Origin: Crocinitomicaceae bacterium
GTDB taxonomy: Bacteria; Bacteroidota; Bacteroidia; Flavobacteriales_D; Sanyastnellaceae
DNA: 64,000 nt
Reading direction: 5' to 3'
Assembly (NCBI GenBank): GCA_002690915.1
Contig: NZGF01000004.1
Span: forward strand, 1-64,000
Of this stretch, positions 1 through 64,000 are shown piece after piece. Numbering within the stretch: position 1 is the first letter of the stretch; the number at the start of each line of letters is the position of its first letter. Made by a program: the position numbers and the translations under genes. Below the pieces are notes generated by a model. The model was not told where the DNA came from. It made no database searches and saw only the letters and a program-made list of their open reading frames with translations.

Positions 1-308
1 AGCAGGACCAGCAGGACCAACAAGACCAGCAGGACCAACAAGACCAGCAGGACCAACAAGACCAGCAGGACCAACAAGACCAGCAGGACCAGCAGGACCA
101 ACAAGACCAGCAGGACCAACAAGACCAGCAGAATCAGGGTCAAGATCAGCAAGACCAGCAGCAGCCTCAACAAGTCGAAGGTCAGATTTCGAAAGAGGAC
201 ATGGAGCGTATCTTGGAGAGCTTAGAACGGGGTGAAGAAGAGGTTCAAGCCAAATTAATGAAGGCAAAGAGCCAAGGGAAGAAGAAAAAAATCGAAAAGG
301 ACTGGTAA
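1..308 (+). CDS. batC: BatC C-terminal end (partial, start outside window)
   Basis: The frame is open from the window edge to a TAA at 306-308, whose last A is the first base of the batD ATG (TAATG coupling). About 101 residues are visible. The first 43 or so are Gln-Gln-Asp repeats. They are followed by a Gln-rich linker and a charged tail containing ISKEDMERILESL and ending KKKKIEKDW. Such a tail directly before batD and batE is typical of BatC, the TPR protein of the Bacteroidota Bat (aerotolerance) operon, which works with the von Willebrand-type proteins BatA and BatB at the cell envelope. The TPR part would lie upstream and is not seen. The gene was missing from a simple ATG-based reading because its start is outside the window. 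Confidence 0.82.
   Translation, partial: QDQQDQQDQQDQQDQQDQQDQQDQQDQQDQQDQQDQQDQQDQQNQGQDQQDQQQPQQVEGQISKEDMERILESLERGEEEVQAKLMKAKSQGKKKKIEKDW
3..131 (+). repeat. 9/18-bp tandem repeat encoding Gln-Gln-Asp
   Basis: About 14 consecutive 9-bp units alternate between CAG and CAA glutamine codons, so that an 18-bp unit (cag gac caa caa gac cag) recurs. The repeat stays in frame with batC and encodes a low-complexity acidic-polar linker before the conserved C-terminal tail. Units in multiples of 9 bp allow copy-number change without frameshift. The array may continue before position 1. Confidence 0.9.
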
Positions 309-2032
309 TGGTCAAGTTCACTTTTACATCCTGTTTACAGCTGCTACTGCTTTGCTTCTTGAGTATGGGAATGGCATGGAGTCAAGAAGCCTTTGAAGTA
401 AGTGTAAATCGTAATCCTGTGCGCGTCGGGGAACAAGTGCAGTTGACCTTCACCCTCAAGAACATATCCCGTCGTATCGACGGACCAGTAATCAAGGGAC
501 TGAAGTTGCTATACGGCCCAAGTACCTCGAACAGCACGAGCATCTACAACGGCACCCGAACCAGTGAAGTGGGTTACACCTTTACCTACCAAGTCCTTTC
601 GAGGACAAACGTTGAAATCCCCGCCTTTGAGGTGCAAGGGTCGCAAGGCAAACTCAAGAGTAAGTCATTTGTCTTGAGTGTAAGTGCCAAAGGGGCAAAA
701 CCCTCCGGCTCAAAAACCGGTAACCTCGGGAGTGTAGCCTGCGTCATCGAAGCCTCAAAACGAAACCTCCACATCGGCGAGCAGGTCGTGGTTTCATTTA
801 AAATCTTCAACAATGCCAACAACCTCGATGTCCGAAAATTCAACATCCCTGAAACTCCCGGATTCTGGAAAGAGGTAGTGGACATTCCTGAACCTCGGTG
901 GGAACCTCAGGTCATTTCAGGTCAACGCTACAACGTAGCCACAGTCAAAAAACTGGTGCTCTTCCCTCAGCAAACTGGCACCCTGAGCATCGATGGGTTT
1001 GATCTGGTGGGGTACAAACGGACAAGCTTTTTCAATGGGCAAAACGTAACGGCCAATGCCAAGCCGATCAAAATTGAAGTGAAACCGCTTCCTGAGCCCA
1101 TCCCCCCAGCCTTCCTTGGTACCTTTAGACAATTGCGCGTCACCCTGAAACAGAAGGAGCAGGCGTGTCGCACGAATGAGGCCATCACTTACGACCTCAC
1201 GTTCAGCGGCAAGGGCAACATCAAATTCATCCAGGAACCGTCGCTGACTTGGCCTGGTGAATTCGAGGTGTTCGATCCCGAGGTCATCGACCAGATCAAC
1301 GTCAATGCCAACGGTGAATCAGGGAGCCGGACCTTCCGGTACGTCGTCATCCCGCGCGCCCCGGGTCAATATGATCTTCCGGTTGCAGAAGGGGCTTGGT
1401 TCAATACCAAGAATGGGGATTACGTCACCTTGAATACCAAGCCGCTGAGGCTCACCGTAGCCACGAATAATTCTGACGAAAGCGGCCTAGTGAGTTACAA
1501 TTCCAAGACAGACGTGCAAATCCTGAACCAAGACATCAACTTCATTCAGAGTGCTTGGAAAGGGCCGTGTTTGGCTCGAAACCAGTGGGACAATCAAGGA
1601 CAATTAGCAGGCGGATTGCTGGCCATTGGTCCTTTGGCGTTGGGGCTCTCATTTGTGGCGAGGCGTCGACGCGATGAAGATGAAAAAAACCCACTAACGG
1701 TGCGCAAACGACGAGCCAAAAATGCCGTCCGTCATGAGCTCAAAGAGGCCAAAAAACATACCGGCCAACCGAACGTGTTTTATCCTGCTTTGGGATCTGG
1801 CCTTGAAGCTTACTTGATGGCCAAGCTCCAATGGAATGCCAGTCAACTGACCACATCGGCGCTGAACGAAGCATTGGATTCACATGTTCCCGGACTGAAA
1901 GAACAATGGAATACCCTGCTAAACGATTTAGACATGGCGCGCTACGCTCCGGGTCAAGTGCCCCCTCCTGATGCCATGATTGCTGCAGCTGAAGCATTGG
2001 TCGATGCTACGGAAAAAAACTGGATCGCATGA
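308..2032 (+). CDS. batD: BatD, membrane-anchored aerotolerance protein
   Basis: 574 residues, a usual length for BatD. It has a signal peptide at residues 1-26 (hydrophobic run ending AWSQ), then about 400 residues of tandem beta-sandwich domains. One transmembrane helix lies near residues 435-453, followed by the basic cluster RRRR and a cytoplasmic tail. The opening (FEVSVNRNPVRVGEQVQLTFTL) is the typical BatD start after signal cleavage. It lies between batC (overlap TAATG) and batE (overlap ATGATGA), so translation of the three is probably coupled. Known role of the family: part of the Bat complex linked to oxygen and stress tolerance, with unknown biochemistry. Confidence 0.88.
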   Translation: MVKFTFTSCLQLLLLCFLSMGMAWSQEAFEVSVNRNPVRVGEQVQLTFTLKNISRRIDGPVIKGLKLLYGPSTSNSTSIYNGTRTSEVGYTFTYQVLSRTNVEIPAFEVQGSQGKLKSKSFVLSVSAKGAKPSGSKTGNLGSVACVIEASKRNLHIGEQVVVSFKIFNNANNLDVRKFNIPETPGFWKEVVDIPEPRWEPQVISGQRYNVATVKKLVLFPQQTGTLSIDGFDLVGYKRTSFFNGQNVTANAKPIKIEVKPLPEPIPPAFLGTFRQLRVTLKQKEQACRTNEAITYDLTFSGKGNIKFIQEPSLTWPGEFEVFDPEVIDQINVNANGESGSRTFRYVVIPRAPGQYDLPVAEGAWFNTKNGDYVTLNTKPLRLTVATNNSDESGLVSYNSKTDVQILNQDINFIQSAWKGPCLARNQWDNQGQLAGGLLAIGPLALGLSFVARRRRDEDEKNPLTVRKRRAKNAVRHELKEAKKHTGQPNVFYPALGSGLEAYLMAKLQWNASQLTTSALNEALDSHVPGLKEQWNTLLNDLDMARYAPGQVPPPDAMIAAAEALVDATEKNWIA

Positions 2033-2790
2033 TGAAATCCCGCCTCTCCTCCTTCCTTATTGTTAGTATGATTCAAGTCACGGTTTGGGGACAATTGAAT
2101 CCGAAAGCCCAATTCGAATCGGCCAATGCGGCCTACACTTCTGGAGACTATGCAGCCGCAATCGCAGGATACGAGTCCATTGTATTGGACCACATGCACT
2201 TTGAAAGCGAGTTCAACCTCGGCAACGCTCATTACAAATTAGCGCAATGGGGACCCGCTATTCTCCACTATGAAAGGGCAGCTCTGCTCTCTCCTTCCAA
2301 TGCAGACGTCAAAACCAACCTTGCCTTAGCCAATGCCAAAATCAAAGATCGCATCGAGTCGCTACCTTCCAATGGAATTTTGGACATCTGGGAGCGCATT
2401 ACTGCGCCTGGACGGTATCGATTTTGGGCACGGGTCATGATGTTGGCCTGGACTTTGGGATTTGGAGCTCTCGCATGGCGCATTTGGGTCGTGCGCATAG
2501 AAAACAGGCGCTTACTGGGATCCAGTGCCACTGTGCTGATTGCTGTTGGGCTTGCGGCCATGTTAATGACACGCATGGCTTCCCTGCGCATTGAATCGAG
2601 CAAGTCAGCCATTGTTATGGCCGCTGAGTCGGCTGTACGCAACGAGCCTGGATCCAACGGCATGACCCTTTTCATGCTCCATGAGGGCTCCAAAGTAACC
2701 GTGATTGAGCGCAACACGAGCCACTGGAAAGTACAGCTCGCCAATGGCAACACCGGTTGGATCTCCAATGAAGACCTAACCGAGGTTTAA
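2029..2790 (+). CDS. batE: BatE, TPR and SH3b membrane protein
   Basis: 253 residues. A short signal peptide (residues 1-21) precedes two TPR-like helices (AAYTSGDYAAAIAGYESIV and HYKLAQWGPAILHYERA). Two transmembrane helices follow near residues 140-155 and 168-185, then a C-terminal SH3b-type domain (residues 195-250, ending in the NTGWISNEDL motif seen in such domains). TPR-TM-SH3 is the BatE layout. The start overlaps the batD stop. It is the last gene of the operon; the next gene converges on it from the other strand. Confidence 0.82.
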   Translation: MMKSRLSSFLIVSMIQVTVWGQLNPKAQFESANAAYTSGDYAAAIAGYESIVLDHMHFESEFNLGNAHYKLAQWGPAILHYERAALLSPSNADVKTNLALANAKIKDRIESLPSNGILDIWERITAPGRYRFWARVMMLAWTLGFGALAWRIWVVRIENRRLLGSSATVLIAVGLAAMLMTRMASLRIESSKSAIVMAAESAVRNEPGSNGMTLFMLHEGSKVTVIERNTSHWKVQLANGNTGWISNEDLTEV

Positions 2791-2817
2791 AAAGGCTCTC
2801 AATCGATAACGTTGAGC
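2789..2817 (-). terminator. Rho-independent terminator overlapping the protease stop codon
   Basis: On the minus strand GCTCAA and TTGAGAGC can pair around a loop, followed by CTTTTT. The hairpin spans the TGA stop of the 2799 gene and lies between two convergent genes. The stem has a bulge, so strength is uncertain. Confidence 0.45.
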
Positions 2818-5800
2818 GTCCAATGCGTCTGGCGTCCTGCGTAGTCTGGTCCAACTACCTCATACAAACCAGGTGACCAACCCTTGACGACCACTTCAGT
2901 TGAAACGTAGCCGGCACGCTGCTCCCAAACGAGCTTACCGCTCGCAACTTGGTAAATCCGCAACGTCGCTCCGGGCATCCAACCGTTCACTACAACGCTC
3001 TCGCTCGCAGGGTTGGGGAAACCCGTTACTGAAGATGTGCTTACCTCGTCAACCGATTCTCCAGTAGCGATGTCGTACAAAATGATATCATCAACAGCCG
3101 CCTCGACCAGGGAGCCGCCGTCGAGGTACTCCCCGAGTGTCGTGCTGTCCGATGCAATGAAACGCATCTGAAATTCGCTTGTGGGCTCGATGACGTCAGC
3201 TATGCGGAAAGCGTTGCGACGCCACGATATGTCCTGCTGCAACGTATTTTCGAGGAACTGCCAGTTAGCACCACCATCGTTTGAGACTTCAACCTGCCAC
3301 CAGTCAGAAGCAGGGTTGGCACCAGATGGCGGAGCATTCACAAACCATCGCCAATATGCCATCACAGGATTCTCATAAGGTGTCAGGTCTATAATTGGTG
3401 AAAGCAGGGTGGTTCTGCCGGCATCAACATCATTCGCTCCAATTCCGTCATTCACTCCAGGGTTTTGTCCCGTGATAAACGCGTAACCAGCCATGCCTAG
3501 GGTGTGGTCCTGTGTTGGTGCTACTACCGTGCTGGGATCATTGGCTTCCGCGTACGACCCTACTGGGATGGCCTCTTCCCAAATTCCTGTAGTCGCATTA
3601 TCTTGACCGGGCAGTCCCGTGGTCCAACTTCCGAAATCGGAATATTCATCCGAATCGTTAATGAGCGCAGGCTCAACGCCAACAAGCAAATTGAAAGGAA
3701 GGTTGGGATACGTCGCGTTTGCAGCAGCAAATGGAGTGACTGCAGACAGTCCGCCGAATTCGTCCGAAATGCCCATGTAGTAGGAAATAACCGTGCCCGG
3801 CTCCTGTGCCGGTATTTCAGCTGTAAAGACCGCATTCCCATCGGGATTGTCCATGGCTACTTGCGTCCATTCAGCACCTGATTCAGTGCGGTACCACATG
3901 TTCACCGCTTCGAAGTAAAGGTTGTATGGGAACACAATGAACGTCTCTGCTTCAATCTCAATGGTTGAAGCGGCCTCAACAAATTCCTCAGAATCGTGGT
4001 CGATTTCGGCATAGCTGAAAATCGAAATGCCATGGATATCGAAGCCCTCGACGATGGCGAGGTCGTTCGGGGTTCCGTTGGACAAATCACCGTCGTCATC
4101 ATCTGCCTGTAAGACGTCGAGCAAAACGTCAGTATAGGCTTGCCCTTCACTACCGTTCGGGGTTGTGGCTTGCAAACCCGGGTATGCATCCATGAACAAG
4201 GCCATGGTAGCATCCCAGTCGCCTCCCATCAATAGATGCGTGTCGTACCAGGCTCCGCAAATGATTTCACCGTCGGCATGAACTTCGCCAACCAAATCCT
4301 CCGGATATACCTTGGGGTCTTCATCGTAAACACGGATACCGTCTTCACTGTCCGTGTAAAATCCTTTGCCTATCTCGGCAATGTCACCCAAGCTCATGGC
4401 CCACAAATCCGCGTAGCCTTCATTCATCGCGCCATTGTTGAAGTTGGCGTTGAGGCTGTTGTAGAAATACCCATTAATTCCATGACCGTATTCGTGCCAC
4501 ACCACATCGGCAATCAATGACGTCGCATTGCAGCCGCCGCCAACATCGTAAAAATTAATGCTTTGGCCGTCGTAGAAAGCATTGCATTCGCCGGCAATGT
4601 CAATGTTCGTCGGCAAGGACCAATCCAAGTCTGTGAAATTTGGCATCAAGGCCTTCATGTGATCATGGATGAGAATGGTCGAGCGGTATGCCGAACGCTC
4701 TTTCAAGTTGCCCAAGTTGGACAAATCAAGTGTGTTGTATCCGTCATTAAAATCAACGGCCGTGCTGGGTGTATTGCCATTTGTATAAATGGTACTCCAA
4801 TAGCCCGTGAGGTCAACGTTCACGGTTTGGGGACCTACTGCCGTGGTGATAAAACCACCATCCGCATCGGTGTGCACAGTTTGCCCTGGAAACGGCAGTT
4901 CCAGTGCTGGCAAGCTCAAAGAAACAGCATCTTGGTAGGGATACAATTCATGAACGTCGGAGGTGATGACACCGCTAATGACCAGCGGTGGCATTGCACT
5001 CGGCAGGTCGATGCCCATGCGCAACACAGCGCGCTCTGGCTTTCCGTTCATGGAGGGCATGCCCCATTTTCCGTCGATGTGCATGACTTGGTTTTGACGC
5101 CAAACCAATTCCCCCGTTTGGACATCGACACCGGTTTCGTAGCGTCGGGGAATGGTACCCTGACGACCTGCCACTGTCCACGTTCGGGTCAAGTGCCATA
5201 CCAAATTTTGTGCCTGACCTCGGGTCGGCACCCATGCTAAATCTCCCATCTCAACCTCGCCCCACTCGTCAAACACAACGCCTGCAGTTGCCGCTTCCTG
5301 CTGAGCCGTTAGGGACAGAATTTCGGAGGCATCCTCAGGAATACCCTGATACCAATCCGCACCCCACATGATTAACTGATCGTTCCACCATTTTGTCACG
5401 AGTTTACCCCCTTTGACGGAAATGCCTTGCCATGTCTGTTCGGCATGGGCCCAGGTGTGCTGTCCCATCTTGGACTCGATGTCCCAAACCATTGGAGCGT
5501 CAATGCCGAAGCCGACCAGTTCCTCAGCGGCGAAGGTAAAAGCCTTGTCCGCGATGGTCAGTCCCGGGACATCGATTGCAGGACCGAAAGCCCGGTGAGG
5601 AAGGCCCGTAGCTTCGCTCATTACGCATCTCCAATTGGCATGATTGGAGGCCCAGTTATTCCATTCGGATGTCTCGCGCAGCATCCGCTGCTCTTCCGGT
5701 TCTGGATCATCGTTCAAAGGCGCCATGCGCACCTCGAGGGGATCGATTACAACACCGATGTCATAAAGCGCTTCGGTCTGGGCACTTGCCGCAAAGGCCA

Positions 5801-5837
5801 TTAGAACTGCGAAGAAAATCAGGTAAAGTGGTTTCAT
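2799..5837 (-). CDS. Secreted zinc metalloprotease with T9SS C-terminal domain
   Basis: 1012 residues. It has a signal peptide (1-19, ending ASAQ) and a propeptide region resembling the FTP domain (about 90-260). A carboxypeptidase-regulatory-like beta-sandwich follows (about 285-350). The catalytic region carries HEYGH near residue 446 and NEGYAD about 25 residues later, giving the two His and the Glu zinc ligands of a gluzincin. A long beta-rich part follows, and the last ~80 residues are a T9SS type A sorting domain (GFPNPASESVVV ... GLYEVVG). Family inference: M36/M4-like clan MA peptidase, exported across the inner membrane by Sec and across the outer membrane by the T9SS. It is divergent from the DUF3089 gene and probably monocistronic. 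Confidence 0.85.
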   Translation of the reverse strand: MKPLYLIFFAVLMAFAASAQTEALYDIGVVIDPLEVRMAPLNDDPEPEEQRMLRETSEWNNWASNHANWRCVMSEATGLPHRAFGPAIDVPGLTIADKAFTFAAEELVGFGIDAPMVWDIESKMGQHTWAHAEQTWQGISVKGGKLVTKWWNDQLIMWGADWYQGIPEDASEILSLTAQQEAATAGVVFDEWGEVEMGDLAWVPTRGQAQNLVWHLTRTWTVAGRQGTIPRRYETGVDVQTGELVWRQNQVMHIDGKWGMPSMNGKPERAVLRMGIDLPSAMPPLVISGVITSDVHELYPYQDAVSLSLPALELPFPGQTVHTDADGGFITTAVGPQTVNVDLTGYWSTIYTNGNTPSTAVDFNDGYNTLDLSNLGNLKERSAYRSTILIHDHMKALMPNFTDLDWSLPTNIDIAGECNAFYDGQSINFYDVGGGCNATSLIADVVWHEYGHGINGYFYNSLNANFNNGAMNEGYADLWAMSLGDIAEIGKGFYTDSEDGIRVYDEDPKVYPEDLVGEVHADGEIICGAWYDTHLLMGGDWDATMALFMDAYPGLQATTPNGSEGQAYTDVLLDVLQADDDDGDLSNGTPNDLAIVEGFDIHGISIFSYAEIDHDSEEFVEAASTIEIEAETFIVFPYNLYFEAVNMWYRTESGAEWTQVAMDNPDGNAVFTAEIPAQEPGTVISYYMGISDEFGGLSAVTPFAAANATYPNLPFNLLVGVEPALINDSDEYSDFGSWTTGLPGQDNATTGIWEEAIPVGSYAEANDPSTVVAPTQDHTLGMAGYAFITGQNPGVNDGIGANDVDAGRTTLLSPIIDLTPYENPVMAYWRWFVNAPPSGANPASDWWQVEVSNDGGANWQFLENTLQQDISWRRNAFRIADVIEPTSEFQMRFIASDSTTLGEYLDGGSLVEAAVDDIILYDIATGESVDEVSTSSVTGFPNPASESVVVNGWMPGATLRIYQVASGKLVWEQRAGYVSTEVVVKGWSPGLYEVVGPDYAGRQTHWTLNVID

Positions 5838-5851
5838 GATAATTCTATTGG

Positions 5852-5884
5852 TTGGTAATTTACGTCACACTTAGAATACTTTTG
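5852..5884 (+). promoter_or_regulatory. Candidate Bacteroidota promoter for the DUF3089 gene
   Basis: TACTTTTG at 5877-5884 matches the -7 consensus TAnnTTTG exactly, and a TTG lies at 5852-5854. The 22-bp spacing is longer than the usual 19-21, so the -33 element is doubtful. Confidence 0.4.
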
Positions 5885-5919
5885 TCCTAACATTCCTCAT
5901 GCGACTTTGTTACGGCCTT

Positions 5920-6933
5920 ATGCGACAAAATTGGCAACCGACGTGGTTTCTCACGTTGGTTGTTGTTGGTTTACTCAGCTGCTCTGGACTGCAAGACCCT
6001 GTGGGCCTGACGTGGGACCCCGGCGCAGAACCAGACTACACTCAGGGTTCTTCATGGCTATCACTCCCGGGGCGAGAGGATGCTTCGGATGCGGTTCCCA
6101 AAAAATTACCCGAAGCCGAGCGCACGGGAGACAGCCTCGAGGTTGATGTGTTCTTTGTTCACCCTACCCAACTCTTCAAAGGAGACCACTGGAACGCTCA
6201 CCTGGACAACAGCAAAGTGAATGCCCTCAATACCAAGTTCCCAATGCGTCTGCAGGCGAGTGCCTTCAACATCGGCGGTCGATTGTACGCACCGGCTTAC
6301 CGGCAGGCGCACATTGGTGTCTTCACATGGCAGGACAGCACCAGTTGGAAGGCCCTTGAATTGGCGTACGCTGATGTGCGGTCAGCTTTTGAACACTACC
6401 TGAACAATTGGAACGACGGTCGCCCCATTATTTTTGCTGGCCACAGCCAAGGCAGCTGGCACATTCGGTGGCTGTTGCAAGAGTTCTTTGACGGAAAGCC
6501 GCTGCAGGAGCAATTGGTCGTCGCATATGCGCCTGGATTTGATTTTTACACGACCGATTTCGATCGCATACCTTACTGCACGAGTGCGGAGGAAACCGGT
6601 TGCATTTGCACGTGGATGTCCTACGGTGAGGGGTACTTCCCAGGCTGGCTGCAGTCGAAGAATCAAATTCCTGTCTGCACACATCCCATTGCATGGACAC
6701 TCGACGGGACCAATGCCATCGAAGATCACCAAGGTGTCGTCCTGTCGCAAATGCGGTATGCCTACCCTACTGCTATCGAGGCCCACATCGAACGAGGGGT
6801 GCTTCAAGTTCACAAACCGGACGTACCGTTTGGAAAGGCTTTGCAGCGTGACAATTGGCACGTCGGGGACATCAATTTGTTCTGGTTAAACATTCGGAAT
6901 AATGCCAAAATAAGGGCGGACAATTATCGATAG
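5920..6933 (+). CDS. DUF3089 alpha/beta-hydrolase-like lipoprotein
   Basis: 337 residues from the chosen ATG; an ATG at 5899 adds seven residues and is possible. The later start gives a compact lipoprotein signal: MRQNWQPTW, a hydrophobic run and the lipobox LLSC. The mature part contains VDVFFVHPTQLF and the nucleophile-elbow-like GHSQGSWH (residues about 175-182), with YAPGFDF downstream. These are marks of DUF3089 proteins, which have an alpha/beta-hydrolase fold with no firmly established substrate. It is predicted to sit in the periplasm or outer membrane as a lipoprotein. No operon partner: the neighbour upstream is divergent and the next gene has its own leader. Confidence 0.8.
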   Translation: MRQNWQPTWFLTLVVVGLLSCSGLQDPVGLTWDPGAEPDYTQGSSWLSLPGREDASDAVPKKLPEAERTGDSLEVDVFFVHPTQLFKGDHWNAHLDNSKVNALNTKFPMRLQASAFNIGGRLYAPAYRQAHIGVFTWQDSTSWKALELAYADVRSAFEHYLNNWNDGRPIIFAGHSQGSWHIRWLLQEFFDGKPLQEQLVVAYAPGFDFYTTDFDRIPYCTSAEETGCICTWMSYGEGYFPGWLQSKNQIPVCTHPIAWTLDGTNAIEDHQGVVLSQMRYAYPTAIEAHIERGVLQVHKPDVPFGKALQRDNWHVGDINLFWLNIRNNAKIRADNYR

Positions 6934-6959
6934 AATACGTTACTGGCATCTCTGAACAT

Positions 6960-6999
6960 TTATATTGCACGATAAAAGGGATAATCACTTATATTGCAC
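6960..6999 (+). repeat. Two direct copies of TTATATTGCAC before the collagen-like gene
   Basis: TTATATTGCAC occurs at 6960-6970 and exactly again at 6989-6999, immediately before a GTG start at 7001. Each copy contains TATATTG, close to the Bacteroidota -7 element. They may be alternative promoter elements or a protein-binding site. Confidence 0.5.
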
Positions 7000-7000
7000 A

Positions 7001-8548
7001 GTGATATCCAAATCTTCAACTGTGCGACAACCTGTATTTCTCACCTTCTTCTTGCTGTTTTTATTCTCGTTGATTGTGCAAAATGATTTGCAGGCTCAAA
7101 CAGAAGGCGAGTCGAGTTTATGCGACACCATTTCACCGTACAATCCGGATGCGAACTGTAACGGATTGATTGACATTGGTGATGCCTTGGAATTCTTCAA
7201 TCTATTTGCAACTTCGTTCACTCCTGACACTGCCATTGGGATTTTGGAGAATTTGGACCCAGATCCAACAAACGAGCTGCAGTGGTTGGCTATTGATGGA
7301 GACACATTGCGGTTATTGATGCCGGACTCCTCTGTGTACAGTTCCATCTTCATTGGAGGAGCTGATGGCGAAGATGGACTTAGCGCCTATGAAGTCTGGC
7401 TTGGCCAAGGCAACTCAGAAACTGAAGATGACTTCTTCGAAAGCCTTACGGGACCTCAAGGACCACAAGGTCAGGAGGGTCAGAATGGGTTAAACGGAAC
7501 TGATGGCACGGACGGAGCCGACGGAACGGATGGAGCGGATGGAGCGGATGGATTTAGTGCTTACCAAATCTGGCAAAACAGCGGTAACTCAGGCAGCGAA
7601 AGCGATTTCTTGGCCAGCCTTGTTGGTGCGGATGGCGCGGCAGGCATCGACGGAAGCGATGGCGCCGATGGGACAAACGGACTTGACGGAACGAACGGTG
7701 CAAACGGTGCAGATGGACTCAGTGCGTATGAAATCTGGCTGGCAGCAGGAAACACAGGCAATGATGCGGACTTCTTGGCAAGCCTAATCGGAGCGGACGG
7801 TGCAAACGGACCTCAAGGTATACCCGGAGAACAGGGCGAAACTGGGCCTATTGGTCCGCAAGGCGAAACCGGAGCTGATGGCGCATCGGGGCTTAGCGCG
7901 TATCAGGTTTGGTTGGGATTGGGAAATGTAGGCACCGAAGAAGATTTCATCGAGTACCTCTCAGGCGGCGGAGCATTCTCCCCATCTTCTCATGGCGTCT
8001 TCGACAGCGAAACGGACGGAACAACATTTGCCATCGCAGAAGCCATCGCCACAGTAAGCGTTGAACTGTGGAGTGCATCGGGGGGCTCAGGCGGAGACAT
8101 CTGCGGACAAACCGTTGGTGGGGTGTCCTGTAATTTGTGCGACGCCACGGGCGGAACAGGCGGACGAGCTGTGAAAATGGTCAGTATGGTCTACAACCTC
8201 GCACAGGGCGATGTCTTGGAATTGCTTCCCGCCGAGGCGGGAGCTGATAGCGGTGAGTTGATCACCTGCAACCCAGGCCTTACAGGATGGACAAACTGGG
8301 ATTGTGGACCGGCATCCAGTGGCACAGACGGAGGTATTACTCAGCTCTTGTTGAATGGCGAAGTTATCGCAGAGATCAGTGGAGGTGTTGGTGGTTCTGG
8401 CGCGTGCATCGGATGCCAAGGCGACGGCTGCTTTAATGGCGACGGAGGAGCCGACGGCGCACTGACTGATGCTGCCAACTGGATGACCATCCTAAGCACT
8501 GAGGAATTGGAGGGTAACACAGGATCGCGCATCATCCTGCGTTACTGA
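7001..8548 (+). CDS. Secreted collagen-like protein with four SAYE-type modules
   Basis: 515 residues from a GTG start; a TTG at 6965 would add 12. The GTG start gives a good signal peptide (hydrophobic FLTFFLLFLFSLIV, cleavage near LQAQ). A dockerin-like loop (NPDANCNGLIDIGDALEFF) follows near residues 45-63. The middle alternates collagen-type Gly-X-Y runs (GPQGPQGQEG, GADGTNGLDG, GPIGPQGETG) with four copies of a ~26-residue module starting GLSAYEVW or GFSAYQIW and ending in a Leu-rich xSLxG. The C-terminal 190 residues are Gly- and Cys-rich (CNLCDATGGTGG, GACIGCQGDG) with no recognisable T9SS domain. Similar modules flank collagen stretches in phage tail and surface proteins. Function unknown; probably extracellular. 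Confidence 0.75.
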   Translation: MISKSSTVRQPVFLTFFLLFLFSLIVQNDLQAQTEGESSLCDTISPYNPDANCNGLIDIGDALEFFNLFATSFTPDTAIGILENLDPDPTNELQWLAIDGDTLRLLMPDSSVYSSIFIGGADGEDGLSAYEVWLGQGNSETEDDFFESLTGPQGPQGQEGQNGLNGTDGTDGADGTDGADGADGFSAYQIWQNSGNSGSESDFLASLVGADGAAGIDGSDGADGTNGLDGTNGANGADGLSAYEIWLAAGNTGNDADFLASLIGADGANGPQGIPGEQGETGPIGPQGETGADGASGLSAYQVWLGLGNVGTEEDFIEYLSGGGAFSPSSHGVFDSETDGTTFAIAEAIATVSVELWSASGGSGGDICGQTVGGVSCNLCDATGGTGGRAVKMVSMVYNLAQGDVLELLPAEAGADSGELITCNPGLTGWTNWDCGPASSGTDGGITQLLLNGEVIAEISGGVGGSGACIGCQGDGCFNGDGGADGALTDAANWMTILSTEELEGNTGSRIILRY

Positions 8549-8593
8549 TTCGGTCGCTATCTTGCGGCTCAATTCCAACGTATTGGTTCGCAC

Positions 8594-9343
8594 ATGGCGC
8601 TAATTGAAGAATTTGAAAAAACAGGCAATTGGCTATTTAAAGGCCGATCCTTTTTCCCCCTTTTGTTGTATGTCTTTATGGCAGCCATCATCGGCTTCCA
8701 GCTCGACCCTTTTTTCCAGTCTTTTGATCTGATTTCGGCGGTAGTATGTATCGCCATCTCCATCCTTGGCCAACTCATCCGAGCTTTAACCATCGGCTAC
8801 ACGCCACGCGACACCTCTGGCCGCAACACCAAGGACGGTCAAATCGCCGAGGTCCTCAATACCGAGGGCATGTATAACCTGGTTCGCCATCCGCTCTACC
8901 TCGGCAACTACTTCATGTGGTTAGGCATCATGATCTATGTCGGAAATTTTTGGTTCGTTGTGGTGTGCAGCTTGATTTACTGGCTGTACTACGAGCGCAT
9001 TATGTTTGCCGAGGAAGCGTTCCTGCGGGGCAAATTCGGCGAGGCTTACCTGGAATGGTCTGAAGGAGTTCCGTCGTTCTGGCCGCGCGCACTGCGCTGG
9101 AAAACACCCGGTGTCGAATTCTCCTTGCGCAATATTTTAAAGCGTGAATACAACGGCTTCTTCGCCATCTTCGTGAGCCTAGCGGTAATTTCAGCCGGCA
9201 AGAATACTGTGCGCGGAGCAGAGGAGTGGATGGACATTCTTGTCCCATTTTGGCAATACACACTCGCAGCCACATTCGTGATTTTTCTTACCCTTCGCAG
9301 CCTAAAGCGTTACTCGCGGGTGCTGCACGTGGAGGGCCGATAA
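8594..9343 (+). CDS. Isoprenylcysteine carboxyl methyltransferase-family membrane protein
   Basis: 249 residues with about five transmembrane helices. The core NLVRHPLYLGNYFMWLG followed by YYERIMFAEEAFLRGKFGEAYLEW is the signature of the ICMT/phospholipid methyltransferase superfamily, where the Arg-His-Pro and the later Glu residues line the S-adenosylmethionine pocket. Bacterial members methylate unknown lipids or small molecules, so no substrate is claimed. It starts 45 bases after the collagen-like gene and could be read through from it. The next feature downstream is a tRNA on the other strand. Confidence 0.75.
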   Translation: MALIEEFEKTGNWLFKGRSFFPLLLYVFMAAIIGFQLDPFFQSFDLISAVVCIAISILGQLIRALTIGYTPRDTSGRNTKDGQIAEVLNTEGMYNLVRHPLYLGNYFMWLGIMIYVGNFWFVVVCSLIYWLYYERIMFAEEAFLRGKFGEAYLEWSEGVPSFWPRALRWKTPGVEFSLRNILKREYNGFFAIFVSLAVISAGKNTVRGAEEWMDILVPFWQYTLAATFVIFLTLRSLKRYSRVLHVEGR

Positions 9344-9418
9344 AATTCAATCTACCAGGACTTCCATAAGGTGAACTGAAGGCTCGGTCCGATCTTCTGT
9401 ATCCCTTGACAGCCAACT

Positions 9419-9447
9419 AAAAACGGCGCCCCTTTCGGAACGCCGTT
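9419..9447 (-). terminator. Rho-independent terminator of tRNA-Ala
   Basis: On the minus strand AACGGCG and CGCCGTT form a 7-bp perfect stem followed by a run of T (A-run 9419-9423 on the plus strand). It lies just downstream of the tRNA CCA end. Confidence 0.8.
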
Positions 9448-9457
9448 CTGAAGAATT

Positions 9458-9534
<77 letters not shown>

Positions 9535-9608
9535 GTGGCTGTGCATCCTTCGAAGCGATCGTAAAGATACGCTGATTTGTGCGATGCGCCAAAGGCAAAA
9601 ATTGAGCC

Positions 9609-10103
9609 TTAGGGCATGGCCACGGTTCCAACATGCCTGACGCCTGGCAGAGCCATGGCTGTGCATTTGTTAGCATCTCGTTGGATTAAGTAAGCAGCTT
9701 CACTTAATACCAAGGCTGAAGTTTTAGGAAGCACCTCGTCCATGGACATTACACCTTCCCGCACAGGTTGGTAAAAATTGCGGCTACCAGACCATTGCCA
9801 TGCCCCGCTTTCCTCGAATCGAACGCGCATAGGAATCAACACGGAATCCATCGCGAGTAACCACTCGCTTTGGTCATTGAAATCTGCCTCAGCGGATCCT
9901 ACGACAAAATAAAGACGCTGCTTCCGGAGGTTGCTCTCCATGCCTGGAAGGACGTCCTGAGTGAAAAACTCGTCCGCCCGCCATTCCTCCACAGCACACG
10001 ATTGTCCAGCTACCGCCAAGCGCGGCGTATTGCAGCCCTGAATGCCCATAATTAAGGTGAAGACCAATGAAAGTCCGATCGGCATGTGGTGTGGATGCTT
10101 CAT
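9609..10103 (-). CDS. Small hypothetical lipoprotein, last gene of the envelope operon
   Basis: 164 residues from the ATG at 10103, eight bases after the stop of the preceding gene. An earlier start at 10151 would overlap that gene by 41 bases and give a poorer signal. The N-terminus (MKHPHHMPIG, hydrophobic run, lipobox MGIQGC) indicates a lipoprotein. The mature part has no motif I recognise; it holds two further Cys residues (SCAVEEW and NKCTAM). Genes before it (T9SS protein, kdsA, barrel, lipoprotein, DapF-Lnb) point to an envelope role, but that is inference from position. Confidence 0.6.
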   Translation of the reverse strand: MKHPHHMPIGLSLVFTLIMGIQGCNTPRLAVAGQSCAVEEWRADEFFTQDVLPGMESNLRKQRLYFVVGSAEADFNDQSEWLLAMDSVLIPMRVRFEESGAWQWSGSRNFYQPVREGVMSMDEVLPKTSALVLSEAAYLIQRDANKCTAMALPGVRHVGTVAMP

Positions 10104-10110
10104 GCGGTAA

Positions 10111-11547
10111 TTAACGCACCACCCAAACAGGTATTGCTTCATTGTAGGCATGCATGTGCAACATGTATATACCCGGACTCAACCCACTCGCATTGCCCGT
10201 TGGCCCCGTTCCTTCAAGAACAAGGCGCCCAGATGCATCTGATATCGACCACGGTGATGTTTCATCGACGTTCGATAGCGTGAATACGCTGCGAATCGGA
10301 TGGGGATGCACTTTCAGTGGCTGCGAAATGTTCAGCTCCGCTACTGCTACCGCATCTTCCACAATATTAACCTCGACGTTGGTGAACACATCATTATTTC
10401 CAACCTGCGGGGACGGAGCCACCAGGAGGTATACATCGTCCCGGCCGTTGGAATAACCATCCGTCGATCCCATCATCCACAAGCGACCATCCGAAGCGTG
10501 GAGAATGGCGGCTGGGATTTCGTCCCCCTGTGTGCCAAATGTGGGACCGCCCTGCCACACACCACCATTGGTCCAACGCGAAAAGAGCCACTCACCCTCA
10601 CCGAGACCCAACTCGCTGGTGGAGGAGAGCGTAGCAAAATTATTGGGCCCGTACCACGCGATATCTTCGCCCGCCACGTCCACACCCGATCCCGGAATCG
10701 TTTCGAGCAAGGTGTCCCCCTCCAAATTCAAGCACGCAAAGCCCAAACGCATGCCATCTGGCGTATCCGCATTGAAGAGCATGACCAAGGCGGAATCCTG
10801 CACATCGACTGCCTTCGAAGTTGTCGGCGACGCGAACGGCGTTCCATAGGTCCACTCCACAGTGCCCAGCAGCGAATGAAATACCGTGCAGTACGCTTGG
10901 TCATTAGATGTGGTTGAGATGGCAATGGAACTTCCAATGAATGCGGCATCGGTCACCTCATCCACTGCCCCGCCATACCACGACCAAGAGCTGTCAAAAA
11001 GCCATTCGTCTTCATTCCAGGTGTGCAACGTCACCAAGACTTCGCCGGCGCCGGTTGCATAGGTTGTCCCGACCGACCAGAGAGAATCGTTGCGCTGGAG
11101 TAGTCGAGCGGGAATGTCCCAAGCGTCGGAGCCCCATTGAGTTTCCGAAACAGGATTACCCGAGACATCCAGAGTATACCAGCCCCAATCGTATGCCGCG
11201 GATGCATTGGCGTATCGCACACCGAAGACGGTGACGAAGCCTAATCCGTGCTCCACTGCGTCGACTGGCTGGAGCAACGGCGTATCAGAAATCGTTGCAT
11301 TCCAAACGGGATTGAGAAGCGAATCAAAGCGGTGAATCCACGCGTGGGGCTCTTCATTGGACGTGCTGTTTGACGAGCTCAGTGCCAAGACATCACCATT
11401 GGCGAGTTCAACAAGCCGAAGGCCGCGGTCGTCACGTTGCCCACCGAGTACGAGGACTTCGACCGTGTCAGCTTGCGCCGAACTGCCCATAGCCAACGCA
11501 ACGCTGGCAACCAGGCACAAAGATTCAATCCACTTGAACGGCTGCAT
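10111..11547 (-). CDS. T9SS-exported hypothetical protein, beta-propeller-like
   Basis: 478 residues. It has a signal peptide (MQPFKWIESL, hydrophobic run, cleavage near SSAQ). The body of ~370 residues has repeated segments of the kind Leu-x-Asn-Gly-Asp-x-x-Ala-Leu and DSLWSVGTTY, suggesting a propeller. The last ~80 residues (VHPHPIRSVFTL ... GLSPGIYML) form a T9SS type A sorting domain. A second ATG two codons upstream (11553) is equally possible. The start lies inside the 3' end of kdsA (overlap 23 bases), so it is co-transcribed with it. Function unknown. Confidence 0.7.
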   Translation of the reverse strand: MQPFKWIESLCLVASVALAMGSSAQADTVEVLVLGGQRDDRGLRLVELANGDVLALSSSNSTSNEEPHAWIHRFDSLLNPVWNATISDTPLLQPVDAVEHGLGFVTVFGVRYANASAAYDWGWYTLDVSGNPVSETQWGSDAWDIPARLLQRNDSLWSVGTTYATGAGEVLVTLHTWNEDEWLFDSSWSWYGGAVDEVTDAAFIGSSIAISTTSNDQAYCTVFHSLLGTVEWTYGTPFASPTTSKAVDVQDSALVMLFNADTPDGMRLGFACLNLEGDTLLETIPGSGVDVAGEDIAWYGPNNFATLSSTSELGLGEGEWLFSRWTNGGVWQGGPTFGTQGDEIPAAILHASDGRLWMMGSTDGYSNGRDDVYLLVAPSPQVGNNDVFTNVEVNIVEDAVAVAELNISQPLKVHPHPIRSVFTLSNVDETSPWSISDASGRLVLEGTGPTGNASGLSPGIYMLHMHAYNEAIPVWVVR

Positions 11548-12346
11548 GTACACGTTTCAATTGAGTGAGCAAGTCCTTAAGCTGGTCCAGCGCCAACATG
11601 TTGGCACCGTCAGACAGCGCTTCTGCTGGACGCGGGTGCGTTTCAATGAACACCCCGTTGGCACCGGATGCCACGGCTGCTTTGCCGATTGTTGCGATGA
11701 GTTCCGGTCGACCACCGGTGACACCTGAAGTTTGGTTGGGCTGTTGCAAGCTGTGGGTGATGTCCGCAATAACAGGAGCCATGCGTGCCATAACGGGAAA
11801 TCCGCGCATATCCACCACCATATCCTGGTAGCCAAGCATGGTTCCACGCTCGGTCAACCAGACGCGTGGATTGCCCGATTCCTCAACCTTTACAACGGCG
11901 TGCTGCATCGCTTCAGGCGAGAGGAATTGGCCTTTTTTGATGTTGACCACTTTGCCCGTCTGAGCGGCTGCTACGAGCAGGTCGGTCTGCCGACACAAGA
12001 ATGCTGGTATTTGCAGAACATCGACGTATCCCGATGCCAGAGCTGCTTCGTCCGCAGAGTGGATGTCCGTCGTCGTGGGTACCGAAAAATATTCACCCAC
12101 CTTCGCAAGAATTTCCAGGGCATTCTCGTCACCGATGCCCGTAAAACTGTCCAACCGAGAACGGTTGGCTTTGCGGTAGGATCCTTTGAAAATTAGAGGC
12201 AATTCCAACGCATTGCAGACCTCGACAACGCCCTCAGCTATTTCCATGGCCACCGCTTCACCTTCAATGGCACACGGACCTGCGATGATTTGCAGCCGAT
12301 CACCTGCTGTCCATCCTGAGTCTTTGTATCGTTCCGATGCGTTCAT
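11525..12346 (-). CDS. kdsA: KdsA, 3-deoxy-8-phosphooctulonate synthase
   Basis: 273 residues, a normal length. It condenses phosphoenolpyruvate with arabinose 5-phosphate to make KDO-8-phosphate for the lipopolysaccharide core, in the cytoplasm. Recognised by AGPCAIEG (residues 22-29), FKGSYRKANR, KKGQFLSP and TERGTMLGY. The Cys at residue 25 in AGPCAIE is at the position that marks metal-dependent enzymes of the Aquifex type, where the E. coli metal-independent enzyme has Asn. It lies in the middle of the envelope operon, 42 bases after the barrel gene, and overlaps the next gene. Confidence 0.93.
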   Translation of the reverse strand: MNASERYKDSGWTAGDRLQIIAGPCAIEGEAVAMEIAEGVVEVCNALELPLIFKGSYRKANRSRLDSFTGIGDENALEILAKVGEYFSVPTTTDIHSADEAALASGYVDVLQIPAFLCRQTDLLVAAAQTGKVVNIKKGQFLSPEAMQHAVVKVEESGNPRVWLTERGTMLGYQDMVVDMRGFPVMARMAPVIADITHSLQQPNQTSGVTGGRPELIATIGKAAVASGANGVFIETHPRPAEALSDGANMLALDQLKDLLTQLKRVHAAVQVD

Positions 12347-12388
12347 GGGTTAAAGTTCGTGGTTTCTGTTTGAGCGAGAACGACCGCT

Positions 12389-13543
12389 TTACAAGTTTTG
12401 GTAACGCAGGGTGATGCCGCGTCCGTATGCAGCTTTGGATCCCCATCCGAATGGATCTTCTAAAAACAGCATCAAAGCATGCTCTCCCGGCTTTTTCCAA
12501 CGTGCCCACGCAGCGGGACGAGGCCGGCCCCAGCCGCCGACTACTATCTGAATGCCTGCTTGCCATTGCTTACCAATGGCACGTCGGTAGCCGGCAATCG
12601 CTCGAGGGGTGGGCATCCAATCACCCACCTGCACCTGAACATCCCAACCTGAACGCGGACCGAGGGGGTACTCAAACGACGCATCGATCCGGAAGGGCAT
12701 CATGTCGAGCCGGAACCGTTGGTTCGACTCGGAGATAACCTCCGATACGCCCTCCGATTGCATGAGGGATTCTACGGATAGCCCCGGCCCCGTCCAAGTG
12801 AGGCCGGTTGTCTCCACCAACGTGTCCACATGCAATTCTGTCCAATCCGGTGCAACAACAAACCCAAAGTTGTTCAAGCGCAGGTGGAACGCAAAAGGTG
12901 CTTCTTCACGCAAAAAGTGCCACTCGGCATTGGTTACCAAGCCCCACGAGCCGACTTCAGACGATCCAATATGGCCGCGCAAGTAACCGGTCATATAATC
13001 CAGGCCTTCACTCACGTAAAAATATCCGTTGCGTATCAAGGCTTCCATCGATTGCGTGCGGTGAACCAATCCCAACTCGATTCGGTTTTGATTTGCGCCT
13101 TCCAATCCAACGGCCACTTGGATCCATGTGGACATGCGCATCCGTGAACCGTCCAACACATCCCATCGGCCCAAGTGCCCTGAATTGCCACTAAGCACCA
13201 AGTCAAACAATTCTGGGGTCCAGCGAAAGTCGCCTAAGGTTTTGAGTTGCAAAGAGCCACACAGCCTCGCCTCCTTATCTCGCCATGGACGCAGGCTGGA
13301 CCAATTGATGGCCAAACCAGAGGTGTAACCAAATGCACCCATCTCCCCGCCCTGTGCCTCTTGGGCGGAATCGACCAGAGACCGGTCAATGTGCCCGCCA
13401 CGAAAGAGCAACCGGCCCAACTCGTGCGAGAGAGCATTGGAGCGGTACTGGCCCCAAGCGGTTGCGTTCCAAGTCAGGGAGTCCAATTGCCCTTGGACCG
13501 CAGAAGCCAACACCAAAAACATGTATGCCATCCAAATCCTCAT
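12389..13543 (-). CDS. Predicted outer-membrane beta-barrel protein
   Basis: 384 residues. The ATG at 13543 forms an ATGA overlap with the stop of the preceding gene and begins a clean signal peptide (MRIWMAYMFLVLASAVQGQ). The rest alternates polar and aromatic or hydrophobic residues (for example GSLQLKTLGDF, WIQVAVGLEG, IELGLVHRT, FAFHLRLNNFGF) and ends in an aromatic-rich GRGITLRYQNL, which suits a barrel with a C-terminal strand. It resembles the broad DUF5723-type outer-membrane proteins of Bacteroidota, but I cannot confirm the family. It lies between a lipoprotein and kdsA in the same operon. Confidence 0.62.
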   Translation of the reverse strand: MRIWMAYMFLVLASAVQGQLDSLTWNATAWGQYRSNALSHELGRLLFRGGHIDRSLVDSAQEAQGGEMGAFGYTSGLAINWSSLRPWRDKEARLCGSLQLKTLGDFRWTPELFDLVLSGNSGHLGRWDVLDGSRMRMSTWIQVAVGLEGANQNRIELGLVHRTQSMEALIRNGYFYVSEGLDYMTGYLRGHIGSSEVGSWGLVTNAEWHFLREEAPFAFHLRLNNFGFVVAPDWTELHVDTLVETTGLTWTGPGLSVESLMQSEGVSEVISESNQRFRLDMMPFRIDASFEYPLGPRSGWDVQVQVGDWMPTPRAIAGYRRAIGKQWQAGIQIVVGGWGRPRPAAWARWKKPGEHALMLFLEDPFGWGSKAAYGRGITLRYQNL

Positions 13544-15084
13544 CGCACACTTACTTGGTATGTTCCTTGGCACGCGACTTGCAAACGAACACGTTCCATT
13601 CCAGAAAATTGCACAGGGCCATCCGAAGTCATGGCTGCTTCAATCGTCAACGTGCCCGGCGAAGCCAAGCGGGCTTCACCAATGGGAATACGCACCTCAG
13701 TCACCTCTGCCGTTGGAAAGGCAGCTGCCTCTGCCGTGAACACCTCAGCGCCAAGCTCCAAATCCTCATAGTCCCAGGTGCCCGTCACATTCCAATGAAC
13801 CGGGTAACCGTTGGTAAACCGCAGAATGAGTTCGCCGTTGAACCCGGCCAAATCGGTTCCTTCAAATGCTATCGAACGGACGATACGAAATCCTTCGATG
13901 ACTCCTTCCAATGGCCATTCAAAGTCAAGGTAAAGTTGCGGAGGATGCTGAATATTGAAATAGTCCTGTCCACCTGAAACGTCGCCTAGCGGATTCAATA
14001 AAGCCTCACCACTCGTAGTGACGACCTCCGGCAAATACCCTAAAAGGTCAAACAAAGAAGGAGCGGTTTCGAGCAAGTCCATTTCCCACAGGGTCGGTTG
14101 CACCTCATCCCCGCTCCAATCCGCGCGTGTGATCTGCTGGGGTATGCCGAGGATAGGATGACTGACGGCGATACCATCTACCGACAGGGCATCCAATTGC
14201 AACTGCAAATCAGCGGCAACGGTATTGCGAAATTGGAGTTTGGCACGCGTTGGCTGGACCTGCAAAAACCCACTGGTGAAGTCAGAGGGTTGGAATACAT
14301 TCTGATCCACCCCAAATGCTAAGACCTCTTGGCCAAAGTACCCCGCAACTTGCTCCACAAACATGTCCTGGAAGTGCATCGCCACCCGGATGCTATCGGT
14401 GCCGAATACCTGGGCGGTATCCGGAATTTCGTCTGGGGTGCCGATGATCAAGTGGCTCGCAATACGGTTGATTTCATTACCGGAGACTCCAGTCAAGTCA
14501 ATCACTGCCCCGGCGAGGTCAATGGAGCCCGATTCCGTCTGAAAGGTCACTCCATCACTCGGGGGCAAAACAACTTTTAATTCCAAAGCTTCGCCGCCGA
14601 TGGTCACACTGGGAAATGCGTATTGAAACTCTACATACCCGTTGGTAGAACTTTCAACGAAGTAATCGATGCGCCCAGTAGACAGCACGAGGCCAGAGAA
14701 TTGTTGATCGATTCCTTGAAAAACAATGTCCTCCTCGGAATCCAACAACACCGCACCTGGGGGAACGGGAAAGGGTCCACCAGTGAAATCGGGCGTGAGC
14801 TCTTGGGTAACAATGGTGTCGGGCAGTTCGGAAAGGGAGGGAATTTCCCAATCCGCAATCGGCCCTTCGAATCGCAAGACCGCTGGCATCCCCTCAACAA
14901 CGTCGATGCTGCCGCTTTCAGACGCCCCCTCGATGACGTCGACCCAACTCCAACCATCATCGATGAGCGGCAAAGCAACATCAACTGTCCAGGTCGTCGA
15001 CTCCCGTTTGCAGCCGAATGCGAGCATGGCAAGAACAAGGACCAAAAGTCCCCGTTGCAAGTGGAGTGTGTCGAGGCATTTCAT
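13540..15084 (-). CDS. Hypothetical lipoprotein, 514 residues
   Basis: The ATG at 15084 overlaps the preceding stop as ATGA and starts a lipoprotein signal (MKCLDTLHLQ, hydrophobic run, lipobox LAFGC). An upstream start at 15156 would lie inside the previous gene and hide the signal. The mature protein is rich in beta-strand patterns and acidic residues with no catalytic motif that I recognise. It includes stretches such as YVEFQYAFPSVTIGGEALELKVVLP and a C-terminal WNVTGTWDYEDLELG. It overlaps the barrel gene by four bases, which suggests the lipoprotein and barrel are made together and may act together at the outer membrane. Confidence 0.6.
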   Translation of the reverse strand: MKCLDTLHLQRGLLVLVLAMLAFGCKRESTTWTVDVALPLIDDGWSWVDVIEGASESGSIDVVEGMPAVLRFEGPIADWEIPSLSELPDTIVTQELTPDFTGGPFPVPPGAVLLDSEEDIVFQGIDQQFSGLVLSTGRIDYFVESSTNGYVEFQYAFPSVTIGGEALELKVVLPPSDGVTFQTESGSIDLAGAVIDLTGVSGNEINRIASHLIIGTPDEIPDTAQVFGTDSIRVAMHFQDMFVEQVAGYFGQEVLAFGVDQNVFQPSDFTSGFLQVQPTRAKLQFRNTVAADLQLQLDALSVDGIAVSHPILGIPQQITRADWSGDEVQPTLWEMDLLETAPSLFDLLGYLPEVVTTSGEALLNPLGDVSGGQDYFNIQHPPQLYLDFEWPLEGVIEGFRIVRSIAFEGTDLAGFNGELILRFTNGYPVHWNVTGTWDYEDLELGAEVFTAEAAAFPTAEVTEVRIPIGEARLASPGTLTIEAAMTSDGPVQFSGMERVRLQVACQGTYQVSVR

Positions 15085-17102
15085 GGCTCTTGTTTCGCTG
15101 CATCCGAAAGGGACCAAGGCACCTTCCAAGGATCCAGACTCAACCAAACGGCCCATCCTAACAACATCATGGACGAAGGGACGAATTGGGGCACGAAATT
15201 AAACAGCAACAAAAAACCAACGACACCCATTGATAAAATCCATCGGAGCCAATTGTACATCGCTCCATCTCCCAATGCCCATAGCAAGGGAAGGAAAGGC
15301 GAAGCCCATAGTAAGTTCCAATTGCCCCACGTATCGCGATGGTCAGTTAACGCCCACATTGCAAGCAATAACACCCCGAGCAATCCGGCCAGAGCCAAAA
15401 CAGCCTTTTCCGCGCGAGATTGCATGGGAAGAACTGTTCGCCCCGCACGGTGCCGCATCAACCTTCGTAGGGTTCCGACAAACGACCAGGCGAGGATAAG
15501 CGCACACCACACGACAGGATGAGCCAGTACAGGAGTATAGACAGTCCGAAACCAAGATCTTTGCGGAGGCAACAATTCTGTTGGTGGTCCTGCGAGAAAT
15601 CGGCCATCCAAGGTGGCGCTTTGCAATTGCTGCATCAATCCGTCAGGGAGGAAACTCGAGCCGCATGGCGGCATGAGCCGGTCAGCTCGTGGACCAAGAA
15701 TGAAGTCAATTCCCGTTTCAATCCATGCGTCTCCCTGGATGTAAGGCCGCAACGCATCGCGGTAGGTTACGCCGAGCGCAGCATCATTCTCACAGCCGCT
15801 GTCCCAACGGTCACCAAATACCTGTTCCATGACGGTCAGCAAACGCGAGGAACAATTATCCTCAAAAAACTTGTACGCATACACGCGGTTTTCAGGTAAG
15901 TAGTTCCATTCGAGGTAAGCCACTACTGCCTTGGCATCTTCCGCCGTCAATGCAAGCGGTTGTTCTAAAATGGCCCGTTCGGAATGCATGTATTCCCTTT
16001 GAAGGGAGGAAAAAGGCGCCTTGGCCAACCGGTAGCTCAATTCACCGCGCATAAACCGCATATAAAATCCTTCCCCGAATTCGAACGTGCCATAATTGTA
16101 GGTCCAGTCCACAGGTGGCGTTTGGCCGGGATCGAACACCCGAATGGCGGTATGTCCCCATGCGCTATATAAATCTGGCCCTGGCGAACCTGTGAGAACA
16201 GACAGCTCCACTTCATCCGTCCACCCGGATTGTGCTTCTGCTATTGGCATCCATCCCATCCAGAGTGCTGCGGTCAACGCCGTCCACTTCAAGCCGTTCC
16301 ATGTGGCATGGAGCACCTTATTCGCGGCACCATAAAGCCAAATGTTATGGAATATCCCCGTGGCTTCGTCGGGTTCATTGAGCTCTACGCGCAGCGTACC
16401 ACCCGGCATCTGCACTTCACGTTGTAACGGACCACCACGTTCTGCATAATCCGCAACCGCCGCAGCGACCGCTCCTGTTCCACACGCCCTTGTCTCGCTC
16501 TCCACCCCACGCTCGTAAGTTCGCATGGCCAGTGCTGCTTCGTCGAGTCGTTGAACGAAGTCCACATTCGTGCCATCCGGCGCGTAATCAGATCCGTAGC
16601 GAATTGTTCGGCCAATACCTTCTACATCTTGAACGCCTGCGTGGCTCACCCAAATTAAATGGTGGGGGGAACCCGTGTCCACAAATGTGGCTCCATCGCT
16701 TGCGGCCACAGGAGGCGCAATGGGCAGCAATTCAACTCCCGGTTCGCCTTGGTTGTCATCCCATGCTACCTCATGGCGACCATCGCAGGCTTGCAATTGG
16801 CCGCCCGAAGCGGGCATCCAACACCGCTCCCTCAAAAACGCAAAAAGAGCGCGGCTGCCATTGCCACAAAAAGACCTTGAGCCATCCGCATTGACGTAAT
16901 CCATTTCCCAATCGGAGCAAGGCAATGCACCTGTTATGTTGTGCAAGGGCCGAAAAAAAATGAGGCCGTCTGCCCCCAATCCGTTCGAGGCATCACACAT
17001 GGCCGCAATTATCGCAGCATCGGGCAATGCAGGCCACTCCCTTCGATCCATCAGAATGAAGGTATTTCCTGTTCCCTCCCATTTCCACGCATTGATGAGC
17101 AT
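15081..17102 (-). CDS. In-frame fusion: diaminopimelate epimerase (DapF) plus Lnb-like membrane domain
   Basis: 673 residues from the ATG at 17102; the frame also opens 21 codons earlier but DapF homologs begin at MLINAWKW. Residues 1-270 are a complete DapF (EC 5.1.1.7): GTGNTF, FCGNGSRA with Cys79, SETRACGTGA with Cys207 (the two catalytic Cys), ending IWLYGAANKVLHA. Residues 271-291 form a hydrophobic segment ending IAEAQ, like a signal peptide. Residues 295-500 resemble DUF4105/Lnb N-terminal periplasmic domains (SAWGHTAIRVF, YNYGTFEF, FFEDNCSSR). About four to five transmembrane helices follow. Lnb proteins are reported to N-acylate lipoproteins in Bacteroides. The frame has no stop between the parts. 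It is first gene of the envelope operon. Confidence 0.8.
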   Translation of the reverse strand: MLINAWKWEGTGNTFILMDRREWPALPDAAIIAAMCDASNGLGADGLIFFRPLHNITGALPCSDWEMDYVNADGSRSFCGNGSRALFAFLRERCWMPASGGQLQACDGRHEVAWDDNQGEPGVELLPIAPPVAASDGATFVDTGSPHHLIWVSHAGVQDVEGIGRTIRYGSDYAPDGTNVDFVQRLDEAALAMRTYERGVESETRACGTGAVAAAVADYAERGGPLQREVQMPGGTLRVELNEPDEATGIFHNIWLYGAANKVLHATWNGLKWTALTAALWMGWMPIAEAQSGWTDEVELSVLTGSPGPDLYSAWGHTAIRVFDPGQTPPVDWTYNYGTFEFGEGFYMRFMRGELSYRLAKAPFSSLQREYMHSERAILEQPLALTAEDAKAVVAYLEWNYLPENRVYAYKFFEDNCSSRLLTVMEQVFGDRWDSGCENDAALGVTYRDALRPYIQGDAWIETGIDFILGPRADRLMPPCGSSFLPDGLMQQLQSATLDGRFLAGPPTELLPPQRSWFRTVYTPVLAHPVVWCALILAWSFVGTLRRLMRHRAGRTVLPMQSRAEKAVLALAGLLGVLLLAMWALTDHRDTWGNWNLLWASPFLPLLWALGDGAMYNWLRWILSMGVVGFLLLFNFVPQFVPSSMMLLGWAVWLSLDPWKVPWSLSDAAKQEP

Positions 17103-17155
17103 CGCAGCGAAGGTAACCCATCCGGGCTGGCCTATCTTTACCCTGTCAACGAAAA

Positions 17156-19222
17156 ATGAACGCATCCACCTCTTTAGAAACCGGCGTCAAAGCATTGCTT
17201 GAAGCCTTTCGCACCATGAGCACTGCACGTGCCATGAGTGACCTCTTCGAGGAACATGCGCGGTTGACCTCAAAATACGTTCACGCCTGCTCGCGAGGGC
17301 ACGAGGCAATCCAGTGGGCCACCGGGCGGATGCTCGAGCACCAGGACTACCTCAGCGCCTACTACCGAGACGACTGCTTGCTGCTGAGTCTAGGCATGAA
17401 GCCAGAAGAGTTGATGCTTCAGCTGCTTGCCAAAGGCGACGACCCCTTTAGCGGCGGCCGCACCTATTATAGTCATCCGTCGCTTAACCAAGAGGGGCTA
17501 CCTCGCATTCCTCATCAGAGCAGTGCCACAGGTATGCAAGCCATCCCAGCAGCGGGTATTGCGATGGGCCTCCAATACAAAGAGCTTCTGGGTATTCCTC
17601 AAGACCGAGAAGGAGCGCCACCGGTTGTTGTATGTTCCATTGGCGATGCAGCCATCACCGAGGGAGAGGTCAGCGAGGCGCTGCACATGAGTGACTTGCG
17701 TGAACTGCCCATCATCTGGCTGGTTCAAGACAACGAATGGGACATTTCGGCGCATGCTTCAGAAATACGTTCTCACGATGCTTCCACCTTGGCCAAGGCA
17801 TTTCCGCTAATCAAGGCTATGGAGATTGATGGTGCCGACGCCGAGGCAAGCATGAATGCCTTGCTTGAAGCGTTCAAATACGTCCGAACCAAGCGTAAGC
17901 CGATACTTATACATGCCCACGTGCCGCTGCTAGGCCACCACACCAGCGGCGTTCGAAAAGAGTGGTACCGGGACGACTTGGAAGAACACGAAAAGCGCGA
18001 TCCACTCGTTGCCTTGCGGAAACGGTTGCAGAAACTTGGCATCGCAAGCGAAGCCTTGGACACTATTCACTCGGAGGTGACTGCAGAGGTCGAGGCCGCG
18101 TTTGAACGGGCGCAAAGCCATGATGAACCAGATCCTGCAACGTTAGCTCAGCATGCCTTGGCACCGGCTTCAATTACGGAAGAGGAAGGCACTCGCGAAG
18201 GCACCGATGACGAGCCCACCTTGATGGTGGATTGTGCCTTGCACGCTATGCAAGAAATCTTGGCTGCCCACCCCGAAGCCCTGTTGTATGGTCAGGACGT
18301 AGGCGGACGATTGGGCGGCGTTTTTCGAGAAGCCGCAACACTCGCAGAGAAATTCGGAGACCAACGCGTCTTCAACACCCCCATCCAAGAAGCCTTCATC
18401 ATTGGTTCCACAGCTGGTATGTCAGCCGCAGGACTGCGGCCGATTGTAGAGGTGCAATTCGCTGACTATCTCTGGCCCGGCCTGAATCAACTTTTCACCG
18501 AACTCAGCCGAAGCTACTTCCTGTCAAACGGTCAGTGGCCTATTCACAGCTTGATTCGTGTCCCCATTGGTGCCTATGGTTCCGGGGGGCCCTACCACAG
18601 TTCGAGCATTGAATCGGTCTTGGCGAATATCCGGGGCATCAAGGTGGTCTATCCGTCCAATGGCGCAGACTTAAAAGGCCTGCTCAAATCCGCCTTTTAT
18701 GATCCGAATCCGGTCGTTGTGCTGGAGCACAAAGGGCTCTATTGGTCGAAAATTCCAGGAACAGAAGCCGCCAAAGTCATCGAACCGGATGCGGCTTATC
18801 GCGTGCCCATTGGGAAAGGGCGCATGGTGACCGAGATACAGACCGGTAAGGAAAGTGCATGTACCATCATCACCTATGGACGGGGAGTGTACTGGTCACA
18901 GGCCGCAGCCGCGGAATTTGAGGGTCAGGTGGAGATTTTAGATTTGCGCACCATAAGCCCTGTGGATTTTGAATTGATTGCCGAACGGATCACGTGCACA
19001 CACCGCGCTTTGATCGTCACAGAAGAACCCGTCAACAATGGGTTTGCCCAGGCACTGGCCGGTCGCATCGGCTCTGAACTCTTTGCGGAACTCGACGCAC
19101 CCGTACTCGTCGTGGGCTCCATGGAGACCCCCGCCATTCCTTTAAATGAGAACTTGGAGCGTTTCGTACTTGTGAATGAATCGAAGGTGCGAACTGCCCT
19201 GTTGCAAACATTGGACTATTGA
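17156..19222 (+). CDS. One-piece 2-oxoacid dehydrogenase E1 (alpha and beta fused)
   Basis: 688 residues. Residues 1-330 are the E1 alpha half with the thiamine-diphosphate motif GDAAITEGEV ... VQDN near residues 163-193. Residues 345-688 are the beta half (YGQDVGGRLGGVFREA, FNTPIQEAFIIGSTAGMSAAGLRPIVEVQFADY, the transketolase pyrimidine domain, and the C-terminal transketolase domain). The enzyme decarboxylates a 2-oxoacid and passes the acyl group to lipoyl E2. Fused E1 of this size is common in Bacteroidota and is usually assigned to branched-chain 2-oxoacids, although pyruvate cannot be excluded. It is divergent from the DapF-Lnb operon with a 53-bp gap, and its stop overlaps the next start. 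Confidence 0.87.
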   Translation: MNASTSLETGVKALLEAFRTMSTARAMSDLFEEHARLTSKYVHACSRGHEAIQWATGRMLEHQDYLSAYYRDDCLLLSLGMKPEELMLQLLAKGDDPFSGGRTYYSHPSLNQEGLPRIPHQSSATGMQAIPAAGIAMGLQYKELLGIPQDREGAPPVVVCSIGDAAITEGEVSEALHMSDLRELPIIWLVQDNEWDISAHASEIRSHDASTLAKAFPLIKAMEIDGADAEASMNALLEAFKYVRTKRKPILIHAHVPLLGHHTSGVRKEWYRDDLEEHEKRDPLVALRKRLQKLGIASEALDTIHSEVTAEVEAAFERAQSHDEPDPATLAQHALAPASITEEEGTREGTDDEPTLMVDCALHAMQEILAAHPEALLYGQDVGGRLGGVFREAATLAEKFGDQRVFNTPIQEAFIIGSTAGMSAAGLRPIVEVQFADYLWPGLNQLFTELSRSYFLSNGQWPIHSLIRVPIGAYGSGGPYHSSSIESVLANIRGIKVVYPSNGADLKGLLKSAFYDPNPVVVLEHKGLYWSKIPGTEAAKVIEPDAAYRVPIGKGRMVTEIQTGKESACTIITYGRGVYWSQAAAAEFEGQVEILDLRTISPVDFELIAERITCTHRALIVTEEPVNNGFAQALAGRIGSELFAELDAPVLVVGSMETPAIPLNENLERFVLVNESKVRTALLQTLDY

Positions 19223-19752
19223 TGAAGCGCATCCTCATGTTCATTATGCTTGCAGGCCATGCAGTTGCTGGCGCCCAAAGTGATTGGAGCGGCGAGGTAG
19301 TGTTCGATGTCAATCCTTTGCATACCAGTAAGAGCCAGTGGGATTACATCCCCCACACCATTATTTACCAAACCAATGGGGAACGTTGGAGGGTGCTTGA
19401 ACAAGGTACGAGCTTTGAACGCGTTTGGATTGGGGAGCACGCAGCACCTGAGCACCACATTTTATTCCATTTCCTTGGTCATGCAGTAGAACTCGAGTCG
19501 TCCTGTTCGGCGAAGCGAACACCACAATTCAAGTGGGGTCTTGCCCCGTGTCCATGGAGCACAGATGCATTGGGCGAGAAGCTTTTCGTCCAAGACGGTC
19601 CCGTACAGTACGCACTTACGGAACGTTCATTGCACACTGTAAAACACTCCGATTGGGACCGAAAACACTTTCACCTGCCCGGTGGCTATGAACCCATGGA
19701 CAAACCCGGGTTGTCAGCATTGCTCCAATCGCTAGGTCAAACCCGGCATTAA
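19222..19752 (+). CDS. Secreted hypothetical protein downstream of E1
   Basis: 176 residues. The ATG at 19222 shares its first A with the TGA stop of the E1 gene (TGATG), so translation is probably coupled; a TTG one codon earlier is less likely. The N-terminus MKRILMFIMLAGHAVAGAQ is a signal peptide. The body begins WSGEVVFDVNP and contains TIIYQTNGERWRVLEQ, as in small periplasmic proteins that bind or report on metabolites, but no family is recognised. Two Cys (SSCSAK and APCPWS) could form a disulfide. It carries no lipobox and no T9SS domain. Confidence 0.6.
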   Translation: MKRILMFIMLAGHAVAGAQSDWSGEVVFDVNPLHTSKSQWDYIPHTIIYQTNGERWRVLEQGTSFERVWIGEHAAPEHHILFHFLGHAVELESSCSAKRTPQFKWGLAPCPWSTDALGEKLFVQDGPVQYALTERSLHTVKHSDWDRKHFHLPGGYEPMDKPGLSALLQSLGQTRH

Positions 19753-19844
19753 ATTCAAACCATTCCCAGCAGTCTTTGTGGACGTGGGATTGTATTTTCC
19801 ATCGGTTCAGCGAACTTTTCGTGCATCCGAGTAATTGAACAGGT

Positions 19845-20915
19845 ATGCAGGAGCAATTGGGTACATCATGGAACGTAGCGTCCGTACATCGCGAAGGCCC
19901 TGAGGCGGTGCGTGTTCGCATAGCACCTCAGCATCCCAACAATCCAACATTACAGTGCAATTTGGCTGGAGGCTTTGTTACCTTCTCTTTGCCCACCCCC
20001 ACCCTCCTGCACCGGACCTATTCGGTGGTTGAGCAGGACGCTAAAGGATTGGAATTTGTTGTAAAAAACGTGCGCGGAGGCCAAGCAAGTCGCTTCTTTA
20101 GCTCGGTAATCCAAGAAGGCGACACGTTAGAAATGATGGCGTTTGGAAATGCGCTGTGGCAACCGGAGTGGGACGATCACCCGCAACATTTCATTGCTTT
20201 TGCCGGCGGCATCGGTATGTCCCCCATTATCAGTTGTATGCAGCGCGCTTTGAATAGCAACGTCGGGCATCGATTTACCTTGTACCAATCTTCCCGATCA
20301 GAACGCCGTCGATTGTTTTCCAAAGAATTAGAACAGCTGCGCAAGAGCCCGATGTGTTCTGTTTATCAGCTGTATACAGAAACACAGAACCGCTCCATTC
20401 CCAGTGCTGGTCGCGTCACGAGAGAGCGGGTCATTCAATGGCTCGAAAACCATCCAGACGCGAGCACAGCCAACTATTTGGTCAGCGCTCCACATGGCAT
20501 GATGGAAGCGGTGCACCGCGGATTAGACGCGCTGGATGTGCCAATGGCGCAACGATTTACGGAGCACTTTACAAACCGCCCGTTGAGTCACGAAACGGAA
20601 GTTCTCCACCCAACCGCAAGCGCAGCTCCACGTCCGCATTGCACATTGGAAATCGAACAGGACAGCGGAACTCAATCCTTTACCATGTACGGGGAAGGCA
20701 GGAGCATTCTTGACGCAGCAACGGATGCAGGCGTTGAGGTCCCTGCTAGTTGCAGCGGTGGAATTTGCTTGGCATGCCAAGCACAAGTTGTCGAAGGAGA
20801 AGTACAGCTCCACGGCATCAGTGGACTGACCGAAGAAGAAAAAGCAAAAGGCATGGTACTCTGTTGCCGTTCACAGCCCAAGTCGAAGCGGCTCAGACTC
20901 CGTTTAATCAACTGA
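19845..20915 (+). CDS. Ferredoxin reductase-type flavoprotein with C-terminal 2Fe-2S domain (PaaE-like)
   Basis: 356 residues. The N-terminal third is an FAD-binding beta-barrel (RTYSVVEQD), the middle an NAD(P)-binding fold (FAGGIGMSPIISCM, LYQSSRSERRRLF), and the last ~90 residues a plant-type ferredoxin with CSGGICLACQ and a final LCC, giving the C-x4-C-x2-C ... C cluster ligands. It moves electrons from NAD(P)H through FAD and the iron-sulfur centre to a partner oxygenase or desaturase. The layout matches PaaE and related reductases. No phenylacetate oxygenase genes are nearby, so the partner is unknown. It converges with queE nine bases downstream. Confidence 0.83.
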   Translation: MQEQLGTSWNVASVHREGPEAVRVRIAPQHPNNPTLQCNLAGGFVTFSLPTPTLLHRTYSVVEQDAKGLEFVVKNVRGGQASRFFSSVIQEGDTLEMMAFGNALWQPEWDDHPQHFIAFAGGIGMSPIISCMQRALNSNVGHRFTLYQSSRSERRRLFSKELEQLRKSPMCSVYQLYTETQNRSIPSAGRVTRERVIQWLENHPDASTANYLVSAPHGMMEAVHRGLDALDVPMAQRFTEHFTNRPLSHETEVLHPTASAAPRPHCTLEIEQDSGTQSFTMYGEGRSILDAATDAGVEVPASCSGGICLACQAQVVEGEVQLHGISGLTEEEKAKGMVLCCRSQPKSKRLRLRLIN

Positions 20916-20924
20916 GACTGAACA

Positions 20925-21539
20925 TTAGGGCAATCCTAGATACTTGTGGGTCTGCAGGCTAATGCGCCACTCGGGATTTTCTTGCACAAATGCAATCGTA
21001 TAGCTCAAGACCTTTTGCCGTCGATCCCATTCAGGCTGAAAGTATAAGCGTGCATCCGTTTGCAGGAGAGCAGCATGTTCCTTCCCCCACACTAAATCGT
21101 GCCGGTTCACAACGATAACCTTGAGCTCATCCGTTTGCCCGTATATACCATCCAATGGCGCCTTGAATCGCTTCGGGGAAAAGGTGACCCAATCCCACGT
21201 TCCCGTCAAAGGATGGGTTCCGGACGTCTCAATGTGGGTGTGAAGACCCGCCGCTTTTAAGCCGTCGGTTAGCGCCCTGAGGTCGTGCATAGCCGGCTCT
21301 CCTCCTGTAATGACGCAAATGGGCGCTTTTGACGCCACCGCTTCATCCACCAGGTTGCCGGCGAGAACAAGCGGATGGGCATTCACATCCCAGCTTTCCT
21401 TAACATCGCAAAAAGCGCAACCCACATCGCAACCGCCCAAGCGGATAAACCATGCCGCTGCTCCGGTATAAGCGCCCTCCCCTTGCACGGTCAGGAAACG
21501 CTCCATGACCGGATACCCCTGGTCACGCCAATTTGCCAT
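20925..21539 (-). CDS. queE: QueE, 7-carboxy-7-deazaguanine synthase
   Basis: 204 residues from the ATG at 21539. It is a radical SAM enzyme that converts 6-carboxytetrahydropterin to 7-carboxy-7-deazaguanine in queuosine synthesis. Marks: YPVMERFLTVQGEG at the N-terminus and the cluster motif C37-x3-C41-x2-C44 (CDVGCAFC), then VITGGEPAMH. The chosen start overlaps the end of rimO by 17 bases; a start at 21548 adds three residues, and one at 21506 would lose conserved residues. It is the last gene of the rpmG-ftsY-rimO cluster. Other queuosine genes are not in the window. Confidence 0.9.
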   Translation of the reverse strand: MANWRDQGYPVMERFLTVQGEGAYTGAAAWFIRLGGCDVGCAFCDVKESWDVNAHPLVLAGNLVDEAVASKAPICVITGGEPAMHDLRALTDGLKAAGLHTHIETSGTHPLTGTWDWVTFSPKRFKAPLDGIYGQTDELKVIVVNRHDLVWGKEHAALLQTDARLYFQPEWDRRQKVLSYTIAFVQENPEWRISLQTHKYLGLP

Positions 21540-22836
21540 GCAAATCAAATTCAGAAGCTGCCTCTATGCGCACTTGGACAAAATCGCCAATGCGCAAATG
21601 AACATCGTCCGGCGTCTGGATGCGGACCTCATTGTCTACGTCTGGCGAATCCCATTCGGTGCGCCCGACCCATTCGCCATCTTCGATTCGGTCGATGAGG
21701 ACGCGATGCTCCGTTCCGACGAACTTCTGGTTAAGTTCGAATGAAATCCCGGCCTGTTGCGTCATAATTTCATCAACGCGCTTTTTCTTGACCTCCTCGG
21801 GGACGTCATCACTCATGGTGTATGCGTGGGTGTTCTCCTCGTGTGAGTAAGTAAAGCAACCAACCCGTTCAAACCGCATACGCTCCGTCCAGCGCATCAT
21901 GTCTTCGTGGTGGGCTTCTGTCTCGCCCGGGAATCCGCAAATCAAGGTCGTACGCAACGCGATTTCTGGCATCCGATTCCGGATGTCCCCGATGAGCCGG
22001 TCCATCTTGACTTGTGTGATGCCGCGGCGCATGGCACGCAACATGTCATCCGACGCGTGCTGCAAAGGCATATCAAGGTAGTTGCAGACGTTGGGCTTCC
22101 TCGCCATCACATCGAGTACATCCATAGGAAAGCCCGTGGGAAAAGCGTAATGCAAGCGAATCCAATCGATGCCCTCCACATCGCTCAACCGGTCCACCAA
22201 TTCCGCGAGTTTCCGCTTTTTGTAGAGGTCGAGGCCATAGTACGTCAAGTCCTGTGCGATCAAAATCAATTCCCTCGATCCGTTGGCCGCCAGCGATTGA
22301 GCGTGGGTCACCAAGTCCTCCATCGGCGTCGAGACGTGCTTGCCACGCATCAACGGGATGGCACAAAATGCACAAGGACGGTCGCAACCCTCGGCGATTT
22401 TGAGGTATGCATAATGGGCGGGTGTCGTAAGCAACCGCTCACCGACCAATTGCTTTTTGTAATCAGCACGCAAGGTCTTCAATAACCTTGGTAAATCACG
22501 GGTACCGAACCACGCATCCACCTCTGGAATTCCTTCCTGCAGTTCGTCTTTGTAGCGCTCCGATAAACAACCCGTGACATAAACGCGGTCCACGTAGCCC
22601 GCTTTTTTTGCCTGGGAAAACTGAATGATGGTATCGATGCTCTCCTGTTTGGCGCTCTCAATGAACCCGCACGTATTAACGATGACTATGCCGGCATCAT
22701 CCGCTTTTGATTCGTGCTCAACCTCAAATTCGTTGGCCCGCAATTGACCCATCAAGACTTCAGAGTCGTAAATATTCTTGGCGCATCCCAATGTCACCAC
22801 ATTGACTTTGCGCGGTTTCGTCGTTCGGGTTCTCAT
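21523..22836 (-). CDS. rimO: RimO, ribosomal protein S12 methylthiotransferase
   Basis: 437 residues. It adds a methylthio group to the conserved Asp of ribosomal protein S12, using two 4Fe-4S clusters. The N-terminal domain has VVTLGCAKNIYDSE and NTCGFIESA, and the radical SAM domain has CDRPCAFCAIPLMRG (C-x3-C-x2-C). A TRAM domain closes the protein (GTEHRVLIDRIEDGEWVGRT onward). The SAKQESIDTI stretch favours RimO over MiaB. Its start overlaps the ftsY stop as ATGA. Confidence 0.93.
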   Translation of the reverse strand: MRTRTTKPRKVNVVTLGCAKNIYDSEVLMGQLRANEFEVEHESKADDAGIVIVNTCGFIESAKQESIDTIIQFSQAKKAGYVDRVYVTGCLSERYKDELQEGIPEVDAWFGTRDLPRLLKTLRADYKKQLVGERLLTTPAHYAYLKIAEGCDRPCAFCAIPLMRGKHVSTPMEDLVTHAQSLAANGSRELILIAQDLTYYGLDLYKKRKLAELVDRLSDVEGIDWIRLHYAFPTGFPMDVLDVMARKPNVCNYLDMPLQHASDDMLRAMRRGITQVKMDRLIGDIRNRMPEIALRTTLICGFPGETEAHHEDMMRWTERMRFERVGCFTYSHEENTHAYTMSDDVPEEVKKKRVDEIMTQQAGISFELNQKFVGTEHRVLIDRIEDGEWVGRTEWDSPDVDNEVRIQTPDDVHLRIGDFVQVRIEAASEFDLHGKLA

Positions 22837-23813
22837 GATCCTGAGGGGCTTTGGGATTCCCAGTTTGCAGGCAGCAAGCTATCAATGAATTCAATCACCT
22901 CAAAGTCCTGCAAGTCCTCCATTTTTTCACCGATGCCAATGAAGCGAACCGGAATGCTCAATTGGTCGGAGATTGCTAGCACTACGCCGCCTTGGGCAGT
23001 GCCGTCAAGCTTGGTCAGAATCAATCCGGTCACGTCGGTGGCAGACGTAAATTGTTTCGCTTGCTCTACGGCATTTTGGCCAGTCGAACCGTCCAATACC
23101 AACAGCACTTCGTGCGGTGCGCCAGGAACGATACGCTCCATCACGCGGCGGATTTTGGTCAATTCTTCCATCAGGCCACGCTTGTTGTGAAGGCGGCCTG
23201 CAGTGTCTATGATGACCACTTCGGAATTGCGCGCCACAGCAGCTTCAAGGGTGTCAAATGCCACGGCTGCCGGGTCAGCGCCCATATGCTGGGCGATGAT
23301 GTCCACGCCTGCGCGTTCTGACCAAATCTTCAATTGATCGATGGCCGCTGCGCGAAAGGTGTCAGCCGCACCGAGCAACACCCGCTTCCCCGCTTGCTTA
23401 TGCCGCCAAGCCAGCTTACCAATGGATGTGGTCTTGCCCACACCGTTGACGCCAACAACCATGACCACACGGGGCTGACCGGAGGCCGTTTCTTCTATGG
23501 CGGCGGCTTGGGAAGCCTCGGCAAACAGCCCGCCGATCTCTTCGCGCAGCATGGCATACAGCTCTTCCACCTCGGCGTAAGCTTCAAACCGTGCTCGCTT
23601 TCGCAGACGATCGAGAATCTTCATAGTGGTGTCTACCCCCACATCTGCCGTGATCAACGCTTCTTCGAGTTCATCCATCAAATCCTCATCTACGCGGCGG
23701 CGGCCGGTAAGGACCTTCGAAAGCTTCTGGAAGACGTTCGTACGTGACTTTTCCAGTCCGCTGTCCAAGCTTTCCTTTTGCTTGCCGGAGAAAATACGTT
23801 TGAAAAAACTCAT
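22833..23813 (-). CDS. ftsY: FtsY, signal recognition particle receptor
   Basis: 326 residues from the ATG at 23813 (MSFFKRIFSGKQKESL); the longer frame to 23876 runs into the terminator hairpin upstream and is unlikely to be translated. FtsY is the SRP-receptor GTPase that delivers ribosomes to the Sec translocon. Seen: the four-helix N domain, P-loop GVNGVGKTTSIGKLA, DTFRAAA, DTAGRLHNK and TKLDGTAQGG. The acidic A domain of the E. coli protein is absent, as is usual in Bacteroidota. It overlaps rimO. Confidence 0.95.
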   Translation of the reverse strand: MSFFKRIFSGKQKESLDSGLEKSRTNVFQKLSKVLTGRRRVDEDLMDELEEALITADVGVDTTMKILDRLRKRARFEAYAEVEELYAMLREEIGGLFAEASQAAAIEETASGQPRVVMVVGVNGVGKTTSIGKLAWRHKQAGKRVLLGAADTFRAAAIDQLKIWSERAGVDIIAQHMGADPAAVAFDTLEAAVARNSEVVIIDTAGRLHNKRGLMEELTKIRRVMERIVPGAPHEVLLVLDGSTGQNAVEQAKQFTSATDVTGLILTKLDGTAQGGVVLAISDQLSIPVRFIGIGEKMEDLQDFEVIEFIDSLLPANWESQSPSGS

Positions 23814-23835
23814 GATGAACGAAGATTTTAGGGAT

Positions 23836-23868
23836 AAAAAAAGGGCCGTCTCCACTGGAGTTCGGCCC
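23836..23868 (-). terminator. Terminator or attenuator between DUF4295 gene and ftsY
   Basis: On the minus strand GGGCCG pairs with CGGCCC, with an inner CTCC/GGAG stem, followed by seven T (A-run 23836-23842). It ends only 22 bases before the ftsY ATG, so transcripts from rpmG would have to read through it to reach ftsY-rimO. Confidence 0.75.
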
Positions 23869-23890
23869 AATTCCATGCGTTAGCGCACAA

Positions 23891-24046
23891 TCAGTCGCGA
23901 GCCAACCAGTCTTTTACGTCGTCGTTGTGAACCACCTCCTCTCGGAAGGTATATGCACCGGACTTCGCGCTACGAACCATCTTAATCACTTTCGTATGCT
24001 GCTTTCCTCCACCAGTTTGGAGCGATGCTACTGTTTTCTTTGCCAT
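23891..24046 (-). CDS. DUF4295 small basic protein
   Basis: 51 residues, read by hand from ATG at 24046 to TGA at 23893-23891. It begins MAKKTVASLQTGGGKQ, is rich in Lys and Arg in the first half, and ends DVKDWLARD. This is the Bacteroidota-specific DUF4295 family, which is nearly always found between rpmG and ftsY, as here. Its position and charge suggest a ribosome-associated protein; this is inference, and I know of no proven function. Eight bases separate it from rpmG. Confidence 0.88.
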   Translation of the reverse strand: MAKKTVASLQTGGGKQHTKVIKMVRSAKSGAYTFREEVVHNDDVKDWLARD

Positions 24047-24054
24047 GGCTCAGT

Positions 24055-24237
24055 TTATTTAATCTCTTTGTGGAGGGTGTTTTTGCGCAACACCGGATTG
24101 TACTTCTTTAATTCAATACGATCCGGCGTGTTCTTCCGGTTCTTTGTCGTGATGTAACGGGAAGTTCCAGGCATGCCAGAGGTCTTATGCTCTGTGCATT
24201 CCAAAATCACTTGTACACGGTTGCCTTTCTTGGCCAT
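24055..24237 (-). CDS. rpmG: Ribosomal protein bL33
   Basis: 60 residues from the ATG at 24237 ([18 protein letters not shown]), ending [11 protein letters not shown]. The sequence [19 protein letters not shown] is characteristic of bL33, a protein of the large ribosomal subunit. It has a single Cys, so it is the zinc-free (C-minus) form. The usual partner rpmB (bL28) is not next to it here. It is the first gene of the minus-strand cluster, with a promoter just upstream. Confidence 0.95.
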
Positions 24238-24255
24238 CTTTCGAAAATTGGACTG

Positions 24256-24285
24256 CAAATATAACCATTCCTGACGACCTAACAA
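24256..24285 (-). promoter_or_regulatory. Promoter of rpmG cluster (TTG-N19-TATATTTG)
   Basis: On the minus strand TTG (24285-24283) is followed after exactly 19 bases by TATATTTG (24263-24256), matching the Bacteroidota housekeeping consensus TTTG-N19-TAnnTTTG. Predicted transcription start is about 12-15 bases before the rpmG ATG. Confidence 0.72.
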
Positions 24286-24391
24286 GGGGTTTGACCAAAC
24301 CCAACAATCCAACGTGGAAAAGCCGGGCGGATTCCCCCTGCAGGCGGGTGTTTCCCGTCTTAGCTTTCATTGCTTCAAGGATCGACCCACC

Positions 24392-26938
24392 ATGTTCAAA
24401 TCCAAAGCGAAGACAAAATCCAAATCCAAGCCGGCATCCAAGACCAAAAAGGCCAAGAAACCCAGCCAAATTAGGTTGTTTCTCCAGACCATTAGGACCT
24501 GGCTTGGCGACCCAAGGGTACAGGCAGTAAATGGTGTTTTGATGATGGCGGGATCGATCTTCATGGTCATCGCTTTAATTTCAGGGATGTTCACGGGGGC
24601 CAGTGACTACGCGCTAGTAGCTGAAGGCGTGGTGGATTCACCATCGGATGCCGGCCGCGAGCCTTTCCACAATTGGCTAGGAGGGGCTGGAGCACATTTT
24701 GCATTTTGGTTAGGGCGTCAGGGCTTTGGCTTGGGAGCGCTGGCTCTTCCGGTATTGCTCGGGCGATGGAGTTGGGTCATGATCTCACAGCGGTCATTGG
24801 GCTCACGTTGGACGGCAGTTCGCAACGGCTTCTTTTGGTTGGTGTTCACCCCCTGGGTCAGTGGATATGCGGCAACACTGATGAATCAGTGGGGAAACAG
24901 CGCCTGGGACCATTGGATTGGAGCGACCGGACGATTCGTCACCGATTTGGGACTGCTCTATCTCGGCACGCTTGGCAGTGGGCTCGCCATTGCTACGGTC
25001 ATTCTGGCGATTGCCGCATACCACTTGCAACCGTCATTAAACAACCTCCCTCGTTTCTCCCTGGACGGCATCAAAAGTTGGTTCATCTCAGAGGATGGTG
25101 AAGCATCTGTTTGGGCAAAATCGCCTGAAGCATTCGAAGAAGATGCGCCAGACGTCACTCCTGTCGAGGAGGCATTGTCCATTGAACCGGACGAAGCTTC
25201 CGATGCCATTTTGGACGACTTACTTGATGACATACAACGGGACGAGAAGGAAACATCCGTGGTCGAAGAACCGTTTATTCCGGATACTCCGACGCATGAT
25301 TCTTCCTCTGCCCCTGTGAATGAACTACCTACTCAAACTGCTGACGATGATGTTGCTTTCGAGGTCAAAGAAGTAGATGAGGAAACCCAGCTCAGTGGAG
25401 ATGAGATTGACAAAAAGGTCCAAGACTTCGGAGAATACGACCCCACTTTAGACCTCAGCCGATATGAATTGCCCAATATCGACCTACTCGTTCAACACGG
25501 CGACGGCAAGGTCAAGGTGACCGAAGCGGAGTTGGACGCGAATAAGACTCGGATCATCGAGACGCTCCGAAACTTTAGCATCGAAGTATCCAGCATCACC
25601 GCTGAAGTAGGGCCCACCGTGACGCTCTACGAAATTGTCCCTGCCCCCGGCATTCGCATTTCCAAAATTAAGAACCTCGAGGACGACATCGCCTTGAGTC
25701 TAGCTGCACTCGGGATTCGGATTATTGCCCCAATCCCCGGCCGCGGGACCATCGGAATTGAAGTCCCTAATTCTCATCCGGATATCGTTTCGATGCGAGC
25801 CCTGATAGCTTCGGACAAGTTCAATAATTCGAATGCCGCCTTGCCCATTGCCATCGGCAAAACCATCTCCAACGAGACCTTTGTATTCGATTTGGCCAAA
25901 ATGCCTCACCTTCTCATGGCGGGAGCGACGGGCCAGGGTAAATCAGTTGGACTCAACGCCATGCTGGTCAGTTTGCTCTACCGAAAACACCCGGCACAAC
26001 TCAAATTTGTCCTGGTCGATCCAAAGAAGGTCGAGTTGACGTTGTTCAATCACATTGAGAGGCATTACCTCGCTAAGTTACCGGATTCGGAGGACCCCAT
26101 CATCACGGATACGTCAAAGGTGGTGGCGACATTGAACTCGCTCTGCATCGAAATGGATCAGCGATACGACCTTCTGAAGGAAGCGCAGTGCCGCAACATC
26201 GCGGAATACAACAAGAAGTTCATCCGACGCCGGCTCAATCCAGAGGAAGGCCACCGGTACCTGCCCTACATCGTACTGGTCGTGGACGAATTTGCAGACC
26301 TCATCATGACAGCGGGCAAAGAAGTGGAAACACCCATTGCGCGTTTGGCACAGTTAGCCCGTGCAATTGGTATCCACCTCATCATAGCCACCCAGCGGCC
26401 CTCGGTGAACATCATCACTGGTACCATCAAGGCCAATTTTCCAGCCCGAATTGCCTTCCGCGTAACTTCCAAGATCGATTCAAGAACCATTCTCGACGCC
26501 GGTGGAGCCGAACAACTCATTGGCCGCGGCGACATGCTCCTCAGCACCGGCAATGACCTCATCCGCATCCAATGCGGCTTTGTGGACACGCCGGAAGTGG
26601 AAGAAATTTGCGAGTACATCGGCAGTCAGCAAGGCTATCCTGATGCGTTCCTGCTCCCCGAGTATACACCAGAGGGCGGCAGCGAATCAGGCCACATTAG
26701 CGACGATGAACGCGATGCCATGTTCGAAGATGCGGCGCGGGTCATTGTCATGCACCAACAAGGTTCCACATCGTTGCTGCAGCGTAAACTCAAAGTAGGT
26801 TACAACCGCGCCGGACGCATCATCGACCAACTTGAAGACGCCGGAATCATCGGACCATTTGAAGGATCCAAAGCAAGAAAGGTGCTCGTCCCCGATGAAA
26901 TGAGTTTGGAACAGATGTTGCAGAAGGGAGATGCATGA
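24392..26938 (+). CDS. ftsK: FtsK/SpoIIIE DNA translocase
   Basis: 848 residues from the ATG at 24392; a GTG at 24314 only adds a non-conserved leader. FtsK pumps chromosomal DNA through the closing septum and activates dimer resolution. Visible parts: a Lys/Ser-rich N-terminus, about four transmembrane helices (residues 45-210), an acidic linker (225-350), and alpha/beta motor domains with Walker A GATGQGKSVGLN near residue 510 and Walker B VVDEFADLIM near 628. A C-terminal winged-helix gamma domain reads ARVIVMHQQGSTSLLQRKL onward. The stop overlaps lolA as ATGA. Confidence 0.95.
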   Translation: MFKSKAKTKSKSKPASKTKKAKKPSQIRLFLQTIRTWLGDPRVQAVNGVLMMAGSIFMVIALISGMFTGASDYALVAEGVVDSPSDAGREPFHNWLGGAGAHFAFWLGRQGFGLGALALPVLLGRWSWVMISQRSLGSRWTAVRNGFFWLVFTPWVSGYAATLMNQWGNSAWDHWIGATGRFVTDLGLLYLGTLGSGLAIATVILAIAAYHLQPSLNNLPRFSLDGIKSWFISEDGEASVWAKSPEAFEEDAPDVTPVEEALSIEPDEASDAILDDLLDDIQRDEKETSVVEEPFIPDTPTHDSSSAPVNELPTQTADDDVAFEVKEVDEETQLSGDEIDKKVQDFGEYDPTLDLSRYELPNIDLLVQHGDGKVKVTEAELDANKTRIIETLRNFSIEVSSITAEVGPTVTLYEIVPAPGIRISKIKNLEDDIALSLAALGIRIIAPIPGRGTIGIEVPNSHPDIVSMRALIASDKFNNSNAALPIAIGKTISNETFVFDLAKMPHLLMAGATGQGKSVGLNAMLVSLLYRKHPAQLKFVLVDPKKVELTLFNHIERHYLAKLPDSEDPIITDTSKVVATLNSLCIEMDQRYDLLKEAQCRNIAEYNKKFIRRRLNPEEGHRYLPYIVLVVDEFADLIMTAGKEVETPIARLAQLARAIGIHLIIATQRPSVNIITGTIKANFPARIAFRVTSKIDSRTILDAGGAEQLIGRGDMLLSTGNDLIRIQCGFVDTPEVEEICEYIGSQQGYPDAFLLPEYTPEGGSESGHISDDERDAMFEDAARVIVMHQQGSTSLLQRKLKVGYNRAGRIIDQLEDAGIIGPFEGSKARKVLVPDEMSLEQMLQKGDA

Positions 26939-27594
26939 AGCATCTTCGCAGAATGAAATTTATTGTTGCAGTAACGTTGACTGCTTGTTGTGCAACCTTG
27001 GGGTGGGCTCAGGATGCGAACGCCTTGCTGGGAAAATTGAGCGAACAGGCCAAATCATACGATTCTATTGAAGCCACCTACACTTCGACGATGGTCGATA
27101 AAGTGAGCGACTTCGAAGCTACGCAAGCAGGAACCATTTACGTCGACGGTGACAAATACAGCCTAGACATCGGCGATTACCTCATCATCTCAGACGGCGA
27201 GACCATATGGACCTACGAATCGGCTGTGAACGACTGCTATGTTGACGATGCAGAAATGATGGCCGAGGAAGGCATGGACCCCTCGAAACTCTTCACCATT
27301 TGGGAGGATGATTTCAAAAACGAATGGAAAGGTGCTGTTGAATTGAGCGGTGAAACCTTGGTGCAGATTAATTTGTACCCGCTGGCAGGCGATGAGAAAC
27401 CCTTTCACACCATTCAACTGTTTATCAGCGAGCAAGACCTCGAGCTTCGCCGTGCCGTCGTCAAAGGCCGCGAAGGCACAGATGTTACTTACGACGTGAA
27501 CTCCTTCAAGCCACGTGCTGCAGTTCCGGCGTCCACTTTCACGTTTGACCCCGAAAAATTTCCCGGTGTGAACATGGTAGACAACCGCATCTAA
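26935..27594 (+). CDS. lolA: LolA-like lipoprotein carrier protein
   Basis: 219 residues with a signal peptide (to about residue 25, GWAQ). LolA shuttles lipoproteins through the periplasm from LolCDE to the outer membrane. Supporting marks are LGKLSEQAKSYDSIEATYTSTM at the start of the mature chain, a half-barrel pattern (GTIYVDGDKYSLDI, IISDGETIWTYE), and the end AVPASTFTFDPEKFPGVNMVDNR. It overlaps ftsK by four bases; ftsK-lolA adjacency is also seen in E. coli. An internal ATG six codons later is an alternative start. It converges with the LysM gene, overlapping by four bases. Confidence 0.85.
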   Translation: MKHLRRMKFIVAVTLTACCATLGWAQDANALLGKLSEQAKSYDSIEATYTSTMVDKVSDFEATQAGTIYVDGDKYSLDIGDYLIISDGETIWTYESAVNDCYVDDAEMMAEEGMDPSKLFTIWEDDFKNEWKGAVELSGETLVQINLYPLAGDEKPFHTIQLFISEQDLELRRAVVKGREGTDVTYDVNSFKPRAAVPASTFTFDPEKFPGVNMVDNRI

Positions 27595-29105
27595 CGCACC
27601 AGCTCCCAACCACCGTTAACGAAGGTCTCGAGAGACCAATGCTCGTTTAGAAAGCGCGACCGCGTTTCGTTCCACTGCCAATTCAATGTAAAGTATACCT
27701 GGGCTGGCAACGGCCAAGGCAATCCTTGCCAACGCGCACTCTCGATCATGGCGTCGAAAGCAATGAGTCCATAAACCGAAGGATCAGTCGCGTGCGCCGC
27801 CCGAAACTGTTTCATCTGTCCAGCGACTTCGAAATCGTTCCATCGGGTCACCTTCGAAATCGGTAAGGTGTAGTGCGACCGGTCGAGGTAGCGCCGTTCT
27901 AGAAATCCAAACGACCGAGAATCCGGATTGCCGTACACGTGAACCGGAAACGAATCGGCCAACTGCAATTCCGTCTGCACGTAAGCGTAAAGGGATTGGG
28001 CGGACTTCCCTGCTGGAATGGCAATCGGATTCACCTTGGAAGTATCCAATTCTGCAATCAACCCCTCTGAAAATTGGGTATTCGCAGGGACCGATTGCAA
28101 CACGGTGCTATCGGCTGCGGTGCTGAGAAACCCCCTACGGAAAGCCCGTTCCAGCGCAATATCTGCACCGCGTGTTTCGAGCATTATCACTGTATCTCCA
28201 GCGTGTTGTTGCGCCGCAAGGGCTCCAAGTCTTTGCATGCCGGGAGCGGGATTCGGCTCCAAGCTAAACGCCAGCGGATGTTTTTCCCATATGGCTGGAT
28301 TCTGCGGGGTCAACACCCATTGGGGGACCACTGAATTTTGCAGCAACGAATTGACCGAATCCAACGGCTCCTTACGAAGCGGTCCAAGCACCACGTCTGC
28401 CCATTCCAAGTCGGCCATGCTCCAAAGGTGAACACCCAGCGAATCCGGTTCAGTATCCACCAACCGCAACGCCACTGCGTATCCAGAGTCACTCAGCAAT
28501 CGAGTGGCCCACTGAGCGCCGTGCATGAATTCCAAAGCGATTTCGCGCAGGCGGTTGGTCTTGGCGCTATAACCCCCACCATCCACAGTGTCCGCCTCCA
28601 ACATGAACGGCAGCATGAGCAGCGTGCGTAACGTGTCTTGCCGCAAAACTGGCAGCGATTGGTCGGTCAACACGGGCACACCGAGAGACTCGAGGTTGAC
28701 TGGTTTTTCCTGTGATAATGCGCCAACCACAAGGACCTCGCCAATGCTCAATCCTTGCACAGCTGTTGGGTTCCAAGTTTCCAGCTGTGCCACCTCGATG
28801 CCATAGATATCCGCAATGGCGTACAAAGTCTGACCGGCCTTCACCGTGTGTACAACTGGCTCAGAATCTGCCGCATCCAACACGCTCACCAACTTCATGG
28901 GCTGCGGAATGCGGACCACCTCCCCAGGTAAAAGTGCTTCCCCGCGGCCCGGGTTGGCCTCCTGGAGCTCAGTCAACGTGACGTCGTGCGCACGCGCGAT
29001 TCGGGCATAAGTGTCGCCAGGAAGAACAGTGTAATCCACCTGTGCGGTAGCGAACTGAACGCCCGACGCAAGGCACAGCGACAGCACGAAGAGTAGGTTA
29101 CGCAT
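27591..29105 (-). CDS. LysM protein with periplasmic-binding-like domain
   Basis: 504 residues from the ATG at 29105, eight bases inside the end of the preceding small gene; starts at 29114 and 29135 are possible. After a signal peptide (MRNLLFVLSLCLASG, cleavage near ATAQ) come two LysM domains that bind peptidoglycan (YTVLPGDTYARIARAHDV and HTVKAGQTLYAIADIYGI). The remaining ~340 residues resemble type 1 periplasmic-binding folds (ADVVLGPLRKEPLDSVNSLL, DTVIMLETRGADIALERAFRRGFL). This LysM plus PBP1-like layout is common in Bacteroidota, with no proven function; a role in sensing or organising the cell wall is inferred. Confidence 0.75.
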   Translation of the reverse strand: MRNLLFVLSLCLASGVQFATAQVDYTVLPGDTYARIARAHDVTLTELQEANPGRGEALLPGEVVRIPQPMKLVSVLDAADSEPVVHTVKAGQTLYAIADIYGIEVAQLETWNPTAVQGLSIGEVLVVGALSQEKPVNLESLGVPVLTDQSLPVLRQDTLRTLLMLPFMLEADTVDGGGYSAKTNRLREIALEFMHGAQWATRLLSDSGYAVALRLVDTEPDSLGVHLWSMADLEWADVVLGPLRKEPLDSVNSLLQNSVVPQWVLTPQNPAIWEKHPLAFSLEPNPAPGMQRLGALAAQQHAGDTVIMLETRGADIALERAFRRGFLSTAADSTVLQSVPANTQFSEGLIAELDTSKVNPIAIPAGKSAQSLYAYVQTELQLADSFPVHVYGNPDSRSFGFLERRYLDRSHYTLPISKVTRWNDFEVAGQMKQFRAAHATDPSVYGLIAFDAMIESARWQGLPWPLPAQVYFTLNWQWNETRSRFLNEHWSLETFVNGGWELVR

Positions 29106-29292
29106 AATGGGCATCGTAGTGGGCCGTTCGTTCATCTTTTTTCATTCCAGCCGTTTCCTTGACAAAACGGTTGCGGTCGTCCGTTGAATTGAAAACCCAA
29201 ATGCACACGGAATTATTGCTGTGGTAGATGGCCTTTAACTCATCGTCTATGGTACACAATTCTCGGGGTATTTCAGCAGGAATGCAAATCAT
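29098..29292 (-). CDS. Hypothetical 64-residue protein between guaA and LysM gene
   Basis: ATG at 29292, ten bases after the guaA stop; TAA at 29100-29098 overlapping the LysM start by eight bases. This operon spacing on both sides is the main support. The sequence (IDDELKAIYHSNNSVCIWVFNSTDDRNRFVKET) has no signal peptide and looks like a small cytoplasmic domain with an amphipathic helix and two strands. No family recognised. Confidence 0.55.
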   Translation of the reverse strand: MICIPAEIPRELCTIDDELKAIYHSNNSVCIWVFNSTDDRNRFVKETAGMKKDERTAHYDAHYA

Positions 29293-29302
29293 GCCGTCCA
29301 GA

Positions 29303-30838
29303 TCATTCCCATTCGATGGTCGCTGGCGGCTTAGAGCTAATGTCGTACACCACGCGGTTCACGCCGCGTACTTTGTTGATGATGTCATTGGACACCTTGG
29401 CCAAGAAATCATAGGGCAGGTGGCACCAATCCGCCGTCATGCCGTCTGTCGAGGTCACTGCCCGAAGGGCCACGGCCTGCTCATACGTGCGTTCATCGCC
29501 CATAACCCCTACACTTTGAACCGGCAGCAGAATTGCTCCAGCCTGCCACACTTCATCGTACAAACCGGCTTCTTTGAGGCCGTCGATCCAAATGCGATCG
29601 ACATCTTGCAGGATGCGCACCTTCTCAGCCGTGATATCACCAAGGATACGAATGGCCAATCCGGGACCTGGGAACGGGTGGCGACCGAGGATTTCATGCT
29701 TGACGCCGATTTCCTTTCCTACACGGCGCACTTCGTCCTTGAATAACAAGCGCAATGGTTCGACCACCTTGAGTTTCATGTAATCGGGAAGTCCACCCAC
29801 GTTGTGGTGGCTTTTGATTGTCGCCGAAGGCCCGCCTGTTGCGCTCACGCTTTCAATGACGTCCGGGTAGATGGTTCCTTGAGCAAGCCAGTGGGCATTT
29901 TCCACCTTCTTGCTCGCATCGTCAAAGACGTCTACGAACACCTTGCCGATGGCCTTACGCTTTGTCTCGGGGTCGGATTCGCCGCCGAGGGCCGCGAGGA
30001 AACGATCTCCTGCACGCACCCCTTCCACTTGTAACCCCATGTCCTCGTAACTGACCAACACCTCTTCAAATTCATGCTTGCGCAACAACCCGTTGTCCAC
30101 AAAAATGCAATGAAGCTGCTTGCCGATGGCTCGGTGAAGCAGCGCCGCAGCCACGGTGGAATCTACCCCGCCACTGAGTCCGAGGATGACTTGGTCATCG
30201 CCAATTTGCGCACGCAGCTTGACCACTGTTTCATCGGCGAAGCTGGCCGGTGTCCAGTCCCCCGCGCACCCGCAAATGTCAATAACGAAGTTTTTGAGCA
30301 ACTGGGGTCCGTGGGTGCTGTGCCACACCTCTGGATGGAATTGAATGCCCCAGACAGGTCGGTTCACATCACAAAAGCCAGCAAATTGGACGTCGTGGGT
30401 GCTGCAGATGGTCTCAAATTGATCGCCAATACTCAAGATGGTATCCCCATGGCTCATCCACACTTGAGATTCTTGGGCCACACCTTTCAACAACGAGTTG
30501 GAGCCGTCCACGTGGGCGAGGTTGGCGCGTCCATACTCACGAGAATCGGAAGCTTCCACCGCCCCACCGTGTGTTTGGGCGAGGTATTGTGCGCCATAGC
30601 ACACCCCAAGCACAGGCACGTGCCCTAGCATATTGGACAGGTCAGGGCGTGGTGCACCTTCTTCTAGCACGCTGTGCGGCGAGCCACTCAAAATGACGCC
30701 CTTTACGTCGTCGGGCACACTCTCGTACCGGTTCCATGGGATGATATCAGAGTACACGTTCAACTCGCGCACCCGCCGTGCGATGAGTTGCGTGTACTGT
30801 GAACCGAAATCGAGGATGAGAATGCGTTGGTGCTGCAT
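29303..30838 (-). CDS. guaA: GuaA, GMP synthase (glutamine-hydrolysing)
   Basis: 511 residues from the ATG at 30838 ([22 protein letters not shown]); the frame extends upstream into the maf gene but homologs start here. It makes GMP from XMP, ATP and glutamine. The class I amidotransferase domain has the catalytic Cys80 in GVCYGAQ and the His of QFHPEVWHS. The ATP-pyrophosphatase domain has [13 protein letters not shown], and the C-terminal dimerisation domain contains [15 protein letters not shown]. All three parts are complete. It is divergent from maf. Confidence 0.96.
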
Positions 30839-30857
30839 GGGCGTCGTTGTGAAGCTG

Positions 30858-30865
30858 CAAAGGTA
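30858..30865 (-). promoter_or_regulatory. Candidate -7 element for guaA
   Basis: TACCTTTG on the minus strand matches TAnnTTTG exactly, 20 bases before the guaA ATG. No TTG lies at the expected 19-21 bp upstream, so support is partial. Confidence 0.45.
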
Positions 30866-30902
30866 GTTCCGCCGTTTGGGAGGATGAGCGCTCCTCAACC
30901 GG

Positions 30903-30910
30903 TATTTTTG
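30903..30910 (+). promoter_or_regulatory. Candidate -7 element touching the maf start
   Basis: TATTTTTG on the plus strand matches TAnnTTTG exactly and ends four bases before the maf ATG at 30915. A TTTG lies upstream but 24 bases away. If used, it would give an almost leaderless message. Confidence 0.4.
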
Positions 30911-30914
30911 CACC

Positions 30915-31505
30915 ATGCTGTACCCACATTTGAAAGGAAAGCGCGTCATTCTAGCCAGCCAATCGCCTCGGCGACTGGAATTGGTCAAAGGCCTCGAACT
31001 CGACCCCATCTCCTGGCTTAAGGACGTCGACGAATCGTTTCCCGATGACATCACAGGTCCCGCCATTGCGGAATACGTCACGCGATTGAAAGCCGAGGCT
31101 TATTGGGATGAACTTGGAGCGGATGATGTGCTCATTACCGGAGACACCGTGGTCCTGCTCGACACCGAAGTATTGCAAAAGCCTAAAGACCGGGACGAAG
31201 CCATCGGGATGCTCGAACAATTGAACGGTCGAACACACACCGTGGCTTCGGGCATTGCGGTTACCACCTTAAGAACTGGAATTCAATCCACCTTTGACAC
31301 TTGCGAAGTGACCTTTCGACCCCTTGAAAGGGCATGGATTGAACACTACATCGATCGCTATCAACCTTTCGACAAAGCAGGGGGGTACGGAGTACAAGAC
31401 ATGATCGGATTCGCCGGTGTCACTGGAATGCAGGGCTCCTATTTCACGGTTATGGGTCTCCCGACACACAAACTTTTTGAACTTATAAACAACTTGAAGT
31501 CATAA
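30915..31505 (+). CDS. maf: Maf-family nucleoside triphosphate pyrophosphatase
   Basis: 196 residues. Maf proteins hydrolyse non-canonical or excess nucleoside triphosphates such as dTTP and UTP to monophosphates and affect septum formation. Marks: [17 protein letters not shown] at the N-terminus, the KAEAY and [10 protein letters not shown] motifs, QKPKDRDEA, and [14 protein letters not shown] near residue 155. The active-site residues of the YhdE-type (dTTP/UTP) subgroup appear present. It is divergent from guaA and followed by a 124-bp gap before proteorhodopsin. Confidence 0.92.
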
Positions 31506-31629
31506 CTTTAGCCCGTTTTTCCTTGGGTCTGTTTAACATTTAATAGCTTGCCTTGAACAAACTCTGTTAGCAGATGTTAATTCGATGTTTTCAGGACACG
31601 ATTCCTATTTGTAACCAAAACCCAAACAC

Positions 31630-32352
31630 ATGACTTCTTTTATTCTTGCTGCAATTAAAGCAATGCCCGCAGACGATTATGTAGGCTTTACATTCTTTGT
31701 AGGCTGCATGGCCATGATGGCAGCTTCAGCATTCTTTTTCCTTTCAATTAATATGGTTGAAGGAAAATGGAAAACTTCTTTGTTGGTAAGCGGATTGATC
31801 ACCTTCATAGCCGCTGTTCACTACTACTACATGCGCGACTACTGGGCAGAAGTAGGCGAGTCGCCAACGTTCTTCCGCTATGTTGACTGGACTTTGACAG
31901 TTCCGTTGATGTGCGTTGAATTTTACTTGATTTTGAAAGCAGCCGGTGCTCAAACAGGTCTGCTTTGGAAATTGATCTGGGCGTCAGTTGTGATGCTTGT
32001 TACAGGTTACCTCGGAGAGGCAGTATACACTACTGGAACTGGTCCAGCTATGTGGGGCTTGTTCTCAGGTCTTGCTTACTTCTACATTGTGTACCTAATC
32101 ATGTTCGGCGAAGCGAAAGCCTTGGCAGATAAGTCTTCTGCAGGCGTTCAGCGCGCACACGGCATCCTCTGCAAGTTTGTTTTGATCGGTTGGGGTATCT
32201 ACCCACTCGGTTACATGATTGGCACTGATGGCTGGTACGATTTCGTTGACGGAATCGGCCTCAACATGGATGTTGTTTACAACATTGGTGACGCCATCAA
32301 CAAAATCGGATTCGGATTGGTCATCTACAGCTTGGCTGTAAGCAAGGACTAA
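31630..32352 (+). CDS. Proteorhodopsin, light-driven proton pump (green-type)
   Basis: 240 residues, seven transmembrane helices, no signal peptide. Helix C reads RYVDWTLTVPLMCVEFYLIL: Asp86 (proton acceptor), Thr90 and Glu97 (proton donor) give the DTE pattern of outward proton pumps. His64 corresponds to the His that pairs with the acceptor. Lys225 in helix G (DAINKIGFG) is the retinal Schiff-base lysine. The tuning site, equivalent to residue 105 in the first described proteorhodopsin, is Met94, which in marine Bacteroidota goes with green absorption. It has its own strong terminator. No carotenoid or retinal genes (blh, crt) are in the window. Confidence 0.97.
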   Translation: MTSFILAAIKAMPADDYVGFTFFVGCMAMMAASAFFFLSINMVEGKWKTSLLVSGLITFIAAVHYYYMRDYWAEVGESPTFFRYVDWTLTVPLMCVEFYLILKAAGAQTGLLWKLIWASVVMLVTGYLGEAVYTTGTGPAMWGLFSGLAYFYIVYLIMFGEAKALADKSSAGVQRAHGILCKFVLIGWGIYPLGYMIGTDGWYDFVDGIGLNMDVVYNIGDAINKIGFGLVIYSLAVSKD

Positions 32353-32380
32353 GACAGAATCCTCAACGTCCTGAAAAGCG

Positions 32381-32413
32381 AACCGCCGGCTCAGTTGAGT
32401 CGGCGGTTTTTTT
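32381..32413 (+). terminator. Rho-independent terminator of proteorhodopsin
   Basis: AACCGCCG at 32381-32388 pairs with CGGCGGTT at 32401-32408, with an inner CTCA/TGAG stem, followed by a seven-T run. One of the strongest hairpins in the window. Confidence 0.9.
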
Positions 32414-32429
32414 GTGCAAAAAATTGGGA

Positions 32430-33473
32430 CTAGAGCGAAACATACCGTCCGCCTTCATATGCGGACAAGCCACCAATGGAGCGCGCCGGTAACCCCGACT
32501 CTGTCAAAATAGCCTCAACAGATGCGGCATGGTCCGGACACACGGAGAGCAACAATCCGCCACTCGTTTGTGGGTCACACAGCACGTCCCGTTCAAATCC
32601 TTGCACATCGGTCACGTGGTGACCGTAACTCGCCCAGTTCCGCCTGGATCCGCCTGGAACACAACCCAATTCGTGGTAGTACCTCAGGCGTTCACCGCTC
32701 AACAACGGCACAGACGTAACATCCAATTCCGCTTGCAAACCCGAGCCTTCGCACAGCTCCACTAGGTGGCCCAACAAACCAAACCCGGTCACATCCGTCA
32801 TTGCGTTTACACCTTCAATACGGGACAACTCGGCTCCGATGGCATTCAACTGTTGCATGGATTGCACCGCAAGGTCCAGGTCCGCAGCCTCGACCACGCC
32901 CTTTTTCTCGGCCGTGGTAAGCATGCCGACCCCAATGGGCTTGGTGAGGTACAACCGGTCACCGGCCACCGCCGAAGCGTTGGCTTTTAGGTCTTTGAGC
33001 GGCACGCGCCCTGTAACGGCCAAGCCAAAAATGGGCTCCGGGCTATCAATACTGTGCCCACCTGCCAACGGGATACCAGCCTCTGAACAAATGGTCCGGC
33101 CGCCATCCACCACATCGCTGGCCGCGCTTTCCGGAATCTTCCCCAATGGCCACCCGAGGATGGCAATGGCCATGAGCGGGGTTCCCCCCATGGCATAGAT
33201 GTCGCTGATGGCATTGGCGGCAGCGATGCGACCGAACGTGCGGGGATCGTCGACGATGGGCATGAAAAAATCCGTTGTGGAAATGATGCCAGTGCCGTCG
33301 CCCAAATCCACCACAGCCGCATCGTCCTTGGTGTCGTTGCCTATGATCAGATTTTCGAACACCTCCGAGCGGTCAACCCCGGACAAAATTTCGTGAAGCA
33401 CCGCCGGGGACAACTTGCAACCGCATCCGGCCCCGTGTGAAAATTGGGTCAATCGTATCGTATCCATGCGCAT
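32430..33473 (-). CDS. selD: SelD, selenide water dikinase (selenophosphate synthase)
   Basis: 347 residues from the ATG at 33473, which aligns residue for residue with E. coli Sel[10 protein letters not shown] places Cys17 and Lys20 at the catalytic positions. Starts at 33488 or 33467 are possible. It makes selenophosphate from selenide and ATP. The active residue is Cys, not selenocysteine. Other marks are [25 protein letters not shown] and [12 protein letters not shown]. It follows mnmH by 30 bases, so its product here most likely serves tRNA 2-selenouridine; no selA or selB is in the window. Confidence 0.94.
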
Positions 33474-33503
33474 CGTTTGAAACCGCAAGGTACAGCAGCC
33501 CCC

Positions 33504-34544
33504 CTAGCCTTCTGAGGCGGCCAATACCTTAGCTGCTGCTTGTGCAAAGTCCATTCCTTCGCACTCCACATGGACGCAATGGTCGCGGGCATAGCGTTGT
33601 CGAGTATGCAGATACAGCTTGTCGTAATACATCAACCCGATGGCGGCGGCTGTACGCAGGTCCCCTTGGTCCAAGGCATTCAATGCCTCCTGCATCTTCA
33701 GTCCCCCGAGTTTCTCTCGAATCCGCACGAACGCCCGTTTGAGCGCTTCCCGATCGGCATCGCCATACACCCGGCACAGCTCATCCACGCGTTCCTCCAC
33801 GGTGCGGTTGACTACCCATATTGGTGCTTCCCTCAGGGCGTCGAACAATTCTTGGGGCTGATGCACTGTTCCGATTACGCGGCTCTCGTTTTCCATCCAA
33901 ATGGGCCGACTTGCATCCAAGGTCAACAAATCGAAATGACAGTCGTTGCAGAATTGCTCAGACGTCGGCTGGGGCGTGCGGTCTAGGTTGCCAAAGGCCG
34001 AGCCTAAATGACCTGCCAGATCCTCTAGGTCAATCACTTGCGCCCCTTGGGCACGCATTTCCTTAAGGATTTGTGTTTTTCCGACACCGGTCATACCGCC
34101 AACGATGCGAAGGTCACGAATTTGAGCGAAATCCGCCCGGGCACAAGCTCGGTAGGCCTTGTAACCGCCAGTTAGCTTAATGACTTTAAGACCAGCCGTC
34201 TCCAGCAGCCAGGCCACCGAACCAGAGCGCATGCCGCCGCGCCAACAATGAACGACCAGCGGCAATGGCTCCGACTGGGCGGCAAATCGATCTTTTGCCT
34301 CGCGTACGAATTCGGCCATTTTGGGGCCCACGAATTCCAGACCTTGCTCCACGGCCGCATCCTTGCCTTGCTGCTTATACAAGGTCCCGATGACGGCGCG
34401 CTCGTCGTCGCCGAATAGAGGGAAGGATACTGCACCGGTAATGTGACCCTTCTCAAATTCCTTAGGCGAACGGGTATCAAGTATGACGTACGATTGTTCG
34501 AACAACCACTGTCCTGGAGGACGTTGAACCGAAGCTTCCCTCAT
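33504..34544 (-). CDS. mnmH: MnmH (SelU), tRNA 2-selenouridine synthase
   Basis: 346 residues from the ATG at 34544, four bases after the stop of the preceding gene; a GTG at 34571 lies inside that gene. The N-terminal rhodanese domain (ILDTRSPKEFEKGHITGAVSFPLF) carries the active Cys in HCWRGGMRS. The second half has a P-loop GMTGVGKT and ends in a helical domain. The enzyme geranylates and then selenates 2-thiouridine at the wobble base of certain tRNAs, using selenophosphate from SelD, encoded next. Confidence 0.93.
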   Translation of the reverse strand: MREASVQRPPGQWLFEQSYVILDTRSPKEFEKGHITGAVSFPLFGDDERAVIGTLYKQQGKDAAVEQGLEFVGPKMAEFVREAKDRFAAQSEPLPLVVHCWRGGMRSGSVAWLLETAGLKVIKLTGGYKAYRACARADFAQIRDLRIVGGMTGVGKTQILKEMRAQGAQVIDLEDLAGHLGSAFGNLDRTPQPTSEQFCNDCHFDLLTLDASRPIWMENESRVIGTVHQPQELFDALREAPIWVVNRTVEERVDELCRVYGDADREALKRAFVRIREKLGGLKMQEALNALDQGDLRTAAAIGLMYYDKLYLHTRQRYARDHCVHVECEGMDFAQAAAKVLAASEG

Positions 34545-34548
34545 GTGC

Positions 34549-37500
34549 TTATCGGATGACACACTTGACACCGCTCATTCCTTCGACCTGGAGTTGATAA
34601 ATGCCCGAAGACAAGCCTAAATCCAATGCAGTTCGCGGTTGAATCAAACGACCAGAGGCCACTTCCCTTCCGGCGCTATCGAAGATGCGGTACATGTTTC
34701 CTACTGAATGTTCCGGGACGATGAGGTCACAGTAGCCGTCATTTGGGTTGGGAAACAATTGGGGGGGCAACATTGCGTGCTCCGGCATGTCGTTCGCTCC
34801 AAGCACGTTGACGTTGTCAATCCAAGTGTGGTTACCGTACCCTCCAACATTAACGAACGCCAACTCAAGGCACGACTCCGCTCCGCCCGTCCAATCGGCG
34901 GGCAATTCCACGCTGTAATTGGCCCACTGTATAGTGCCGCCGGTGTCGTACCAGAACCAGGTGTAACAGTCGTCTACTGCCAATTCAGCTCCGTACGCGG
35001 ACCACAGCACGCTCCACTCCGATGCGCCGCCTAGACGGCCCCACACTTCCAGTCCATCCACGTAAGATGCATAGGTTTGGTACGCCACATCAAAGGTGAC
35101 CTCCGAGAAACCCGAAGGATCAAATGCAGGTGTGATCAGTAAATCGTACGCCCCATCGGTATCGACCCAGTAATTGGGGAATTGGGCCACCCCGTTGTCC
35201 GTTTCCACTAAATCCCACGAATGCTCCCACGCGTGTCCATTGACCTCCAACCGCCAATTTTCTGGCGGGAATTGAGGCCCATCAAAATCTTCCACAAAGC
35301 CCGTCTCCTGAACCACAGGGTTGTTGACCACTTCGATCATACCATCCCACGTCCAAGAATCGCTGTTGCCGTTGGCGTCTGTTACGGTCAACGTAACTGG
35401 ATACATCCCCTCCGTTTCGTAAGTGACCCACACCTCAGCCCCTGCATCTTCGAGCACTGTACCTCCGGAGAAATCCCAATTGTAGGTCGCACCCTCGCAC
35501 AAGACCACCGGTACAGCGGAGAAATGGATGGGTGAAACTTGGCACGGAGAGGCGAGGTTGATGTTCGTGCGGTCGGCCATAAAGCCCGAAAGCACATCGG
35601 ATGATTCATAAAACGCCGCTTGATGCACGCCACGGGTACCAGCCGTTCGGATTTGGCCGCCACAGTAATCCGCTTGCATGAAGGTGCACACGTTGATCAT
35701 GGGCAAGCCGGTGTTATAAAGCAACCAGTCGTCCATCTCGGCGTCGCGGTAGTAAACCGCTTGCGTGGTGCCGATGTAGACGCCGCCGTTCGTGCCGCGC
35801 TGGTGGGCCAAGCTTACGACACGCTGGCCTGCAATGGTCTCCGTTGACCAATCCTGCCATGTCTCCCCGGCATCCTCGGAACGCAAAATTTTGTGCCCGT
35901 TCTGGTTTCCGGTCAGCACACACCAGAGCTGGTCGGGGTTCGTGCCGTCCACGTCGAGGTAGATGGGCTGGTTGTTGTTGTTGCCGTTTTCACCCGGCGT
36001 AGGTGATGCCAACTCCCAGGTAGCTCCACCATCGGTCGAGCGGTGAACACGCCAAAGCGAACCGCTTTGCTTGTGGCTTACGTAAATCCGATTCCGATCG
36101 CGTGGACTCACTTTGACCGATATGATTTTCTCCCCTCCGAAATCGTTCACAAGCACCCAACTGGCGCCGCCATCATCTGAATACCACAATTCAGAACCGA
36201 CCGGAGAATACATGCAATTGTAGCACGTCGGGTCCCACTCGAGGTTGCCATATTCACCAAACCAATAAGCGGTATTGGGCTTTTTGGAACCGTCGAATGG
36301 CATCGCAGCGATGCGGTCAAAGCGATCATTGGTAAACCGGAAGGCGCCGCCATCGTGGTAGCCGCGGGTCGCGTCGCCTGGGTTAATGAAGCCTCGGAAA
36401 TTATCTCCGGCCAATTCGGCCAACCATCCGCCGGAACTGTCCTCATCGGCGCCCCAATGATACACATTAGCGTTCCGGATTAGCGTGCCGTTGTGGTAGG
36501 TGCCGCCCACCATGACATCCGGACCTCGCCAGCCCGATTGCCACCCCCAGAAATCCGTGCCGTGCAATCCGTACATGCGCGGTTCGATATGGTCGCCTTC
36601 ATCTGCGGAGTAATAGAGGCCGCCGTCGGATGCTACCCACATATCCACCGAGCCATCGGCGCGGGTGAAAAATTGGATGTCATGCACATCGGCGTGCGTG
36701 TAACGGTCTGCTGTGAATTCGCCAGCCCAAGTGACCCAGTGGCCATTGAGTGACCAGTCTGAGCCGCCATCTTCAGAGCGCCACACGCAAATGCCTGCAG
36801 CGAACTGACGATCGGGATCGGTCGGACTCACGTCGAGGGCCAAATCGTAGTAGTACTGCCCGCCATCGCCGGTGCCGTCCTCGCTCCACCCGAGGATGTT
36901 CGGGTTCGAACCGGCTTCCCAAGGGCCGCTGGGGCCGTCACCGCAGCACATGAATTCAAACGTTTCACCTGCGTCGTAACTCTGGTACATCCCATACAAC
37001 CCTCCACCATCGGGCGTCGAACCTGCAGCGAGCACCACCACCCGGTCGGGGTCAGCAGGGGTCACCGCTAACTCGCAACGCCGCTGCCCGTCCTCGCTGC
37101 CCACGCTCGGCCATCCCGTTGCCCCCGTGGCGAACGATATACCGCCGTCCGTGGAACGCTTAAAAACGGTGCTTTCGCCTAACAATTGGATGGTGTAACA
37201 AATGGAAGGGTCGATCGGATGAAAGGCCAATTCCATATACTCTCCCGAGGCTACTTGGATCATGGTCTCACCATCATCTTCGCTTCGAAAGAGTCCATAG
37301 TTGGTGGCTGCAAACAACTGTGGCTCCTCCCCTTCTAAAGCGGGAGCAATAATGACGTCACGGTACCAGCGGTCGGCACCTTGAAACGTCGAATTGCCGC
37401 ATTCCTCCCACGAGATGCCGCCATCGGTGGTTCGCCACAATTGACCGGAACCGGATCCCACAAATACAAGGTCGGGATTCAACGGGTGGATGGCCACGCT

Positions 37501-38043
37501 GTACACGCTGGTCAGCGGCAAATCGCGCGTCATAAGCTCCCAGTGGGCCCCGTGGTCTTCACTTTTCCAAGCACCTGCAGTAGCGGTACCGCACCACACC
37601 ACCTCGTGATCGGAGGCAGCCTGCTCCACAGTGTACACGTGGCAAGCCCCTGGACTCTGCACCTGGAATTGCATGGCCACTTCAGGGTCGTAACTCCAAG
37701 GGCCCAATTCTTCCCATTCACCAGTAAGACGGTTCGCCGCTTCTGCGCACGCAGCCCTGTAGGCATGCGAAACCGCCGGTGCGGGAAGTTCGGAGTTCCT
37801 CATCCAACGCTTGTAAAACTGAGTATCTCTGTTCTTGACGAAAATATGACTCACATAGTACGATTCGTATGCTGCACGCACTGCTTCGTGTGAAGCCTCA
37901 CCGCCATACATAAGCTGAACCCAAGCGGGCATGTCCACTGCTGTACGGTAGGTCGTTTGAGGAACGTGTTGGGCAACCACAGCAGTCGTGAGCAAAATGC
38001 CTGCTGCTGTGAGCAGGCAGAATTGGAATCTTCGCATGTCCAA
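34549..38043 (-). CDS. Secreted Asp-box beta-propeller protein with PKD and T9SS domains
   Basis: 1164 residues with a signal peptide (1-25, VVAQ). Residues about 130-820 hold at least nine Asp-box motifs (SEDHGAHWEL, TTDGGISWEE, STDGGISFAT, SYDAGETFEF, SEDGGSDWSL, SDDGGASWVL, STDGGATWEL, SEDAGETWQD), as in sortilin/VPS10-type and sialidase-type propellers. A PKD-like domain follows (about 850-925, YNWDFSGG). Next come a carbohydrate-binding or MAM-like sandwich (about 940-1080) and a T9SS type A domain (LFPNPNDGYCDL ... GIYQLQVEG). No sialidase catalytic set is evident, so a binding rather than enzymatic role is likely. It precedes mnmH by four bases, an odd partner. Confidence 0.82.
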   Translation of the reverse strand: MDMRRFQFCLLTAAGILLTTAVVAQHVPQTTYRTAVDMPAWVQLMYGGEASHEAVRAAYESYYVSHIFVKNRDTQFYKRWMRNSELPAPAVSHAYRAACAEAANRLTGEWEELGPWSYDPEVAMQFQVQSPGACHVYTVEQAASDHEVVWCGTATAGAWKSEDHGAHWELMTRDLPLTSVYSVAIHPLNPDLVFVGSGSGQLWRTTDGGISWEECGNSTFQGADRWYRDVIIAPALEGEEPQLFAATNYGLFRSEDDGETMIQVASGEYMELAFHPIDPSICYTIQLLGESTVFKRSTDGGISFATGATGWPSVGSEDGQRRCELAVTPADPDRVVVLAAGSTPDGGGLYGMYQSYDAGETFEFMCCGDGPSGPWEAGSNPNILGWSEDGTGDGGQYYYDLALDVSPTDPDRQFAAGICVWRSEDGGSDWSLNGHWVTWAGEFTADRYTHADVHDIQFFTRADGSVDMWVASDGGLYYSADEGDHIEPRMYGLHGTDFWGWQSGWRGPDVMVGGTYHNGTLIRNANVYHWGADEDSSGGWLAELAGDNFRGFINPGDATRGYHDGGAFRFTNDRFDRIAAMPFDGSKKPNTAYWFGEYGNLEWDPTCYNCMYSPVGSELWYSDDGGASWVLVNDFGGEKIISVKVSPRDRNRIYVSHKQSGSLWRVHRSTDGGATWELASPTPGENGNNNNQPIYLDVDGTNPDQLWCVLTGNQNGHKILRSEDAGETWQDWSTETIAGQRVVSLAHQRGTNGGVYIGTTQAVYYRDAEMDDWLLYNTGLPMINVCTFMQADYCGGQIRTAGTRGVHQAAFYESSDVLSGFMADRTNINLASPCQVSPIHFSAVPVVLCEGATYNWDFSGGTVLEDAGAEVWVTYETEGMYPVTLTVTDANGNSDSWTWDGMIEVVNNPVVQETGFVEDFDGPQFPPENWRLEVNGHAWEHSWDLVETDNGVAQFPNYWVDTDGAYDLLITPAFDPSGFSEVTFDVAYQTYASYVDGLEVWGRLGGASEWSVLWSAYGAELAVDDCYTWFWYDTGGTIQWANYSVELPADWTGGAESCLELAFVNVGGYGNHTWIDNVNVLGANDMPEHAMLPPQLFPNPNDGYCDLIVPEHSVGNMYRIFDSAGREVASGRLIQPRTALDLGLSSGIYQLQVEGMSGVKCVIR

Positions 38044-38061
38044 AAATAAGGGAGCGACAAC

Positions 38062-38097
38062 TGGAAAAAGAAAGAGCCGCCCCTTCCCGGGCGGCTC
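38062..38097 (-). terminator. Rho-independent terminator of the giant repeat gene
   Basis: On the minus strand GAGCCGCC pairs perfectly with GGCGGCTC (38097-38090 with 38081-38074) around an eight-base loop and is followed by a T-rich run. It separates the giant gene from the Asp-box gene. Confidence 0.88.
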
Positions 38098-38143
38098 TCT
38101 CGTTCAAGTGAAATTTGGATGGTTGGTCCAAATGGTTGGTTTG

Positions 38144-41100
38144 TTATTCAGGGCACGATGTTCCGTAGAACTGGAAGAACGTGAGGAGGTCACTGACGTC
38201 GATGAACAAATCACCGTTGATGTCACCCGGACATGCATCGGGGTAATCGCAACCACCTGGGAAGTTGGCGCCGGCATCAAAGTTCAATCCCTCCGGATCC
38301 ATGCAGCCTACGATGAGGCATGATCCGTCGTCGGAAGTGGCCGAAGCAGTGTAGTTGCAGGCCAATTCGTTCATGCAACCGGCGAATTCACACGAACCAT
38401 CATCGCCAAAGGCGTTCGGGTTGTAGTTCGTGGCTCCAACACTGGTGCAACCGGCATACAAACAGGATCCGTTGTCCTCTTCTGCAGCAGCATCGTAATT
38501 CGAAGCTGTGTCATCAGTGCAGCCTTGTACACCACAGACAAAAGAACACGACATATCATCATAAGTGGCTGCGGGATTGTAGTTCGCAGCAGCTTCGTAC
38601 ATGCAACCGGCAATGACGCAGGAAACGTCGTCAACATTCGCGGATGGGTCGAAGTTATCAGCAGTCGGATCTGTGCAGCCTTCGTATTCACACAAGGCCT
38701 CTTGGTCGCCTGCATTGGCCTGCGGATTAAAGTTATCTGCGTTTTGATCCATGCAGCCGCTGAACAGGCACGTTCCGTCGTCAACGTTCGCTCCAGTATC
38801 GTAGTTGTCCGCGATGGGATCTGTGCAACCCAGGTATTCGCACAACGTTTCTTGATCACCAGTATTGGCTTGGGAATCGTAGTTGTCGGCTTGCGCGTCC
38901 ATGCAACCGCTGTAAAGGCAAGATCCGTCTTCTACGTTCGCACTTGGGTCGAAGTTATCCGCAGCAGGATCCATGCAGCCCTCGTATTCACAAAGCGCTA
39001 ATTGATCTCCTGTGTTCGCCTGAGAATCGTAATTGTCAGCATCGACATCCGTGCACCCTGTGAACAAGCAGCTGTCATCGTCAACATTGGCTTCAGCATC
39101 ATAGTTGTCGGCCGCTGTATCCGTGCATCCTTCGTATTCACACAACGCTTCCTGATCGCCCGTGTTGGCCTGTGCGTCATAGTTGTCTGCATCAAGATCC
39201 ATGCAACCGGTATACTCACACGAATCGTCGTTCAATGTCGCAGTCGGATTGTAGTTATCTGCAGCTGCATCCGTACATCCATAGTAATAGCAAGAAAGGT
39301 CATCGAAATTGGCCGTCGCATCGAAATTCGAGGCCAACGGATCTGTACAACCGCCTGCAATCAATGGGAAGGTCAGCTCTACATCCTCGTATTGCGTCAA
39401 TTGACCGCCCAATTCGAACTTGATGTTGAAGCGTAAGAATATCACACCGTCGGTGGTGAATTGTCCCACTAACAAGCGACCTTCTGAATCTGGCACACCT
39501 TGCGTTTCAGAAGCACCAGGGTTCAAGAAAATCTGTGCACCAGCCTCCGTGTCGATTATCATGTCCTCGCCTGCGTTGAATGAAGGCAAGTGCAGGTACA
39601 TATTTTGCTGGGCAAGCGCATTGTAGTCCCCTGGAGCCGCTCCTATAGTCAACCACGAATCGTATTCCAATTCAGGGAAGAAGCTGAAGAAGCCCGGGTT
39701 GATGTTACCCCCGAAGTCCGCACCAAGCGGATCCTGGAAAAAAGTGCCCGTTGTGGTGGTCCACCAAGGGTACTGAGCGTCACCAAACAATGACGTCATG
39801 TCAATCTCTGCATTCGAATCGAACTGAGCATAGACGCGGTAGGTGGAGTTACCCGCCACCGTGCTATCGCCCACCACTTCGTATGTAAGGCCTTGGAACG
39901 AGCCATCACCCCAAATACAAGAACCGTCGTCGTTCGTCGCAAACGAATCGTAGTTGCTCGCTGAGGCCGAGGCACAGCCCCACACTTCGTCGCATTCGTC
40001 CACGCCATCGCCCTCATAATCACCATTGCAGAGACCATCACAATTCGAGAATGGGCCCGGATACTCGCATGTCTCTGGCACGTCCACATCAGCCGCAGGA
40101 TCGTAGTTACAAGCCAGCTCGTCGAAACATCCTCCCTCTAAGCAAGAACCGTCTTCATCCGTTGCATTTTCGTTGTAGTTGTATGCGGTCGAATCGGTAC
40201 ACCCTGCGATTTCTTGTCCGTCGCAGATGCCGTCGTTATCCGTATCGGAGAAGCAGTTGCCATCGCAGCCAATGTGCTCTGTACTATAGTAGCACGTGCC
40301 GTCGTCATCGGTTGCATCGATGTCATAATTGCAGGCTGTCGCGTCTGTACAACCCACACCAAACGACGGGAACACGAGGTTCAGGTCTGTTACGTTGTGC
40401 GTCGTATTCGTCGCATCGCGGAATTGCAGGTTGTATTTGACCGACGTGACACCGCTGGTCGTGAATTGACCGAGCAACATCTTACCATCCTGAACAAACG
40501 AAAGTGTACTTCCGTCTGGGCCGGGGATGTAGTACAAACTAGCTCCAACAGCAGTGTTCACCAATATATCAGCACCATTGTCTTCGAAATCACTGAAGAA
40601 ATTTGCCAATCCCACCGACTGCAATTCAATGTCCGATCCAGGACCTCCACCCAATGCAATCCACGTATCGAATTCCAAATCGGGGAAGTACGCGAAGAGT
40701 TCTGGATTGATGTCATGAGCCAACAAAGCGCCCAATCCATCTTGGTGGAAGCCTTCGGTCGAACTGATTGCCCATGGGTCTTCCCCTGTGCCATAGCAGG
40801 CCACCACCTGAATAAGTGTATCCGGGTTAAAGTCAGCATACAAGCGGTAAGTCGTGGTTCCTTCGATGAGGTCATGGCCCACCAATTCGTAGCTCAAACC
40901 TGTGAACAACCCTTCTGGCCAAACGCATGAATCATCATCGTCCGTGGCCAAGAAGTCGTAGTTTATAGCAGAAGAAGAAGTGCAGCCCAGACTTTCCGCA
41001 TCGTCACATATACCATCGCCGTCGTGGTCATTCAAACAGTTACCACTACAGTCTTGACCCGCTTCTGGGTAGGTGCAAGAGTTGTCGTCATCAGTTGCAT

Positions 41101-44100
41101 TTGCGTTGTAGCCGCATGCAGTTGAGTCAGTACATCCGGCAATTTCAAACTCATCGCATACGCCGTCACCATCGGTGTCCACGAGGCATGAGCCGTCACA
41201 ATCATAACCGGCAACCGGGACGTTGCCGTCGCAGTCACATGCCCCGTCGGCAATGCCGTCGCCTCCGCATACACCACATTCATCGAATGAAGCGCAAGAA
41301 GCATCATCTTCCGTCGCAGTCGCGTCATAATTGCAGGCAATTTCATCCGTACACCCGACAATTTCAAATTCGTCACACACTCCGTCGCCATCGGTATCTG
41401 ATAAGCAAACACCATCGCAATCATAACCCGCGTCGGGCAAGTTACCTTCGCAATCGCATGCACCAGGAGCAATTCCAGCGCCACCACAGACTCCGCATTC
41501 GTCGTTCTGAAGGCACGAACCATCATCGTCAGTTGCAGCAGGGTTGTAGTTGCAGGCCGTTGCATTGGTACAGCCATTAAGCGGCGGAACATATTCTCCA
41601 GACGAGAAGGTCAATCCACGGTTTTCCATGGACACACCTGCAGCGTTGCGCCATTGCATGTTCCACGATCCACTAACCTCACCCGCCTCGCCCATTGCAT
41701 CGTCCGTCACCGTTAACTGGGCCAACAATACCTTTCCATCCTCACCGGCCACGGCCAACGGGTTGGAGTTCGGCGTCACGTACCAGCTTCCTCCAGAAGG
41801 GCCGTCCAGCGAGAAACCATTCCCTGCGTTGAACGTGGTGAAAGCATCGGTCATGCCAACCGAGCTCACTGGCTCATCGTCAACAGATTCCGAACCAATG
41901 GTCAACCAGCTGTCAAATGCAGCATAGGGGAACATGCTAATAAAGAAGGGGTTAAAGCTGCTTCCAAGGTTGGCTCCTACGGCACTTTGCCAGAACGAGG
42001 TCGTCACTTCCAGATTCAAATCCACTGGATCCAGCTCAGCTGATCCTATCCCAAACAAAGCGATACATTCATCAGCAGCATTCTCAAAATGAGCGTAAAC
42101 ACGGTAGGTCGTTCCAGAGTCTGTCTCGGCATGCACTTCTGCATTCAGGAATGGGAAACTCGGCACGTTGCAGCTTCCGTCATCGTCGGTAGCACCAGCG
42201 CTGTAGTTAGTTGCTAATTCATTGGTGCAACCTCCAACCTCAAATTCATCGCACACGTCGTCGCCGTCCGCGTCGTTGACGCAGTCGCCCGCACAGTCGT
42301 ATCCGGCCTCAGGCGAGGTGCCCTCGCAATCGCATGCGCCTTCCGCAATGCCATCGCCGCCGCAAACGCCACATTCGTCGTTTTGCAAGCATGATCCGTC
42401 ATCCTCGTTGGCCGCAGAATTGTAGTTGCATGCAGTCGCATTGGTACATCCTGGCACCACTGGAGTGCACACAGCCGTGCACTCGCCCGCGCAGAAAGCC
42501 ACGGTGATCGGCGACTCAACCAAGTCAACGCCATAATTTCCGCCACCTTGGCCAATCGGTAATTCTGGATTGGTGCTGCACTCAGAAGGCGCGTTGATGG
42601 TTTGACCCCAACCAGAATATTGGTCGGCAGGGCCAGTCACAGCAATCACAAACTCAAAGGACGTGTTCTCCTCAAATAAGGCTGAACCGGTAAATATGCC
42701 ATCGGCATCGTCGTCTACCAGGGTCACGCCCGAACCACTCCACTCGTTCCAGCTGCCGTTGATCACTACATTATCGTAATCGGCATTGGGGTAGTCGGAG
42801 TTGTTCATATCGATTTCAAACGTCACCGTTTCGAAGAACTGCTGCTCCGAACACGGAATGCATGAGCCGTAGGTGTCATCGTTGGTTGAACCCACCGTTG
42901 TGAGGCGGTTCGCATATGTACTGTAGTCCGTCACAGGCGCACACGTGCCACCGTTTTGCATGTCATCTATCAAGTTTTCTTGCCCAGCCCAATTGTCCAC
43001 CATGTACTTGTACTCAACATCGCCTGCGGGCAAGTCGAGCGTTACACTATAAACGCCATCGGCATCCGCATCGCTCAAATCGTTCCAGCCCTCAGAAGCA
43101 CACCAGCCGCAGAATGGACCCGTGACGTGAACCGTGGTGAACGAGAACTCCACACACGACATGTCTACGCTGAATACCGTAGTATATAAACACGAGCCGT
43201 CGTCATCCGTAGCCGAGGCAACGTAGTTGGCTGCAGTTGCATCGGTGCAACCCACCGTTTCAAATTCGTCGCAAATGCCATCTGCGTCCGCGTCGTTTAC
43301 GCAGTCGCCGGCACAATCATAGCCCGTTTCGGGCAATGTGCCCGCACAATCGCAGGCGCCTTCGGCGATGCCGTCGCCACCGCACTCACCACACTCATCG
43401 ATGGTGTTGCCGTCGCAATCGCAAGCGCCCTCGGCGATGCCGTTTCCACCGCACACACCGCACTCGTCGAGTACAGTACAAGAGCCATCGTCGTCTGTGG
43501 CCAAATCGTTGTAGTTACAAGCATCCGAGTCGGTGCAGCCTGCTACCTCGAACGGATCACACACGCCATCGCCGTCAGCATCCGCCAAGCAGTCGCCGGC
43601 ACAATCGTAGCCTTCAGCAGCCTGCGTTCCTTCACAGTTGCAATCACCTGCTGGAATTTCTGTACAACCGCACTCGTAAACGTCGCCTGGTCCATTGCAA
43701 ATTCCACATGCATCCAATGATCCAACACAATCATCCACATCGTCACAAATACCATCCGCGTCGGCATCCGCCAAGCAAGTGCCTCCACACTCATTCAATG
43801 CATCCAAGTAATCACAGGAACCGTCATCAGCTGTTGCGGCTGGATTGAAGTTGCACGCTGCTCCATCCATGCAACCCATCACATCGGGCATATTGTCCGC
43901 TGTATCATGCACAGCTCCGGTGCTGTTGCTGGACGCCCCATTCTCATCGCGCCACTGAATATTCCAATCACACATTACGTGACCCGGATTTCCTTCGGAA
44001 TCGTCTTCGGCTGTAAACTGCCCCAAAAGTACCTTGCCGTCATCGCCCGCATACGCGAGCGGATTTGAACCGGGAGTGATATACCAACTTCCACCAACAG

Positions 44101-44551
44101 CGCCTTCACCGAGGGTGAAGCCATTGCCATTGTCGAACTCGGCAAACGCAGACGTCATACCTATTGATGAAACAGAAGGATCTTCATTGGTTTCAGAACC
44201 AATGGTGAACCAGCTATCATAGCCAATCGCGGGTATCAACGACAGGAAGAAGGCGTTGATGTCTGACCCTAAGTTCCCACCGCCAGCATTCTGAAAGAAC
44301 GACGTGGTTACACCCAATTCTAGGGTAACAGGGTTAGCTTCACCGGCACCTACGGCGTAGATAGCCACGCATTCATCTTCAGCAGAGCCGAATTCTGCAT
44401 AAATGCGATACGTTGTGCCATATTCTGAGGTGGCATGGACCTCGCTTCCCAATCCCAAAAACTGGGAAAACCCCGTTGCTGTGAGCAACAAGGTGGAAAG
44501 TGAAAGCAGCGTACACCGCTTCCAAGCAGTTGTGATTGTTGAGTAATTCAT
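38144..44551 (-). CDS. Giant secreted Cys-rich multidomain repeat protein
   Basis: 2135 residues from the ATG at 44551, which starts a signal peptide ([13 protein letters not shown], hydrophobic run, TGFSQ); the frame opens 67 codons earlier without a signal. Order: unassigned ~170-residue module copy 1 (about 34-205); Cys-rich calcium-binding-like repeats ([30 protein letters not shown]); two sandwich domains like starch-binding or early-set modules (about 461-690); module copy 2 (800-985), copy 3 (1213-1400) and copy 4 (1550-1730), each followed by Cys-rich linkers. Then come 15 tandem 23-28-residue repeats (1734-2100) and a C-terminal dockerin-like loop [15 protein letters not shown] ending in SCPE. 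No T9SS type A domain is seen. Probably an adhesin or cell-surface fibre; function unproven. Confidence 0.8.
38241..39352 (-). repeat. 15 tandem Cys-rich repeats, including four 150-bp double units
   Basis: Each unit follows the pattern Gly-Cys-(Thr/Met)-Asp-x-x-Ala-x-Asn-(Tyr/Phe)-(Asp/Asn)-x-x-Ala-x-x-Asp-Asp-Gly-Ser-Cys. Between 38609 and 39208 (600 bp) two unit types of 26 and 24 residues alternate four times, giving an exact 4 x 150-bp higher-order array. This suggests recent duplication of the double unit. Asp- and Asn-rich loops suit calcium binding. Confidence 0.9.
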
Positions 44552-44731
44552 CGCGGATATAATCCAATTCCTACTTAAATATACAAAATTAATCAACTTA
44601 ATACCATTGTTCGTCGATATATTTTCCGTTATAGTAGGCTGAATTAGAATCATTTTTTCGGTTTTGGAGGTCGAACACTGCCTCCGCATACGCGAGCTGG
44701 TGAGCAGAAGTTGCATTTGGCAACGAAAAGA

Positions 44732-44760
44732 TTGAACTCCTGTTCTTTTCATTAGTTTAG
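44732..44760 (+). promoter_or_regulatory. Candidate promoter for the M12B-like protease gene
   Basis: TTG at 44732-44734, 18 bases, then TAGTTTAG at 44753-44760, one mismatch to TAnnTTTG. It ends 19 bases before the ATG at 44780. The 228-bp gap to the divergent giant gene holds no other gene. Confidence 0.42.
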
Positions 44761-44779
44761 TGTTTGATTATCACTCCAT

Positions 44780-47200
44780 ATGCCATTCGAAATTACGCTC
44801 AATTCGACGGTAAACAGGCGCCAAAACATTTGGTTGGTGCTGTCCATGGTGGCTTTACCGCTCTTTGGAACAGCACAAGAATCTACCGCCTGCTCATCGT
44901 GGTACGAGCCCACTGCCATTTTTCAGGTACACCGCCAAGATGCCCCATGTGTTCCAACTCATAACGCCGCATCAAGCGTGGTATTCTCCGCCAAACAGTC
45001 GGTGTGGAGCGAGCTGCAAGCCCAACGGCCAGCATATTGGGAATTGCCGTTGACCTTTCCCGGGGGAGACCATACGACGGTCATCTTGCACGAATTCAAA
45101 GCCTACAGGTCAAACCTAGAGGTGGGACACATGACGAAAGACGGCCTTAGAACAGAGCTGTATACCCCACAATTGCTGAGCTATCGAATTGCCAATGATG
45201 AAATCCATGGATCTATTGTCTTCCTCGAGGGTCAAGTGGCGGGTGCCATTCGTTACAAAGGGGTGCAATACGAATTAGGCGGGCTCGAATGCGACGACCG
45301 GGAAACGGGCTTGTTTGTGCTTTATTCAACTGCGGATGCATTGTACACACCGGCTTTCGAATGTGGACTGGAAACGCTTGCTGAGCAAGTACACACGCCG
45401 CAGCCAATGGGCCTCCCAAGCCCGCTTCCCAATAATCCCGTTACAGAATGTGTGGAGATTGCCCTCGACATTGACAACTTCACCTACAACCAATTTGGTG
45501 CGGATTGCAATGCTTCTGTGGAATGGGCCCTGGCATTGCTCACTGGGGTAAGTGAGATTTACCAGACGGAGCTCAACGAGCTTATCTACCTCGCAGCATC
45601 TTACATCAACGTCTGGGAAACCCCTGACCCATACGCGGCATTCACGGGAAACGCCGGAGCCATGCTGGATGCGTTCCGACTCGAATGGCTCCAAAATCCT
45701 GACCTCGTCAATCGGCCTCGTGATCTTGTGCACCTGCTGACCCGCCGCACTGACACCGGAACAGGAGGCATTGCCTACCTCGGAGTCAATTGCAATTCGT
45801 CGTATGCCGCCGGATTCAGCTCCTACCTGAGCCCCTCCATGGTTTACAACCTGAACAACTACAGCTGGAACCTCAACGTCGTAGCGCACGAGTTTGGACA
45901 CAATTTCGGCTCCAACCACACCCACTGGTGCGGGTGGCCAAACGGCCCTATTGATGACTGCTACACCGCTGAGGGCGGTTGCACAAATACGCCAACACCT
46001 CAGGTCGGCACCATTATGAGTTATTGCCACGCCGTAGCAGGCGGTTCAGTCAACCTCGAGTTCCACCCTACCGTCGAAAATTCAGCACTCATCCCCATGA
46101 TCAACAGCCAGGGAACATGCTACAACACGTGCGATGAATTCTCGACAAGTTGCGCTTTTTACGGCTGTACGTTTGAATGGGCTTGTAACTACGACCCTGA
46201 AGCTGTTTTGAACGATGGTTCTTGTGCGACGGCAGACATTTGCGGGGAATGCGGCGGTGACGGCTCTAGCTGCTTCGGCTGCACAGATCCGATTGCATGC
46301 AATTACAATGAATTCAATCTTGTCGACGACGGCAGTTGTTTCTATTCTCCCAACGGAGGTGCCTGCAATTGCGAAGCAACGATGTCACTTGCCGACACCT
46401 TGGCCCCGGGGGAAACAGTTTCTATGGCAGTAAGTGGGTTCGGCTACGTGGCAGCAGTGACGGTTTTCTTGGACTTCGAAAACCTCAACGAAGATGGAAC
46501 CAAAGCCAGCGACTTGACGGTAATTATTGAGGCACCTAACGGGGAGTGCAGGCAAATTGGTGGGTTCGATGTTGACTTCGGCTGCACAAACTCCGGATTC
46601 TGGCCGAACGCGTGGGATTCCAGCGCCTCTGGCTCCTACACGGGAGCTGCCACGATCGGCAGCGCTCCGGAGGGCAACGGCACGTGGTTTATTCGCATAG
46701 GGAATGGCTGGAGCGGTTCGCAAGGCGCTTACTTCTCAGCAGACATAAGCATTTGGGATCTCTGCTTGGATGTAGATCCTCCGGGATGCATGGACCCCGC
46801 AGGGTGCAATTATAACCCGGCGGCTACAGTAGATGACGGAACATGTGATTACATTTCGTGCTACGGCTGTGCAGATGTTGCCGCCTGCAATTTTGATTTG
46901 GCTGTGACCGCTGACGATGGAAGCTGTGAATTCGAATCCTGCGCGGGATGCACGGATTTGGAAGCTTGCAATTACGACCCTGCTGCAACCATTGAAGACG
47001 GATCGTGCCTTGATGAGTGCCCATGTCCCGGCGATTTGAACGGAGACGGGGTAATTGCGGTAACTGACATCTTACTCTTTCTATCCGATTACGGCTGCGT
47101 TACCGCCCCGTGCATTGGAGACGTGAACGGCGACCAAATCAGCACGGTCAGCGATCTACTTATGTTACTCAGCGAATTCTCCGAAACATGCGCACCTTGA
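44780..47200 (+). CDS. Secreted M12B-like zinc metalloprotease with Cys-rich repeats and dockerin-like end
   Basis: 806 residues. An N-terminal hydrophobic segment (residues 20-33, LVLSMVALPLFGTAQ) serves as signal. The catalytic domain (about 220-450) has HEFGHNFGSNHTHWC, the HExxHxxGxxH zinc site of metzincins, and a downstream IMSYCH Met-turn. TSP3-like Cys-rich repeats follow (GCTFEWACNYDPEAVLNDGSC and others). A P-domain-like sandwich (about 535-665) lies between repeat sets. The C-terminus has two dockerin-like calcium loops (GDLNGDGVIAVTDILLFL and GDVNGDQISTVSDLLMLL) and ends CAP. It lacks a T9SS type A domain. It overlaps the next gene by 13 bases. Confidence 0.85.
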   Translation: MPFEITLNSTVNRRQNIWLVLSMVALPLFGTAQESTACSSWYEPTAIFQVHRQDAPCVPTHNAASSVVFSAKQSVWSELQAQRPAYWELPLTFPGGDHTTVILHEFKAYRSNLEVGHMTKDGLRTELYTPQLLSYRIANDEIHGSIVFLEGQVAGAIRYKGVQYELGGLECDDRETGLFVLYSTADALYTPAFECGLETLAEQVHTPQPMGLPSPLPNNPVTECVEIALDIDNFTYNQFGADCNASVEWALALLTGVSEIYQTELNELIYLAASYINVWETPDPYAAFTGNAGAMLDAFRLEWLQNPDLVNRPRDLVHLLTRRTDTGTGGIAYLGVNCNSSYAAGFSSYLSPSMVYNLNNYSWNLNVVAHEFGHNFGSNHTHWCGWPNGPIDDCYTAEGGCTNTPTPQVGTIMSYCHAVAGGSVNLEFHPTVENSALIPMINSQGTCYNTCDEFSTSCAFYGCTFEWACNYDPEAVLNDGSCATADICGECGGDGSSCFGCTDPIACNYNEFNLVDDGSCFYSPNGGACNCEATMSLADTLAPGETVSMAVSGFGYVAAVTVFLDFENLNEDGTKASDLTVIIEAPNGECRQIGGFDVDFGCTNSGFWPNAWDSSASGSYTGAATIGSAPEGNGTWFIRIGNGWSGSQGAYFSADISIWDLCLDVDPPGCMDPAGCNYNPAATVDDGTCDYISCYGCADVAACNFDLAVTADDGSCEFESCAGCTDLEACNYDPAATIEDGSCLDECPCPGDLNGDGVIAVTDILLFLSDYGCVTAPCIGDVNGDQISTVSDLLMLLSEFSETCAP

Positions 47201-47709
47201 ATCCAGCCATAATCGCATGCGTTGCACTGCATTGGATCGCTTGCGGCAATCCTGCTCCTCCTGGTGCAGAGAAAAATAGGCAGCGCGCTAGGGTGGCCAC
47301 ATCGGTCACCCAATCTGCAGAGCCCTACCGCGTTGAAAATTGGTACGGAACATGGAACGGCGAGCGCCCAGAGTACCCGTTGCTTAACGCGAATGGGGAG
47401 GTCATTGTGGTGCGCGGCAAGGAAGCGAAGGTGGGGCGCAGCACCTTCACGTTTACCATTGGTGCCATGGGAACCGCTGAACTCGTGCAAAGCCACGATG
47501 ACGGTCGGGTAGCAGCCTTCTCCGGTACATGGAAAGGACGCATGGAACCTGGGACCAACGAATTAACCGCCATTGTTTGCGATTTGACAGCCAATTCCAC
47601 CGGAGCATATCGACAGTTTGCCCTCATGAAAGACGCTAAACGTCAAGCCGTTGTATGCCACGGCACGTCGGCAGAACCGCCCTTCGAGGTATCTTTTTCT
47701 ACTGACTAG
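47188..47709 (+). CDS. Hypothetical lipoprotein after the metalloprotease
   Basis: 173 residues from the ATG at 47188, inside the last codons of the protease gene (overlap 13 bases); the longer frame from 47110 lacks a signal. The N-terminus (MRTLNPAIIACVALHWIACG) fits a lipoprotein signal with Cys19. The mature part reads YRVENWYGTWNGERPEYPL and IVVRGKEAKVGRSTFTFTIG, with a beta-rich profile like small lipocalin-type proteins. No family recognised. Overlap with the protease suggests co-translation, possibly an accessory or inhibitor; that is inference. Confidence 0.6.
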   Translation: MRTLNPAIIACVALHWIACGNPAPPGAEKNRQRARVATSVTQSAEPYRVENWYGTWNGERPEYPLLNANGEVIVVRGKEAKVGRSTFTFTIGAMGTAELVQSHDDGRVAAFSGTWKGRMEPGTNELTAIVCDLTANSTGAYRQFALMKDAKRQAVVCHGTSAEPPFEVSFSTD

Positions 47710-47747
47710 GTCCCGTTTCCTCGTGTATAATTTCGATGAAATATCGA

Positions 47748-47778
47748 TTTTGTTATACGAATATTTTATACTATCTTG
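47748..47778 (+). promoter_or_regulatory. Promoter TTTTG-N19-TATCTTG before the miniature repeat gene
   Basis: TTTTG at 47748-47752, exactly 19 bases, then TATCTTG at 47772-47778, close to TTTG-N19-TAnnTTTG. The region is AT-rich, and the ATG follows 25 bases later. Confidence 0.65.
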
Positions 47779-47803
47779 AGGTTGAACACGAACGACCTAC
47801 TTT

Positions 47804-48955
47804 ATGAAACATGCTGCGCTTCTGCTGGCTTGCTGCTTTGTCAGCGGGCTCGCACTTGGTCAGGTTACAGGCATCCACGCTGAAGTGATAGCCAACCACG
47901 ACACCACGGGAATTCCCGAACTGGATGAAATGAAAACGTACCACTTGTACGCTCAAATGACCAATGAAACAGATGAGTTGTCTGCCGTATTCGGTGATAT
48001 TTCTACTCCCCTAAACATCAGCAGCACTGAAAGCTTCTACCAAAGTGCCCTTGGCGCAGACTTTGCCTGGGCCATCAACGGCGCAATCCTGCCCTTCTTT
48101 CCAGAGGCCAATTATGATTCTTGGCTCACCATAGGTGCGACCAATAACGCGATGGGTTCACTTGCCGGGGCAATCGGATTGGATGTGGCGCTGGCGTCTT
48201 TCAACAGTGGTGGTGGCTTTATTGTTGACGATGCCATTGGCGGTTCAATATTCACCTTACTTGGCGACGTCAATGCGTTAGCCGGTGCTGACAATCGCGT
48301 CTTGATTGCCCAATTGACAACGGCCGGTGAAATTTCTGGCAGTGTTAACGTGCAAATGTTTGTGGAGGGATTGCAGAGCCAAAGCATGCAAGTGCTCGCT
48401 ATGCCCATCCAATTGCCTCAAGGATGCGGGGACGAGGATGCGTGCAACTACGACCCAGAATTCGATCCAGAAGACACGGCTGAATGCCAATATCCCGGGG
48501 CATGCTCGGACTGCGAAGGGAACTGCATCGACGCCAACGGCAATGGTGCATGCGATTGCGAGGAGCTGCCTGGTTGCACCAACCCCATGGCTGACAACTA
48601 TCAAAGCGATGCCACCTCAGATGACGGCAGTTGCGTCATTGGCGGCTGCATGTACATGAGCGCCGCCAATTTCAACCCCGAAGCCAACTACGATAACCTC
48701 TCGTGTGTGTTTGCGGGATGCACCGATGCCATGGCCTTGAACTTCGATCCTTCCTCAGTGCTGGAAGACGGTAGTTGTTTGTACCTCGGGTGCATGGATC
48801 CGGTAGGGCTCAATTTTAATCCCGTGGCAAACGTCAGCGGGGCATGTGACTACTCTACTGTGTGCATGAGCGACCTAGACGGGGACGGATACGTAGATGT
48901 ATTTGACCTGCTCCTGTTGTTTGAGGCGTACGGATACGATTGCGACAGCGAGTGA
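47804..48955 (+). CDS. Secreted 383-residue miniature of the giant repeat protein
   Basis: Signal peptide (1-20, CFVSGLALGQ). Residues 22-205 are a copy of the unassigned module found four times in the giant protein: YHLYAQM, then [36 protein letters not shown], then DNRVLIAQLTTAG. Residues 206-345 hold Cys-rich repeats of the Gly-Cys-Thr-Asp ... Asp-Gly-Ser-Cys type. The C-terminus is the dockerin-like loop SDLDGDGYVDVFDLLLLF ending CDSE. It has its own promoter. The shared module, repeats and C-terminal loop make it a short paralog of the 38144 gene. Extracellular; function unknown. Confidence 0.78.
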   Translation: MKHAALLLACCFVSGLALGQVTGIHAEVIANHDTTGIPELDEMKTYHLYAQMTNETDELSAVFGDISTPLNISSTESFYQSALGADFAWAINGAILPFFPEANYDSWLTIGATNNAMGSLAGAIGLDVALASFNSGGGFIVDDAIGGSIFTLLGDVNALAGADNRVLIAQLTTAGEISGSVNVQMFVEGLQSQSMQVLAMPIQLPQGCGDEDACNYDPEFDPEDTAECQYPGACSDCEGNCIDANGNGACDCEELPGCTNPMADNYQSDATSDDGSCVIGGCMYMSAANFNPEANYDNLSCVFAGCTDAMALNFDPSSVLEDGSCLYLGCMDPVGLNFNPVANVSGACDYSTVCMSDLDGDGYVDVFDLLLLFEAYGYDCDSE

Positions 48956-49064
48956 TTCGCTGAATCGCATCCAAAACAAACGCATAAACCATTGTCCTCT
49001 TATTGCTTAGGCTTTGCCCTCGAGCGTAATGAATCAAACGGCGAAAAGGTCGAACGTTGAATGG

Positions 49065-50585
49065 CTATCCTCCATTGACAACCAAGCGACCCAGCGCCTG
49101 GTTGCGCGTATTGAGATCTAACAAACGAACAATGTATTGGCCAGCGGGCCAGCCCGATGTGTTCAATTGGAAGGAACCAAGCGCGTTCCCAGTGGCCACC
49201 ACTCGGCCCGATAGATCGCTCACTTCATAATCCATAGGCGACTGACCGCCCCATGGCGCGATAATCCATGGACTATCACCCGCATGCACAGCATTCGGTA
49301 GAATTTGAGCCGTCTCGGTGGAGAAAAGCTCTTGAATCGAGACAGGAGCCGTGTTCTCTTGGTAGGAGAATTCATTCGGACCGTATATGCCATTCACAGA
49401 ATTGTCATTGTGGATGGCGTCCAAGTCACCGTCGCCGTCAAGGTCACAAAATTGAGTGATGGCCAACCCCCCAAACTGACTCAACTGAAGTCCGAAGGGT
49501 GAAGCAACCTGCGCAGCAAAAGCAGGCGATTCAGGCGACCCCTGATTTTCAAAAAACAAAAGTCCAGAGACGCCGCCGTAATCACCATAACTGCCATCGG
49601 CCACTGAAACAATGAAGTCAAGGTCTCCATCTTGGTCGAGGTCTGTTAAGTCTACGGCGGGAGCGATGCCCTCAAATTCACTCACGATTTCCCCCGGCAA
49701 TCCGAACGGCCCTTGCTCCAGGGGCAAAAAAGAAGGATCGGTTGAAGATCCCACATTCTCACAGCCAAACACTGCAATGCCGCCGCCATAACCGTTTGAC
49801 CGGGTACCAAGTAAGTCTAAATCCCCGTCTGCATCTATGTCCGAAAAAGCAAACGAAGACCACGAGTTCACATAAGAATCGCTACCCACGTCCAACCCAA
49901 AGGGATTTACCTCAATGGAATTGAACTCGGGAGCACTCGGCGTCCCTGTGTTCTCCATGAACAAAATAGGACTGTACCATTCGACATATTCTTCATCATA
50001 ATCATCGGTTTCGCCATATGCATAAAGTGCATGGGCAAGAAGATCATAATCACCATCCCCGTCCAGGTCCGCCGCGGTCAGCGCGACCCCGTTGTAAGTT
50101 TCCCAATAAGAAAATCCTGGCATAATAGGTGTCCCAAACAGCCCCTCTTCGGGTGCAGCAAATTCCGGATTCGAGGCTGAACCGTTATTCACGTAAAATG
50201 CCAGGTGAATCTCGTAAATGCTTCCAAATCCAAGCTCACGGCTGACCAAATCGTAGTCCCCATCGTCATCGAGATCCACAAAATCAAAACCAACAGAGGC
50301 ATCTCCCCAAGGCACCCCTGTCAAGCCGAATGGGTTTGTCACCGGATCGGCGAATGATTGGGCCTGAAGTGCCGTCCCGGCGCTGAGCGTGGCGCTGAGG
50401 ACAAAAGCCAATTTGCGCATCGCCGCGCTGGACAATAGGCTACGCAGTGAAGCGTAACCCTCTTTCAGCTGCCTCAACCATGTGGCAGCTCGGCGCGTCA
50501 GTGCACCGCCGTTAGCGGCCACCTCGTTTGCAATGCGATGAGCCAAGTTCTTGAGCTGGCGTTGTTTGCGGGCGTGGTGTATCAT
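49065..50585 (-). CDS. FG-GAP repeat protein with T9SS domain and long N-terminal extension
   Basis: 506 residues from the ATG at 50585, which lies four bases after the upstream stop. A normal signal peptide starts at an internal Met (ATG at 50420, MRKLAFVLSATLSAG, cleavage near LQAQ), so the true start may be there, giving 451 residues. The 55-residue leader is very basic. The mature part has FG-GAP/VCBS-type repeats (DFVDLDDDGDYDLV, AADLDGDGDYDLL, FSDIDADGDLDLL, DLDQDGDLDFI, DLDGDGDLDAI) forming a propeller with calcium loops. A T9SS type A domain follows (residues about 420-506). Predicted extracellular. Confidence 0.78.
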   Translation of the reverse strand: MIHHARKQRQLKNLAHRIANEVAANGGALTRRAATWLRQLKEGYASLRSLLSSAAMRKLAFVLSATLSAGTALQAQSFADPVTNPFGLTGVPWGDASVGFDFVDLDDDGDYDLVSRELGFGSIYEIHLAFYVNNGSASNPEFAAPEEGLFGTPIMPGFSYWETYNGVALTAADLDGDGDYDLLAHALYAYGETDDYDEEYVEWYSPILFMENTGTPSAPEFNSIEVNPFGLDVGSDSYVNSWSSFAFSDIDADGDLDLLGTRSNGYGGGIAVFGCENVGSSTDPSFLPLEQGPFGLPGEIVSEFEGIAPAVDLTDLDQDGDLDFIVSVADGSYGDYGGVSGLLFFENQGSPESPAFAAQVASPFGLQLSQFGGLAITQFCDLDGDGDLDAIHNDNSVNGIYGPNEFSYQENTAPVSIQELFSTETAQILPNAVHAGDSPWIIAPWGGQSPMDYEVSDLSGRVVATGNALGSFQLNTSGWPAGQYIVRLLDLNTRNQALGRLVVNGG

Positions 50586-50589
50586 GGGA

Positions 50590-51678
50590 CTAATCTTGTG
50601 GCATTGGCTTGCGCCAAAATGTGCGGTCTGGCGTGGTCACACCATCGCGATGTAATTCATCATCCGGCCCAAGGATATTGGGCCTTCGTTTGCCGTGCAA
50701 GATATGAACATCGTAAATTTCTTTCACGGAGGATTGGTATTCGATTATGCCCACTTTGCTCATGGTGGGCAAGTGAACGACCATAACACCGGCTCGATTG
50801 TCAGGCAACTGCGCTGCAATGGCTCCGAATGTTTTGGACTTCTCACGCAACTTGGAAAGGCCTACAAAGAGGTAATCGCCGTGCTGCGACATACCCCGAA
50901 CAAATCCGCCAAAATCAACTACTGTGCGGCTTACCCCTGTTGCGCGGTCGATGTGCACCAGCTGACCGTTGGCCGAGGTCAATACATACAACTCTCCATG
51001 GATCAATTGCGGTGAATGAGGCATCGCTAGGCCCCGTGCAACCACCTCATTGGAATCAATGTCCAGAATGACACCCGTATTTGCGACGTCCTCCCTCCAG
51101 CTCTGGCGGGTGTTGCCCTGGTTGAATGCTGAAACATAGCGCGGCTTCCCATCCTCCATGGCGAGGCCGTTCAGATGGCAGCGGTCCTCGCCGAGAATCG
51201 CATCAATGAAAGGTGGCTTCCATACGGGCGTAAAACTCGAGCGGTCGTCCACCCGCATGATGCAGGAGAATAAGGTGTTGACCGCATACAACTCTCCGTC
51301 CGCACCAAAGTGCACATCATGGACATCCAGCGGTCCAGTAAAATACGCGGCCCTCGGCATGTACAACGCGTCGTATTTCCCTGGAGATTTTGGGTAGTGT
51401 TCAGCCAGTTCAGCCGAATTCCGAAAGACCAAGATTTGATCCTGGCAGGCGATGGCCAATCTATCGGATGCCCGATCCTCGGCCACTCCCATTGCCTTGC
51501 GGAAACTCCTCGGCAATTGAATGAGTGATTCACTATCCTTGGCCGAAAACAATACCAACTTGCCGGCCTGGTAGGTAGAAAGCGCCACAGTGGCCTCGAG
51601 GGCCAGCAGTAATTCAGGCAGCTGCGGAGAGTATCGGCATGAAAATGGAGGGGCAGGAGCTTGAGGCATGAACGGCAA
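50590..51678 (-). CDS. TIGR03032 / DUF4915-type propeller protein
   Basis: 362 residues, no signal peptide. Recognised marks are LSTYQAGKLVLFSA near residue 37, RCHLNGLAMEDGKPRYVSAF near 165, and a repeated beta-propeller pattern ending LPDNRAGVMVVHLP. The family is known from bacteria, often beside TPR or glycan-related genes, with no proven function; some members resemble prolyl 4-hydroxylase-associated proteins. Here it precedes a T9SS FG-GAP gene by four bases, so the two are probably one transcript. Confidence 0.7.
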   Translation of the reverse strand: MPFMPQAPAPPFSCRYSPQLPELLLALEATVALSTYQAGKLVLFSAKDSESLIQLPRSFRKAMGVAEDRASDRLAIACQDQILVFRNSAELAEHYPKSPGKYDALYMPRAAYFTGPLDVHDVHFGADGELYAVNTLFSCIMRVDDRSSFTPVWKPPFIDAILGEDRCHLNGLAMEDGKPRYVSAFNQGNTRQSWREDVANTGVILDIDSNEVVARGLAMPHSPQLIHGELYVLTSANGQLVHIDRATGVSRTVVDFGGFVRGMSQHGDYLFVGLSKLREKSKTFGAIAAQLPDNRAGVMVVHLPTMSKVGIIEYQSSVKEIYDVHILHGKRRPNILGPDDELHRDGVTTPDRTFWRKPMPQD

Positions 51679-52211
51679 CTGTTCTTACTCCGAAGGTAAA
51701 CCAAATCGAGGCATTATCTCAACCGGCACATCCTTTGCCTCCTATAAGTTTCGGCGGTGATTTCAGCGACGGTCTCCGAATCATTGGCTAGTAAAATGAC
51801 CGAAACTCACCCGGCACTTTCCACATGCCAGCCTGGCCTTATGCTTCGTTTTTGGAGGTTCTCCCTTCGGAGGATGCGTCCAACGGCAAGCGAAAAGACT
51901 GTCAATCGCAAAGTCATACTGCAAATAAGGAAGCTGTTGTCACAATGGAAAAGTGATTCCATTGGAATCACTAGACAAGACATTTATACATTGATTTAGA
52001 GCGAGTTAATATTCTGAAAGCTAACTTTCGTGATGGGATGAGGGGGGCTATTAACCCAATGCACGCAGAATCGAAACCAACACCTCATGCGGTGCAGGTG
52101 CCTTCAAAGTTTGCCCGAGGCGTTCACAAAATTGGAAGTCCCGTAAGTTGCATTATTATTGTATGTATTCGGCCACCACAAGGCCGTCTTAACCTTAGTT
52201 CCCTAGCATCC
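51679..52211 (+). other. Intergenic region of 533 bp between divergent genes
   Basis: No convincing gene: the longest reading frames (about 80 codons) lack family signal. On the minus strand TTG (51722-51720), 21 bases, then TACCTTCG (51698-51691) is a plausible promoter for the 50590 gene. An 8-bp inverted repeat, AGTTTCGG at 51747-51754 and CCGAAACT at 51800-51807, could be a binding site or weak hairpin. The last 140 bases precede the pseudogene. Confidence 0.5.
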
Positions 52212-53943
52212 ATGAGAGACATCTTTACCCTTACCCTCGTCTTTTTTCTAGGGCTGCATCATCTAGTGTTCTCTCAAACGGAGATCACCATTGACAACTA
52301 TTCGGTGAACCTCTACGGACAAGTGCAACTGTCAATCCAAGGCAGCACCGACAGTTATTACATTCTTCTCGCGGAACACGGTCCTGATTTCGAGTGGCCT
52401 GCATCGATCACAATGGGGTCAGATGGTACCATGGTGATATCCGCGCCCGGCGCAGCATATCCACTCGATCAGTACAGCATTTGGGAATACGACATAGCGG
52501 ATCCCGGTGACATCGATGGGGACGGAATAGACGATGTAACCGAATACAACACGATGCCCACGGACGCGCCGCTCAACTACGCCGAGGCCGTGGATTTTTA
52601 CGACGGAGCGACCTCCATTCCCGATGCCGAAACCTTCATGGCGCTGGCTACCGTCAACAATGTTGGATGGGCGCCCTTCTTAGACGACCAGCTCTACGTG
52701 AAGTTTGGCATACTCAACCGAGACAGTCCAAACCCGCAGGTTTACTTCATCAACAGCAACACCCACACAGTACACTATGGTTTCTGGTCGGCAATTGATG
52801 CGGATGTCACTGGTGACGATTCCTCCGGTGAGATCGTCTTTAACCCCACGCAAATCAACCCCAACGGGGTCATTGGTGGGTACTCTTTCAATTTCTCGTT
52901 TGGCGATGCCTACGACTTTGAAGCCACGCAACGAACGCATCAGTTGTTGATGGCCAACATGCCCTTCCTCCAAAACATCATGAACCATTTCATCGGCGAG
53001 AACGACGAGGACGATTACCTCGATGATTACGCGGATGACTACGAGGGCTCTGGGATTGAGGTGGTGCTGCGGTTACGGCCAAGGCAACTTCCAAGTTTGG
53101 AATTCCGAAGGGGAAGTCATTGTCTACAACGATGGGGACTTCGACAGTGAGGCTGTTGAGTCATTTTGCGCAGGCGACAGCGGATGCCAAATCGCCGCCA
53201 ATGTCGACGTACAACCCGCCTCATCCGAAGCGGCATCCGATGGAGTCATCACCATCCAAACCCTTTCGGCCGATGATGATTTCGTCTTCAGCATCGATGG
53301 TGGGCAGTCCTTTCAAAGCTCAAACAGTTTCGAAGGACTCGCACCCGGCACGTACGAGGTGGTGGTCGAAAATGGAGCTGGCACCTGCACGTATACCGAC
53401 AGCATCGTCATTGCCGTTTGTGACTTTACGGATTTAGAAATCACCGTGACTCACCCCTATTCGGTGTTGACCACGGACGGATCCATCATCATCGCACCAA
53501 CTTCGGGGGAAGGTTCCTACCTCTACAGCATTGATGGCGGTCAAAATTTTGAGGCCACCGGCGTCTTCATGAACCTGCCCGTCGGCGAATACAACATTGT
53601 TGTAACCGACACCCTCGGCCCTTGCATGTATGAATTCGAACGGTTGCTTGTTCCCAGTGGCGTTGTGGCCGTCGACGAGCAAGCATCCATTGGCCCCATA
53701 ATCCGGGTTTACCCCAATCCCACCGACAACCAACTCAGCATCGAGTTGGAATCATCGAGCGCACTCAGCCAATCGTTGCAGTTCATAGTATTCGATCGTT
53801 TGGGAAGGGTTCTGGAAACCGGGAGCATTTCAGCAGGAAGCACACGAGAGACCATCTGGTTGGGTGGTTACGCCCCCGGCACCTATTTCGTCAAATGCTT
53901 AAGCGAGGACTTCGAGCAAAACTTCAAAGTCATCAAGATGTAA
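52212..53943 (+). pseudogene. Frameshifted, internally deleted copy of the 62.7-kb secreted gene, T9SS C-terminus kept
   Basis: From the ATG at 52212 a signal peptide (MRDIFTLTLVFFLGLHHLVFSQ) and ~285 residues closely match the gene at 62691 with no insertion or deletion. The match stops near 53069 (common GTGCTG). The first frame then runs out at 53150, while the continuing sequence is open in another frame from about 53060. That second frame gives YGQGNFQVWNSEGEV, two Ig/SprB-like repeats (FSIDGGQSFQSS and YSIDGGQNFEAT) and a T9SS type A domain (VYPNPTDNQLSIEL ... FKVIKM). The PEP/pyruvate-binding-like part of the intact paralog is missing. Best explained by an out-of-frame internal deletion after duplication. 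A programmed frameshift is possible but unlikely. Confidence 0.78.
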
Positions 53944-53978
53944 TCTGACTTTCATTAATTCTGAAGGCTCCATGCCTT

Positions 53979-54018
53979 CAAAAATCCCTATTCCTTCTCG
54001 GAGTGGGGATTTTTTTTT
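53979..54018 (+). terminator. Terminator after the pseudogene
   Basis: AAAATCCC (from 53981) pairs with GGGGATTTT around a ~16-base loop, ending in a nine-T run. The A-run on the 5' side lets it act in both directions, although the gene on the other strand ends over 130 bases away. Confidence 0.65.
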
Positions 54019-54155
54019 GCTCCCGCAGAAATGCGCTTTTCGACCAACGTCTTGGCGAATGTGCTCAGGTGAACGCTCATCGATTACCAGACTACGAGCC
54101 AAACAAAAGCAACAAATTCAGCTTCGACACATGCATTGCCGAACAAAACCTGACT

Positions 54156-54926
54156 TCACTCCACAAATACATACAGCAGCAGGTGCGTTTTTTTCTTTGA
54201 GTTTAGTTCGGAGGGTCCAGTGTAGATGTAGGATATTTCAAGGTCAGGATGCTCTTCCCTGAACGATGCAATGGTGGCTTCCAAAACGCGTTTGTCTGCG
54301 AGAAACGGAAAATCAAATTTGTAAACTCCCTCGACCACTTCAATTCCACGCACTGGTGCTTCTGCATTGAAAAATGTTCTGCTCGAGAAGCCTGAAACCG
54401 ACGCGCAAACAGCCAGTGTCAATGAACTCCCTAGCACCAATGCACGCGTCAGCATTCCCTTTTGGGGACGTTCACGTTTTTCATTTGGGTCCTGGTGCAA
54501 GGCATAAAATCCCCACCACGTTCCGATGAGGATGATCCAAAATAGGCTGTGCTCGAGCAATTGAAAACGATCACCAAAGACTTGATCTGCGATTGAAAAC
54601 AAGGTGAATAAGACCAGCGAAGTCAAAATCGCCCGAAAAAACCAACGGTCAGTCGCCTGCTCGTTGCGCTGCAGGTGTCGCACCATTGCCGCAACGTAAA
54701 AGGTGAAGTTACACGCCTCTAGCGCGCTTACGCCTGCAAGGGCTAGTGTTGGGAACAAGGAATCCTTTATTCCCAATGAACCAAAGAATTTGACAAAAAG
54801 GGCAAAGAAATCTTTACCCACCCACAGAAAGTGAACATCGGGAATGATTTTATCCAATACGCTCAGCCCCCAGAAGAGAGTCCAAAACGAAAGAATCGCC
54901 GTTTGAAGTATCCTACGCTCATTCAT
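54156..54926 (-). CDS. Membrane protein of unknown family, paralog B of tandem pair
   Basis: 256 residues; about four or five transmembrane helices in the first 185 residues, then a ~70-residue hydrophilic tail. Shared with the neighbour at 54919: ILxFWTLFWxxxVLDK near the start, FLWVGKDFFALF, and the strongest block VFGDRFQLLEHSLFWIILIGTW (residues 117-138). The tail also matches: YKFDFPFL, FREEHP, and ISYIYTGPSEL. No family recognised. It overlaps the neighbouring gene by eight bases. It is the last gene of the imelysin cluster direction; role in that cluster is inferred from position. Confidence 0.65.
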   Translation of the reverse strand: MNERRILQTAILSFWTLFWGLSVLDKIIPDVHFLWVGKDFFALFVKFFGSLGIKDSLFPTLALAGVSALEACNFTFYVAAMVRHLQRNEQATDRWFFRAILTSLVLFTLFSIADQVFGDRFQLLEHSLFWIILIGTWWGFYALHQDPNEKRERPQKGMLTRALVLGSSLTLAVCASVSGFSSRTFFNAEAPVRGIEVVEGVYKFDFPFLADKRVLEATIASFREEHPDLEISYIYTGPSELNSKKKTHLLLYVFVE

Positions 54927-55773
54927 GGGTTGAGGAATTTTGTGCGTTTACTACCATCCGATCTTTGGTAGCGATATAAAAAATGAGTGCATCCGCCTTC
55001 TTCAATCGCAGCGGGTTGGGGGCCGTGTAGATGTGGTCAATGGACTTGTTGGGATATTCGCGTTGAAACTTAGCAAGGGTCTCCTCAAACACCTGGCTAC
55101 CTCCAAGAAATGGGAATGCAACCTTGAATAAATCCTCACCAACGGGCTCAGCGTCAAGTGCAGAAGTTCGACGGTAAAAGAAATCGTTGTTGTACTTAAA
55201 AATGGACCCCGTCGTGAAGGTCACGAGTCCAATTGCCAGTATCGCCACGCTTCTGCTCCCTCCATACCGCCCCGGACGCTTGGGCTGTTCGTCGGAGGAT
55301 AAATTACCCTGGCTCTCAAGTCGAACGTAAACCCCCCAAGAAGCGAGCGTGATAAACCAGAAAAGGGTGTGTTCCAGCAGTTCAAATCGGTCTCCAAACA
55401 AGTGATCACCGATCGAAAAAAACGTAAATGTCACCAGGGTAATGATGATACCGATGAAGCACCATGACCTCGCTTGATGTGCTCGCTTGCACGTAAAATT
55501 CCACAATGCCCCAGCAAAAAACACAAGGGCAAACACCTCAAGTGCTGCGGCAACATACAGCGCCAAATCAGCAATCCATGGCGACTCCAGTCCCGCGGAG
55601 GCGAAGTACTTCTGAAATTGGGCGAATCGATCGCGTCCAACCCATAAAAAAGTGCTTCCGCCGATGGCCTTATCGACGACATTAAACGACCAAAAGCAAG
55701 TCCAAAAAAGGAGAATCACGCCCCGAACGAGTCGATCCCGCGTCCACACTCCTGAATCTTGGTTAGTATTCAT
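54919..55773 (-). CDS. Membrane protein of unknown family, paralog A of tandem pair
   Basis: 284 residues with about five transmembrane helices. It shares with its neighbour the blocks ILLFWTCFWSFNVVDK, FLWVGRDRFAQFQKYF, and LFGDRFELLEHTLFWFITLASW, plus the tail FKVAFPFLGG ... IDHIYTAPNPL. The conserved Asp-Arg, Glu and His in the membrane block could be functional. The pair probably arose by tandem duplication and then diverged. The 145-bp gap to the DCC gene upstream contains no clear terminator, so it may still be part of the same transcript. Confidence 0.65.
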   Translation of the reverse strand: MNTNQDSGVWTRDRLVRGVILLFWTCFWSFNVVDKAIGGSTFLWVGRDRFAQFQKYFASAGLESPWIADLALYVAAALEVFALVFFAGALWNFTCKRAHQARSWCFIGIIITLVTFTFFSIGDHLFGDRFELLEHTLFWFITLASWGVYVRLESQGNLSSDEQPKRPGRYGGSRSVAILAIGLVTFTTGSIFKYNNDFFYRRTSALDAEPVGEDLFKVAFPFLGGSQVFEETLAKFQREYPNKSIDHIYTAPNPLRLKKADALIFYIATKDRMVVNAQNSSTHE

Positions 55774-55918
55774 GATTGGAAGAAACTACATTCTTGCGGA
55801 TTGAAACACGTAAACAGGAACTAATTGTTCACCGCGCTTTCATAACGATTCTGTTTGCAGAATCCCTCCTCATTCTCTAAAAAGTAAAACTTGGACCTGG
55901 AATTGGTTAAAAAGGAAT

Positions 55919-56317
55919 TCAATCGAGCAGGCGCTCCCGAACCTCGGTATTCTCCAAATCGCATGTCCCCCAACGCCTTGATAGATCCATGCGTTGCCGA
56001 GCGATCCAGCCATAGCCGAAACCGGGGGTGAACGCAAGGAGCCATCTGTAGGGCCACTGAAGATAGGGTGCCAAAGCCCTCACTGCCGCAGCACCAACTT
56101 TGCACTCAGCGCCAGTACTGAAGACGAGACCTTCCAGGGGCGGAGTACGAAGTTCCACTGGAAGCAAATCGGCCGCAAGGTTGCTCTGCAACGATGCAAA
56201 ATGCAGCTTCGGCTCTCCACCCCTCCCACGTTCATGGAGAACCAACCACTTCACGCTTCGTTGACACAATCCACAGGGACCATCAAAAAAAACGATGGAT
56301 AGATGAGCAGGATTCAT
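55919..56317 (-). CDS. DCC family thiol-disulfide oxidoreductase (DUF393/YuxK-like)
   Basis: 132 residues. Begins LSIVFFDGPCGLCQRSVKWL: the Asp-x-x-Cys-x-x-Cys motif (Cys15, Cys18) that names the family, on a thioredoxin-like fold. Later FASLQSN and the hydrophobic PYLQWPYRWLLAFTPG are typical. Family members are often found next to HTTM or DoxX-type membrane proteins; here the HTTM gene is two genes upstream. Predicted to act as a thiol-redox partner in the cytoplasm or at the membrane. The start overlaps the TonB receptor stop as ATGA. Confidence 0.85.
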   Translation of the reverse strand: MNPAHLSIVFFDGPCGLCQRSVKWLVLHERGRGGEPKLHFASLQSNLAADLLPVELRTPPLEGLVFSTGAECKVGAAAVRALAPYLQWPYRWLLAFTPGFGYGWIARQRMDLSRRWGTCDLENTEVRERLLD

Positions 56318-58746
56318 CGGACTGGTGCATACGTGATGGCAAGACGGATGTTAAATCCATCAGCTGGAAGAATCCCAGGACCCGGATAGGCCAAAGCTCT
56401 GCGTGTATAATACCGTGAATCGGTCAGGTTGTTGAGCTTAAGACCCAGTGAGAAGTCGCCTTGGCCAAATTGACGATCAAGACCAAAATCGATGATCGCA
56501 TATGCTGGAATCTCTCCATACACTGCGGTAGGCGTGTATTCGGCATTTGTGGCATCCGTGAATTGCTTTCCAGTAAGCGAGCCATGCAATTGTACAACCC
56601 ATTTATCTTTCTTGAGCCTTACGTTTCCCCGGCAGGTGTAATCAGGAACAAACTCGAGTTCATTCCCTTTAATCGGTGAGTCCCCAGCGATGTAAACTCC
56701 ATGCGCAATTCCGATACTCCCGCCGCAACGAATAAGGGCTTCATCGAGCACGAATTGCTTGGACACAGATAACTCTGCGCCCAAAGTCCGGGCATCGTTC
56801 AGGTTCTTTCGTAAGAAAATCGCCTTCTGGAAAATTGGAGGTGGGGCGGAGACAACGTCGGGTATCAGGCCAATTCGTTTCTTGTAAAACAGGCAATAAG
56901 CGCTCAAATCAACTTGGAAAGTTTCCGTCTTTTTTCGGATGCCCAGGTCAAAATTTGCTCCAAATTCATCGCTGATGTTCGGATCGATCACAACGCCTAA
57001 ACCCGTTAATTGGATATCAGAAAAATTAATGGCTCGGAAGTTTCTCACAGCATTGCCATAGACTTCCGTCGTGCCCTCCTTCCACGAAAAACCTATGCCA
57101 GGCAGGAATACGACTCTGTTCCTAGCATCACTTGTGCTGAAAATGGAATCTTCCAGAAAGTTCCCATTCAGATCAGTTGCTACCGCCCTATACTCACCAC
57201 TCATTGAGGTTCTTATCCACTCACAGCGAATGCCTGGAGTCAGCGAAAATCTTGGTGAAGCCCCAATGATGCCTTGAGCAAAGAGAGCTTCTTGAAAATT
57301 GGGGAAGTTGGTGTCACTGCTTTCGCCAACGAGTAGTTCGATAAATGTAAAATCTGAATCATCCGAATCATTTGCCCAGCCCTGGCGCATCCGATTATCA
57401 CCCCTAAGACCCTGACTACCAATTAGCAAAGCATTAAAACCACCGCTGACTTTATTCTTCCAACTTCGAGTTCCTCTTAAATCCCACGTAATTGAACTGA
57501 AATCCGCCGAGATCAAACCTCGTGCTCCCCCGAGATCAATCCGATCTGGAGTCCCCAAAAAGCCCAATGAATTTCGGTTCGCGATGACTGTGCTCAGATC
57601 TGCGTTCAGCTTCCATTGGCTGGATGCTTGGTAGTCTATCCCGACCCCGCCAACGAACCAATCTATGCTGAACCAATTTCGATTCCGTGTGCTCATTCTG
57701 GGACTTGAGACAAATAAAGCCTCTGTCAGGCCGCCCGGTTGTTGCTCCTCTCGCGTCATGTAGGAAACATGCTCTCGAATCGTCAAGGCATCGCCAATGT
57801 CTTGTATTCCATTGATATGAAACGTTGTGCTATTAAACCTTCCATTGCTTCTCCAGCCCGTGCCTGTTTTGTTGTCGATGGCAATAAAGAGGCCCGACGT
57901 GGCAGAAGTCGGAAGTGAGGCTTGCAGCGCAAAATGTTGGTTGCCCCTGTATTCCTTGTCCTCCGGGAGATAGGCGGTTAGGGACAAGAGACTTTCCAGA
58001 TCCACCCTGTCATTTCCATTCCAGCGCTTCATTTGAAAATTCAATAAGCCGCCAAGTTGAGAGCCGTATTGAAGCGCTGCCGCACCAGAAACGAGCGATA
58101 TGGCTTCAACCATTTGCAAGGGCGGGGTGTAATAGGCTTCAGGATAGCCCAAGGGATCTGCCGCAATCGGCACTCCGTCCTGTCGGATACTCAAGTAAGC
58201 TGAACGGTTTGGACTCAATCCGCGGACGCCAATGCCAAGTTGAAGTCCGGCCGCGTCACTCTCCCAAATATTGGCCCCCGGAATGGCCGAAAATATATTT
58301 CTGGCTTGAACCTCACCCGGCACGGATAGTACCGCTTCGGGTCGAATGGCCAAACTCTTCATCCCTCGGTATAGCCCTCCATTGGAAAGCGATGGCAGCC
58401 ATTCGGTAGGGCTTCGCTTGGATTCGACCAATGCCTGATTTACGGTGACGCTCAGTTCATTCAACACAATCACCAAGGGTGTACTTTGTGGCTCATCAAC
58501 TAATGTGTCCACGGCTCCATAACCAATGGCGCTTACAGAAAGGCGTACGGGATACTCCTCCAATTCGATTAAAAAGCTACCGTCATCAGCTCCGGAGATA
58601 ACCTCCTCAGCAGATTGTGTGGTCCAAACAATGTTTGCGCGTGGAATGGGGGAGTTGTCAGTGGCGATTGCGTACCCACGAAGCGCTTGTCCAAACAAGC
58701 AAGAAGAGCATAGGATCATGCACGTCAGGACGAAGGCTTTTTCCAT
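56314..58746 (-). CDS. TonB-dependent outer-membrane receptor, FecA-like
   Basis: 810 residues from the ATG at 58746 (MEKAFVLTCMILCSSCLFGQ), ten bases after the HTTM stop; a start at 58773 would overlap. After the signal come a carboxypeptidase-regulatory-like sandwich (LRGYAIATDNSPIPRANIVW, about 22-105), a plug domain (NIFSAIPGANIWESD, GVRGLSPNRSAYLSIRQDG, VSGAAALQYGSQLGG) and a 22-strand barrel ending LAITYAPVR. Family: transport of ferric chelates or other large ligands across the outer membrane using TonB-ExbBD. Imelysin and DUF4856 genes beside it point to iron or heme, by inference. Confidence 0.85.
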   Translation of the reverse strand: MEKAFVLTCMILCSSCLFGQALRGYAIATDNSPIPRANIVWTTQSAEEVISGADDGSFLIELEEYPVRLSVSAIGYGAVDTLVDEPQSTPLVIVLNELSVTVNQALVESKRSPTEWLPSLSNGGLYRGMKSLAIRPEAVLSVPGEVQARNIFSAIPGANIWESDAAGLQLGIGVRGLSPNRSAYLSIRQDGVPIAADPLGYPEAYYTPPLQMVEAISLVSGAAALQYGSQLGGLLNFQMKRWNGNDRVDLESLLSLTAYLPEDKEYRGNQHFALQASLPTSATSGLFIAIDNKTGTGWRSNGRFNSTTFHINGIQDIGDALTIREHVSYMTREEQQPGGLTEALFVSSPRMSTRNRNWFSIDWFVGGVGIDYQASSQWKLNADLSTVIANRNSLGFLGTPDRIDLGGARGLISADFSSITWDLRGTRSWKNKVSGGFNALLIGSQGLRGDNRMRQGWANDSDDSDFTFIELLVGESSDTNFPNFQEALFAQGIIGASPRFSLTPGIRCEWIRTSMSGEYRAVATDLNGNFLEDSIFSTSDARNRVVFLPGIGFSWKEGTTEVYGNAVRNFRAINFSDIQLTGLGVVIDPNISDEFGANFDLGIRKKTETFQVDLSAYCLFYKKRIGLIPDVVSAPPPIFQKAIFLRKNLNDARTLGAELSVSKQFVLDEALIRCGGSIGIAHGVYIAGDSPIKGNELEFVPDYTCRGNVRLKKDKWVVQLHGSLTGKQFTDATNAEYTPTAVYGEIPAYAIIDFGLDRQFGQGDFSLGLKLNNLTDSRYYTRRALAYPGPGILPADGFNIRLAITYAPVR

Positions 58747-58756
58747 AATCCAGCAA

Positions 58757-60076
58757 TTACCAACCTCTTTCATCTCGTAAGTTTTCCCGCATTTCGTCCC
58801 ATTCGGCTGGTCTGATTACGGAGTCCAAGGGCAACACATAAGTACGCGAAGCCCAACTGGCTATTGGGGTCGACAAATCTTCAAATGGGTCAAGGTACAA
58901 CTGGGATCTTCTCCCATTCATCGATACCCACACCTCCGCTCGAACCCGCTCTTCACCCTCATTTTCAGCAGCTATCCTTCGGGCAACTTGACGCAATAGA
59001 TCTGGCTGGGTAGCGGTCATTTTTACTTGGTTCGGCGTCAAAATTTTATCGAGCTCAAAAATTCGTTCAACACCTGTCTCCTCTTTGACATAAAATGTCG
59101 CCATACCTGACTTCTCCATGAGCATCACCCGCCATCCAAAACGGTATCCCGTTTCGTGCCAAAACGGATTGCCAGGATAGACAAGGTGCCGCCAAGGGAA
59201 AATCACTTGGAAAACAAATAACACGGCGATTGCTGCGAATTGCCAACCCATTCTAGCATGGGAAACCAATGGGGCAGCTTGGGCTTTAGCAAGGGGCAAT
59301 CCAAGGCGGTCCCACAGCGAATAATGCCAATCATCTCGGAAGAATACGGTCGTAGAAAGGATCATGACCCATGGAAAAATACCGATTGGGAAGAGTACCC
59401 AAGTGAGCACATGAAAAACAACCAAAATCGGATAAAACCAAGGACGCAATTTGTCACTAAAAAGAGCAAATGGAGCGAAGAGATCGAATGCAGCACCCGC
59501 CCAGCTAAATGCATAAGCAATCCATCTCTCCGCAAGCAATGGACCAATTAAAGGCAGACTGCTGTGCTGAGGCAACCAGATTGAAAGGGGAAGCGCCTCA
59601 ATTAACCAGTCTGTGTGAAGCTTAGCCAGTCCGGCGAAAAAGTACACCAACGCCAGCAAGCCTTGAAAGGCCAACTTCATAAAAAGGGGGACCATGGGCC
59701 GATCGGAACGAGCAGGTATCAGAATGAGCAGAAAAGCAACAAGCGAAACGAAATAGTAGTGGTTGAGGTAATTGCACTTATCCAATAACTCAACGTACGT
59801 GAAACAGATAAAGAAAATAAACGCCCCCAATCGCGCCACTCGATCGAAAAACATCAAACAAGAACCGGCAAGCATACCTGAAAAAAGAAGAATGGCTCCT
59901 TCCACAGTTGGACGAGGGAGCCATTCAAATCCATCAAAAGGGAACAGCCAAGTAGGCTGCAAAATTTGAGTCTCAACCCAGCCGTATCCAATGAATCGAA
60001 CCGTGCTGCAGAGGGTAAGCACCGCAAACAGCCTCCTCAAGGTAACCAAAGGGGCGGCCGAGACAAGCCTAGTCAC
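58757..60076 (-). CDS. HTTM-domain membrane protein (vitamin K-dependent carboxylase-like)
   Basis: 439 residues. About eight transmembrane helices in the first 300 residues with HTTM features: FTYVELLDKCNYLNHYYFVSL, ALVYFFAGLAKLHTDWL, LFAPFALF, and HVLTWVLFPIGIFPWVMI. The last ~110 residues are soluble (VKEETGVERIFELDKILTPNQ and onward). The family is related to gamma-glutamyl carboxylases, but bacterial substrates are mostly unknown. It overlaps the imelysin gene by eight bases and precedes the receptor by ten, so it is clearly in the operon. Which catalytic residues are kept needs structural alignment. Confidence 0.82.
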   Translation of the reverse strand: MTRLVSAAPLVTLRRLFAVLTLCSTVRFIGYGWVETQILQPTWLFPFDGFEWLPRPTVEGAILLFSGMLAGSCLMFFDRVARLGAFIFFICFTYVELLDKCNYLNHYYFVSLVAFLLILIPARSDRPMVPLFMKLAFQGLLALVYFFAGLAKLHTDWLIEALPLSIWLPQHSSLPLIGPLLAERWIAYAFSWAGAAFDLFAPFALFSDKLRPWFYPILVVFHVLTWVLFPIGIFPWVMILSTTVFFRDDWHYSLWDRLGLPLAKAQAAPLVSHARMGWQFAAIAVLFVFQVIFPWRHLVYPGNPFWHETGYRFGWRVMLMEKSGMATFYVKEETGVERIFELDKILTPNQVKMTATQPDLLRQVARRIAAENEGEERVRAEVWVSMNGRRSQLYLDPFEDLSTPIASWASRTYVLPLDSVIRPAEWDEMRENLRDERGW

Positions 60077-61151
60077 CGTCTGTATCTTGGTAAGTCACTA
60101 GAACACCGAGAGCAGACATCATATCCACTTTTAAAAGGATAACCAAGGCCTGTAATTCGCTGTATACATCGAGAGCTGCAGGTTGGTTGGAAACCACATA
60201 CTCAGACAACGGATCATCCAATGTTAGGACTGCCGCCTGAGCCGCTGCAATTTGAGCTTTTATTTCCGCATCAAGCTCTGTGCCGTAGGATACATCACCT
60301 AACGATTGAAGATAATCGTCAAGACCTATACCCTCTCCTCCCAAATAGATTCGTTCAGTCGCCAACATGGCCTCTTGGAGTAAGTCAACACTCCAATCAC
60401 CGGCATGGTATGCCTCTGCCAACTGCGGGGCAGGGTTACCCGAAAATGAAAATACACCTGCTGGAAGGCCTAATTTACCCTTACGCACATTTCCTTCGTA
60501 CGTTCGGTTAAAGGCATTGAGCATCATTCCCAGACCACTTCCAATATCTGTATCCGTCCGACTAACAAAGTCATCCCTGTATTCGGTAACCCAGCTGTCG
60601 TGGACAGCCTGAAGTTCGTCATGTAAATGGTTTGCCAAAAAAGTGGCATGTTGCAGCCTATCCGCGTTCCATTCTCCTTTGTGCAATAAATAATCCAATG
60701 CCGGCAATCCTGTGCGATCCAGTGTACTTGGGAGGCCCGGAACAACATTGCCGTTCATCACATCTTCGTCCACGTCCAGTGAATCACAGGGATGGGAGTT
60801 CGTTGTACCCAAGAGGTTTCGGCCCACCGCGGGACCAAAATCAAAAAGAGCGACCGCTTGCCATTTCATCGCACACTCCTTCAAGGCCGCGCGGGATTGT
60901 TCTAAGGTTCCATCCCAAAGTGCGATACAAAGATTTTCCGCAGAAACCACCGCTTCCGAGTATGCAGGAATAATAAGATTATCGGCAGCATTGATCAAGA
61001 AGGCTTCTCGGTCAAAAGAATCTCCGGGCTCATCTTGCTCATCTGGATTGCATCCAGCTAGGACAAGGACCATGAACAAAAGGAAAAACTGGAGCCCCAT
61101 AAAGGAGCCCCAGTTCATTCCAATGTTCTCTTTGAGTATGCTCCTACCCAT
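60069..61151 (-). CDS. Imelysin-family lipoprotein
   Basis: 360 residues. The ATG at 61151 shares a base with the TAA of the preceding gene (TAATG); internal Met codons at 61118 and 61100 give a tighter signal. Lipobox LVLAGC. Mature region: FLINAADNLIIPAYSEAV, the family motif GLPALDYLLHKGE near residue 165, and a four-helix-bundle pattern. Imelysins are periplasmic or surface proteins linked with iron or heme uptake (IrpA, insulin-cleaving membrane protease relatives), although protease activity of most is doubtful. It is the second gene of the operon. Confidence 0.85.
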   Translation of the reverse strand: MGRSILKENIGMNWGSFMGLQFFLLFMVLVLAGCNPDEQDEPGDSFDREAFLINAADNLIIPAYSEAVVSAENLCIALWDGTLEQSRAALKECAMKWQAVALFDFGPAVGRNLLGTTNSHPCDSLDVDEDVMNGNVVPGLPSTLDRTGLPALDYLLHKGEWNADRLQHATFLANHLHDELQAVHDSWVTEYRDDFVSRTDTDIGSGLGMMLNAFNRTYEGNVRKGKLGLPAGVFSFSGNPAPQLAEAYHAGDWSVDLLQEAMLATERIYLGGEGIGLDDYLQSLGDVSYGTELDAEIKAQIAAAQAAVLTLDDPLSEYVVSNQPAALDVYSELQALVILLKVDMMSALGVLVTYQDTDGD

Positions 61152-62356
61152 TACAATTGCTCAGCTAAGTCGGTCAAGCCCGTCGCCGCTGCAAGTTCGT
61201 CACGAACTTCGGTCAGCATTGCTGTTGTTACTGCGTAGAAATCGTCACCTAAGTCTTCGAGCAAGTGTGCAACCTCATCTGAATCGACTGAGGTGTTTTC
61301 TCCAAACTGAAGTCCCCACATGAACGCTTTTGCCTCGCTCAAAGCGTGATTTCTGAGTGCGTCGTCGGCGAAGTTGGAAATTGCAGAGTTAAAGTAGTGG
61401 ATTGCTGTGCCAGCAGCAGCCAACTCCAATTCAGTTCTGATGATCTCAATTTGCTGGTCACGAACCGTCATGTTGTCTGCGGAAATCGCAGCTCGTCCCA
61501 AACGGAAAGCCGCAGAGATTTTGGTCCCGCTTTGCAAAAGATCTTCTCGACCATCGGCGTACTTACCCCAAAAACGGTCTGTGCCAGAATTCGGATAATC
61601 CACTGCCGTGGTGAAGTAACCATAGCCTTCATCCCAGTGATGTTCCATTTTCGTGTAGTACTTGCCATTTGCAGGGTCCTCAGCCGTTGTATTGTCCACG
61701 TCCATTTTGTCGCTTCCCAAATACACCACTGAGATGTTGTAGTAGAAGCAAGCGCCCATCAACCCTTTTTCAATCAGTTGGGTCCATTCCTGCCCTTGGG
61801 CACTTTGCAAATATTGCTTCGCAGGATTGGTTGTGGAGAGAACCACACCAGTGACACCAGCAGAGCCTGCACCTGAACCATCACTTGCTGCAGCTACCTC
61901 ATCCATCCACGTTTCGAAAACATTCGTGAACTCACTATCTCCACCAACAGTCTTATTCTTCAATTGCTTCGAAGAACCTGTCATGCCAAGGTCTTCCTCA
62001 TCATCCCATGTGTAGTCCTCATTGGCGTACATGTCTTTCAGTACGTCAGCGTCCACGGATACGCCTTCATCGTTTGCTGTTTTTAGGTATGACGACATCT
62101 CAGACAGCATGTTCAAACGCTGGTGCTGCCCGCTGTAGCTCACGGTGTTGTTTCCGTCAGCGTCGGTGAACACATAAGTGTCAGGTGCGGCAATAGCGTA
62201 GGAGCAAGATCCATCGTCTGTATCTGCATCTGAATCATAATTATCGGCTGCTGGGTCAGTGCATCCTTCCGTGTCTCGATTGCACGAAGTCAGGGCGAAA
62301 GTAGCCACTAGGGCAAAGACAAAAATGCCTTTTAAAGAGGAGAACGTCGTGTTCAT
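61151..62356 (-). CDS. DUF4856 lipoprotein with one Cys-rich repeat at its N-terminus
   Basis: 401 residues from the ATG at 62356 (MNTTFSSLKGIFVFALVATF, lipobox ALTSC). Directly after the lipid Cys is one copy of the repeat used in the giant protein (GCTDPAADNYDSDADTDDGSC), then the DUF4856 part: YSGQHQRLNMLSEMSSYLK, VFETWMDEVAAAS, HHWDEGYGYF and WGLQFGENTSV. DUF4856 proteins are helical and accompany imelysins in Bacteroidota; a structural relation to imelysin is likely. First gene of the cluster, probably exposed on a membrane surface. The HHWDEGYGYF stretch is rich in possible metal ligands. Confidence 0.82.
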   Translation of the reverse strand: MNTTFSSLKGIFVFALVATFALTSCNRDTEGCTDPAADNYDSDADTDDGSCSYAIAAPDTYVFTDADGNNTVSYSGQHQRLNMLSEMSSYLKTANDEGVSVDADVLKDMYANEDYTWDDEEDLGMTGSSKQLKNKTVGGDSEFTNVFETWMDEVAAASDGSGAGSAGVTGVVLSTTNPAKQYLQSAQGQEWTQLIEKGLMGACFYYNISVVYLGSDKMDVDNTTAEDPANGKYYTKMEHHWDEGYGYFTTAVDYPNSGTDRFWGKYADGREDLLQSGTKISAAFRLGRAAISADNMTVRDQQIEIIRTELELAAAGTAIHYFNSAISNFADDALRNHALSEAKAFMWGLQFGENTSVDSDEVAHLLEDLGDDFYAVTTAMLTEVRDELAAATGLTDLAEQL

Positions 62357-62690
62357 TTTCCAGGTTTTGTAAATTAAAAGCGAGTGCAAATCTCATTTGT
62401 CGAATCGAGTTGACCAATACCGTAAATCCGGTAATTTAGAACTGGTCTAAATAAAGAAAGGAAATGCGACCGAACCATTTCTTTCTTCAGCCAGTATTGA
62501 ACGTTGGTTTTCGAAATCACCGACGGGTGTGATGCCTCAATCAAACCGTCTATGCAGGGGCGGTAGTTTCACCAAAACAACCAGAAACAGCACCTCTAAC
62601 GGCGCAACTAAACAAAAATCGCACTCGTTGTGGTAATATTGGTGGTCTCCATCTTTCAAAAACACTGCAGTTGACCCCAATCTGTCTGAA
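62357..62690. other. Intergenic region of 334 bp between divergent genes
   Basis: AT-rich control region for the imelysin cluster (minus) and the PEP/pyruvate-binding-like gene (plus). No coding signal. It contains the palindrome listed separately. No exact TAnnTTTG with correct spacing was found for either gene. Confidence 0.5.
62412..62447. promoter_or_regulatory. Nested inverted repeat upstream of the imelysin cluster
   Basis: Outer arms GACCA (62412-62416) and TGGTC (62443-62447) enclose a perfect inner repeat ACCG-TAAATC-CGGT (62419-62432). It lies 56-91 bases before the DUF4856 ATG, a suitable place for an operator or 5' leader structure. It does not look like a classical Fur box. Confidence 0.45.
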
Positions 62691-64000
62691 ATGAAAAATA
62701 TTTCACACCTCACCATCGTCTTTTTTCTAGGATTATGCGGTTCACTGTTCGCTCAAACAGAAGTCACCATTGACAACTATTCGGTGAACCTCTACGGTCA
62801 AGTGCAGCTTTCGATTCAGGGCAGCACCGACAACTACTACATCCTCGAGGCCCAGCACAGCGCCGATTTCGAGTGGCCTGCATCGATCACTATGGGGTCA
62901 GATGGTACCATGGTGATATCCGCGCCCGGCGCAGCATATCCACTCGATCAGTACAGCATTTGGGAATATGACATAGCGGATCCCGGTGACATCGATGGGG
63001 ACGGAATAGACGATGTAACCGAATACAACACAGTGCCCACGGACGCGCCGCTCAACTACGCCGAGGCTGTCGATTTTTACGACGGTGTGACTTCCATCCC
63101 AGATGCCGAAACCTTCATGGCGCTGGCGGTAGTTAACAATGTTGGATGGGCTCCATTCTTGGACGACCAGCTCTACGTGAAGTTTGGCATACTCAACCGA
63201 GACAGCCCAAACCCGCAGGTTTACTTCATCAACAGCAACACCCACACCATTCACCCGGCTTTTTGGACTGCAATCAATGCGGAGGTTATCGGTGACGATT
63301 CCTCCGGTGAGATCGTCTTTAACCCCACGCAAATCAACCCCAACGGGGTCATCGGTGGGTACTCTTTCAATTTCTCGTTTGGCGATGCCTACGACTTTGA
63401 AGCCACACAGCGCACCTATCAATTGTTGATGGCCAATATGCCCTTCCTCCAAAACAACATGAACCATTTCATCGGCGAGAACGACGAGGACGATTACCTC
63501 GATGATTACGCGGCTGACTACGAAGGCTCTGGGATTGATGTTGTGCTGGAGTCTGAGGTGTTTGGCGACATCGATTACATCCCACTTCATCTGGCCGAAG
63601 GGTACGGATTCTTCAAGCATATGGAAGTTGATGAGACCCCCGGATCGAGAGACATCGTGCTGTATGATGCCCTCCCGAACTCACTCCCGCGCGTTGGCGG
63701 CATCATGACTTCCGTGATTCAAACACCGCTCTCCCACGTCAACCTGCGCGCCATTCAAGACAAAGTACCCAACGCTTACATCGCTGATCCGCTTTCCATC
63801 GATTCCATCGCAGGACTCTTGGGGAATTACATCTACTACCGGGTTGAAGCCGATTCGTACTTCATTCGCGAGGCCACATTGGATGAGGTCAACGAATGGT
63901 ATGAAGCGTTGCGCCCCACGGAGCCTCAGATTCCACCCCGCGACCTGAGCTTTACCGAAATCCTCCCACTTGATGACATCGGGTTTGAGATGTCCAGTGC
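62691..64000 (+). CDS. Secreted protein with PEP/pyruvate-binding-like region (partial, runs off window)
   Basis: Open from the ATG at 62691 to the window end (436 codons). Signal peptide (MKNISHLTIVFFLGLCGSLFAQ). Residues 25-285 form a conserved secreted domain with VNLYGQVQLSIQGSTDNYY, calcium-like DIDGDGIDDV and EDDYLDDY. From residue ~285 the sequence reads LPRVGGIMTSVIQTPLSHVNLRAIQDKVPNAYI. The TPLSHVNL block resembles the swivel/His-region start of PEP/pyruvate-binding proteins, so a pyruvate phosphate dikinase N-terminal-like ATP-grasp may follow outside the window. Nearly identical for long stretches to the pseudogene at 52212. Confidence 0.75.
   Translation, partial: MKNISHLTIVFFLGLCGSLFAQTEVTIDNYSVNLYGQVQLSIQGSTDNYYILEAQHSADFEWPASITMGSDGTMVISAPGAAYPLDQYSIWEYDIADPGDIDGDGIDDVTEYNTVPTDAPLNYAEAVDFYDGVTSIPDAETFMALAVVNNVGWAPFLDDQLYVKFGILNRDSPNPQVYFINSNTHTIHPAFWTAINAEVIGDDSSGEIVFNPTQINPNGVIGGYSFNFSFGDAYDFEATQRTYQLLMANMPFLQNNMNHFIGENDEDDYLDDYAADYEGSGIDVVLESEVFGDIDYIPLHLAEGYGFFKHMEVDETPGSRDIVLYDALPNSLPRVGGIMTSVIQTPLSHVNLRAIQDKVPNAYIADPLSIDSIAGLLGNYIYYRVEADSYFIREATLDEVNEWYEALRPTEPQIPPRDLSFTEILPLDDIGFEMSS
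62709..63548 (+). repeat. 840-bp direct duplication (second copy at 52230-53069)
   Basis: The two regions align at a constant offset of 10479 bp without gaps. From about 52386 to 52548 only two bases differ, whereas the signal-peptide part and some later patches differ more, a mosaic pattern typical of gene conversion or recent recombination. Confidence 0.85.

Follow-up and report, generated by a model that had tools for sequence, protein, structure and literature searches.

Bradyrhizobium fbcH, which encodes cytochrome b and c1, is a prokaryotic polyprotein cut by signal peptidase, and its parts belong to one complex. The dapF-lnb gene described here would likewise give rise to two proteins through a signal sequence lying inside a single frame, although DapF and Lnb are unrelated enzymes, one cytoplasmic and one of the membrane. 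Described diaminopimelate epimerases (DapF; TIGR00652; PDB 4ijz, 1gqz and 9mro) are soluble dimers whose interface is formed mainly by strand β16 (PMC5296763), here taken to be the C-terminal strand. Lnb belongs to DUF4105, which carries the His/Cys motif of a permuted NlpC/P60 enzyme and has been placed beside TseH in that group (PMC12994826); Lnb/DUF4105 is described as a lipoprotein N-acyltransferase (Armbruster et al. 2024, cited in PMC12994826). The other Lnb proteins in our comparison stand alone (~390 aa) and have an N-terminal signal peptide, whereas the signal of the fusion lies within the chain, behind DapF. A model for a bifunctional DapF/glutamate racemase (NF038284) also exists, but the second activity differs and the present protein scores 100 against its cut-off of 350. 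The DapF-Lnb fusion was not found in the papers searched.

The window, a stretch of 64,000 nucleotides from a Crocinitomicaceae bacterium genome (GCA_002690915.1, contig NZGF01000004.1), carries the gene on the minus strand as a single frame of 673 codons plus TGA (15081–17102), uninterrupted by any stop. The ATG at 17102 is the likelier start because a gene begun at the other in-frame ATG (17165) would run into the divergent neighbour, whose own start lies at 17156. This neighbour (17156–19222, plus strand) codes for a 2-oxoacid dehydrogenase E1 component of 688 aa, with alpha and beta parts in a single chain, and begins 53 nt from the dapF start. The fusion frame encodes, in order, a complete DapF, the Lnb signal helix (reached without a linker), the Lnb periplasmic domain and a five-helix domain. 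No second DapF or Lnb was found in the window genome, a draft of 84 contigs that is 85% complete.

The DapF domain (residues 1–269; 16296–17102, minus strand) shares with characterised family members the full-length fold, both catalytic cysteines and an equivalog score (TIGR00652, 161 bits; cut-off 114.65). It also exceeds the gathering score of Pfam DAP_epimerase (E 2e-27) and matches PDB DapF structures at the sequence level, whilst the AF2 model has the two-domain DapF fold, with 5ha4 as the best Foldseek match (E 5e-22, TM 0.78 by target). C79 (in FCGNG) and C207 (in ACGTG) are invariant across 21 aligned fused proteins. The DapF half is predicted to be an active epimerase, which would form meso-DAP from LL-DAP.

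The mature Lnb part (residues 291–673; 15084–16232, minus strand) contains both Pfam domains of the family, namely Lnb_N (PF13387, residues 296–430; 15813–16217, minus strand; E 2e-20, 73.4 bits against a gathering score of 22.2) and the five-helix membrane domain 5TMH_Lnb (PF25221, residues 528–654; 15141–15521, minus strand; E 3e-8, 34.4 bits against 25.2). The permuted NlpC/P60 pair, H317 and C417 of Lnb_N, is invariant in the 21 aligned fused proteins, as is the histidine of the TDHxDT motif. Modelled alone by AF2 (pLDDT 93.7), the Lnb half has TseH (6v98) as its best PDB fold match (a weak E of 0.027, probability 1.00), in agreement with the placement of DUF4105 beside TseH (PMC12994826); a PDB sequence search with the same half as query gave no match. 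Together with the signal-like helix, these are the features shared with Lnb/DUF4105. The fusion also matches the Lnb model NF051878 (E 3e-47 over 306–669 of the longer frame) but falls short of its equivalog cut-off (161 against 550 bits), so that the annotated Lnb activity is inferred. This cut-off appears narrow, since a Parabacteroides Lnb (398 bits) misses it too. No Lnt match was found in the window genome (85% complete), which makes the Lnb part the only N-acyltransferase of known type detected there. Lipoprotein N-acylation is the putative activity of the Lnb half.

A second difference from the family lies in the LTCSPG motif, in which Cys326 is present in 45/45 split Lnb proteins and in 0/39 fused ones; the fused clade has also lost Pro493 and gained conserved residues of its own. 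These changes, together with the reduced NF051878 score, would fit an Lnb-like half that has given up N-acyltransfer for another substrate or function, the fusion then marking a new role. We regard this as quite improbable: the His/Cys pair and the TDHxDT histidine are invariant, the gene is under purifying selection and Lnt was not matched in the window genome. Loss of the LTC cysteine carries no statistical weight because the change sits on one branch, and it is unlikely to signify loss of catalysis, as the Parabacteroides Lnb lacks this cysteine as well. Separately, Cys458 and Cys501 (numbering of the 694-aa frame) were gained and fixed in g20, the sister group of the fused clade, and in the fused clade itself, and possibly form a changed disulfide. 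Cys494 of the Lnb half (P0001) was lost in the same two groups.

The sequence-only reading of the window had described a DapF with both catalytic cysteines joined in frame to a DUF4105/Lnb-like domain, had named a sequencing error or lost stop codon as the main alternative, and had proposed a search of relatives, in which two separate genes with a stop at the join would have told against the fusion. Both domain identifications are borne out by TIGR00652, the Pfam matches, the invariant cysteines and the His/Cys pair, and the in-frame join by the 673-codon frame and its relatives. Matches were obtained in 21 of the 22 genomes searched in the window genus, and the genes are fused wherever a contig spans the join; none of the matching genomes has split genes, the broken cases being contig ends. 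The same fusion occurs in three more genera, so that all 40 resolvable loci (g1, g14, g18 and g21) are joined in frame, and split genes were seen only outside the fused clade.

An error of sequencing or assembly, or a chance stop loss in one strain, might be entertained for a draft genome, but we consider it almost certainly wrong. The region 16270–16330 contains neither a stop nor a frame change, and the fused loci come from separate assemblies, with identities to the window protein down to about 36% (the nine matching contigs with record titles are all MAGs). In close pairs, pN/pS is 0.20 for dapF, 0.23 for lnb and, at a fairly similar level, 0.35 for the junction, which indicates that purifying selection spans the junction, and the other two frames contain stops in 39/40 and 33/40 loci. 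The in-frame join in 40 loci, the selection and the stops in the other frames of most loci together exclude error or chance, and these comparisons confirm the DapF-Lnb fusion as genuine. As judged from the loci compared, it is retained by all of the roughly 40 species of one Flavobacteriales branch.

On the trees of both halves a single change of state suffices, the fused clade having SH-aLRT values of 99 (Lnb) and 92 (DapF) and the split g20 as its sister in each case; multiple independent fusions were rejected on this basis. The phylogenies indicate that dapF and lnb fused once, and reversal was never seen. Outside the family, no Lnb frame of more than 600 aa was found in samples of 219 genomes from the order and 148 from the phylum. 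Long frames in G088, G087 and other g20 members were examined as candidates and dismissed as chance open frames upstream of lnb, with dapF in another frame. In g20, dapF and lnb are two genes that in most cases share 4 nt (GTGA), and a 4-nt stop/start overlap of the form GTGA or ATGA is found in most other adjacent split pairs too. The overlapping pairs (g20, g12, g13, g3, g8 and g9) have the same order, strand and downstream lipoprotein gene as the fusion, but comprise two frames, the dapF stop overlapping the lnb start, where the fusion has one. The single origin, the overlap in the sister group and the lack of fusions in the other sampled Lnb genomes suggest that a translationally coupled pair lost its frame break. 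In the ancestor, the two genes would have been operon neighbours, with an ATGA or GTGA overlap that placed the lnb start within the stop codon of dapF, until a frame change in the common ancestor of the four genera joined them in frame. The origin can thus be traced to an overlapping operon pair, and the locus offers a natural test of the passage from overlap to fusion.

Comparison with the split genes suggests how the junction arose. In g20, DapF ends in ...AWLSGPVEMPFSGTILPS followed by its stop, and Lnb begins VKEFWI...AG↓Q (the arrow marks the predicted cut); in the window protein the junction reads ...IWLYGAANKVLHATWNGLKWTALTAALWMGWMPIAEA↓QSGW, the last DapF strand being followed by the former signal peptide. 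AF2 predicts strand 260–269 abutting helix 270–284 (16251–16295, minus strand), a putative internal signal or anchor equivalent to the signal peptide of the split relatives. The window protein has an n-region, a hydrophobic core and an A-x-A↓Q motif, as expected of a substrate of signal peptidase I under the Bacteroidota Q-rule, according to which Q follows the cleavage site (PMC5837995). The earlier suggestion that signal peptidase might cut at IAEAQ (16244–16230) holds up as a predicted site, the likely cut being A290↓Q291 (codons at 16230–16235, minus strand). AF2 confidence falls at 284–292 (pLDDT below 50), which fits an exposed, flexible cut site. The hydrophobic core is present in all fused loci, and a scan by a simple rule rather than a trained predictor found small-x-small↓Q in 23/40 of them (against 12/12 in g20) and another A-x-A-like site, not a Q-site, in 14 of 40; in several species (L007, L010, L085 and L087) the A-x-A↓Q motif is unclear. 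As the retained core and motif show, the Lnb signal peptide has survived inside the fusion.

These observations support a polyprotein-like arrangement, which we consider probable. Translation of dapF-lnb would give one chain whose DapF part folds in the cytoplasm, whilst the former signal peptide, right behind the last DapF β-strand, would act as an internal signal-anchor (N-in), taking the Lnb part to the Sec translocon for co-translational insertion. Signal peptidase I would then cut A-x-A↓Q at A290↓Q291, releasing a DapF that carries a transmembrane tail at its C terminus and the mature five-helix Lnb in a 1:1 ratio. Owing to the N-in topology, DapF would lie in the cytoplasm and Lnb in the periplasm, each as needed. 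The single translation product, its cleavage, the anchoring of DapF and both enzyme activities are read from sequence features and models. One gene would thus unite cytoplasmic supply of a peptidoglycan and lysine precursor with lipoprotein maturation on the periplasmic side. It also offers a natural test of whether signal peptidase works on a signal inside a chain, and of whether the Q-rule extends to inner-membrane proteins, a point that PMC5837995 describes as untested.

The proposal that the fusion tethers DapF to Lnb stands as regards the fusion itself; a permanent tether is less likely than release, because most of the clade has retained a site resembling A-x-A↓Q. In an uncleaved bifunctional membrane protein, DapF would stay attached to Lnb, with helix 270–284 as a permanent anchor in a protein of six transmembrane segments. 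The continuous frame, the direct join and the few species with no clear A-x-A↓Q are compatible with this reading, which we nevertheless hold to be unlikely, as most members retain a site resembling that of signal peptidase, frequently with Q at +1, and the low AF2 confidence around it fits an exposed, flexible segment. An altered environment of DapF is also suggested by the residue equivalent to E. coli Tyr268 (structure of the Y268A mutant, PDB 4ik0), which corresponds in the alignment to the F/Y position of the VFxG motif. The aromatic is kept in 15/40 fused loci against 36/37 split DapF proteins; on the tree it is lost in 24/39 fused loci against 1/37 split, with at least five changes within the fused clade and one outside it. 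This pattern indicates repeated loss, after fusion, of an aromatic from the dimer strand. The fused DapF thus departs from the known soluble dimers in a C-terminal strand that runs into a membrane helix, often without this aromatic, and offers a natural test of whether DapF can work with such a dimer strand. Tentatively, and with considerable doubt, the polyprotein-like arrangement may be extended to a two-compartment system in which the formerly soluble dimer is membrane-tailed, membrane confinement partly replaces the dimer strand, and lipoprotein maturation at the inner membrane is coupled 1:1 with the synthesis of DAP.

Two products might instead arise from the open frame, a read-through DapF-Lnb and a separate Lnb made from an internal start. 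Just ahead of the helix, the window has an in-frame GTG (16314–16316, minus strand) and an in-frame TTG (16290–16292, minus strand), the latter a possible separate Lnb start (MKWTALTAALWMGWMPIAEA↓Q), and g21 mostly keeps an ATG 4–7 codons ahead of the hydrophobic core. Neither window codon is conserved, however, and the fused clade has no conserved start-codon column. In at least 7/40 loci (L012, L014, L015, L016, L018, L080 and L084) there is no ATG, GTG or TTG within 18 codons before the core, so that no Lnb with a proper signal peptide could be started on its own there. The g21 ATG may simply encode a DapF residue, since it lies inside the conserved DapF end (VWLSGKASEM..RG). As a general account this is very unlikely, although a minor separate Lnb product is possible in loci with internal starts.

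Downstream, a putative lipoprotein gene with an LAFGC lipobox (13540–15084, minus strand) shares 4 nt (ATGA) with the lnb stop. Its product of about 514 aa has no Pfam match, a homologue follows lnb at nearly every family locus checked, and it may act as a partner of Lnb or serve as a preferred substrate. In g4, g10, g15, g16 and g17, dapF and lnb are separated by a gene for a sugar-kinase-like ATPase of the BadF/BcrA type (in L104 at 3530–4372, minus strand; the g4 copy, at 31.0 against 31.5, is just under the Pfam cut-off), and this gene is absent where dapF and lnb overlap or are fused. For annotation, dapF-lnb genes may carry the DapF name alone, with Lnb hidden. Additionally, the scan of the order returned two Lnb genes, G203:C9:56948-57376 and G193:C207:6289-6717, with 3 and 7 in-frame TGA codons, respectively, which may represent TGA-recoded contigs or contaminants.
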